From: a virus
Virus record (IMG/VR): IMGVR_UViG_3300007236_000008
Coordinates: 1-42,883 of that record
Length of the DNA: 42,883 bases
Strand: one strand, 5' to 3'
This document shows positions 1 to 42,883 of this stretch, one piece after another. The notes below the pieces were generated by a model. It ran no database searches. It worked only from the letters and a program-made list of their open reading frames with translations, and had not been told where the DNA came from. The position numbers and the translations under genes are program-made. How positions within the stretch are numbered: the first letter of the stretch is position 1; each line of letters begins with the position of its first letter.

Positions 1-11
1 CCGAAAACGAC

Positions 12-398
12 ATGAGAAACACCGACAACTGGAATGACATTATCCAACAGGGTTCAATAGGTTACATCGAATTGAATCAACCTATGGCTCAATACTTTGA
101 AGGGCCATCTCCTTGCTTAGAGAGAGTCATCTCACGTAACACCCATTCAGAAAACGCTTACTGCGACGGTGAGAATCCATCTGGCCTCTCAACATTTCAC
201 CTTCTATCCCCATACGTACTACGCTACGACATTATGGAAACTATCGAGGGCGACCTTACACCACCTTCTGAAATTGCTAGAAGCAGAAATCTTAGAGCGG
301 TTTTGTACGAGTCCGGTGAGAATACAGGCAACGGTGAGTTCTACCTTGGAATTGCCTTCGTTTCCGAGAGTATGTACCAATCTATCATGCAAGACTGA
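12..398 (+). CDS. Hypothetical protein, probable head-tail/tail gene
   Basis: I do not recognise this 128-aa protein. It is soluble, mildly acidic, has no membrane segment, and contains two cysteines. It lies directly upstream of the major tail protein candidate in the same direction, a slot usually filled by head-tail connector or tail terminator genes; that role is positional inference only. The ATG overlaps a TGA in another frame (ATGA at 12-15) that could be the stop of an upstream gene cut by the window edge, consistent with a tightly packed virion operon. The two other ORFs over this stretch look like shadows. Confidence 0.6.
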   Translation: MRNTDNWNDIIQQGSIGYIELNQPMAQYFEGPSPCLERVISRNTHSENAYCDGENPSGLSTFHLLSPYVLRYDIMETIEGDLTPPSEIARSRNLRAVLYESGENTGNGEFYLGIAFVSESMYQSIMQD

Positions 399-415
399 GG
401 AATCAAATCTGACAG

Positions 416-423
416 TATATAAA
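416..423 (+). promoter_or_regulatory. TATA box upstream of the major tail gene
   Basis: TATATAAA lies in the 86-nt gap between two genes, 69 nt before the ATG at 485. With archaeal spacing, transcription would start near 441-447 and leave a leader of about 40 nt. This differs from the leaderless spacing elsewhere in the window and could suit a highly expressed structural gene. It is a sequence match only. Confidence 0.45.
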
Positions 424-484
424 GTGTGCAAAACACCTACGCAACCGCTTTACTTAATACCCATGTTCGACAGCATCTCACTCA

Positions 485-922
485 ATGGCATTACATTCAT
501 TCACAGGTGTAACTGGTTCAATCAGAACTTCCGGTACTACAACCGGAGCATTAGTGGGGTATGTGCAGGGAGACTTCACATTGGCCGCTGCTACTGGAAA
601 ATATGTTGAACTAGGGTCATCTTATGCAACTGCGAACACAAGAGGACTGAAATCAGCAAGCGGGTCATTATCCGCCGCATGGGGAATAAAATCTTCAGAA
701 TTACATGACATGTTAACCAATGACGAAGAGTTTGAGATTAGATTTGCAGCAGCCGGAACACAGGCAGTGGGAACAACATCTGGAACTAAAGTTTTCACAT
801 TAAGCAACTGCGTATTTACTGACCTAGCAACAGAAGGTCTTGAAGCAGGTGGCGAAGGTCCATTATTACTCAATGCTTCATTTGAAGCGTTAACTTGGTC
901 GTACACTGCGGCTGACAGTTGA
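485..922 (+). CDS. Major tail (tube) protein, probable
   Basis: This 145-aa protein is rich in Gly, Ala, Ser and Thr, with alternating hydrophobic strands and no membrane segment. It fits the small beta-sandwich tube proteins of long-tailed phages. The assignment rests mainly on synteny: it directly precedes a frameshifted tail assembly chaperone and a TP901-type tape measure, the canonical order major tail protein, chaperone, tape measure. No clear Shine-Dalgarno precedes the ATG; a TATA box about 70 nt upstream suggests its own transcript. It could instead be another tail-tube-like protein. The family call is inferred from position and composition, not from a diagnostic motif. Confidence 0.6.
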   Translation: MALHSFTGVTGSIRTSGTTTGALVGYVQGDFTLAAATGKYVELGSSYATANTRGLKSASGSLSAAWGIKSSELHDMLTNDEEFEIRFAAAGTQAVGTTSGTKVFTLSNCVFTDLATEGLEAGGEGPLLLNASFEALTWSYTAADS

Positions 923-936
923 GACGGTGATTAAAC

Positions 937-1254
937 ATGACATGGATAGATAATATAATTGAACAGGCTTCAGAACCGATAATAGTGGTTGTAAAACATT
1001 TGAACATAGGAGTGGATGAGATAAAGTGTCTCCCCCTATCTGTAAAAGAATACAACGGCTTGAAACAGAACCCAGAACTAATAGGACTGAATGAAGAAGA
1101 CCGAGCAGAAAGACTTGGAATGCTCATGGTTTTTGAAATGATGCTAAAGTGCGACAAAGAACTCACATGGGATAGTTTTCAAAGGATGCCCTTAACAACC
1201 ATAGGACAACTAACAACTGCAATAATGGGAGCAGTTAACGTCCCTTTAGAATAA
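937..1254 (+). CDS. Tail assembly chaperone, zero-frame product (gpG-like)
   Basis: This 105-aa, mostly helical acidic protein lies between the major tail protein and the tape measure, the position of the lambda gpG-type chaperone that coats the tape measure during tail assembly. The start is supported by a GGTGATT Shine-Dalgarno at 925-931, five nt before the ATG. The stop is TAA at 1252-1254, just after a slippery heptamer. No start codon with its own ribosome site is needed for the coding frame that follows, because it is reached by frameshifting. Identification is by synteny and by the frameshift architecture, which is conserved across tailed phages. Confidence 0.75.
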   Translation: MTWIDNIIEQASEPIIVVVKHLNIGVDEIKCLPLSVKEYNGLKQNPELIGLNEEDRAERLGMLMVFEMMLKCDKELTWDSFQRMPLTTIGQLTTAIMGAVNVPLE

Positions 1255-1460
1255 TCGAAGAGTATGCCGAGTCTGATGAAGGTCAATTCCTCTTCGCCCT
1301 CTTAGCACATCTCGGCATGAGTATAATAGAGTGGAAAGAATTAGACCCTAGAGAGGCTCATTTCCTTATAACCGCCTTCTCTGTAAAGAACCGTAAGGAG
1401 TCTGAACATAACCGTAAGGCTAGTCAAAGGGCTAGAGCGAATAGAATGGTGGGAAGATAA
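937..1460 (+). CDS. Tail assembly chaperone, -1 frameshift fusion (gpGT-like)
   Basis: Read as 937-1248 joined to 1248-1460. A -1 slip on C-CCT-TTA (1242-1248) bypasses the zero-frame stop and adds 70 residues to the first 104, giving a 174-aa fusion. The -1 frame is open from 1239 to the TAA at 1458-1460 and encodes a plausible helical, basic-ended protein segment that starts RIIEEYAESDEG and ends RARANRMVGR. Its stop overlaps the tape-measure ATG (TAATG), as expected for a real gene end. In lambda and many other phages the fusion recruits the major tail protein to the tape measure. The alternative is a sequencing indel, but the slippery site and downstream structure argue against that. Confidence 0.8.
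1242..1319 (+). promoter_or_regulatory. Programmed -1 frameshift signal with H-type pseudoknot
   Basis: The slippery heptamer CCCTTTA (1242-1248) matches X-XXY-YYZ in the zero frame. After a 7-nt spacer, CGAAGAG (1256-1262) pairs perfectly with CTCTTCG (1290-1296), forming stem 1. Inside its loop, ATGCCGAG (1264-1271) pairs perfectly with CTCGGCAT (1311-1318), forming stem 2; 1263 and 1319 can add a U-G pair. The crossing pairs make an H-type pseudoknot, with 18 nt between the stem 2 5' strand and the stem 1 3' strand. A Shine-Dalgarno-like GGGAG at 1227-1231, ten nt before the heptamer, resembles the upstream stimulator of bacterial dnaX frameshifting. Pairings were checked base by base; function is inferred. 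Confidence 0.85.
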
Positions 1461-4102
1461 TGGCAGAAGTAACAACCATTATGACAAGGGTTACGGCTGA
1501 TACCACATCCTTTCGTAAGAACATGTCTGCTGTAGGTAGGTCTCTACTAGCAGCAGGTGGAAAAGTATCTCGTTTGGGTACGGTGATGAATGCTAATTTC
1601 AAAGCAATCGCTCTTTCAGCCAGTGCCGTCGGTGCATCTCTGACAGCAGGGTTTCTCAAACAATCTTCTGAACTATTCATTGAGTTTAACGATACGCTAG
1701 TCCGTACACAAGCGGTTATGCAATCGACAGGCGAAGAAGCCATGACGCTTGAGAATACAATCAGAGACATAGGTAAGTCAACAAGATTTACTGCGTCTCA
1801 AGCAGCACAGGCAGCCGAGGTTCTGGCTATTGCAGGTGTTTCATTTAATGAGATGGTTGATGATGAAGTTATTGACAAGTTAGTGAAGTTCGCTATCGCA
1901 GGTGGTACTGATATTCAGACTGCTACTACAATTGGTGTAGCGTCGGTTAAGGCGTTCCGTATGGAGATGGGACAATTGAACGAAGCAACTGACGTTCTTG
2001 TTAAGACATTTACAAGTGCAAACGTGGATGTAGTCGGTCTTGGAGAAGCAATGAAGTTCGTTGCTCCTGTTGCAGCAGCGGCAGGTATTGGAATTGAAGA
2101 AACAGCAGCGGCTATCGGTGCGTTAGGTAATGCAGGTCTACGTGGTACAGTGGCAGGTACAGGTCTGCGTATGTCCATCAATAAATTATTGAAACCAACT
2201 TTCGATGCTAGAAAAGTTATCAATGACTTGAACTTAGAAGTATTCGTTTTATCTGATGCAGGTAAGACTGCAAATGCATCATTGAAAGCCACTATGAACC
2301 AAATGGATGTAACAGCACGTATTACATCCCGTCTAACTATGGAAGTCAATAACTTACAAGGCGAGTTAGATGATTTGGCTATGGCTGAGAGAAAGAATCA
2401 ACTCTCCATCTCAGAGATTAGATTTAGAGCGGCGCAACAACAAAGAGAGTTGAATCAATCTGAAATAGACCAAATCCGAAGGTTAGAAATGGCTAATGAA
2501 GAACTTAGTATAACATCTCAAAAGAGAACAATAGAGTTGATGGAAACATCCGATGCTATGAAGAAAGCCGAAGAAAGACAATCATCATTGAAGAAACGGT
2601 CTGATGAACTAATCAAAACAGTTGAGATGCAAACTATGGGTCTGACTTCATTGACGGACTTACTTCATCAGATGCGTGATGGTAATATTACTGCGGCTCA
2701 AGCACTGGAGATATTCGGTGTTCGTGGTGGTACGGCTGTTCTTTCATTGATGTCTCAAGTAGATGCTTTCGATGAACTTGTAGCAGCAAACAGAACTGCG
2801 GCAGGTACAACAGAACAATTCTCTACCACACTACAACAATCATCTTTTGAAGCATTGCGTGTTTTCAAATCACAGATTGAAGAAGCGTCAATTACTCTCG
2901 GTGTTCATTTCGTCCGGGCTTTATTCGATGTCGAATATCAAGGACAGAAAACTACGGGTGTCCTTAGCGACTTCGGTAAGACGTTGAACGAACCGGGTGG
3001 TGTAGTTGAACAATTGACACCGCAGATAATTGCATTAGCAAATACTCTGAAAACAAATCTACCTGCTGCAATCGACGTTTTAGTCGCTACTGTACCTTTG
3101 TTCGTAGAAGTCTTGTCGGCAATAGCAAGAATACTACCTGCACTAGCATTGTTGGGTCGAATATTAACGGCTATTGTGACTCCATTAGTAAGACTGTTTG
3201 GTATGTTCATGGATGTGGTTGATGCGGTTCTTACATTCGACGGTTCACTAAAGGGGTTAGTGAAAATATTTAGTACACTTATTACTTTCGTATTGGAAGC
3301 AATAGTTATATTCTCTGGGGTTGGATGGGTCTTGAGGTCTCTCGGCGTTTTCTTTGAAGGAACTAATGAAAAAGCGTCTAAGTTTTTCCACACTCTAGCC
3401 GACTTTGCAGGGTTGGCAAAGGGTGGAGCAAAACTATTCATGATGTTGGGTAAAAGGTTGCCCGGTCTAGGACGTTTGTTCAAAGGTGCAAGTAGTGGAG
3501 CAGGTTCTTTCTTGAAGAGTCTTAAAATCTTAAAAGGCCCAATCAACACTATATCGAAGTTGGTTGCTAAATTGAAAAACTTACTCCAACAACTTGGCGG
3601 AGTCTTGAAGAATAATCGTTTTACAAAGTTCTTCGGCAAGGTGAGAAGTGCATTAACTGACAGTCGTTCTTCTGCTCAAATAGCAAATAGTGTTGAAAAA
3701 ACCAATCGAAGAAACTTAGCACATGCTATGGGGAATCAAGGCATGGGTGGAACAAAAGGATTGACACCCGACCAAGTGAACGCAGGGCTACGGGCTAGAG
3801 GTATTCCAGTAAAGGATATGCCTCTCTTCGCCGCAGGTGGTATTGTGTCAAAACCAACAATAGGTATGATAGGTGAAGGTGGAGATAGTGAAGCAGTTAT
3901 TCCTTTGACAAATAGTAAACTAAAACAAATTGGAGTAGGTATCGCTGATGCAAGTGGTGGCATGGGTACTAACATCTCTATTGGCGATATTGTGATTAAC
4001 GGTGATGGGTTGAACAAGCATGAGATACAGGCTATGATTGAACGTGAACTACCAAAAATCATCAACCGTTCAATGAGACGGGGAGCACAGGGGGTTATCT
4101 GA
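1460..4102 (+). CDS. Tail tape measure protein (TP901 type)
   Basis: This 880-aa protein sets tail length and is packed inside the tail tube. Residues about 95-245 match the TP901-type tape measure core, including TRFTASQAAQAAEVLAIAG and the later GLRGTVAGTGLR. Residues about 290-400 form a long charged coiled coil. About 525-625 is strongly hydrophobic with several membrane-like segments, as is usual for the part proposed to meet the host envelope. The region near 788-819 carries the FAAGGIV...GEGGDSEAVIPL signature seen near tape measure C termini. At roughly 0.15 nm per residue the tail would be about 130 nm long, a rule-of-thumb inference. The ATG overlaps the chaperone fusion stop (TAATG) and the stop overlaps the next ATG (TGATG). 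Confidence 0.92.
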   Translation: MAEVTTIMTRVTADTTSFRKNMSAVGRSLLAAGGKVSRLGTVMNANFKAIALSASAVGASLTAGFLKQSSELFIEFNDTLVRTQAVMQSTGEEAMTLENTIRDIGKSTRFTASQAAQAAEVLAIAGVSFNEMVDDEVIDKLVKFAIAGGTDIQTATTIGVASVKAFRMEMGQLNEATDVLVKTFTSANVDVVGLGEAMKFVAPVAAAAGIGIEETAAAIGALGNAGLRGTVAGTGLRMSINKLLKPTFDARKVINDLNLEVFVLSDAGKTANASLKATMNQMDVTARITSRLTMEVNNLQGELDDLAMAERKNQLSISEIRFRAAQQQRELNQSEIDQIRRLEMANEELSITSQKRTIELMETSDAMKKAEERQSSLKKRSDELIKTVEMQTMGLTSLTDLLHQMRDGNITAAQALEIFGVRGGTAVLSLMSQVDAFDELVAANRTAAGTTEQFSTTLQQSSFEALRVFKSQIEEASITLGVHFVRALFDVEYQGQKTTGVLSDFGKTLNEPGGVVEQLTPQIIALANTLKTNLPAAIDVLVATVPLFVEVLSAIARILPALALLGRILTAIVTPLVRLFGMFMDVVDAVLTFDGSLKGLVKIFSTLITFVLEAIVIFSGVGWVLRSLGVFFEGTNEKASKFFHTLADFAGLAKGGAKLFMMLGKRLPGLGRLFKGASSGAGSFLKSLKILKGPINTISKLVAKLKNLLQQLGGVLKNNRFTKFFGKVRSALTDSRSSAQIANSVEKTNRRNLAHAMGNQGMGGTKGLTPDQVNAGLRARGIPVKDMPLFAAGGIVSKPTIGMIGEGGDSEAVIPLTNSKLKQIGVGIADASGGMGTNISIGDIVINGDGLNKHEIQAMIERELPKIINRSMRRGAQGVI

Positions 4103-7100
4103 TGGCACGTTCAACACAGAATATTGACAAGCCTTTCTCTCGTATCAAGAACGGGCTTGCCGAACTTCAACCTATGTGGCCCGCATACGTAAAAGGCGAC
4201 GGTGGGTTAACCGTTGACCCTCAGATATTCCGCTCAAACTTCGGACCTACAACACCGTCTCTAAGCGGCCTCGTAGATGACGTTGCCAATACACCCGGTA
4301 TTCGAGTTGAAGCAATCAATGATAATGGAACAGATGCAGGGACGGAAACCGACCCCGCAGGGATAGAGCCAACTCTTACTATCTCTGGCTCTGGTGGCTT
4401 CAAGCCAATCTGTACGCTTACTCATGCTGATTCTACTAAGACATCAGTCTTTCTCATTGCTCCAACATCTGCACCCACTGATTCATTTGGTTTGTATGAT
4501 AATGACTATACTGCTGAGAAGAGAACAAGCCCAATGCAGGGTGAGGTTGGTGTAGGCACTGAGCATACAAGAAGTAACGGTCCATATCCAGTCTTTATGA
4601 CAATTCAAGAACTCACCGAGTTTATTGATGACTACCGTCATATCGGTCAACTCAATGCAAGTAAGCCTTCATTCTTACCACATGGGGTCGAAGGTAGAGA
4701 CAGTCATGTAAGTGCGACAAGTGCTAACCCTGTACATGGGGCTGACCCTCGTATTGAATGGATGGTAGATACCAACAGTGAGTCTGCATTCGGCCATGCT
4801 GACATACCTGCAACTTCTCCTTACAGAGCAACTGTTTTCCATCCAATGTTGCTTGACGTTAATCAGTTTCATAAAGACATATCCGGTGCTACAATAAAAG
4901 TATCAAGTGGTATAAGAAATGGGTCAACATCAGCACAGTATTTTCCTAATGGAATTACTAGATATGACTCTGACCCAAGCGGTCTTGATTCTTCAACAAT
5001 AAAATACAAAGTATTCGGTAAGTCTGGAGACCACTTGACGGGTCTCCTTCATGCTAACCTTCATGCTAATTTACCGAACAGTAATTATTTTCAATCATTT
5101 GATTCAACAGCAGTGCCTTCACCAAAATATAGAATGAAAATGGCACTGGCTTGCTTTCTCAAAGACGGCACTTACTCATTGAATGATGGTGTAATTGTTC
5201 CTTATGTCTACGACCAAACAAGACATATCGGCGGCACAGTGACAAGTACGCTCTATTCTATATGGGATGGATTACACGGCTACGGCAGTGAGGATGATGC
5301 TACTTACTATTCAAATGATTACCTTGAGACAAATGATTGCTCGGCTCAGATATTCCCATTCTTTGACTTCACTCAAGGACCACTTGCCCCCTCTGCTCAA
5401 GGCAACAACTGGACCAACGAACAGATGACTGCTAGGCATACAACCACTACAAATGCAAATGGTGTGTTGAACACAATTATTGCTCCACCGCCTCATAGAA
5501 TGGCAATCTTAGGAATGAAGAAAACGGGGTCGTTAATCACCGTGTTTTGCGACCACATGGACACCACTGAAGATACTGCTCTACCTGCGGGGACACCTAT
5601 TTATTTAGAAAATAATAACGCAAATAATTTTGGAACTACTAACAAAGCAACATTCCCAACCGCAGAAAGAAAACTATGGCCCGATAGATGGGGCTTGAGA
5701 GGTAATCAAGATGGTTCAGATACTTATGAGGATTCAGACGACTCCACTGATGTAGGACGCTCCTACAACGGTTGGTGGATAACTAACGCTGATGCTACAA
5801 TAACTACGGGCAATTCAGACGCGGATTGGCAAGCCGCCGATGCTCCGGCAGGTATGTATGATAAGTCGGGTCAAACAATAGCAAATGGTTATGGCGGGAC
5901 AACTCGTTCTTTTGTTGCGTTTACATTCAAGACTGCATTGTTTGAAACAGGAACGGATTTGAATGAAGTTATCTTATTCAATAGAGGTGATGCTTACCTA
6001 AGAAGGGGCATGGTGGGTGGTTCAGAACAGAAATACTTTCACACTCCCGATGCAGATGACAATGCAACAGCAGGGAATATCTTTGGAATTGAGAAGAGAG
6101 ATGCTAACGCCGAAGGAAGTCCTTCGCATTCAGAACTTGGAACAGGATTTCAAATTGGTGTTTCACAAATGGACAGCAATGTTCCGGCAAGGAGTTCCGT
6201 AGATGCAACTTACCCCGGTAGACCAACAATCGGTGAGAGAAGTTTACCCTCAGTTGATGGAAAACATAGAGATGGAAAAGTTGTGTTACGTTCAATTGGT
6301 ATAGTCACTAAAGATGTCGATGGTAAGATATTATCTGCTCCGAATACATACAATGAAGGTGATGGTGCTTTACGTATTCCGTCTCCATTGGGGTATGATT
6401 TATCGGATAGATACATTACTGTAAGCGGCAACTATAATGATAGATTGAGAGCCGATAGTGGTTTTCCTAGACTGAATGGTGAGTATGGTCATGACAAGTG
6501 GTTGTTCCGAGGTGTAAGTACACCATTCTGGTCTTATACTGATACTAACACTGGCCGTCGAGCATGGGATTACATTAAGCCAGTGGGAACTGCTCTTACT
6601 ACAAGTGGAACTTGGACGTATGGTAGAAATCGTCCTTGGCCCGGACACGAAAGACTTGGTACTCGATTATCTATGAGTCCTACGTTGCTACGTAGCACTG
6701 ACCATTCTGCAACTTGGACAGAGAGTGTGTCGGGAGATGTCGTCTCGGCTAGAAGTTCAACTACTAAGTATGGACTTTCAGAGATGGCCGCATCTCCGGT
6801 TTATCTTGACGCTGAGATTACTGCGTTCTTCCCCGCTAGACCAAATAGAATGATTATGGTTGAGTTTGATGGTAATGAAGAACACCCAGTATTCGGCAGA
6901 CATTCTATGGTTATGGACACCCCTGCTCATAATTATGGTATGGGGTTAGAGCCTATTTGGGACGGGAATATTGACGGTATATCTCAATTGACTGACCCAA
7001 CATCAGTGAGTGGAACTGCATTGACTATCCCAACTAACAGTGATAAGAGATTCTACACTAGGTTAACAGCCGCCCAACATAATGGTGAGAATGCCGGTCC

Positions 7101-9729
7101 TTTCCGTAGTGGTTATTTTGATTCAGACGATGTAGCGGTGACTGCCGGAACAGTGAAAACTGTACCCGGCCTACATAATATGAAGAGATTATTTTGGAAT
7201 CATACACCTAATGCTACTGGTAATAAATCAGCAGATGTGGGGGTGTTTGACGTAAAGAACAGGTATGCACGTGTTAAGGCTGATAATGCCTATCCACCTT
7301 CTTCAATATACAATAGACCCGCAGTATGGATGACTGGTGGGCTACCACACTTGACAACAAGTGGAACATGGACTGGATTCGTTGACCTTGATGGAGATGA
7401 TACATACAACCTACCCGGCACTGGTGGGTTTGGTAGGTTAGGAAATGGTTTTGGAACTTCAAATTACTTCACATTCTCTGAAGGCACTAACACATTACGG
7501 ACAGTCTTTAATACAAAGGGAATGACTTTCCTTTGGAATGGGGAAGTTGTTGGAACTGATGTATCATGTAGAACTCCAGTATGGGCCATGTCAATCAAAT
7601 CTTGCGACATAGCAACATTCCCAGTGAGAACTCCAATCGCTCATCCATCTAATTCAACCGACCACTGGGCGAACCACTGGGCCGAAGGCGACCCTGCGGT
7701 AATGCACACTGGAACAAGAGATTACAACAGAGACGATAGAGTTGCTTTTACGGAACATCAAGGTGCAAGATACACTCTTTACCTTGGTGAAATGACATAT
7801 GCTACATCGGGGACTTCACTCTCTAGGAGCGTTAGTACACCTTATGCTTTCGATACTGACTCTACATTGAATGCCGCTATGATTGCCCGTCTAACTGACT
7901 TAACGGCAACCGAAGCACAGTTTGTTGTATTTACCTCTGACAACTTTGCAGGGACACCATTCACAATTGGCAAACAAGTCATCACTGAGTCCAGTGGAAC
8001 TTTATCTATCAACGTGGGTAGTGCTACATACATATTCACGATAGGGGGTAGTCCACCTACTTGGGTTAATAATGCAACGTATCATGTTTTTGTGTCATTA
8101 CAAGGAGAGCCAATCACACCCGATTCAATTCCGATTACATCATTGAATGGTTTCACACAAACAAGTTATTTCGAGCCAGAATATCCCGCTAGAACTCTTT
8201 TACACGTACCTGCCGACCCTACGGACTTCCTTGACTCGAATGGTGAGATAACCCGGTTGACGAATCCAACTTTGCAGAAGTCGAATCAAGATTTACAAAT
8301 CGACTCTATGACATTACGTCAATTACCAACAGACAGTATGCTACCATTTACAGTTGATTCAATTAAACAACAACCTTCGACAACGGTAGCAAGATATACT
8401 AAACTGAATATCTATGCTAGGAATATAGACAAGGCGAAAGGGATGGACGTTAGAGTTACTTTACTAGAACCCCCAGTGGTTGCTACAATAGACCAAGAGG
8501 CTTCTACAACAATAGATGGATTCATAGACCGAGAATTAGATTATACTGGTGGAATAGGAACACTGGACTTGACTGGTTTGCCAAGCAGCGTGGTCGCTAA
8601 TGGTTTCGTCGTGAGGTTTAACTTTTATATACCTTCCGTTTCTGATACCTTACTACATCCTATCGACTGGTCTGCTATTCCTTATGTTACTTCATGGGAC
8701 GTTGAATATGATGAGAAGCCGACAGTCGATATAGCAGTTATTTCAAACTCATATGACGGCAGCACTGCGACAAGTGTTGTTGAGGCATCAGACACTACAT
8801 TCGCAACAAAGGTAGGACATGTGATAACATTCAGAGTGAGTGGTGCTACAACAGATGAAAACCGCACCATCTCTGAGTTTAAGGTTGAGTATGGCGACGG
8901 GACAGATAGTGGATGGGTAAAAGTAGAAACCCCTGCGACAAGTATAACTCAAGATATATCGTATGTTTATACAACAACAACTGGAACAAGAAACGTAAAA
9001 GCGTATGTCAAAGATGATGTGGGTAATGAATCAGTTGCTTCAGACCCTACGATAACTTACACTATTGTAAATGCCGAACCTATTGCTATCCTTAGAGCAA
9101 TACCAACAATGGTAAGAGCGGGACAAGCAATTCGCCTCGACGCATCTTCTTCGTATTCGATTAATTCATCGGCTTCACTTTCAACTTACACTTTCAACTT
9201 CGGAGACGGTTCATCTGCTGTTTCTAGTGGTACGTCATATAACGACCATACTTATGCAGAAGCGGGTGAGTTCCTTGCTACACTTGTTGTCGTGGATTCT
9301 AACGGCACATCTTCGGCTACTGCTAAGGTAGTTGTGAAAGTATTACCTGCAACACTAATCATCCCATTAACATTGAATACAAAGCCTTCATCTTTCAGTA
9401 GAAGAAGAGTCGCCAACTTTACTCAGACACCAGTCTTAGATGCTGTTTATCCCGAAGTAACTGACCGAGGGCAGAGAGTTGATGAGTTTGAAATGCAAGG
9501 AATATTCCTTAAAGAAACTGAGAATACTGATATTGAGTTTATGGAAGAGTTGTTACAAAGCGGTGCATTGGTTGAGTTTGAATATGAAGCAGTTAATTTC
9601 TCTGGACAGGCAACTAACAAGACCTTTGTAGGAAGAATGGTTTCATTCAACTATCAACGTCAAGGCGGCAATGTAGGGCAGACACCTTACACTGCGGTAT
9701 TCGTTAGAGAAGCAGGTCTGGGGGCATGA
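4102..9729 (+). CDS. Very large tail/baseplate protein with PKD-like domains
   Basis: This 1875-aa protein starts by TGATG overlap with the tape measure, so it belongs to the distal tail. Most of the chain (about 1-1500) is beta-rich, aromatic and low in lysine, without motifs I can name. Two PKD/Ig-like domains follow at about 1536-1656 and 1657-1748, marked by VEYGDGTDSG and FNFGDGSSA. The last 120 residues (EFEMQGIF...FVGRMVSFNYQRQGG) look like a compact beta domain, possibly related to distal tail proteins, at low confidence. PKD domains are common in archaeal surface proteins and in tail proteins that touch the host. Position and size suggest a baseplate or tail-tip component; enzymatic activity is not evident. 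Confidence 0.7.
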   Translation: MARSTQNIDKPFSRIKNGLAELQPMWPAYVKGDGGLTVDPQIFRSNFGPTTPSLSGLVDDVANTPGIRVEAINDNGTDAGTETDPAGIEPTLTISGSGGFKPICTLTHADSTKTSVFLIAPTSAPTDSFGLYDNDYTAEKRTSPMQGEVGVGTEHTRSNGPYPVFMTIQELTEFIDDYRHIGQLNASKPSFLPHGVEGRDSHVSATSANPVHGADPRIEWMVDTNSESAFGHADIPATSPYRATVFHPMLLDVNQFHKDISGATIKVSSGIRNGSTSAQYFPNGITRYDSDPSGLDSSTIKYKVFGKSGDHLTGLLHANLHANLPNSNYFQSFDSTAVPSPKYRMKMALACFLKDGTYSLNDGVIVPYVYDQTRHIGGTVTSTLYSIWDGLHGYGSEDDATYYSNDYLETNDCSAQIFPFFDFTQGPLAPSAQGNNWTNEQMTARHTTTTNANGVLNTIIAPPPHRMAILGMKKTGSLITVFCDHMDTTEDTALPAGTPIYLENNNANNFGTTNKATFPTAERKLWPDRWGLRGNQDGSDTYEDSDDSTDVGRSYNGWWITNADATITTGNSDADWQAADAPAGMYDKSGQTIANGYGGTTRSFVAFTFKTALFETGTDLNEVILFNRGDAYLRRGMVGGSEQKYFHTPDADDNATAGNIFGIEKRDANAEGSPSHSELGTGFQIGVSQMDSNVPARSSVDATYPGRPTIGERSLPSVDGKHRDGKVVLRSIGIVTKDVDGKILSAPNTYNEGDGALRIPSPLGYDLSDRYITVSGNYNDRLRADSGFPRLNGEYGHDKWLFRGVSTPFWSYTDTNTGRRAWDYIKPVGTALTTSGTWTYGRNRPWPGHERLGTRLSMSPTLLRSTDHSATWTESVSGDVVSARSSTTKYGLSEMAASPVYLDAEITAFFPARPNRMIMVEFDGNEEHPVFGRHSMVMDTPAHNYGMGLEPIWDGNIDGISQLTDPTSVSGTALTIPTNSDKRFYTRLTAAQHNGENAGPFRSGYFDSDDVAVTAGTVKTVPGLHNMKRLFWNHTPNATGNKSADVGVFDVKNRYARVKADNAYPPSSIYNRPAVWMTGGLPHLTTSGTWTGFVDLDGDDTYNLPGTGGFGRLGNGFGTSNYFTFSEGTNTLRTVFNTKGMTFLWNGEVVGTDVSCRTPVWAMSIKSCDIATFPVRTPIAHPSNSTDHWANHWAEGDPAVMHTGTRDYNRDDRVAFTEHQGARYTLYLGEMTYATSGTSLSRSVSTPYAFDTDSTLNAAMIARLTDLTATEAQFVVFTSDNFAGTPFTIGKQVITESSGTLSINVGSATYIFTIGGSPPTWVNNATYHVFVSLQGEPITPDSIPITSLNGFTQTSYFEPEYPARTLLHVPADPTDFLDSNGEITRLTNPTLQKSNQDLQIDSMTLRQLPTDSMLPFTVDSIKQQPSTTVARYTKLNIYARNIDKAKGMDVRVTLLEPPVVATIDQEASTTIDGFIDRELDYTGGIGTLDLTGLPSSVVANGFVVRFNFYIPSVSDTLLHPIDWSAIPYVTSWDVEYDEKPTVDIAVISNSYDGSTATSVVEASDTTFATKVGHVITFRVSGATTDENRTISEFKVEYGDGTDSGWVKVETPATSITQDISYVYTTTTGTRNVKAYVKDDVGNESVASDPTITYTIVNAEPIAILRAIPTMVRAGQAIRLDASSSYSINSSASLSTYTFNFGDGSSAVSSGTSYNDHTYAEAGEFLATLVVVDSNGTSSATAKVVVKVLPATLIIPLTLNTKPSSFSRRRVANFTQTPVLDAVYPEVTDRGQRVDEFEMQGIFLKETENTDIEFMEELLQSGALVEFEYEAVNFSGQATNKTFVGRMVSFNYQRQGGNVGQTPYTAVFVREAGLGA

Positions 9730-9732
9730 TGA

Positions 9733-12700
9733 ATGGCTTATTCCCCAGTCGATATGAGACCGCCAGTTGGTGCAGAACCGGGCTTACCGTTGACATCTAT
9801 TGTTGATGCAACAGGTACATTTCGAAACACATTCTCTCCTTCACAACCACCTACAACAAACGACTTACTGCTAAACATTTCTCCCCCATCTTTGAACAGT
9901 GAAATGGGTTGGTTGGAGATGTCTCAAATAGAAGGTGTAACAGTAACAGGTTCTCATCATGATGCCTCAGCAACAAGTGTTTCAGTTTCGGGAACAGTCA
10001 TGACTTTCACCGAAGCAGGTAGGTTCGGGGCGCACAGTAGAAGAACTGAAACAGGTAATCAACCTGCTAACCATACTTTTTCTATCAAGAGAGATACAAC
10101 TTCAATCCCTGCCACAGATAATCAGTTGACTCTGGGTAGAACTACAACTAACGGTGCTCCTTTGAATATCGCTCATTACGCAGCAACAGTTGTTCCATCG
10201 AACGGACTTGGGATTTCATTCGGCTCGTTTCACAACACTGCGTATTCAGTCATTGGTTTCGTAGCAGACCGCTCAGATAAATCGGTAAGTGATATGGCTA
10301 TGTTTGATAGAGCCGAAGAGAGTGGACCAACTTCTTCATACTGGGGGATTAACTTGGGTGCAAGACAAACCGTATTGGCTAGTGGTACATCGTTAACATC
10401 CCCAACAAGCACTGAATCTGCTACTGAAACTTCTAACATTCTGACTAACTATTCGACTATTCAAGTACCGAGAGTTATTGAAGACAGTGATGCTTTACCA
10501 TATTCTATTGGTGCAGTTGAAAGAGGCAATCATGTTGTCGTCGATTCATGCGGTCTTGTTGGCTACGAAGGTGCGTTAGTTGTTACTGCGTTTCATAGTG
10601 TGCCAGAGGATGAAAACGATGAAACATATTCTGGGTTGAATGTTCAAGTTCATTCGGGTCAAACTCTACTAAGAAATGGTAAGTGGTATAACGATTCTAC
10701 CTTAGCCACTGGTTCACGATATAACTACACAGACGGTACGCCTATATTTCCACTACAAGAAGCACTAGGAACTGCTGCTAGACGCTCTGGGAAGTCTGGA
10801 GATACCAATGACAATCAAACTACATTTATGACAGGAAGAAACATTAGAACCGCTCCTAGTACGGCTTTTGGAACTCAAACAATCAGCAGTCGAACATCTG
10901 TTCAATCTAAGGCTAGTGGTAGAATATATGGAGACATAACAGGAACAGGTGCTTGGTCTAAGACAACTGCAATTTCCTCAACCTTCCTTGCTGATAAAGT
11001 TCCGACCCGTGTTAAAGTTGTTCCTTCGATTCTTCGTTATGAAGATGTAACAATCGAGGGGGTTGCATTTCGAAAACCAATTGTTGACTATCATATTCTA
11101 GTATCAGTTGTCAATACCCCGAAAACGGTTAGAGCAAGTGGGACAGTTGACTATACAAGAGGCGCACCAACATTAGCCCAGTCTCACATTCCAGCAAACT
11201 ATTCTGAAGATAGTGTAACAATATATCATGCTATATTCAGACTCGACCCAACACTTACAGGCGTTAAATTAGGAACTACGGCCCAATCAAAACAAGTAAC
11301 ACAATCTGCATGGGGGTTACATCAGATGACACCATTCAGACCCTTAGCAAATCCATCATGGGCGAGAATACCAAAGTTATGTGGAACAATAGAGCCGGGT
11401 GGATTCTATCAACAAGGTGGCATTTCACATCTATGGGACGCAGATGCTTACGGTGGAGAGTTGCTTGTAGGGGCAGATGCTATCGACGCATCGGACTTCA
11501 ACTCGGCAGTTTGGGGTAACGGCCAAGTATGGGCTGACGGGGGCAGTGGAGCAGCAGGTAATCCTAGAGGCAGCGAACTACTACTATTCAAGTGGACAGC
11601 CAACAATGACGCTCTATACACCGAAGATGCTACCACAGCAACAGACAATCCATTGTATAATCTATTAGTGGGTAAGTCTGAATCTCTCGATGCTAGAACT
11701 GGCATTTCTATCTCTGAATATATGTATCAATGGACTATCCATGATTGGGTGTTTCCTCAAGTCGAACTAATGAGATACTTAGGTCAAGAGAGAAAAGACC
11801 GGGCCAAACACCCGGACCACACATCCTACGCAGAATCGTTGCTTCATCCGACAATACATTGTTCGTCATTGCGAATCATGGAAGATGGAAAGATGATGAT
11901 GGCTGCGATTCACCGAGATATGATAAGTAATACTGGGGAATATCCGAGTCCCGACATTAACCCTTGGCCTTGGAATCCCGATGGTTTTTCCAATCCATGC
12001 CCGCCGGGTTTCTATTACGATGATGCTGCTAAAACATGCAACCCGATACAAGATGAACAGAGCGACCCACTTAGCGGCACTGGTGATGCTGTTTTACAGC
12101 ATCCAGAGCCAGTGTTGAACTTCGGCAGTACGAACAACTACACTGGAACAAACTTCGGTGCTGTTCCACCTTGGGGGCAGATGGTTGCTAACTCAAGTGC
12201 AAGAAGTCTGATTCTATTATGGTCGGACACCCCTGCAAAGAATGGCAGGGTGCGTGAAGGTAAGGCAATGTTCGACATCAAATATTCAACAGTTGACGGG
12301 GCTAGTAAAGGAACACAAAACTGGATAGAAGATGATACGTGGTGGAGTGGTTCTCGAATTGCTTATTGGTTTCCCGAATCAGCACAAAGGGCGATACCGA
12401 TTACTTACGGCTCATATCCAGAAGGACGTTGTTCTCATGCGGTCTTACCTAAGTGTCTCCCTCACATACTAAGTGATGGTTCTATTTTACATGGTTATCC
12501 TTACAGACAAATGACTGACCGTGTTTCTTATCTTGGGTATGACGACATAACCACAGAGAAAAGTGGAATAGATGCTTGGGCTGTTGATAGATACCAACAT
12601 TTGAGAAAGACTAGGTTCATTCCTACAACCATTGGTTTTGCTGATTTCGGCTCATCTGCGAGTCCATTCTGCGAGTTTGGGTTCAATGGGTGGGCTTTCC

Positions 12701-15174
12701 CTGCGGCTCTGTATAACACACGTTCCTATGACACTACGTCGTATTCAGAGGGCGACACTGACGCACCATTCTCAGACTTACTATCAACAAATGCTGCTAG
12801 AAAATTAGTCGGCCCTCTCGGTGGGTTCTCACATTTCGGCCCTCTTCATTACGGTCTTTCATCTAAAGCACACCCGTACAGAACTGATAGAACTTGGAAA
12901 CAGGTTCACGCTGGTCTAGGCTACGACATTCCTTTACATCTACTTGCACCCGGTCAAGTTCACGTCCGGGCTAGAGCAGGTGGAAAAGGAACTCTTGATT
13001 TAGAACTTGAAACTCCATTCTCAAGAACGGACACCCTTCACTTAGAAGGTGCGGCAGGTTTGTTATCTGGTTTTGATGCAGCAGGTGATGGTGGGACTAT
13101 CGGTCAATCTTACTTACGCACTAATCTATGGGCTGATACAGCAAGGAGAACAACTAACAGTGGTAATGTTCTTTACAATGATATTCTATTACCAAATGAG
13201 TTAATGGGTGGCCCATTCGTAAGTGGTAATTCTTTATCTGCATTCTGGCTTAATCACCCAACAGACCACTTCCACGCAGGGGCTATCCCTGTTATGACAG
13301 GCAGTGATTACGACTGGGATAAAGTCTACACTGCCGGTTATCCACATGTAACATTGGCTAGAGCACAGGAACTTAGTAAGAAGGACTGGGTTGCTGTATC
13401 TGAACAATTGAAATCATCAGTCGAGGTACACGTATCTAATCACGTAAGACCATATTGGGATAGTGGTAGTATAGTCAATGCAACAGGAATAATATCCTCA
13501 CAGGGTAATGTTACTGCGAATAGAAAAGAAATGAATGACAGTGCGAGTGCTACCGGAGCAACTGACGGCTATCTTGGCAAGGGTCAAAGAATATTGAGAA
13601 CACCCGATGGGACATTGCATCAATTTACAATTGCTCCATCGACTAAGGCAAGCCGAGGGAATCAACCTACGTACGTACATTACACCAAACCACCGGGTTC
13701 AGATTTATTCTGGAATCGACACGCCGAACAACTTGGTGCAACAACAACTGGTCTTGATGAAGTCCTACTTATTTCAGAGATAGGTAGTTCTGCGCTTGAC
13801 ACTAATGATAAGATATACGGAGCAGCATTCGCCTCAGACAGTCTAGGAACAATACACGCTGTTATCGAAGTAGCAAGGGATGATTCTGCTAGTATAACAG
13901 GCGCACCGATACGCAGACTCTTCTATACATATGCAACTAGAAACATAGTCGCATCTTCACCGGACCACGTGTATAAGTGGGACTGGACGACTGTTACACC
14001 AATCAACATCTCAGCAACTAACAATCCATACACCACTGGAGATAACATGATGCAACCGACTTTAGTATGCGACTCTAAGGACAGGCTTCACTTGTCTGCG
14101 GTTCATTACCGGGAGAGTGCCTCAGAATATTCAGTCGTCTATTCAATCAAAGAACCGAATGCAAGTTGGGTTGCACTTCCGAGCGGTAGTCCAACAACTT
14201 GGGATGATGGAAGATGGGTTTCAGTTGACAACACGACATCAGGTAGAATAGACTCACCTAAGTTGGCTCTTAGGGGCGACGACATTCCTTTCATCTTCTT
14301 TAGAAAAGATAACAACACTGCGAATGCTAAAGTGTATGCTTGTCAAGGCGACTTAGGCTCTGGCACAGTGCATACTTTCGGAAGTCCACTTTACTTACAT
14401 GAAAATGATGCTGATGTATGCGACTGGTATGATGCAATCATAAACGAAGAAGATAGGATATATGTAGTCTGTAGGTTAAGTAAAGTCGATGACATTGCTG
14501 CTAACGATGTAATGATAACTGCCATGAATGCTAGAGACGTATTGTCATCAACAACAAAGACTGTAAAACATATTTTTCATCCAATCTCCGGCGACCCATT
14601 CGATATATCCGACATGACAATGACAACTAATGGAAATGGGAATATTCACATCGTCGTTAGATGGCGTAGTAACCTACAATATACAACAGTGCCTACTCCA
14701 GAAGTTGACGGTGCTGCACCGCTTAGTTGGCCCGCAGTAGTTGACTCATCACCTATGACTATTGCAGGTACATCCGGTGTATGGACACAACGCTCACACT
14801 TCATGGAGATATGGCTTCCTTCTTTCGAGTTTGATGCTGCTACTGCTGATGAGAATGTTATCCGTTCTATGAATGTTCGTTGGCTATCTGTTCCATCAGT
14901 AAAGACTGACGGGACTGAATGGACTATACTAGGTGCGGCTGAAACTCTTGCAGGTAGTGAGGATTTCACTCACGATGCACCACAGTTACGTTACCAAAGA
15001 TTCTGGGGACATAATGCGGCAGACCTAGACTTGGCTTGGACGACTAACCCATTGGCTTGGTACAGAACTCCACATGCAGGGTCGTCTTTGTACTGGCCTT
15101 GGAGTGGGGCTTTGATAACCCGCATAGGCGACCAAGATGCTGTGAGTGGTACTACTAACCGTCATGGGTTTTAG
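9733..15174 (+). CDS. Very large tail-tip protein with beta-propeller-like repeats
   Basis: This 1813-aa protein starts 3 nt after the preceding stop. It is beta-rich, acidic and full of Trp, Tyr, Asn and Gly. A short Cys pair segment, CPPGFYYDDAAKTC, lies near residue 755-770. Between about 1295 and 1650 there are recurring blade-like strands of the form D-x-(L/I)-H-x-(hydrophobic) (LGTIHAVIEVA, KDRLHLSAVHY, EDRIYVVCRL, NGNIHIVVRW), resembling the sialidase/BNR-type six-blade propeller repeat. The rest is unassigned. With the preceding protein it likely forms the tail tip or adhesion device; a glycan-binding or glycan-cleaving role is only a hypothesis, since catalytic residues were not identified. 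Confidence 0.65.
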   Translation: MAYSPVDMRPPVGAEPGLPLTSIVDATGTFRNTFSPSQPPTTNDLLLNISPPSLNSEMGWLEMSQIEGVTVTGSHHDASATSVSVSGTVMTFTEAGRFGAHSRRTETGNQPANHTFSIKRDTTSIPATDNQLTLGRTTTNGAPLNIAHYAATVVPSNGLGISFGSFHNTAYSVIGFVADRSDKSVSDMAMFDRAEESGPTSSYWGINLGARQTVLASGTSLTSPTSTESATETSNILTNYSTIQVPRVIEDSDALPYSIGAVERGNHVVVDSCGLVGYEGALVVTAFHSVPEDENDETYSGLNVQVHSGQTLLRNGKWYNDSTLATGSRYNYTDGTPIFPLQEALGTAARRSGKSGDTNDNQTTFMTGRNIRTAPSTAFGTQTISSRTSVQSKASGRIYGDITGTGAWSKTTAISSTFLADKVPTRVKVVPSILRYEDVTIEGVAFRKPIVDYHILVSVVNTPKTVRASGTVDYTRGAPTLAQSHIPANYSEDSVTIYHAIFRLDPTLTGVKLGTTAQSKQVTQSAWGLHQMTPFRPLANPSWARIPKLCGTIEPGGFYQQGGISHLWDADAYGGELLVGADAIDASDFNSAVWGNGQVWADGGSGAAGNPRGSELLLFKWTANNDALYTEDATTATDNPLYNLLVGKSESLDARTGISISEYMYQWTIHDWVFPQVELMRYLGQERKDRAKHPDHTSYAESLLHPTIHCSSLRIMEDGKMMMAAIHRDMISNTGEYPSPDINPWPWNPDGFSNPCPPGFYYDDAAKTCNPIQDEQSDPLSGTGDAVLQHPEPVLNFGSTNNYTGTNFGAVPPWGQMVANSSARSLILLWSDTPAKNGRVREGKAMFDIKYSTVDGASKGTQNWIEDDTWWSGSRIAYWFPESAQRAIPITYGSYPEGRCSHAVLPKCLPHILSDGSILHGYPYRQMTDRVSYLGYDDITTEKSGIDAWAVDRYQHLRKTRFIPTTIGFADFGSSASPFCEFGFNGWAFPAALYNTRSYDTTSYSEGDTDAPFSDLLSTNAARKLVGPLGGFSHFGPLHYGLSSKAHPYRTDRTWKQVHAGLGYDIPLHLLAPGQVHVRARAGGKGTLDLELETPFSRTDTLHLEGAAGLLSGFDAAGDGGTIGQSYLRTNLWADTARRTTNSGNVLYNDILLPNELMGGPFVSGNSLSAFWLNHPTDHFHAGAIPVMTGSDYDWDKVYTAGYPHVTLARAQELSKKDWVAVSEQLKSSVEVHVSNHVRPYWDSGSIVNATGIISSQGNVTANRKEMNDSASATGATDGYLGKGQRILRTPDGTLHQFTIAPSTKASRGNQPTYVHYTKPPGSDLFWNRHAEQLGATTTGLDEVLLISEIGSSALDTNDKIYGAAFASDSLGTIHAVIEVARDDSASITGAPIRRLFYTYATRNIVASSPDHVYKWDWTTVTPINISATNNPYTTGDNMMQPTLVCDSKDRLHLSAVHYRESASEYSVVYSIKEPNASWVALPSGSPTTWDDGRWVSVDNTTSGRIDSPKLALRGDDIPFIFFRKDNNTANAKVYACQGDLGSGTVHTFGSPLYLHENDADVCDWYDAIINEEDRIYVVCRLSKVDDIAANDVMITAMNARDVLSSTTKTVKHIFHPISGDPFDISDMTMTTNGNGNIHIVVRWRSNLQYTTVPTPEVDGAAPLSWPAVVDSSPMTIAGTSGVWTQRSHFMEIWLPSFEFDAATADENVIRSMNVRWLSVPSVKTDGTEWTILGAAETLAGSEDFTHDAPQLRYQRFWGHNAADLDLAWTTNPLAWYRTPHAGSSLYWPWSGALITRIGDQDAVSGTTNRHGF

Positions 15175-15201
15175 GCTTGTGAAAGTGTAGAACAGTTATC
15201 C

Positions 15202-15208
15202 TTATATA
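15202..15208 (+). promoter_or_regulatory. TATA box, leaderless promoter
   Basis: TTATATA followed by CC begins 29 nt before the ATG at 15231, which is preceded by GATAGAAC. At this spacing archaeal transcription would begin at or within a few nt of the ATG, giving a leaderless mRNA. The same TTATATACC arrangement precedes genes at 19707 and 28896. Confidence 0.65.
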
Positions 15209-15230
15209 CCAATGCACACTCCGATAGAAC

Positions 15231-15692
15231 ATGGAAGCAAGAGAATACTGGCAGACACGAAGAGAAGGAAAGAAAGAAGAAGGCGAGACGTACGCTGAGT
15301 ACATCGTTAGAGAGTTAAATATCTCATTAGAGCATTTTGGCCGCTCTGAAAGAGCCGAAGTTAGAGACGACCATGTTTACTTCTGCGGTATGACTGTCTT
15401 AGAACACTGGGCTGACTGGTGCGACGACCGCCCTGCATCTTGGGTATGTTCCGACCACACTAACCCTAATGAAACTGTTATCTGGAATCACCGCGACCAC
15501 GAAGGTGAAAAATGGTCTGGTAGTTTCAACGTATGGCATCAGTTCGTAGTATCAACACTCTGCCACATCGAAGGCTGTGGTTGGACTGCTGACTATCGAG
15601 ACGAGGACGCTTGGGTGTTCGACCCTATCGCTAACCCACCGTATGAAGGCCACACAATAAGCGTGCAAGAATTGGCTTCACTTATGGCTTAG
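15231..15692 (+). CDS. Hypothetical acidic protein
   Basis: I do not recognise this 153-aa protein. It is strongly acidic and rich in Trp, His, Glu and Asp, with several cysteines in the second half (one CHIEGC) that could bind a metal. There is no signal or membrane segment. It has its own leaderless-type TATA promoter and ends by a 4-nt convergent overlap with the reverse-strand GroEL gene (both stops share TTAG). It sits between the tail operon and the chaperonin genes. Its separate promoter, like that of other orphan genes here, would suit an early or host-takeover gene, but this is speculation. Confidence 0.6.
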   Translation: MEAREYWQTRREGKKEEGETYAEYIVRELNISLEHFGRSERAEVRDDHVYFCGMTVLEHWADWCDDRPASWVCSDHTNPNETVIWNHRDHEGEKWSGSFNVWHQFVVSTLCHIEGCGWTADYRDEDAWVFDPIANPPYEGHTISVQELASLMA

Positions 15693-17263
15693 ACTTCTGC
15701 GACAAGCACTTCGGTTGTTAGGACTAACCCTGCAATCGAAGCGGCTGTCTCCAGTGAGTTTTTGACAACCTTGGCAGGGTCAATAACACCCTGTTCAATA
15801 AGGTCTCCAAACTCCAAAGTCTTGGCGTTTAGACCGTAGTTAGAGTCATTCATTTCTATGACCTGCTCTAGTGCCTCTGAACCATCAACCCCTGCGTTAA
15901 AACACAACTGATGAAACGGCTCTGCTAGTGCATCATGTACCATCATCATACCTAGCCATTCGTCGCCTTCATGGTCGTCTGAGGCATCTAGTATCTCATC
16001 TCTAGCACGTAGATACATGATAGAGCCACCTACTACTATCCCCTCTTGTAAAGCGGCTCTAGTAGCGTTCAATGAATCATCTACACGTGCGATTCTTTCT
16101 TTCATCTCTGCCTCGGTCTTACCACCGATGTGTAATACTGCAACACCGCCGGAAATCTTACCTGCTCTTGCTCTCAATGCCTCTGCTTCCCAATCAGTTT
16201 CAGCGTCTTTCGATTGAGCGATAAGTGCTTCTTGTCTTTTCCGAATATCACTCTCTGTACCACGACCACCAACTATTGTTGTTTTCTTCATCGAACATGA
16301 GATTGAAGACGCACCACCTAAAGATTCTATTCCGTTCCTTTGAGTTGACATTCCCTTACTGGAGAAAATCGGAACTGCTCCTACAACCGTAGCAATATCG
16401 GTGAGTATTTCTTCACGTGAATTACCAAATGAAGGTGCTTCTACTGCTGCGACTTCTAAGATACCACGTGAAGCATTAAGGGCGAGCGTAGCCAAAGCCT
16501 CACCTTCCATCTTGGTAGCGATAATCAAAAGTGGTCTTTTCATCTCTACTGCATAATTTAGAACATCAACAATTTCTTGAGCGGTTCGAATAGTTTCATC
16601 AGTTACTAAAATCAAAGGCTTCTTCATCGTCGTTTGTTGTTTTTCCGAGTCGGTAATAAAATGTGAACTAAGTAGCCCCTTAGTAAACTCAAGTCCGTCA
16701 ACAATTTCTAGCGTCGTATCGAGACCATTCGATTCTTCAATCGAGACAATCCCATCTCTTCCTACTGTTTGGAATGCTTGTGAAATCAGAGAACCAATTG
16801 CTTCATCATTATTGGCTGCTATTGTTGCTACATGAATCAAAGACGTGTCGTCAACATCGGAAGCCGCATCTTCGATTGACTTAACTGCTATCTCAACTGC
16901 CTTATCGAATCCTTTCTTAATGTGTATTGGATTGCGACCTGTTTTCATTTCAACTAATCCTTTATTGCATAATGATTGAGTTAGGATAGAGGCGGTAGTT
17001 GTTCCATCCCCTGCATTATCTTGAGCCTTACTCGCTGCTTCTTGAATAAGACGTACACCTAGATTCGCATATGGGTCTTCTTTCATATCAATGTCTTTAG
17101 CAATAGTAACACCATCATTAATTACAACAGGTGAGCCATATTGTCTTTCTAGTATTACAGTTCTAGCAGCAGGTCCTAATGTTGGCTTAACTGAATTGGC
17201 AACTTCATTTATTCCTCTCATTAATGCTTCTCTTGCTTCTTCACCATATATTGACTTCTTCAT
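15689..17263 (-). CDS. groEL: Group I chaperonin GroEL-like (60 kDa subunit)
   Basis: This 524-aa protein is an ATP-driven folding chamber subunit of the bacterial (group I) type, not the archaeal thermosome type. It aligns by eye with E. coli GroEL along its length: LGP near residue 29, NDGVTIAKDI with Asp50 (E. coli Asp52), GDGTTT at 85-90 with Asp86 (Asp87), and VDDSLNATRAA carrying the Asp398 equivalent. It ends where E. coli GroEL's disordered GGM tail would begin, so the tail is missing. It overlaps groES by ATGA and is transcribed against the surrounding tail genes. A viral copy probably assists folding of large virion proteins; whether it works alone or with host subunits is unknown. 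Confidence 0.93.
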   Translation of the reverse strand: MKKSIYGEEAREALMRGINEVANSVKPTLGPAARTVILERQYGSPVVINDGVTIAKDIDMKEDPYANLGVRLIQEAASKAQDNAGDGTTTASILTQSLCNKGLVEMKTGRNPIHIKKGFDKAVEIAVKSIEDAASDVDDTSLIHVATIAANNDEAIGSLISQAFQTVGRDGIVSIEESNGLDTTLEIVDGLEFTKGLLSSHFITDSEKQQTTMKKPLILVTDETIRTAQEIVDVLNYAVEMKRPLLIIATKMEGEALATLALNASRGILEVAAVEAPSFGNSREEILTDIATVVGAVPIFSSKGMSTQRNGIESLGGASSISCSMKKTTIVGGRGTESDIRKRQEALIAQSKDAETDWEAEALRARAGKISGGVAVLHIGGKTEAEMKERIARVDDSLNATRAALQEGIVVGGSIMYLRARDEILDASDDHEGDEWLGMMMVHDALAEPFHQLCFNAGVDGSEALEQVIEMNDSNYGLNAKTLEFGDLIEQGVIDPAKVVKNSLETAASIAGLVLTTEVLVAEV

Positions 17264-17526
17264 TCAATCACCCCTATTATATTCATTATTTTAACCATCA
17301 AGCAAATATTTCCATTCCACTGTAGTGAAGTCCCACAGTCTTTTTCTATCAAAACAACATCTCCTTTTTTGTATTCACTTTCTTTACTAAAAGGAGTAAT
17401 TTCTTCTATTACTCCAAAGCCATACGACGCTGCTTCGTCTTGTATAACTATTCCACTTGTTGTTGTTTGTTCGGGCATCCAACGCTTAACTAGAGCATAT
17501 CCTTTTGTCGGTGTTAAAACTCTCAC
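17260..17526 (-). CDS. groES: GroES-like co-chaperonin
   Basis: This 88-aa protein is the lid partner of group I chaperonins. The start is taken as GTG at 17526: translation then begins VLTPTKGYALVKRW after the initiator and Arg, matching the GroES N-terminal strand, and upstream in-frame sequence is unlike GroES and overlaps the divergent hub gene. The mobile loop is recognisable as TTSGIVIQ (GroES family GGIVL type), followed by GFGVIEEI and KKGDVVLIEKDCGT. A TATA-like TTAATATT lies 30 nt before the GTG, so the mRNA would be leaderless. It overlaps groEL by 4 nt. Length is slightly below the usual 95-97 residues. Confidence 0.88.
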   Translation of the reverse strand: MRVLTPTKGYALVKRWMPEQTTTSGIVIQDEAASYGFGVIEEITPFSKESEYKKGDVVLIEKDCGTSLQWNGNICLMVKIMNIIGVIE

Positions 17527-17548
17527 AGACGGTTCGAGTCCTAAGTGT

Positions 17549-17556
17549 AATATTAA
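17549..17556 (-). promoter_or_regulatory. TATA-like box for groES-groEL
   Basis: On the reverse strand TTAATATT starts about 30 nt before the GTG of groES at 17526. The spacing fits a leaderless archaeal promoter and independently supports the GTG start. It is only 8 bp from the opposite-strand TATA of the hub gene, so the two promoters are likely to interfere. Confidence 0.5.
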
Positions 17557-17564
17557 GCATACGG

Positions 17565-17570
17565 TAAATA
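17565..17570 (+). promoter_or_regulatory. TATA-like box for the baseplate hub gene
   Basis: TAAATA starts 29 nt before the ATG at 17594, which is preceded by TATAAAC. The spacing fits a leaderless start. It lies in the 67-bp gap shared with divergent groES. Confidence 0.5.
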
Positions 17571-17593
17571 ACTTTAGTTTGCCCTGTATAAAC

Positions 17594-19405
17594 ATGGATG
17601 ATGAGGCCGAGCGGTATGTTCGCATCGTTAGAGACCCTATTGACGATGAGTTTGTCATTACTCCGCCGGATAATCTCAAAGATTTCGTTGAGGAATTAGG
17701 GCAAGACCCACGAAGACCGAGGACGGCGATTGCTCGATTCGTTTCTCGAACATGGGCTGAAGTTCAGTGGTTGAATTACAGAGCAAGAGATACGGTAGCG
17801 GAACACGCTATGACCGTCAATGATAAAGAAGATATTAACAGACCCGCTCATTATCCAGCAGACTTCGGTCTCGGTTTAATCCCACATCCAAATACGATGA
17901 CTGTTCTTTCAAATCAATGGACGACGGGTGGACCAACAACTTACTGTTATACTAATCTTGCATCACCAAAACCATTCGACCCTCATCTTCACAACGGCTA
18001 CACCGGGGCAACTGACGGCTTCGGTTATCTCTACGCATCTGCGTCGTTATTCCCAGACCAATACGATTTGACAAGCAGACGTGGCGGTGGACCACGTGGC
18101 GGTTTTGCATTTACAACAGGACCGACCGAAGGCAACTATCCAACATCAGTTTTACCAAACCCAACATTCAATCTAGGAAAATTGGGTTACAGTAACGGCG
18201 GTTGGAATCCAGAAGGTCTACAATGGATGAATAGACCGAGACAATTTCAATTAGGTAATCTAAGAAACAACTGGCCTCACAAGGTTTACTTCGTTAGGTC
18301 AAGGCAAGTTTTGGGACGAACAATATACGGGCAGATAGCAGAAGATGAGGCAACGCCAAAGACACCTGTTGTATTAGTTAATGGAATTAGACCCTTACAT
18401 GGTGTCAAGTCAATTTCTTCAAAAGATGACTTGAACACACCACGACAAATTACAATCAACATATCATCCGTTGCGGGTCGAAGGAGCGGCATAGCAGAAG
18501 TTGGAGAAACGATTCAAGTTTACTTAGCACCACGAATGTGGTCTAATCCACCATTGATATTCACAGGCTATGTAGCAGGGATTGAAGAAACATCTGATAG
18601 TATTCGATTGACTTGTCTTGATGCACTGGGTTTCTTGACGAATGAATATATCACCGAACAACCTGCACATGCAAATGGAAACATTGCTACTATAATTAAA
18701 AGTATAATCGCCAATTCCAGTTACAACCCACCTATCGCCCGCATCATCTCTGACTTTCAATTTACTTTACCAACTGGTTTGAAGTTCAAGGGTAAGACGA
18801 GATTAGCAGCGATTCAAACTCTGCTGAGTTTTGTGAACTCTGGACCGATACAATATCAAATCTACGCAGACGCTTATGGTTACATTCACGTCGCCCAGAA
18901 AAAAGAACTTCACGATTCTAACTTCACCCCTTACACAGCGGGTCGTGTTCCAAAGACTACTGTTCCTCTCGACTTTTATCCAACTATGATTGAGAGAGTT
19001 ACAAACGATGATGACTTCTTCAACAAAGTTACTGTTGAAAATGAAGAATTAGACATTAGTGCGACTGTCTCATTGACAAGTGAAAGACCTGTTCATCGGT
19101 ACATCAAAGATACTAGCGTTACCACAGTTGCACACGCTGAAACTCTTGGTAGGCAAATACTGATGAGACAAGGAATTGCGTACAGTCAATGGATAGTAGA
19201 AGGTCTTCCAGAACGATTTGATTTGAGAGCGGGAGATATAATGGACTTCGCATCAATTGACGGTAGTCTAGCGGGTAGACAAGAATTATTTTCAATCGCT
19301 TGGGAGTTTTCAACTGACGACTCTAGTATGACATTAACAGTCGGAAAACAACCATCAGACATAGCGGCAACCATGAGGATGGCCGCCGGATTAAGTGTTC
19401 AGTAG
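17594..19405 (+). CDS. Baseplate hub / tail protein (XkdQ/gpD-like)
   Basis: This 603-aa protein is probably the baseplate hub at the tail tip. Residues about 275-350 (VAGRRSGIAEVGETIQVYL, then FTGYVAGIEETSDSIRLTC) match the pattern of hub proteins that define a coordinate-like operator, report an offset and convert to a domain swap; the later GDIMDFASIDGSLAGRQELFSIAWEF is the usual closing beta segment. The longest open frame begins at 17369, but ATG 17594 is preferred because a TATA box sits 29 nt upstream and the earlier part overlaps groES. It is separated from the main tail operon by the chaperonin genes and has its own promoter. Family membership is inferred from pattern, not a search. 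Confidence 0.75.
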   Translation: MDDEAERYVRIVRDPIDDEFVITPPDNLKDFVEELGQDPRRPRTAIARFVSRTWAEVQWLNYRARDTVAEHAMTVNDKEDINRPAHYPADFGLGLIPHPNTMTVLSNQWTTGGPTTYCYTNLASPKPFDPHLHNGYTGATDGFGYLYASASLFPDQYDLTSRRGGGPRGGFAFTTGPTEGNYPTSVLPNPTFNLGKLGYSNGGWNPEGLQWMNRPRQFQLGNLRNNWPHKVYFVRSRQVLGRTIYGQIAEDEATPKTPVVLVNGIRPLHGVKSISSKDDLNTPRQITINISSVAGRRSGIAEVGETIQVYLAPRMWSNPPLIFTGYVAGIEETSDSIRLTCLDALGFLTNEYITEQPAHANGNIATIIKSIIANSSYNPPIARIISDFQFTLPTGLKFKGKTRLAAIQTLLSFVNSGPIQYQIYADAYGYIHVAQKKELHDSNFTPYTAGRVPKTTVPLDFYPTMIERVTNDDDFFNKVTVENEELDISATVSLTSERPVHRYIKDTSVTTVAHAETLGRQILMRQGIAYSQWIVEGLPERFDLRAGDIMDFASIDGSLAGRQELFSIAWEFSTDDSSMTLTVGKQPSDIAATMRMAAGLSVQ

Positions 19406-19677
19406 GTCTTGGTCTGGTGTATTCATAGAGGTCGCCGCACCAGTCGTTCTCTGTATTGCGGGTAGTATATTTACCTATAAAGGTTTGCATGTATATAGTG
19501 TAATCATCCTATGTGGAACAAAAGGGGTCATCATTAGAAGTGTTTCCCCGTAGGGGGAAACCCTTCTACAAGAATTAATATAATTCCAATACCCCTTACA
19601 GGCACACACATACAAGGGTAGTGTATGTGTAACATCACTAGGGGAACACTCATCATTAAATCCCTATAGGCATAATG
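19406..19677. other. Intergenic region with three inverted repeats
   Basis: No gene is evident in this stretch. It contains three perfect or near-perfect inverted repeats: CTGGTG/CACCAG (19414-19419 with 19438-19443), just after the hub stop; a strong hairpin at 19536-19567; and ACACATAC/GTATGTGT (19606-19613 with 19623-19630). Two TATA-like runs lie near 19468 and 19492 without a following start codon at a fitting distance. The region marks the switch from virion to replication genes and could hold transcription terminators, regulator sites or a replication origin; nothing decides between these. Confidence 0.5.
19536..19567. repeat. Long GC-rich hairpin
   Basis: AGAAG, one base, GTTTCCCC, loop GTAG, GGGGAAAC, one base, CTTCT: an 8-bp inner stem with a 4-nt loop, one mismatch, and a 5-bp outer stem. 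It is the strongest simple hairpin I found in the intergenic DNA. There is no T-run directly after it on either side, so a bacterial-style terminator is not clear; it could be an RNA element or an origin hairpin. Confidence 0.6.
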
Positions 19678-19684
19678 TTATATA
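19678..19684 (+). promoter_or_regulatory. TATA box, leaderless promoter
   Basis: TTATATA followed by CCC begins 29 nt before the ATG at 19707, which is preceded by TATAAC. Same layout as the promoters before 15231 and 28896. Confidence 0.65.
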
Positions 19685-19706
19685 CCCACACCCCTTCCCG
19701 TATAAC

Positions 19707-20090
19707 ATGAGCAACCGAATAACAGAACTAATAACACAAATCAGAGAACTACCGGACAGGCCAACTTTAGAACCCGGAGACTGCTACATGCAAAGGTACG
19801 GAACAACTTCGGTCCGTGTATGGTCTTACAGAGTTCGACCATTGACATCAGTTGGAATCCCACGAAACTTAATCACATCGAGAGTTTCATATCACAGGGT
19901 CAACCAAGGCAGAAGCCGTTTCCCCGACACTATTTACGACTTAGAAGTTGAAGTACCTCATAACACATCAGCAGACGGTCGAGACTGTGTATGTGGTTGT
20001 AATGAATTAACAAATGAGTTGTATGCTGAGTTGGCGAATGAGGGCTTCAATGTCTACTGGGGCGGCAGAACCCACTGGTTAGACAGGTGA
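19707..20090 (+). CDS. Hypothetical protein
   Basis: I do not recognise this 127-aa protein. It is basic to neutral, with beta-strand-like middle sequence (VRVWSYRVRPL, IYDLEVEVPHN) and a CVCGC cluster near residue 95-99 that could bind metal. A leaderless-type TATA promoter precedes it, and it stands alone between two non-coding stretches. No membrane segment. Codon use looks like its neighbours. The promoter placement makes the ATG secure; the function is unknown. Confidence 0.6.
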   Translation: MSNRITELITQIRELPDRPTLEPGDCYMQRYGTTSVRVWSYRVRPLTSVGIPRNLITSRVSYHRVNQGRSRFPDTIYDLEVEVPHNTSADGRDCVCGCNELTNELYAELANEGFNVYWGGRTHWLDR

Positions 20091-20091
20091 A

Positions 20092-20106
20092 TTAATAATG
20101 GTGGGG
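20092..20106 (+). promoter_or_regulatory. Orphan copy of the GGTGGGG promoter motif
   Basis: TTAATAATGGTGGGG resembles the composite promoter found upstream of several replication genes, with one extra base. No start codon lies about 29 nt downstream; the next gene begins at 20265 with its own copy of the motif. It could drive a short non-coding RNA or an alternative long leader, or be a regulator site that is not a promoter. Confidence 0.4.
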
Positions 20107-20108
20107 TT

Positions 20109-20159
20109 GCACCCCCTATTTGCCCCGAAGGTAATACCTCAAAAAAGCCGAGGGGGTGC
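20109..20159. repeat. Inverted repeat with an internal palindrome
   Basis: GCACCCCCT (20109-20117) is perfectly complementary to AGGGGGTGC (20151-20159), separated by 33 nt. Inside is the odd-length palindrome AGGTAATACCT (20129-20139). The 174-nt gap between 20091 and 20264 otherwise holds no gene. Protein-binding site, attenuator or origin element are all possible. Confidence 0.5.
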
Positions 20160-20235
20160 GTGTCCATCGGGGTGGGTTTAGGTTATTTCCCAATACATTA
20201 GCACGCATCTCTTCGCATCTCTAATACAACCCTCA

Positions 20236-20249
20236 TTATATTGGTGGGG
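20236..20249 (+). promoter_or_regulatory. Composite TATA + GGTGGGG promoter
   Basis: TTATATTGGTGGGG begins 29 nt before the ATG of the helicase gene at 20265. Archaeal TATA spacing predicts a leaderless mRNA. The GGTGGGG part is too far from the ATG to be a ribosome site and would not be in the mRNA. Confidence 0.7.
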
Positions 20250-20264
20250 TATATCTGAACCATC

Positions 20265-22004
20265 ATGGCCGTCGTGAGAATCAACATTCCAAGCAAATCA
20301 AAACTTCCAAATCTTTGGGATGAGATACAACCGGATTTTCCAATGCCTTCACCTAGAAAGTTTCAGAATGAAGCATTATCAGTTATCTATCACGCATTGA
20401 AGAAAGATGAGTTTGACAACATAGTTATTCAAGCCCCTACTGGAATAGGGAAATCAGCCATAGCCATGACCGTTCAAGCACAGTTTCAGTCTGCTTATCT
20501 ATTGACTCCGAGCCTCGGCCTCGCAACCCAGTATCTTGCCGACTACGGTCATGTTGTGAAAGAAGTGAGGGGTCGCTCCAATTTTCCTTGTTGGGTGAAG
20601 AGTGGTACTGCTGACGGTGCTCCTTGTTGGACGAAGAGAGGTGGTTCTTGTCCACATTCGAAAGAGACCGACCCCTGCCCCTACTACGAACAAAAGTTCG
20701 CTGCCTCTGACGCACGAATCACCCTATCCAATCCGGCTTATTTGTTTAGGGTAATACAGGGCGACCAAAGATTTGAACAAAGAGACTTCGCTATTATAGA
20801 TGAGGCACACAGGATGGAAGGATTTCTTCTTGACCTTCTCGGCACTAGAATATCAGAGAAAGACTGGCAAAAAGTACATGGTCCAAAATGGAACTTTCCA
20901 ATGCACTATCACCCTGCCGACTGGCTTGATGATGTAAAGGACTTCGTGAAGTCTTGCGATATGCACCTCAAGGCTGCCGAGGATGAAGAAGATGATGTAA
21001 AGATAAAGGCGTTCCGTAGTATCTTAGAGAAAGGAACTACGATTCTCACACTTCTGCAACAACCGGATAACGTGGTTGTCAAAATGGATAAGACAAGATT
21101 CGGTAGGTTTGTTGAGTTCAAGCCAGTTCGGGTTCGTGATTATGCAGTTGACATGCTTGATTCAGTTGCGAGAAAAAGAATCTTCTTGTCTGCTACTATA
21201 CTTGACGTAGATACGTACCTTCATTCTATGGGACTTGAGGACCAGAAAACTCTCTACATCAACATTACCGAAAGTCCATTCCCCAAAGATTGCTTCAACA
21301 TTCATTATGCTCCCGTTGGCTCTATGTCATACTCGAAGAGAGATGCAACTATTCCAAAACAAGTCAAAGCAATAATCGGAATAATGGAAAAATATCCGAA
21401 CAAGCGTGGTGTCGTTTTACCTCATACACATTACATAAGGAAGGGCATAGTTGAAGGTTTGAGAGCAGCAGGTTACGGAGACCGAGTTGTAACTCACGAT
21501 TCAGATGCAGGGGGTCGAGATTCAGCCATTGATTATTTCATGACAAGTAAAGAAAACAACTTAGTTTTAATCTCGACTTATGTCAATGAGGGGTTTGACT
21601 TCAAAGGTAAACTAGCCGAGTGGTTGGTATTGTGTAAAGTACCCTATTTACCTGTTATAGACCCTGTTATATCGACTCGATTGACAGAAGACGAACATGC
21701 ATGGCGGAGAAAGTATGAAGGCACTGAGGATTGTCCATACGAGCCACCTAGTAAGTATAGTAATGGGATGTGTGGTTCGTTCAGTTGTCCCGCTCCTTGT
21801 AAGAAATGGTACAACCTTCAAACTGCGTTGACTATCGTTCAAGGTGCAGGTAGAATAGTACGTTCACCAAAAGACAAAGGTCAAATATTCATCTTGGATT
21901 CTTCGTGGGCTAGATTCCAAAGGATGAATGCAGGTATGCTACCTGCTTGGTTCAGAAACAATATCGGACCTATGCCCGCATGGTTAAGGAGACACGTAGG
22001 ATGA
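20265..22004 (+). CDS. XPD/DinG-family Fe-S DNA helicase
   Basis: This 579-aa superfamily 2 helicase probably unwinds DNA 5' to 3' during virus replication or repair. A Q-like RKFQNEAL precedes Walker A APTGIGKS (57-64). Four cysteines at 109, 121, 129 and 138 lie between motifs I and II, as in the XPD/DinG iron-sulphur domain. Motif II is DEAH (179-182), LSAT follows near 310, and motif VI is QGAGRIVRS near the C terminus. An extra five-cysteine segment (about 490-516, CPYEPP to CPAPCKKW) precedes motif VI and is unusual. It is shorter than cellular XPD. It opens the replication region behind a composite leaderless promoter and overlaps the next gene by ATGA. Confidence 0.9.
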   Translation: MAVVRINIPSKSKLPNLWDEIQPDFPMPSPRKFQNEALSVIYHALKKDEFDNIVIQAPTGIGKSAIAMTVQAQFQSAYLLTPSLGLATQYLADYGHVVKEVRGRSNFPCWVKSGTADGAPCWTKRGGSCPHSKETDPCPYYEQKFAASDARITLSNPAYLFRVIQGDQRFEQRDFAIIDEAHRMEGFLLDLLGTRISEKDWQKVHGPKWNFPMHYHPADWLDDVKDFVKSCDMHLKAAEDEEDDVKIKAFRSILEKGTTILTLLQQPDNVVVKMDKTRFGRFVEFKPVRVRDYAVDMLDSVARKRIFLSATILDVDTYLHSMGLEDQKTLYINITESPFPKDCFNIHYAPVGSMSYSKRDATIPKQVKAIIGIMEKYPNKRGVVLPHTHYIRKGIVEGLRAAGYGDRVVTHDSDAGGRDSAIDYFMTSKENNLVLISTYVNEGFDFKGKLAEWLVLCKVPYLPVIDPVISTRLTEDEHAWRRKYEGTEDCPYEPPSKYSNGMCGSFSCPAPCKKWYNLQTALTIVQGAGRIVRSPKDKGQIFILDSSWARFQRMNAGMLPAWFRNNIGPMPAWLRRHVG

Positions 22005-22333
22005 ATAAGAAACAGTTGGTATTCAAAAAACGAAATCCAGATTTCATCAATGAGTTGAAAAGAAAGAGAGAGATAATGTGTTTTGTTATGCATGAAAACG
22101 GAGAACCGTTATACAAATCTGCCGAGGCTCTTTGGAGTAAAGTCAATCGACAATATCAAAAACATGGTTATGTCAAGAATAAAGCATGGATAGAGTGGAT
22201 AGGTTTTCGAGAGTTATTCTGGGAGAGGCTTGTTGATTCTCATAACGATTGGATAAGTACACGTGAGGACATTCAAAGATATGCTACTATAAGCAAAAGA
22301 GCATCTATCATAATGGGGGATGAAGAGGAATGA
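22001..22333 (+). CDS. Hypothetical basic helical protein
   Basis: I do not recognise this 110-aa protein. It is rich in Lys, Arg, Glu and Trp and predicted helical, ending in an acidic DEEE. The start at 22001 overlaps the helicase stop (ATGA) and has an AAGGAG Shine-Dalgarno 9 nt upstream; a longer in-frame start at 21947 lies inside the helicase and is less likely. It is translationally coupled to the helicase and to the following zinc-ribbon gene, so an accessory role in replication is plausible but unproven. Confidence 0.6.
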   Translation: MNKKQLVFKKRNPDFINELKRKREIMCFVMHENGEPLYKSAEALWSKVNRQYQKHGYVKNKAWIEWIGFRELFWERLVDSHNDWISTREDIQRYATISKRASIIMGDEEE

Positions 22334-22608
22334 CAAGATACCTAATGAATAGGACAATACCGAACAAAGTCCTTGCTCCTTCAACTGAATCTCAACCCGC
22401 ACGTGAGTGTGAAGTGGTGGGGTTGTTCACCCTACCCGAATGTCCTAATTGTAAAAGAAAAGGACCAGTTGATTGCATGGCTCTAGGACCGGGCAATTTG
22501 TGGCCGAATAGCGTAGTTATATGTGGAGACAATGACTGCGGTTTGTATTGGTCGCTAGTATCACAATTTCCACCGGACACAAAATGGCGGTCTGATGTAA
22601 CACCTTAA
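22330..22608 (+). CDS. Small zinc-ribbon-like protein
   Basis: This 92-aa protein contains two cysteine pairs in ribbon spacing: CPNC near residue 38-41 and CGDNDC near 65-70, plus two further cysteines. Such ribbons usually bind zinc and contact nucleic acid or protein. The ATG overlaps the preceding stop (ATGA). It lies between the helicase operon head and the AAA+ ATPase, so it may be a replication accessory protein. No specific family is recognised. Confidence 0.6.
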   Translation: MTRYLMNRTIPNKVLAPSTESQPARECEVVGLFTLPECPNCKRKGPVDCMALGPGNLWPNSVVICGDNDCGLYWSLVSQFPPDTKWRSDVTP

Positions 22609-22635
22609 GAGGGTGAGGATAAGGAGAGGGGGAAT

Positions 22636-24591
22636 ATGGTTCACGTAAGACAGTCAAGTGAAAACGCAACAGTGTATCACGTTGAAGAGATTGGTTATGA
22701 TATAGTCTTGACTTTCTTGTCTGCGACAAAAGGCCGCATGGACTTCTCTGTATCTCTGAATGATGAGCCTAAAGGTAAAGTGAATGTCCTATCTCAATAC
22801 AGTATCAAGCGTCTAGCAAAAGACTGTAAAATAAAAGATGAAGATTTCCAAACCAACTTACTCAAGGCGGGTCTTATTCTAAAGGATGGAGAATACGAAG
22901 CGGCAGAGTTTGTATCTGCTGAAAAGAAAGAAGCCGAATCATTGTATGGTGATATAGAAGATAAAGATGTAAACGATTTTCTTGGAGACGCTGCCTTACT
23001 AGATAAGGTGAATAAAATACTCCACGAATCAAGAGACATGCCGTTTGTCGGTGATGATGCTAATCTCATTCTCACATTCTTAGTTATGTTATCATGTAAA
23101 ACAGATGCACCATTGAATCTCGAATTGATAGGTCAATCGGCATCTGGAAAAACATACATGACACTGACTGCTAGAAACGGTTTCCCCAAATCTATGTGCA
23201 TGGTATTAGCGGGTGCATCGAGAGAAGCAATGAAGTATGACTATGATGAAATTGATGAGGACGGCAACTTCATTGTCAACGTGGATGGGAAATGTATTAT
23301 CATCTTAGAGAAAGACGAATCGTTTGCATTCATTCAGAGGATGAAGCCGCTCATGTCCGGCGACGATAAGGAGTTGGTTTGGAAAACTCCGATGAAGAAT
23401 GAAATGACAGGAGAGATTGAGACTAGAGATTTCATTATCAGAGGACAACCTGCTTTCATTACATTAACAACTAGAAACCCAAAAGAACAGGAACAAATCA
23501 CAAGACAACTTTTGATGACACCTCAAACATCTGTAAGTAAAGTTGGAAATGTTGTTCGTAATCAATTGATGGCGAAGGCTCGACCCGAAACTTTCACCGT
23601 GAATCCATTGGTTCATACTTTACAAGCATCTATGCTATCCCTTAGAAAGAACAGAGTACGAAATATATTCGCACCTTTGTTGGCTGAGTTTTTCCCATCG
23701 AGAAATGCTCAACATCAGAGGGACGTGAAAAAAGTCCTATCAGTAATCGACGCAGTTACGTTATTACATAGTCATCAACGTCCAACACAGACTGACAAAA
23801 CAGGAACATACATTCTATCTTCTATCGAGGATAATATTGTTGGCTTGTTATTATGCGACATTGTACTTCGTGCTTCATTGTCGGGTGTACCGGACGATGC
23901 GTGGAATACATTCTTGCAGATGCAAACAATGGCAGATTCAAAACGCCGACTCACAATTGATGCTATTCAACAGTGGTTAAACCTTCACGCATTCTCGGTT
24001 TCAAAATCTCAAATCAAGGAGAAGCATTTGCCTACATTAGAAGATGCGGGTCTCATCGAAGTTGCCAATCGAGGTGGTGGCCGAGGTGGTAGCCGCAAGA
24101 CATACAAGATAGTTAAGTCGAGAGAAGGACTACTAGATACATATGCGCTAACACCATTATTCATAGAGGCGGTTCGAGATAATCTGAAAGATGTAATCGC
24201 AGACTTTTCAGATGTACTTGGAACATCAGAACGAGCGAAATCAATCCGAGCATTAACAAAAAACGAAGGTAAGATACTCCGTAGCATCGGATGTAAAACC
24301 AAAGAGGAATCTGAGATTTGGCGAAGTCTATTCTTGCCGAATTATTTCAGAACAACAAACAAAGGCAACTTACTATGGAAAATAATAGGAACGTCTGATA
24401 ATCGAGATGTGTTATACTCCGGTCGAGCATGGTTCGATAATACTTGGGAATCAAAGGCTACCGAGAAACTTGAGGCTAAGAGAGAGTTGAGAGAAGAAAT
24501 GAGAGTTACCACAATGAAAACAGCCGACATAGATAATGACTCCCTTTGGGATAGTTTGATGGAATCCCACTTAGAGGACTTAGAGGAATGA
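22636..24591 (+). CDS. AAA+ ATPase, candidate replicative (MCM-like) helicase
   Basis: This 651-aa protein has an N-terminal domain of about 110 residues, then an ATPase core: Walker A GQSASGKT (166-173) and a Walker B-like hydrophobic strand ending LEKDES (220-229). A TLTTRNP segment that could serve as sensor 1 follows near 275-281. The C-terminal third holds a winged-helix-like region (KSQIKEKHLPTLEDAGLIEV, then a Gly/Arg-rich RGGGRGGSRKTY wing). The order ATPase then winged helix is that of MCM-type and virus helicases, so a replicative helicase or loader is likely, but an exact family is not established. A strong Shine-Dalgarno (AAGGAG at 22621) precedes the ATG. Confidence 0.7.
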   Translation: MVHVRQSSENATVYHVEEIGYDIVLTFLSATKGRMDFSVSLNDEPKGKVNVLSQYSIKRLAKDCKIKDEDFQTNLLKAGLILKDGEYEAAEFVSAEKKEAESLYGDIEDKDVNDFLGDAALLDKVNKILHESRDMPFVGDDANLILTFLVMLSCKTDAPLNLELIGQSASGKTYMTLTARNGFPKSMCMVLAGASREAMKYDYDEIDEDGNFIVNVDGKCIIILEKDESFAFIQRMKPLMSGDDKELVWKTPMKNEMTGEIETRDFIIRGQPAFITLTTRNPKEQEQITRQLLMTPQTSVSKVGNVVRNQLMAKARPETFTVNPLVHTLQASMLSLRKNRVRNIFAPLLAEFFPSRNAQHQRDVKKVLSVIDAVTLLHSHQRPTQTDKTGTYILSSIEDNIVGLLLCDIVLRASLSGVPDDAWNTFLQMQTMADSKRRLTIDAIQQWLNLHAFSVSKSQIKEKHLPTLEDAGLIEVANRGGGRGGSRKTYKIVKSREGLLDTYALTPLFIEAVRDNLKDVIADFSDVLGTSERAKSIRALTKNEGKILRSIGCKTKEESEIWRSLFLPNYFRTTNKGNLLWKIIGTSDNRDVLYSGRAWFDNTWESKATEKLEAKRELREEMRVTTMKTADIDNDSLWDSLMESHLEDLEE

Positions 24592-24600
24592 TGACGCTCT

Positions 24601-24614
24601 TTATATGGGTGGGG
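24601..24614 (+). promoter_or_regulatory. Composite TATA + GGTGGGG promoter
   Basis: TTATATGGGTGGGG begins 30 nt before the ATG at 24631. The spacing selects 24631 over the ATG at 24625 and predicts a leaderless mRNA. Confidence 0.7.
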
Positions 24615-24630
24615 ATTTCTGACTTTGAAT

Positions 24631-25785
24631 ATGCCGTCAAAGACCGCTAGTAAAACAAAGAAATTGCCAAAGAACGTACAGAGCCGTTTACAGCCCTACA
24701 TTGATAGGGGTGTTCAGAACGGTATTTTCGTGGATGATTCTCCAGTCGTCGACCTTTTCTCAAGAAAAGCAAACGACCCGAATCTACGTGAAACAATTCA
24801 AGCATTAGGTGGAATGAAATCACCTGCCGCTCAAGGATTCGTAACTGATTGTGTCCTTACTGATTTGTCTAACATCCTACGTCAAAAATCGTACACTGCT
24901 CATATGGATGTATGGGAAGTTGCTCACCGAACAGTCGGAATCGCAAAAGGAAATCCACGCCCAGTATGTTTCATCTACGGTCAAGCCGTTATTGAAGATG
25001 GCGACGCAGTAATGGACGCTGCTATGTTCAGTATGTCTCTATGGGATGACGACGCAGCAATCGCAGATGACCTTGTAAGAGGCTCATGGAAGGCTGCTGT
25101 ATCATGTAGAAACCTAGATGCTGAAATGCTAGACCTAAGACCATTGACAGGCTTAACAGCGTTCAATGAAGAAGAATACGACCACTCACCTGCTGAGGAC
25201 GTTCTACGTAACTTGTATGACGTTACAGACATAGCAGACTTAGAGGACGACATCTCAAGAACACCAAGAGACTACCGTCTAGTTGAAGCGACTGTATCAT
25301 ATGCAGGGGTTCAGACTTCAAGGACTGGAAATCAATTCGGTAAAGTCTTACTAAAGGACGAATCAACTATGACTATGGATGCTATCGAGAGCGGTGAAAA
25401 CCTTATGCTCAACTGTATTACTACACCCGACATTGCATCTCGCTATGGTCGATATTCAAGAATCCTAGCACTCATTACAACCAAAGTAAATGGTGAATAC
25501 GGACTATCCGCAAACCTAGAAATCGCAGTCGGTCTAGTGGTTGTTGAACCACCAAAGCCGGAAGTACCCGAAGCAGTAGCAGGGGATGACGGTGCAGACG
25601 ACGCAGCAGATTATTTTGCTGACGACGATGACGAAGAAACACAAGACTCCACAGTTGAAGAAACCGTTGAAGAGACCGCAACAGACGGCTCTATTGAGGC
25701 GGAATCTGACACGGAAACTGTAGAGGGTGATGCCGAATCTCACGAAGCCCCGTCAACTGATGACGACTGGGATGACTGGGAGTAA
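24631..25785 (+). CDS. Probable ssDNA-binding protein with acidic tail
   Basis: This 384-aa protein has a mixed alpha/beta N-terminal two thirds, a segment that reads like an OB-fold strand pair (QTSRTGNQFGKVLLKDEST), and a long, very acidic low-complexity tail from about 310 that ends DDDWDDWE. An acidic tail closing with aromatic residues is typical of ssDNA-binding proteins, which use it to recruit partners. Position between a helicase candidate and a RecA-like ATPase agrees. It is longer than bacterial SSB and not obviously archaeal RPA. Start chosen from the promoter spacing. The binding function is inferred from the tail and context. Confidence 0.55.
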   Translation: MPSKTASKTKKLPKNVQSRLQPYIDRGVQNGIFVDDSPVVDLFSRKANDPNLRETIQALGGMKSPAAQGFVTDCVLTDLSNILRQKSYTAHMDVWEVAHRTVGIAKGNPRPVCFIYGQAVIEDGDAVMDAAMFSMSLWDDDAAIADDLVRGSWKAAVSCRNLDAEMLDLRPLTGLTAFNEEEYDHSPAEDVLRNLYDVTDIADLEDDISRTPRDYRLVEATVSYAGVQTSRTGNQFGKVLLKDESTMTMDAIESGENLMLNCITTPDIASRYGRYSRILALITTKVNGEYGLSANLEIAVGLVVVEPPKPEVPEAVAGDDGADDAADYFADDDDEETQDSTVEETVEETATDGSIEAESDTETVEGDAESHEAPSTDDDWDDWE

Positions 25786-25790
25786 GCAGT

Positions 25791-25804
25791 TTAATTAGGT
25801 GGAG
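25791..25804 (+). promoter_or_regulatory. Composite TATA + GGTGG promoter
   Basis: TTAATTAGGTGGAG begins 29 nt before the ATG at 25820, a one-base variant of the GGTGGGG motif. It lies 6 nt after the preceding stop and fixes the start of the RecA-like gene at 25820. Confidence 0.6.
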
Positions 25805-25819
25805 AACGGAGAGATTCAT

Positions 25820-26716
25820 ATGGTAAAATCAGCAAAGAAGAAAACAGAAGCCTACGCTAATTTGATTGCATCTTGTGATACAGGAGATTCAATGGTGAAG
25901 ATAAGACCACGCCACATGAAACTGCAAGGTTTCAGCGGTGCGGGTAAATCCACTTTCGCTCTGAAACATTTTGCTTATCATAGTGAAGGACGAGACCCTT
26001 CTGAATGCTTGATGACGATTATTGACTGCGACCTTGAAGGCCAAGCCGACTTGGTAGCACGTGAAGATATTCTACCACCGTCTCTCCGTTCTCGCCTATA
26101 CCGTAAGGTATGTCGTAACCCACAAGAAGTCAATGATATGGTTCTAGCATTCATTGATTTACATAGACAACACGCTGCTGAATATCCAGACGGCGTTCGT
26201 GTAATGGTTATGGAAAATGAAGGAGCATATTACCTATCATGCCGTGATTATTATTCACAAGAAGTACACGGTAAGTCCGAAGGTGAACTATTACTTGCTA
26301 GACAACAACAAGCAGTAGCAGAAGGGAAAAAGACACTACCTGCATTCGCAGAAGGTCAAATGCACTCTTACAAAGTAATCAACAAATTATTTTTCCAACC
26401 ATACGAGAGACTCAAAATTGGTGGAGAGTTGTATAACTATCACTTCTTATCTACGGTACTACTTAGACAATATACCCAAGACTACGGAACTGCAAACGAG
26501 AAACAAGTGGTTTCAGCAGCGGGCAGACCAGACCAAACCGACCCTCTCTTTGATTGGATTATTGAACTATCTCAGCAACAGCGAACCAAAGGCGGAGAGA
26601 CACAAGTAAGACACACAGCGCATGTAAAGAAATCACGTGCTTGTAAGCCATTCAGAATAGACAACCCAACACCAGAAAGATTCTGGGATGCCGCTAGAAA
26701 GCAGGGGATGAACTGA
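25820..26716 (+). CDS. RecA/Sak4-like ATPase
   Basis: This 298-aa P-loop protein has Walker A GFSGAGKST (37-45), followed by a strand ending IIDCD (about 69-73) and a later MVMEN strand that may be Walker B. The single small RecA-type core without extra DNA-binding domains fits the Sak4-type phage recombinases, which assist strand annealing. Neighbours agree: a probable SSB upstream and a RecB/Cas4-type nuclease downstream. The ATG at 25820 is favoured over 25799 by promoter spacing. RadA or a packaging ATPase are less likely. The oxygenase gene starts directly at its stop. Confidence 0.7.
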   Translation: MVKSAKKKTEAYANLIASCDTGDSMVKIRPRHMKLQGFSGAGKSTFALKHFAYHSEGRDPSECLMTIIDCDLEGQADLVAREDILPPSLRSRLYRKVCRNPQEVNDMVLAFIDLHRQHAAEYPDGVRVMVMENEGAYYLSCRDYYSQEVHGKSEGELLLARQQQAVAEGKKTLPAFAEGQMHSYKVINKLFFQPYERLKIGGELYNYHFLSTVLLRQYTQDYGTANEKQVVSAAGRPDQTDPLFDWIIELSQQQRTKGGETQVRHTAHVKKSRACKPFRIDNPTPERFWDAARKQGMN

Positions 26717-27289
26717 ATGATGAAACACCCTGCATGGTTAATGTGGTCTGAGGCTATTCCATCAGATGTTATTGATGGATGGGTTGAGAAGTGTGTAAAA
26801 CTTCCTGTTCAAAAAGCGTCTACTTTCAGAACTGGAGACGATGGCGACGATGAGAATGATGGACATAGGAAAACCGATATTCGATGGATTCCAAACGATG
26901 ACGTTTACAAGGAATTACATAACACAGTTTGGGAATATGCTATGGCAGCAAACCAACACTTCGGTGTCTCGGTTTCCACATTACCACCGCTACAATTTAC
27001 AGAGTATTCAGATGTTGGACATCATTATGATTCACACCACGATATTGACTACATGAGACAAGATGGTCGCCATAGGAAATTAAGCGTGGTTATACAATTG
27101 ACTGACCCCGATGAATACGAAGGTGGAGAATTAGGATTCTCTCATACTGCTTCACCTGCTCCAATAGACCTAGCAAAGAAAGGGTCAATCATAGTATTCC
27201 CTTCGTACCATGAACACTACGTAACCCCTATTACCAGTGGACACCGAAAGTCTTTGGTTGGATGGATAGAAGGACCTAGATGGCAATAA
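26717..27289 (+). CDS. 2-oxoglutarate/Fe(II) oxygenase, prolyl-4-hydroxylase-like
   Basis: This 190-aa protein is a jelly-roll dioxygenase that couples 2-oxoglutarate decarboxylation to hydroxylation. Iron ligands are visible: His107-x-Asp109 in YDSHHDI and His167 in YHEHYVTP, with Arg177/Lys178 in GHRKSLVGW for the cosubstrate. The EGGELGF strand is typical of the prolyl-hydroxylase-like branch common in marine phages. The substrate is unknown: candidates are prolines in the virus's collagen-like fibres, a host protein, or nucleic acid, since it sits in the recombination operon directly behind the RecA-like gene (no gap). It has no signal peptide, so it acts in the cytoplasm. Confidence 0.87.
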   Translation: MMKHPAWLMWSEAIPSDVIDGWVEKCVKLPVQKASTFRTGDDGDDENDGHRKTDIRWIPNDDVYKELHNTVWEYAMAANQHFGVSVSTLPPLQFTEYSDVGHHYDSHHDIDYMRQDGRHRKLSVVIQLTDPDEYEGGELGFSHTASPAPIDLAKKGSIIVFPSYHEHYVTPITSGHRKSLVGWIEGPRWQ

Positions 27290-27301
27290 TTAAGCGTTTA
27301 A

Positions 27302-27308
27302 TTTATAC
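27302..27308 (+). promoter_or_regulatory. TATA-like box, leaderless promoter
   Basis: TTTATAC begins 30 nt before the ATG at 27332 in the 42-nt gap after the oxygenase. It lacks the GGTGGGG extension. Confidence 0.5.
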
Positions 27309-27331
27309 GACACTTAAGATACGCTTTCATT

Positions 27332-28528
27332 ATGAAAGTACCCTACTTATCGGCCAGTAGACTAAAAATGGCGAAAAACTGCACACAACAATATGAGTAT
27401 CATTATGACCCCAAGTCTGATGATGAAATAACGCTTAAGGCAAAAGCGAACCACAGGGATTCTAGTCAAGCGGCTAGAGTCGGAACAAATGTTCACAATG
27501 CACTAGAGCATTGGCGTAAGCCAGATGAAGATGGTAAAACTGGCAAACTAACATTCGACCGTCTAATGGAATTGTACGAAAAAGAAAACGCAATTTCAGA
27601 AGTCGATTTTCAATTCTATCAAGATGGTAAATCTATGCTGACCCGTTGGTTCGACCGTAGGGGTCGTCAACCAGTAAGAATCATCGACACAGAAAGAGGA
27701 TTTGGAACACATCGAAATCCTTACAAATTATCAAACGGAACACCAGTATTCGGTTTCATTGACGCTATCTTGGAACACAGGGATGGAACAATTGAACTTC
27801 TTGATTACAAGACTCAAAGGGCTGACATAACTCAAGCCGAGGCTGATAATTCAATACAGGCCGGAATCTATCTTGCAGTTGCTAGAGAGTGGTGGCCGGA
27901 AAAGAAAATCAAGTTTTCATTCGACTTGCTACGCTACGGCGTAGTGTCAACTACATGGTCCGATGAAAAAATCGACACGTTCAAAGATTGGTTGAAGGCT
28001 CAGTACGAATGGATTTCAAGTATCGACAAAGGTAATCCAACTATCGGAGATGGATGTAAATGGTGTGCCTTCTCTGATATATGCCCGAAGGCTCAAGAGT
28101 TGATGCAAAAAGGTGCATGGGATTTACTCGACCCTACTACGGGTGAGGACTTGGATGATATGCTAACAGAGTTAGCCACTATCAAAGCCTCTAAGCAAAT
28201 GTTAGACCGTAGACAACGTGCTATTGACGCTCATCTAAAGAACAATGTATTCGATAGGCAGATGCCTGTTGATGAATGCGTTATAGAGACGCAGAATTGG
28301 TCTGTTGTTTGGGGCGAGACCACACGAACACAATACATTCCCTCATTGGTGCAAGAACTTATTCCACCTGCTGTATTCGGTCAAATGGTTTCTCTATCCA
28401 AAACCGCTGTTGAAAAAGTTCTACCAGTTTTACCCGATGATGTTGCGCTTGAAGTCAAAAAGACTGCGATAGTTAAGCCACAGCGTAGGATGAACATAAA
28501 GAAAAAGGAATCGAAAGCAGATGAATGA
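27332..28528 (+). CDS. PD-(D/E)XK nuclease, RecB/Cas4 type
   Basis: This 398-aa protein is a probable DNA exonuclease. The N terminus SASRLKMAKNC places Cys17 where Cas4/AddB nucleases have their first Fe-S cysteine; His55 lies in GTNVHNALEHW. The active site reads GFIDAI (Asp144), then ELLDYKT (Asp158, Lys160) and a QAGIY motif with Gln176. Three more cysteines at 242, 245 and 251 (CKWCAFSDIC) complete a four-cysteine cluster. A helical extension of about 140 residues follows. It would generate single strands for the SSB and Sak4-like proteins encoded just upstream. A TATA box 30 nt before the ATG suggests separate transcription. Confidence 0.87.
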   Translation: MKVPYLSASRLKMAKNCTQQYEYHYDPKSDDEITLKAKANHRDSSQAARVGTNVHNALEHWRKPDEDGKTGKLTFDRLMELYEKENAISEVDFQFYQDGKSMLTRWFDRRGRQPVRIIDTERGFGTHRNPYKLSNGTPVFGFIDAILEHRDGTIELLDYKTQRADITQAEADNSIQAGIYLAVAREWWPEKKIKFSFDLLRYGVVSTTWSDEKIDTFKDWLKAQYEWISSIDKGNPTIGDGCKWCAFSDICPKAQELMQKGAWDLLDPTTGEDLDDMLTELATIKASKQMLDRRQRAIDAHLKNNVFDRQMPVDECVIETQNWSVVWGETTRTQYIPSLVQELIPPAVFGQMVSLSKTAVEKVLPVLPDDVALEVKKTAIVKPQRRMNIKKKESKADE

Positions 28529-28862
28529 TAAAACACAAGACGACAAATACGTGCCTAGTAGTAAATATGGACAGCGACGAAAAGGTCGCTTAGGCAAGTC
28601 TGACGGTCGTAATGTGAAACGTCTTTGGAATGCTATGATGAAAGCGGGTGCAACCCATCCCGATGGCAACGCTTTGACAACAGGTCAAATTGCCGCTCTC
28701 GATAATCAACCATTCGAAATGAATCGTTTATCAAATCATCTCGCAAAGAAACCTCATCTATTCGTGTGCGTAGGTTCTGAAAAGATTTCCAGCGTAGATG
28801 GCAGGTCCAAATATCCGCAAAAAACATGGTTGGCTTTACCGGATGCGTATGACTATAACTAA
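28521..28862 (+). CDS. Hypothetical protein, winged-helix-like
   Basis: This 113-aa basic protein overlaps the nuclease stop by 8 nt. After a Lys/Arg-rich N terminus, residues about 50-95 (ALTTGQIAAL...MNRLSNHLAKKPHLFVCVG) have the pattern of a winged-helix DNA-binding domain. It shares this style, but no obvious sequence identity, with the reverse-strand gene at 40674-40913. A transcriptional regulator or nuclease partner is possible. The fold call is by eye only. Confidence 0.5.
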   Translation: MNDKTQDDKYVPSSKYGQRRKGRLGKSDGRNVKRLWNAMMKAGATHPDGNALTTGQIAALDNQPFEMNRLSNHLAKKPHLFVCVGSEKISSVDGRSKYPQKTWLALPDAYDYN

Positions 28863-28866
28863 AAGG

Positions 28867-28873
28867 TTATATA
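28867..28873 (+). promoter_or_regulatory. TATA box, leaderless promoter
   Basis: TTATATA followed by CCCC begins 29 nt before the ATG at 28896, which is preceded by TTAGAAC. Same class as the promoters before 15231 and 19707. Confidence 0.65.
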
Positions 28874-28895
28874 CCCCTACCCTCTCCGTTAGAAC

Positions 28896-29168
28896 ATGAA
28901 CTGCCAAGAACAACAAATGACACAACAAATGTGGGACGCTATGCCTCAAGGTATGACATTAAACTATCACCCTTCTATGGAGTACATGGACTTAGAGCCT
29001 ACTGTATCTGAGTTCAACGGTGCTACTTACAGGTGGGACGCTGAAGTCGGTGCTTGGTACTGTACCCAAGTAACCAACATGGAAGCCGTGTTAGAGGCTT
29101 ACTCAAACAGGGTTTGGAGAGGAATGGACGTATATGTTGAACCTCAAATAGAGAGGGTGTACGCATGA
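28896..29168 (+). CDS. Hypothetical small acidic protein
   Basis: I do not recognise this 90-aa protein. It is rich in Met, Gln, Glu and aromatic residues, acidic, and begins with a Gln-rich stretch. It has a leaderless-type promoter and overlaps the following small gene by ATGA, so the two form a short operon inserted between the nuclease and clamp genes. Small acidic orphan proteins behind their own strong promoter are often early host-takeover proteins; that is only a suggestion here. Confidence 0.6.
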   Translation: MNCQEQQMTQQMWDAMPQGMTLNYHPSMEYMDLEPTVSEFNGATYRWDAEVGAWYCTQVTNMEAVLEAYSNRVWRGMDVYVEPQIERVYA

Positions 29169-29368
29169 GTGCATTCGACCCTCGACTTCAATTCTTGAAG
29201 GACGGTTTGGCCGCATGGGAAATCCAGAATCATTGGAAAGGACCATGCGGTCATTCTATCTCTGAACTAGACTACGACTGTGAATATTGTAAGGCAGTTA
29301 ATGAGTACATAATGTACCTAGACTGGCTACCAGAATACAACTACGGTCAACGTGTAGGCGGGCAATAA
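29165..29368 (+). CDS. Hypothetical small protein with possible metal site
   Basis: This 67-aa protein has CGH near residue 29-31 and CEYC near 39-42, spacing that could hold one zinc ion. The rest is acidic and aromatic. Its ATG overlaps the upstream stop (ATGA). No family recognised. Confidence 0.55.
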   Translation: MSAFDPRLQFLKDGLAAWEIQNHWKGPCGHSISELDYDCEYCKAVNEYIMYLDWLPEYNYGQRVGGQ

Positions 29369-29379
29369 CACAAGTTCGT

Positions 29380-29393
29380 TTATATTGGTGGGG
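29380..29393 (+). promoter_or_regulatory. Composite TATA + GGTGGGG promoter
   Basis: TTATATTGGTGGGG, identical over 14 bases to the helicase promoter at 20236, begins 29 nt before the ATG at 29409. The spacing selects 29409 over the earlier in-frame codon at 29385, which lies within the motif. Confidence 0.7.
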
Positions 29394-29408
29394 AACTACG
29401 TTCAAAGC

Positions 29409-30233
29409 ATGGCTAGAGAGAACACTCCTAATAGTGCTGTGTCTCGACAGGTGGACATAACAGCCGCAACTAGCCTTCTTACACGATTTCTCGATGCAGG
29501 GACAGTGGATGACCCACCCACCCCAGTACGTATTTTATTCGACAACGACGGTGCTTCTATTTGGACTACGAATCAAACGAGAACACTTCAAGTATTTGTT
29601 GACCGATGGGGTGTCCTTAGTTCACTGGCAGAGCCTTGTGTACTTTTGGTTAACCCAAAGGAACTTTCGAATCTTCTCAAACTAAAGTTTCAGAGTGAAA
29701 ATGTTCGTATCACTACGGACACTCATAGTATGATTCGCATACAAGGAGAAACGACAGGAGCAGAAATCAATTGTGCTGACGAGGATGAATGTTTGACAAT
29801 ACCCGACCGTTGGGTTTTACCTATCGTGGATGGTGTGAGAACATTCCCCATGTTTAGAAATGAACCGGCTGATTATATTATTGAAATGTCTATGAGTCAA
29901 CTCAAGAACTGTTTGAAAGATATGAAGGTAGCGAAAGCCCCGTATGTTGAATTATTCTTGAACGAAAAGAATCGAGGCGAGGGTAGATGTATGGCCGGTC
30001 ATTGGACTTCTAAGACGACACGTTCATGGTCTGACGTGGAATATGAATCTGTTATTGAGCCTACATCTTGGACTATTAGATTCAGTGAAAACCTCGATAC
30101 TATACTTCGTAAGTTTTCAATTGATACAACTGAAGTACGTATCTCGAAACATAGAGAAGGTGCATTCGTTATTATAGATTCAACTGATGGAGAGTTTACA
30201 TCAGTTTTAGCAACAGAAGCGGTGAAAGAATGA
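29409..30233 (+). CDS. PCNA-like DNA sliding clamp, probable
   Basis: This 274-aa protein fits the size of a PCNA monomer (about 245-265 aa). The order of elements agrees: an early helix (TAATSLLTRFLDA), strands VRILFDNDGASIWTTN, a helix PKELSNLLKLKF, a central crossover, a second helix MSQLKNCLKDMKV, and a closing half with FSENLDTILRKF then TEVRISKHREGAFVIID. Each half has the clamp-like pattern helix plus strands. It would tether a DNA polymerase, which is not encoded in this window, and could also bind the XPF-like nuclease downstream. Strongly diverged from cellular PCNA; call by eye from fold pattern and context. Confidence 0.6.
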   Translation: MARENTPNSAVSRQVDITAATSLLTRFLDAGTVDDPPTPVRILFDNDGASIWTTNQTRTLQVFVDRWGVLSSLAEPCVLLVNPKELSNLLKLKFQSENVRITTDTHSMIRIQGETTGAEINCADEDECLTIPDRWVLPIVDGVRTFPMFRNEPADYIIEMSMSQLKNCLKDMKVAKAPYVELFLNEKNRGEGRCMAGHWTSKTTRSWSDVEYESVIEPTSWTIRFSENLDTILRKFSIDTTEVRISKHREGAFVIIDSTDGEFTSVLATEAVKE

Positions 30234-30439
30234 AAGAAGACGTAATGAAAAAAATAGAAGAGATGCTTGGTTTTACTGAGGACGATGTAGAGAGTTTGAG
30301 GCTGTTAGTTACAGTTGACTTACTAAAATCGGCTATGGGAATAACAGAGCAGCAAATAGACCTAGCATATGAACAAAGAATCAAGAAAGAATTGAGAAGT
30401 CTTTCGGACACATTTACAAAAATATTGGACGGGAATTGA
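30230..30439 (+). CDS. Hypothetical small helical protein
   Basis: This 69-aa charged protein is predicted almost wholly helical. It overlaps the clamp stop by ATGA and the primase start by TGATG, so it is translationally coupled to both. An accessory subunit or adaptor of clamp or primase is possible. No family recognised. Confidence 0.6.
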   Translation: MKEDVMKKIEEMLGFTEDDVESLRLLVTVDLLKSAMGITEQQIDLAYEQRIKKELRSLSDTFTKILDGN

Positions 30440-31599
30440 TGAGACTTGACTTCCAACAGTTTGAGGAATTATGTGAGCAATTAGGCTTCACACATTACCC
30501 ACGTGCAGTTGGAAATCCAAGACAACATTTCATCTTTACACCCGAAGATGCTTATGCTTCTTTTGTTGAATGGAACGGTTCTAATTCGTGCTTTATCAGT
30601 ACACAGGGTTATGACGGCTTGGGGTATGATGGCGGCGGTAAACAACTGCCTACGCAGATACAATACCGTCTCACCTTCTTCGACTTCGACCATGACACCA
30701 AGCCGGAGAATGCTTACGCTGATGCTGTTAAGTTATCTCAGTACCTAGAAGAACACGACATTGCTCATTGGGTTCAATATTCTGGCTCAAAGGGTTATCA
30801 TTTATTCATCATGCACAGACCGACTTTGTTCAAGTACAAACATACTGATGGTTCAGCAGATGCACTACGGAAAATCGTTAATACAACTCAGACTCACTTG
30901 AAGGTTTTACTTGGCTTAAATACACTCGATGTCCAAACTACTGGCGACCCTAAGCGGTTGTGTAGATTTCCATTTACTAAACATGTGAATAGACATGGAG
31001 AGATAAGTGGCCGCCATGCAATGCCTGTTACTAGAGAGATGCTTTATGGTGGACATGATGATATTGTGAAACATTCTTACCGTCCGAGAAATGTTGGAAA
31101 CTACATTCTGGGAAGTAAGACATTCAACTTGAAGGAACTCATTACATACATAGACGTGAGAATCAATAAGGAAGATGTGGAACTTCGTCCTGTTAACTCA
31201 AGTCAAATCAATGTCAATGTTGAAACATCACTGGGACAGTTTCTTGCTTCACTAGAAGTTAGATGCCCCGGCGTTATTAATGAGTTGAGAACAATGAATC
31301 CATATCACAAAGCGAGAGTCCATACGGCAATGTTCGCCAAGTCTCTAGGTATGGATTTGGAGACCTTCGACGCTCTCTGGATTGAACTAGCGAATGAAAG
31401 GGGCTACGTTGATGTTGAGAATCATGATTATCGAAGACATCAACTTCGTTCAATATTTCATAACGATAGATACCACACAAATGCCAATTGTTCAACTTTG
31501 AAAAGAGACCGTTGTTGTATTGGCGACGCATGTCCTAAATATATCAAAGCATTCCCTAAGAAAAAGAAGATTAAACGCAAATGGAGCAAGAAAGTATGA
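30439..31599 (+). CDS. Archaeo-eukaryotic primase (PriS-like)
   Basis: This 386-aa protein probably makes primers for virus DNA replication. The catalytic acidic motif is FDFD (81-84, Asp82 and Asp84), followed by SGSKGYHLF (115-123, the conserved sGxGxH-type nucleotide-binding motif), then LDVQTTGDPKRLCRFPFTKH (163-182) with the third acidic residue and basic motif. The C-terminal part has four closely spaced cysteines (CSTLKRDRCCIGDAC) that may bind zinc or Fe-S, reminiscent of PriL-type ends. The ATG overlaps the upstream stop (TGATG) and its own stop overlaps the XPF-like gene (ATGA). Confidence 0.85.
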   Translation: MRLDFQQFEELCEQLGFTHYPRAVGNPRQHFIFTPEDAYASFVEWNGSNSCFISTQGYDGLGYDGGGKQLPTQIQYRLTFFDFDHDTKPENAYADAVKLSQYLEEHDIAHWVQYSGSKGYHLFIMHRPTLFKYKHTDGSADALRKIVNTTQTHLKVLLGLNTLDVQTTGDPKRLCRFPFTKHVNRHGEISGRHAMPVTREMLYGGHDDIVKHSYRPRNVGNYILGSKTFNLKELITYIDVRINKEDVELRPVNSSQINVNVETSLGQFLASLEVRCPGVINELRTMNPYHKARVHTAMFAKSLGMDLETFDALWIELANERGYVDVENHDYRRHQLRSIFHNDRYHTNANCSTLKRDRCCIGDACPKYIKAFPKKKKIKRKWSKKV

Positions 31600-32429
31600 C
31601 CCCCGCAAACAAGACATTCAAGCCTCAAGAAATATTAGACGACCCTGTTGCTTTTGCAGAGGCGGCGAGTAGTGGTGGATTAGGCCGTAAACTTGCCTTG
31701 TTACGCCTTCTAAGCGGTGGTAGCGTTGAAGTTGGGGAAATACCCGACTCGATAGAAGAACGCTGTGAATGGCTCGGTAGGGCTATCATAAACGAATTGT
31801 TAGATAGACAACAAAAGGTAGACCATAGAGAGCATTGGGTTATCGCTGAATATCTCAACAATCTTGGTTTTGAAATTGTTCATCTGAACACCGGGTCTGG
31901 AGACATTTCAACTCGAAGTGTTTCCGTAGAAAGAAAAGAAGATGACTTTCTACCTTCACTTTTCGACGATAGGAGATTAAGACAACTTGGTGCTATGAGA
32001 GAAGAGGCTGAGTTTTCTTATCTTGTAGTAACGAAGTCTTATGAAGAAATCAAAGCAGATGTTATGATGCGAGATGTGAACGAGAGAATCCTTCTCGGAT
32101 ATATTGCTTCTCTATGTGCAGTCGGCTACCCCCCTCTATTCATCCCCGACAAGCATGACGCTGCCGAACTCATCAAGAGACTGGTCGATAAGATTGAAGA
32201 TGACGACCCTAGAGTTTACGTTCCGAGACCAAAAGGTGCGAAGCCGAGTGATTATAGAAACGCCATGATTGAATCATTACCTAAGATTGGAACAAAGACG
32301 CGACGTAGAATAGTTGAGACATTTCCGAACTTCGCCAGTCTAGCAAATGCTACTGTTGAAGAGATAATGGCAATAGATGGAATAGGCAAGAAAACAGCCG
32401 AGAAGATTCATCGTATATTACATGATTAA
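31596..32429 (+). CDS. ERCC4/XPF-type nuclease with helix-hairpin-helix end
   Basis: This 277-aa protein is a probable structure-specific DNA endonuclease. The ERCC4 active site is seen as GDIS...SVSVERKEDDF, with Asp103, Glu112, Arg113, Lys114 and Asp116. Two helix-hairpin-helix motifs follow at about 229-275 (LPKIGTKTRRRIVETF and IDGIGKKTAEKI). This matches the nuclease half of archaeal XPF/Hef without the helicase half; archaeal short XPF binds PCNA, and a clamp-like gene is two genes upstream. The N-terminal 75 residues are unassigned. Start 31596 is chosen for its ATGA overlap and a GGAG Shine-Dalgarno 9 nt before it. Confidence 0.88.
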   Translation: MTPANKTFKPQEILDDPVAFAEAASSGGLGRKLALLRLLSGGSVEVGEIPDSIEERCEWLGRAIINELLDRQQKVDHREHWVIAEYLNNLGFEIVHLNTGSGDISTRSVSVERKEDDFLPSLFDDRRLRQLGAMREEAEFSYLVVTKSYEEIKADVMMRDVNERILLGYIASLCAVGYPPLFIPDKHDAAELIKRLVDKIEDDDPRVYVPRPKGAKPSDYRNAMIESLPKIGTKTRRRIVETFPNFASLANATVEEIMAIDGIGKKTAEKIHRILHD

Positions 32430-32439
32430 ATAGGTGGGG
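32426..32439 (+). promoter_or_regulatory. Composite TATA + GGTGGGG promoter
   Basis: TTAAATAGGTGGGG begins 29 nt before the ATG at 32455 and overlaps the stop of the XPF-like gene. It selects 32455 over the earlier ATG at 32434. Confidence 0.7.
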
Positions 32440-32454
32440 AGTCAAAGATTTATC

Positions 32455-32652
32455 ATGCCTCAATTCCGAGTCTCAGTTGACTTTGGTAAAGAAGGAGTAG
32501 AGCAGTTAGAAGTTAACGCCAATAATGTCGGTGTTGCCTTGAAACAAGCATATGAAATAACTGCTGAAAGAAAGACGAACCCCGTTTCCGTCAATGTGGT
32601 ACGTGTTATTGAAGAAGTTTGGGAAACTAGAAGCCCAGTAATGAAAGCATAA
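32455..32652 (+). CDS. Hypothetical small protein
   Basis: This 65-aa protein has a beta-alpha-beta look: FRVSVDF, a helix GVALKQAYEITAER, then VSVNVVRVIEEV. No motif identifies it. The promoter 29 nt upstream fixes the start. It opens a short run of small genes between the replication genes and the fibre genes. Confidence 0.6.
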   Translation: MPQFRVSVDFGKEGVEQLEVNANNVGVALKQAYEITAERKTNPVSVNVVRVIEEVWETRSPVMKA

Positions 32653-32691
32653 ACACAGTAATGAACCACGTCGGGGGACTTGAACATAGAC

Positions 32692-33030
32692 ATGATACCA
32701 CACTCTGAAAAATTAACTTGGACGACAAGCGGTGCGTTCGGTATGGAACTTCTCGGTATTGATGAGAATGGAGACCACGTTGCTACCGTTGTATGCAAAT
32801 CAGATGGGACATGGACATTCGTTTTTACAGGCTATGCAGGTCGAGGAACTATTCAAGTCGGCAACGGTTGTGATTACAATCCATTACATATGGTAGAAGT
32901 CCTAAGAACACATTTTATTGAACCCGAAGAAGAAAGTAATTATATTCCATTCAAACCTAAAATGAAGAAAGCAGACATTGACCCAAACTGGGTTAAGTGG
33001 GACGAAGGATGGAGTGAAGAATGGTCTTAA
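32692..33030 (+). CDS. Hypothetical protein
   Basis: This 112-aa protein is acidic and Trp-rich, with a strand pair HVATVVCKSDGTWTFVF and a C-terminal helix followed by an acidic end. The ATG at 32692 is preferred over TTG at 32680; neither has a clear TATA box, and GGGGGA at 32673-32678 may act in translation. It overlaps the next gene by 10 nt. It shares layout with that gene (see findings). Function unknown. Confidence 0.55.
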   Translation: MIPHSEKLTWTTSGAFGMELLGIDENGDHVATVVCKSDGTWTFVFTGYAGRGTIQVGNGCDYNPLHMVEVLRTHFIEPEEESNYIPFKPKMKKADIDPNWVKWDEGWSEEWS

Positions 33031-33328
33031 CATGGTCTCAGACTGGTGCTAATAATCGCACTGAAATGTTGGCTTTTACGAACTCTTCCGTGTCTGGACA
33101 GCATAGTGGTATTCATCTTACGAAGAGAGACGACGGCATGTGGGTTGTGTTTCACGAAGGAGCAGAATACGTTATGCCAGACAGGACAGGAACAGAAGAA
33201 GCAGCACGTGAGTTTCTAATTTCCATGCTTGGTGGCAAAAAGTTATCTAATAGAAACGAGGATAAACCCTTTATCCGGTTCAATGACCACGAAAGAGGGG
33301 CATCCTTCGATGTGTGGCAGGTGAAATA

Positions 33329-33329
<1 letters not shown>
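33021..33329 (+). CDS. Hypothetical protein
   Basis: This 102-aa protein has a strand [14 protein letters not shown] in the middle, a helix [12 protein letters not shown], and a polar C-terminal end. A GGAGTGA Shine-Dalgarno (33011-33017) lies just before its ATG, inside the upstream gene. Its stop overlaps the GTG start of the first collagen-like gene (TAGTG). Function unknown; its tight coupling to the fibre gene suggests a virion or assembly role. Confidence 0.6.
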
Positions 33330-36730
<3,401 letters not shown>

Positions 36731-36740
36731 GGTGTGATGA

Positions 36741-39542
36741 ATGGCAGATAATTTCAAAGTTGACGGAGATATAGAAGTCGAAGATGGTATAAAGTTCGGA
36801 GATGGAACTAGACAAACAACCGCTTCTAGTGGAATAGCAGGGCCTACAGGACCGGCAGGGCCTACAGGTCCAACGGGTTCTACTGGAGCGACAGGACCGG
36901 CAGGTGCAACAGGTCCAGCAGGTTCGACAGGACCGACAGGGCCGACAGGTCCTACAGGAGCAACAGGTCCTACAGGAGCAACAGGTCCTACAGGAGCAGC
37001 AGGGCCACCCGGTCCTACAGGTCCGACTGGTGGAGATGGACCAACTGGTCCAACAGGTTCTACTGGGCCTACAGGTTCTACTGGACCGACAGGAACAGCC
37101 GCAGGGTTCGGTACACCTACCGCAAGTACAGGACCAATAGGTGTAACAGCGTCCGGTCCTAACACAGCCAAAGTTTTTGCTTTTAGTATTCCTCAAGGAG
37201 ACACCGGAGCGACAGGTGCAACAGGGCCACCCGGCCCAACTGGTCCGACAGGGGCTACTGGACCTACTGGAAATACAGGTCCAACTGGAAATACAGGTCC
37301 AACTGGAGCGACTGGTCCAACAGGTGCGACAGGTCCACCCGGCCCAACTGGTGCTGTTGGTCCAGCAGGTAGTGTTGGTCCAGAGGGTCTAGTTTGGAAA
37401 GGTACATGGGCTACTTCGACTGCTTATGCAGTTGACGATGCTGTTTATTATTCCGTTGAGGAATCATCTTACATTTGTATTCAAGCACATACATCGGGTG
37501 CAATAACTCCGACTAACACATCTTATTGGAGCATCTTAGCAGCACAGGGAGATACAGGTCCTACAGGTCCGACAGGGGCTACAGGTCCAGCCGGACCACC
37601 CGGCCCTACTGGTGGCACTGGTGTAGCCGGACCACCCGGCCCAACCGGAGCGACAGGGCCTACTGGAGCAACAGGTCCGACTGGTAGCACTGGACCAACA
37701 GGAACGGCAGCAGGGTTTGGAACACCCACAGCAAGCACTGGTCCTATTGGTGTGTCTTCAAGTGGTCCAGACACCGCTAAAGTATTCGCTTTCTCGATAC
37801 CCGCAGGGGATGTAGGCCCAACAGGTGCAGCAGGTCCACCCGGTTCTACTGGTCCTACTGGCCCTGCTGGTGCGGCAGCAGGTTTCGGAACTCCTACTGC
37901 TAGTACAGGTCCTATTGGTGTTACAGCAAGCGGTCCTAATACCGCTAAAGTATTCGCATTTTCTATACCACAGGGAGCAACTGGCGCAACAGGGCCTACT
38001 GGGGCTACTGGTCCACCCGGTCCTACCGGACCTACTGGTGCTACAGGACCTACTGGTCCTACAGGACCTACTGGTCCTACAGGTGCTACCGGACCTACTG
38101 GTGCTGTTGGTCCTACTGGAGCGACTGGTCCGGCTGCCGGATTTGGAACACCCACAGCCTCTACCGGACCTATCGGAGTAACCGCTAGTGGACCGGACAC
38201 GGCTAAAGTATTTGCATTCAGCATACCTGCGGGTGCTACTGGGCCAACAGGTGCTACTGGAACAGCAGCAGGTTTTGGAACTCCAACCGCTTCTACTGGC
38301 CCTATTGGAGTAACGGCTAGTGGACCGGACACAGCGAAAGTCTTTGCCTTTTCAATACCTCAAGGTGCGGCAGGTCCTACAGGACCAACAGGGCCTACTG
38401 GTCCTATTGGACCAACCGGACCTGCGGGGGCTACAGGACCTACTGGTGCTGCGGCTGGCTTCGGCACTCCGACAGCCTCAACTGGTCCTGTTGGAGTAAC
38501 GGCTAGTGGTCCTGACACAGCCAAAGTATTTGCTTTCTCTATACCTAGTGGTGCAACAGGTCCAATAGGGCCAACAGGTGCTACTGGTCCTACAGGTCCG
38601 GCTGGTCCTACAGGTCCGGCAGGGCCTACTGGACCTACAGGTGCTACTGGGCCAACCGGCCCTGCCGCCGGATTTGGAACACCTACCGCAAGCACAGGTC
38701 CAATAGGCGTAACTGCCTCTGGACCAAATACTGCTAAGGTGTTTGCATTCTCGATACCGGCGGGTGCTACTGGACCTACTGGTCCACCCGGTGCAACAGG
38801 ACCTACTGGACCTGCCGGACCTACTGGGCCACCCGGTGGAACAGGGCCAACAGGACCTACCGGACCAACTGGTTCTACAGGTGCTACTGGACCTACCGGA
38901 CCAACTGGACCTGCCGGAGCGACTGGACCAACTGGACCTACCGGACCAACTGGTGCAATTTCATGGGAAAATGTTTGGGCTGATGGTAATTACTCCATAG
39001 GTGATGTTGTTACTCACGAAGGCGGTACTTACATTGCGGTGGCTGGTGTAACTTTTGGCGAAAATCCACCCAATGATTCGAGTAGATGGCAAACATTAGC
39101 AACACCCGCTAAGTTTTTCATTACAGCAGAATGGAATGACCAATATTATTCATCAAGTCTTAGAAACGGTTGGAGATTTTCTTTTGGTAGTGGTATCAAT
39201 AACGTAAACAACACTGATGGTTCAACAAATCCAATGGGTGCAGTAATACCGTTTGATTGCGAACTTAAGGAAATACGTTGGTTCGTAGGTAATGTCGGTG
39301 CGGAAACCGGGTCTACTTCTTTCATTCACAAGATTACAAAGAACGGTTCGGATTTAGCAACAACATATTCTTGGGCTTCAACCGGAAGCGGTGGTACTTC
39401 CTATACAAGAACCGCATCACCGAATCTTGGCTTTGTTGCAGGTGATACATTCAATCTACGATTAACTAGCCCGTCATCATATGTAAGTACAAATCAAGTG
39501 GGAAGAGTAAGAGTAGTGTTTTATTTTGAAATGAAGGAGTGA
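36741..39542 (+). CDS. Collagen-like fibre protein 2
   Basis: This 933-aa protein starts 10 nt after fibre gene 1, behind a GAGGTG ribosome site. A short N-terminal beta piece ([23 protein letters not shown]) may attach it to the virion. Collagen-like tracts then alternate with seven copies of the [15 protein letters not shown]...FAFSIP module. Two Trp modules ([20 protein letters not shown] near 215, and [20 protein letters not shown] near 735) resemble small carbohydrate-binding domains. The last 145 residues form a non-collagenous beta domain. Several Gly-Pro-Pro triplets are present, the kind hydroxylated by collagen prolyl-4-hydroxylases. Probably a trimeric tail or capsid fibre. Confidence 0.88.
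36838..38960 (+). repeat. Gly-X-Y triplet repeats and seven AGFGTP modules, fibre gene 2
   Basis: Modules begin near 37098, 37707, 37876, 38131, 38266, 38449 and 38664, separated by Gly-X-Y tracts of different lengths. Copies differ at PNTAK versus PDTAK and in the residue before Gly after FAFSIP, while codons vary widely. Length differences between tracts suggest expansion and contraction by recombination. Confidence 0.8.
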
Positions 39543-39547
39543 TAAAA

Positions 39548-40156
39548 ATGAGCAGAAGTTTTGAAAGTGAAGAATTAGCAGAGAAAAGATTGAAAGCAAC
39601 CCAAAGAGAATGGTTGAGAAGAATACAAAACGCATACGGTGAGAACTATTATGATACTTTAACCGAATCAGAGAAAGCCGAACTTGACACTTTTAGAACT
39701 GCTATGAAGAACTTATCTTCTATTGCTACTAAATCGACTTTTCATGATGATGGTGTATTCCCATCTATCCCATCTTGGTTCGACTATGGAGAGTTGGAAG
39801 AGGAACAAGGTGTGTCAAGAGCAGCAGCAGGTCCTACAGGGCCTACTGGTCCGACTGGTCCTACTGGCCCTGCCGGAAGTAACGGAGCAACAGGTCCACC
39901 CGGTCCTCAAGGTGCTACTGGACCTACCGGACCTGCGGGTGCAACTGGCCCTCAAGGTGCTGCTGGAGCGACAGGACCTACTGGTCCACCCGGTAGTGGT
40001 GGCGGCGGTGGTGAGATTTTAGTAACGGGTGATGGTGGAAGAATAAATACGTCTCTTACTGAAATGTCAATTGACTCAAGAAACGGAACAGTATCGTTTG
40101 TTTTTGCAGATGGCACAAGTCTTGTTAATGTTCCAGCAGATTTCATTAGTGGTTGA
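39548..40156 (+). CDS. Collagen-like protein 3 (short)
   Basis: This 202-aa protein has a charged helical N-terminal region (about 1-92) with [17 protein letters not shown], a single Gly-X-Y tract of about 60 residues, a Gly-rich hinge GSGGGGG, and a compact C-terminal beta domain of about 45 residues. The start at ATG 39548 has a strong AAGGAG site (39534-39539) overlapping the upstream stop. The helical head differs from fibres 1 and 2, so it may bind a different partner, for example as a connector or short fibre. Confidence 0.85.
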
Positions 40157-40162
40157 TACTTT

Positions 40163-40705
40163 ATGTATGAAGGAACAGCATCATATAACGAAGAGTACGT
40201 TTTGATGACCCCACCTAGAACTGGTGGGCGTTATCTTTTCACTATTTTACAGCCGCATGGTTTTCTCGGTGGTGGTGGTGGTGAACCGAAGCGCATGAGT
40301 CATTCTTGGTCTGTTCCAGAACATGCTAAGGACTTCCCTAGAATACTATCAGTGCGAAACCCGTTTTCCCGGCTTGTGTCGTTCTATCAATTAATCAAAA
40401 ATCATTGGCAACCTAATCATCAATACAACAAAAATACGTTTGAAGAGTTTGTTGACTTCGTAACTGAACGTGAAAATATACTAGAACCACTTACTCATTA
40501 CATTGATGACGGAACATACATTTTTATTCACTTTGAAACCTTTGAAGACGACTTTCATTCTCTTCCTTTCATCAATAATGAAGAAGTTAATTTGTTGCGG
40601 AGCATCACAGATTGGAAAAGTTACTACAACAATGAAACTAAAGAGAAAGTTAGAGTCTACTATGCTGAGGATTTCACAAAGTTCGGTTATGATGACGATT
40701 TTTAA
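40163..40705 (+). CDS. Sulfotransferase (PAPS-dependent), probable
   Basis: This 180-aa protein would transfer sulfate from PAPS to a carbohydrate or tyrosine. The 5'-phosphosulfate loop is PPRTGGRY (17-24), the 3'-phosphate motif is SVRNPFSRLVSFY (63-75), and the end reads YYAEDFTKFGY, a common closing motif in Golgi-type and bacterial sulfotransferases. It is shorter than most (250-300 aa). It begins 6 nt after the third collagen-like gene, so the fibre or its glycans are the obvious candidate substrate. No signal peptide or membrane anchor. The host must supply PAPS. Its 3' end overlaps a reverse-strand gene. Confidence 0.8.
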   Translation: MYEGTASYNEEYVLMTPPRTGGRYLFTILQPHGFLGGGGGEPKRMSHSWSVPEHAKDFPRILSVRNPFSRLVSFYQLIKNHWQPNHQYNKNTFEEFVDFVTERENILEPLTHYIDDGTYIFIHFETFEDDFHSLPFINNEEVNLLRSITDWKSYYNNETKEKVRVYYAEDFTKFGYDDDF

Positions 40706-40913
40706 GACGGAACTCCGTACTTCCGTTTAATCCAACCTTCCGTGTATCAACTTCCGGCATTCTTTGAAGAACTTGACTCATTTCTCGACTGTTTGGGGCA
40801 TACTTTGGATATTTTTTTCCAAAATAATATAACACTTCATGAGAAGTCATCCAACGACCCGTCGGCATACATGATTTTACTTGGTCCATCATCCGTTGGC
40901 GACGTTGAGCCAT
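40674..40913 (-). CDS. Small basic protein, winged-helix-like
   Basis: This 79-aa reverse-strand protein (GRWMTSHEVLYYFGKKYP...REMSQVLQRMPEVDTRKV...STEFRLK) has the pattern of a winged helix: two helices and a short beta wing. A weak TATA (TTACAAA on its own strand) lies 28 nt before its ATG, preceded by GTAAAC, like the leaderless starts elsewhere. It overlaps the sulfotransferase end by 32 nt, convergently. The forward ORF over the same stretch looks like a shadow. It could be a repressor, but that is by-eye inference. Confidence 0.5.
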   Translation of the reverse strand: MAQRRQRMMDQVKSCMPTGRWMTSHEVLYYFGKKYPKYAPNSREMSQVLQRMPEVDTRKVGLNGSTEFRLKNRHHNRTL

Positions 40914-40934
40914 GTTTACGACGCTGCGTAATCG

Positions 40935-40941
40935 TTTGTAA
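40935..40941 (-). promoter_or_regulatory. Weak TATA-like box for the reverse-strand gene
   Basis: TTACAAA on the reverse strand starts 28 nt before the ATG at 40913. It is a poor TATA match; the spacing is its main support. Confidence 0.3.
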
Positions 40942-41013
40942 GCATTTCCATAGTTTCAAAACCCGCAGACAATACAGTACATCGGACAGAATGAGGTTTA
41001 TGAGCGATAGTAG

Positions 41014-41027
41014 TTAATATAGGTGTG
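41014..41027 (+). promoter_or_regulatory. Composite TATA + GGTGTG promoter
   Basis: TTAATATAGGTGTG begins 29 nt before the ATG at 41043, which is preceded by GAATAAAC. One base differs from the GGTGGGG core. It fixes the start at 41043 instead of 41025. Confidence 0.6.
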
Positions 41028-41042
41028 AACAGACGAATAAAC

Positions 41043-41528
41043 ATGGAAGAAACCGTTGAAATGCAAATGTTATACTCAAATTGGGAGCAAGCCCAACAGG
41101 ATTTTATCGCTAGAAACGCTTTTGAGACTAGATTGAAGGCAATGCAACGTGATGACCCTCTAAAAGCCGATAATTATGTTAAAGCACACATTGACGCACT
41201 CCACGTCCTTCTCGGAACACTCGACCAATACGAAAAACACCTTTTGAGCGACTTCAAGGAGTACCCGTATGCGTATTCAGCAATGATTCAAGTCATAGGC
41301 AACACAAATCGACAATTTCAGATGCTAATGCGTTTACTTGGACCAATAGATGATGAAGTTATCAAAAATTGCCTTGATACTATCGCTACAGACCGTCCAC
41401 TTGAATTAATTAATGGAATTGACCATTTCAATGATGTTTTCCTTGGTTCGTTGTTTGCGGAGCGTCAACAACGTGCTTCTAAACAAGCAATTGATGATTG
41501 GGATAACGCAAAGGTCGAAGAAGAGTGA
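41043..41528 (+). CDS. Hypothetical helical protein
   Basis: This 161-aa protein is acidic and predicted almost wholly alpha-helical, with regular hydrophobic spacing and no membrane segment. It heads a run of four genes ending in two methyltransferase-like genes. I do not recognise it. The junction to the next gene, GAAGAAGAGTGATAAAATG, is nearly repeated at the following junction. Confidence 0.6.
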   Translation: MEETVEMQMLYSNWEQAQQDFIARNAFETRLKAMQRDDPLKADNYVKAHIDALHVLLGTLDQYEKHLLSDFKEYPYAYSAMIQVIGNTNRQFQMLMRLLGPIDDEVIKNCLDTIATDRPLELINGIDHFNDVFLGSLFAERQQRASKQAIDDWDNAKVEEE

Positions 41529-41532
41529 TAAA

Positions 41533-41829
41533 ATGAATTATAGACGATTATTTAGATACCTAATAGGAATGATGATTGGTGGTTTGGGTTTATTCAATTC
41601 TTACAAGTTAGAAATCAGATATGAGACGAATAGTAACCTAGAATTGTTGTGTCAAAATGGAATTATCGTTTCTACGCTATTTATCATATATTTTTGGTTA
41701 GCATTCTTCATAGAAATCTTAGTAGTGAAAAATAAAAAGAGAATCCGAAAAAAGACAGTCAGTGCATTTACAAAACCACTTAATGCAACTGAGTTTTATG
41801 AAAAACACACAAAAGATGAAGAAGAGTGA
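41533..41829 (+). CDS. Small membrane protein
   Basis: This 98-aa protein has two hydrophobic segments, about residues 6-21 (LFRYLIGMMIGGLGLF) and 45-67 (GIIVSTLFIIYFWLAFF onward), then a strongly basic stretch KNKKRIRKK and an acidic end. Both ends probably face the cytoplasm. A two-helix hairpin with a charged tail resembles some holins, but its place among methyltransferase genes does not support lysis. The start at 41533 follows the upstream stop by 4 nt. Confidence 0.6.
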   Translation: MNYRRLFRYLIGMMIGGLGLFNSYKLEIRYETNSNLELLCQNGIIVSTLFIIYFWLAFFIEILVVKNKKRIRKKTVSAFTKPLNATEFYEKHTKDEEE

Positions 41830-41833
41830 AAAA

Positions 41834-42427
41834 ATGAAAGTTTTAGTCGCTTGTGAGTATTCTGGGCGAGTTAGAGAGGCTTTTCGTGCTAAAGGGCATG
41901 ATGCGTGGTCTTGCGACCTTCTTGAGTCCGATGACGACTCTCCATATCATATACAGGGCGATGTAAGGGATATTCTTGATGATGGATGGGATTTAATGGT
42001 CGCACATCCACCTTGTACGTACTTTACGAACAGTGGGGTCTCTTGGCTACATAAAGACGCTACAAGATGGCTTAAACTCGATGAGGCAGCAGTATTCTTC
42101 AATCTATTACTTGATTGCGATATTCCATTGAAGTGTATCGAGAATCCTATCCCTCACAAGTATGCAGTATCAAGAATCGGTGGACGTAAATATACTCAGA
42201 TAATTCAACCATATCAATTCGGTCATAAAGAAACTAAAGCGACCTGCCTTTGGTTGCAGGGCTTACCGAAGTTAGAGCCGACTACGGATTTGAAAGACGA
42301 AACTATGGCTCTACCTAAGAACGTCCGTCAAAGACTTCACTATTTACCGCCAAGCCCGGACAGATGGAAAATAAGAAGTACGACCTTTCAAGGAATTGCA
42401 GATGCAATGGCTGAACAGTGGGGATGA
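41834..42427 (+). CDS. Cytosine methyltransferase-like protein (phage type)
   Basis: This 197-aa protein matches a family common in phages: KVLVACEYSGRVREAF at the start (SAM-binding strand and loop), SCDLL after strand 2, HIQGDV, and HPPCTYF (58-64) with Cys61 where C5-methyltransferases carry their catalytic cysteine. Later ENPIPHKY and FGHKETKATCLWL are characteristic. It lacks the target-recognition region of full DNA methyltransferases, so its activity and substrate are unproven. ATG 41834 follows the upstream stop by 4 nt with a GAAGAAGAG site. Confidence 0.75.
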   Translation: MKVLVACEYSGRVREAFRAKGHDAWSCDLLESDDDSPYHIQGDVRDILDDGWDLMVAHPPCTYFTNSGVSWLHKDATRWLKLDEAAVFFNLLLDCDIPLKCIENPIPHKYAVSRIGGRKYTQIIQPYQFGHKETKATCLWLQGLPKLEPTTDLKDETMALPKNVRQRLHYLPPSPDRWKIRSTTFQGIADAMAEQWG

Positions 42428-42430
42428 AAC

Positions 42431-42883
42431 ATGGTTGTCGTATTATCTCTGTTTGATGGTATCTCATGTGGCAGAGTTGCACTAGAACGTGCGGGCATCA
42501 AGGTTACTCGATATTATGCTAGTGAGATAGATTCACACGCTATTAAAATATCCAAAAAGAATTACCCCGACATAATACATTTGGGTGATGTGAAGAATTG
42601 GCGTGAATGGGATTTACCTAAGATTGATTTAATCATTGGTGGTAGCCCATGTCAAGGTTTCTCTTTTGCAGGTAAGGAACTGAACTTTGATGACCCCCGT
42701 AGTAAATTATTCTTTGAGTTTGTGGATATACTAAATTACTATAAACCCAAATATTTCTTATTGGAAAATGTAAGGATGAAACAAGAATATCAAGACATAA
42801 TTAGCAATTATCTCGGAGTTCAACCTATTAAAATAAATAGTGCATTGGTATCAGCCCAAAATAGGAATAGATTATATTGGACT
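42431..42883 (+). CDS. DNA (cytosine-5)-methyltransferase, partial
   Basis: The first 151 codons are present; the gene runs off the window end. Motif I is LSLFDGISCGRVAL (5-18), motif IV is GSPCQGFSFAG (71-81) with catalytic Cys74, and motif VI is ENV (112-114), followed by QNRNRLYW (motif VIII-type). This is a standard C5 DNA methyltransferase, which would protect virus DNA from restriction or mark it. No partner endonuclease is visible. It starts 3 nt after the preceding gene. Confidence 0.92.
   Translation, partial: MVVVLSLFDGISCGRVALERAGIKVTRYYASEIDSHAIKISKKNYPDIIHLGDVKNWREWDLPKIDLIIGGSPCQGFSFAGKELNFDDPRSKLFFEFVDILNYYKPKYFLLENVRMKQEYQDIISNYLGVQPIKINSALVSAQNRNRLYWT

Follow-up and report, generated by a model that had tools for sequence, protein, structure and literature searches.

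How is the second of two overlapping ORFs translated when it has no start codon of its own ahead of its conserved motif? The question arises in a marine virus contig, IMG/VR record IMGVR_UViG_3300007236_000008, whose 42,883 nucleotides were analyzed as one stretch (hereafter the window). The two ORFs lie between a putative tail tube gene (485-922), whose identity is weak (phrog_290, E 0.0024), and the plus-strand gene of the tail tape measure protein (1460-4102; PF10145, 5.3e-31; phrog_1533, 1.1e-53), and the second is in the −1 frame. A first-pass annotation had read this arrangement as −1 frameshifting in the tail chaperone of an archaeal virus with archaeal-type promoters, with a clear pseudoknot downstream and an SD-like element upstream of the slip site.

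A probable slip site joins two overlapping reading frames

The first ORF (937-1254, plus strand) encodes a 105-aa protein and ends at a TAA at position 1252. Near its end, the 0-frame codons CCT and TTA complete a slippery heptamer, C_CCT_TTA (1242-1248, plus strand), in the correct phase. The −1 frame extension (1242-1460, plus strand) stays open for 70 codons after the two slip codons, and its TAA stop (1458-1460) overlaps the tape measure ATG at 1460; the fusion would be 174 aa long. When translated in the 0 frame, the extension region contains stops. In-phase XXXYYYZ heptamers occupy 14 of the 8121 codon positions in 14 window ORFs, and CCCTTTA is found at this site only. Most ribosomes would terminate at TAA 1252 and yield the 105-aa chaperone, and a minority would slip back one base on C_CCU_UUA, from CCU UUA to CCC UUU, to make the 174-aa fusion with its 70-aa C-terminal domain. 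We infer this slip, and likewise its efficiency.

The layout is conserved among diverged contigs

Relatives were collected from IMG/VR, the queries being the N part, the C part and alignments of the two; these searches gave 34 other contigs, or 35 with the window (window + 11 + 4 + 19 from successive searches). Additional loci on contigs already counted (L012-L021 and L026-L035) were not recounted. From the layout count we excluded L039, which begins inside the C domain, and retained L053, which runs off its contig within that domain, leaving 34 contigs with both parts, window included. In every one of these, an in-phase slip-prone heptamer precedes the C domain, which carries the [ST]D.GQFL motif and is in the −1 frame; none of the 34 has a continuous frame. 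The 0-frame stop starts at base 8 or 11 when the first base of the heptamer is counted as 1.

The heptamers themselves vary: CCCTTTA in 13 contigs, GGGGGAA in 13, GGGAAAG in four, GGGAAAA in three and GGGAAAC in one. CCCTTTA has been kept in all 13 contigs of the window's clade (clade A), in which nucleotide identity of the C part reaches down to 0.58. The GGGGGAA of 13 relatives is not a strict X_XXY_YYZ site, and its second codon would re-pair imperfectly (GAA to GGA). Just 5′ of the heptamer, GCAGTTAAC (1231-1239), which contains a −1 frame stop (TAA at 1236), is invariant in 12 clade A sequences and missing from L022.

Selection was assessed in both frames. Compared with L006, L007, L008 and L009, the extension of the window read in the −1 frame has dN/dS values of 0.24, 0.23, 0.43 and 0.29 (for L011 and L022, dS of the C part is not computable against the window), and judged from these sequence comparisons it is under purifying selection. 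At 1225-1259, the five distinct clade A sequences of the synonymous-rate test show no synonymous difference in 64 comparisons, against a mean rate of 0.21, the heptamer's own codons (1240-1247) having been left out of the scoring. Within the tape measure gene, positions 1586-1612 have no synonymous differences in 76 comparisons (five relatives), a trough as deep as the one at the heptamer.

The broken frame could alternatively come from a sequencing indel, which the first-pass annotation had placed at 1242-1251 if present, or from a decayed gene. We found no evidence in favor of either, and the extension is under purifying selection. The layout is common to 34 contigs from many samples whose N-part protein identity falls below 50%; because independent, diverged contigs have the same layout, an indel artefact is excluded, and the probability left to indel or decay is negligible.

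The C-terminal domain might also be made separately from an internal start, without any frameshift. ATG 1317, in the −1 frame, is the sole start codon in the extension ahead of its last few codons and lies 3′ of the SDEGQFL motif. Initiation there would remove a motif that is present in 34 of 34 contigs, and the residue at ATG 1317 is I in six of 13 aligned sequences. We regard this route as very unlikely. As the first-pass annotation had held, −1 frameshifting very probably occurs here; the gene would make a 105-aa form and a minor 174-aa fusion.

The N part modestly resembles tail assembly chaperones

The identity of the two parts was examined by profile searches and structure prediction. 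The N part (105 aa) has no Pfam or PHROG match, and the C part matches only families without an assigned function (phrog_7423 at E 2.7e-4). An AlphaFold model of the N part, built from 18 sequences, has a pLDDT of 79.9. It resembles YqbN (3klu; VIA Z 7.4, 3.3 Å over 91 residues), the HK97 tail assembly chaperone (2ob9; VIA Z 5.2, 4.3 Å over 93 residues) and 5ir0, of unknown function (Z 5.2), with all remaining rows at or below 3.8; Z values under 8, such as the 5-7 seen here, can reflect a common arrangement. In BFVD the best match of the model is annotated as a tail assembly chaperone (E 0.03, probability 0.99), a name that recurs on several lower rows, and no Foldseek match in PDB or BFVD reaches E ≤0.001. 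Because the fold and BFVD matches coincide with an adjoining tape measure gene, we consider the assignment of the modeled N part as a putative tail assembly chaperone, with a lambda gpG-like role, to be good despite its modest fold scores. The extension would then be the T-like domain.

Predicted crossing stems follow the slip site in the window

After a 7-nt spacer (1249-1255), the plus strand of the window can form a perfect 7-bp stem 1, in which CGAAGAG (1256-1262) pairs with CTCTTCG (1290-1296), and a perfect 8-bp crossing stem 2, in which ATGCCGAG (1264-1271) pairs with CTCGGCAT (1311-1318), exactly as first described. When the contig was scanned in 7-nt steps, a perfect 7-bp and crossing 8-bp pair in this register occurred in one of 6114 scan windows, the one at the heptamer. 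By an energy score that allows G-U pairs, 41 of the 6114 scan windows match or beat the site (9 of 5134 outside the collagen-like genes). Compared with synonymous shuffles, the two-stem score of the window is unusual (p = 0.015), and its hairpin score (p 0.36) and MFE score (p 0.57) are ordinary. Plain folding energy of 1249-1330 was set aside as uninformative (z = −0.53). The predicted structure is not a compact H-type pseudoknot: between the 5′ arm of stem 2 and the 3′ arm of stem 1 lies a gap of 18 nt. A possible small third stem lies between the two (1274-1285, plus strand), with four pairs in five of seven distinct sequences and three in L011 and L022; it may simply reflect the SD[EQ]GQ codons.

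Shuffle analyses of structure and of anti-SD pairing were applied to the 19 distinct sequences among the 34 contigs. The pseudoknot reaches p ≤0.05 in just five of these: four (the window, L006, L008 and L009) that share ancestry, and L023 from the GGGGGAA clade. Within clade A, the two-stem score exceeds its shuffles in L006 (p 0.002), L008 (0.002) and L009 (0.005) and does not in L007 (0.36), L011 (0.19) or L022 (0.68). Stem 1 is unchanged in L005-L010, keeping six of seven pairs in L022 and two of seven in L011. Stem 2 has all eight pairs in the window, L005, L008, L009 and L010, seven in L006, six in L007, five in L022 and four in L011; thus, even in the close relative L007 it is broken at two pairs. 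Overall, 84.8% of stem cells are paired, against 37-57% for slid versions of the stems, and two crossing stems at a spacing of 5-9 nt were found in the window and its near relatives only.

Compensatory changes in both stems had been suggested as the check on this structure. None of the 15 stem pairs shows a double change among the seven distinct sequences that represent the 13 clade A contigs, and the covariation score is matched or exceeded in 494 of 500 shuffles. We also set aside the synonymous rate as proof that the stems form: there is a clear trough next to the heptamer, and the stem regions are no deeper than troughs elsewhere. Of the clear pseudoknot first described, then, the perfect stems, the departure from shuffles and the recurrence in close relatives have stood, and the support from compensatory changes and the presence in L011 and L022 have not. 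As an element conserved throughout the clade it was rejected, given these two distant members without it and the lack of covariation; as drawn, it is plausible in the window and in its nearest relatives but no further.

One reading of these results is that the frameshift is real and this specific pseudoknot, perhaps as a three-stem knot, is its functional stimulator. The singular pair of crossing stems at a 7-nt spacer, the scores beyond shuffles in four sequences, the constancy of stem 1 and the high fraction of paired cells all argue for it. Set against them are the missing compensatory pairs with their uninformative covariation score, the damage to stem 2 in L007 and its loss in L011 and L022, the common descent of the sequences with low p values, the equal synonymous trough at 1586-1612 and the long gap between arms. 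We take this to be a serious possibility, while leaning slightly against it.

Predicted downstream structures differ between clades

Other predicted structures follow the heptamer elsewhere. L011 has, instead of the pseudoknot, a 7-bp GUCCGAG/CUCGGAC hairpin that begins 7 nt past the heptamer (hairpin p 0.31 alone). In the GGGGGAA clade, a CCCUCG/CGAGGG hairpin lies 6 nt past the heptamer in 13 of 13 contigs (L038:2996-3017 and equivalents). In L046 and L048, one inner pair of this hairpin is U-A instead of C-G, a compensatory change in which both substitutions are synonymous, with a weak covariation control (84 of 500 shuffles reach the score among the seven distinct sequences of these 13 contigs). 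The GGGAAAA/G sequences L042, L043, L045 and L049 have no unusual pseudoknot or hairpin (p 0.65-0.99).

It is worth asking whether the slip site and the stop codon context alone set a low frameshift rate, with RNA structure irrelevant. The ordinary GGGAAAA/G sequences fit such an explanation, as do the ordinary plain folding of the window and the few sequences, five of 19, in which the pseudoknot reaches p 0.05. It accounts less well for the perfect, well-placed stems in the window's close relatives and in the GGGGGAA clade, or for the compensatory synonymous pair of the latter, though shuffles often reach that score. This explanation is possible, and we lean against it. Because the downstream structures differ between clades (pseudoknot, hairpin or none), we conclude that stimulators, if used, are clade-specific. 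Downstream RNA structure, in forms that differ between clades, probably helps the slip.

The upstream G-rich element is not retained

An SD-like stimulator upstream of a slip site is known from dnaX. The GGGAG proposed for this role is present at 1227-1231 (plus strand), 10 nt 5′ of the heptamer, and the proposal is unsupported: the element is missing from five of the six other distinct clade members, being retained in L007 and in the near-identical L001-L005, and its synonymous-shuffle p value in the window is 0.83. Pairing to a general anti-SD has a dG of −6.2 in both the window and L007; L022, whose sequence is GGGGT, reaches −5.9, and L006, L008, L009 and L011 only −3.1 to −3.3. Conserved anti-SD complementarity about 10 nt upstream of the heptamer was therefore rejected in clade A. 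In the other clades, the G-rich stretch before the heptamer ranks first of 94 windows in eight of 12 sequences. These include the GGGGGAA and GGGAAAC sequences; in all eight of them every other stretch of the ORF matches the anti-SD less well (rank 1 of 94), a result within the codon null (p 0.33-0.78). Elsewhere in the window the virus does seem to make use of SD sites: 11 of 23 scored starts have a dG of −7 or below, against a fraction of 0.096 of 500 random windows; one of the 23 (17452) is no start codon.

A likely archaeal host

The host was approached through the gene content of the window and its relatives. A Hef/XPF-like nuclease in the window scores 2.8e-23, under the curated cut-off. 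An RFC small subunit-like protein is encoded on relatives' contigs, in six of 13 records from all three main clades, at 251-297 bits with none over the 303-bit cut-off, and the family search, at lower stringency, also matches bacterial control genomes; the window record itself gave none. One window protein has a sliding-clamp fold in a model of low confidence (pLDDT 51.6). Because beta clamps and PCNA tie in Z, a 'PCNA' label would rest on length and context; the PCNA Pfam model matches none of 11 records. MCM gave two weak matches in 11 records, below the cut-off, and the relative G001 carries a B-family polymerase (phrog_262, 1e-68). TATA boxes of the form TTATATACC occur four times in the window against 0.38 expected. 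Three (15202-15210, 19678-19686 and 28867-28875) lie about 29 nt before ATGs that have no SD, which suggests leaderless archaeal transcripts. The fourth copy, at 8625, is inside a structural gene.

Other genes point toward bacterial phages. In tblastn searches, 337 records match the G001 terminase, almost all of them from bacterial phages and two from Haloarcula, and the window's tape measure protein matches mainly bacterial phages. On the minus strand, beside the archaeal-type replication genes, are a GroEL gene (15689-17263), bacterial in type (TIGR02348, 2.1e-173), and a GroES-like gene (17260-17550; best 1.1e-7). ORFs with the length and start sequence of this GroEL are present in both long relatives, G001 and G002. 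A scan of GTDB genomes for the host or proviruses gave 24 pattern matches and no confirmed relative, and a primase-like or MCP query returned no magrovirus record from a phage collection that may include no magrovirus. Because of the RFC-like and Hef/XPF-like genes, the clamp-like fold and the TATA boxes, the gene content makes an archaeal host likely.

The window also encodes two very long proteins with collagen-like G-P-T repeats, perhaps tail fibres (33314-39542), a sulfotransferase-like protein (40163-40705; 3.9e-6) and a C-5 cytosine methylase that is cut by the contig end (42431-42883).

Discussion

Many tailed viruses make two forms of this protein by a slip of one base. The slip site of lambda is G_GGA_AAG. 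The tail assembly chaperone of that phage is produced as gpG and, by frameshifting, gpGT, as described in PMC5009743. The N-part model described here modestly resembles the HK97 chaperone and in this respect recalls the lambda pair; in contrast, the slip site here is C_CCU_UUA, and this group of viruses has archaeal-type replication genes. By analogy with gpG and gpGT, the tape measure protein would be coated by the 105-aa form, and the 174-aa fusion would serve to bring in the tail tube subunit.

Frameshifting in this gene is not new to archaeal viruses. PMC5009743, PMC8211752 and PMC7911831 report −1 sites in the same gene of the haloarchaeal viruses HVTV-1, HCTV-1/2/5 and Hardycor1, so the kind of frameshift is already known. 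The Hardycor1 site is given as G_GGA_AAT in PMC7911831, and +1 shifting is proposed for HF1-like viruses in PMC7230728. These viruses share with ours the gene and the direction of the shift, and their hosts are archaeal; the heptamer here is instead pyrimidine-rich and known from metagenomic contigs. Our search of a phage collection gave weak similarity only, to haloarchaeal records. Among these, the Halorubrum tailed virus OP630574 (L055), at a BLAST E of only 0.9, has a similar C domain ('ESDLGQFLYEL...GPQEW'), which lies at −1 relative to its ORF19; the scan found no canonical heptamer in it, although G_GGG_GAC can be read by eye at a corresponding place.

The Magrovirales and their relatives, viruses of Poseidoniales, are likewise predicted to be head-tailed archaeal viruses (PMC12999244, PMC13108676), although the present virus is not placed in that order. 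PolB and an archaeal-like primase are among the genes given for Apasviridae (PMC12999244), and an Aoguangviridae genome map (PMC10768690) shows RFC-S, PCNA and a tail assembly chaperone. Frameshifting is unmentioned in the profiles of PMC12999244 and PMC13108676, and the word is absent from PMC10768690 and PMC10160649. A limited search, mainly of titles and abstract openings, listed no report of frameshifting in Poseidoniales viruses or of CCCUUUA frameshifting in archaeal viruses among its matches.

Worked examples of recoding are few in archaea. A 2021 review names Sulfolobus fucA1 as the demonstrated −1 case and adds the reported haloarchaeal virus sites (PMC8211752). The present analysis adds the C_CCU_UUA site, the strength of its comparative support and downstream structures that vary. 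The 19 distinct sequences, in which one conserved protein pair comes with slip sites of several types, make a good set for archaeal reporter tests of how slip site and RNA structure govern the rate. We propose only tentatively, and think it rather unlikely, that archaeal ribosomes slip at C_CCU_UUA with the help of an evolving, clade-specific stimulator. For the window's nearest relatives this would be a three-stem pseudoknot; for the GGGGGAA clade and possibly L011, a simple hairpin at almost the same distance from the heptamer. If true, a single conserved archaeal frameshift would come with a range of natural stimulator variants in these viruses.
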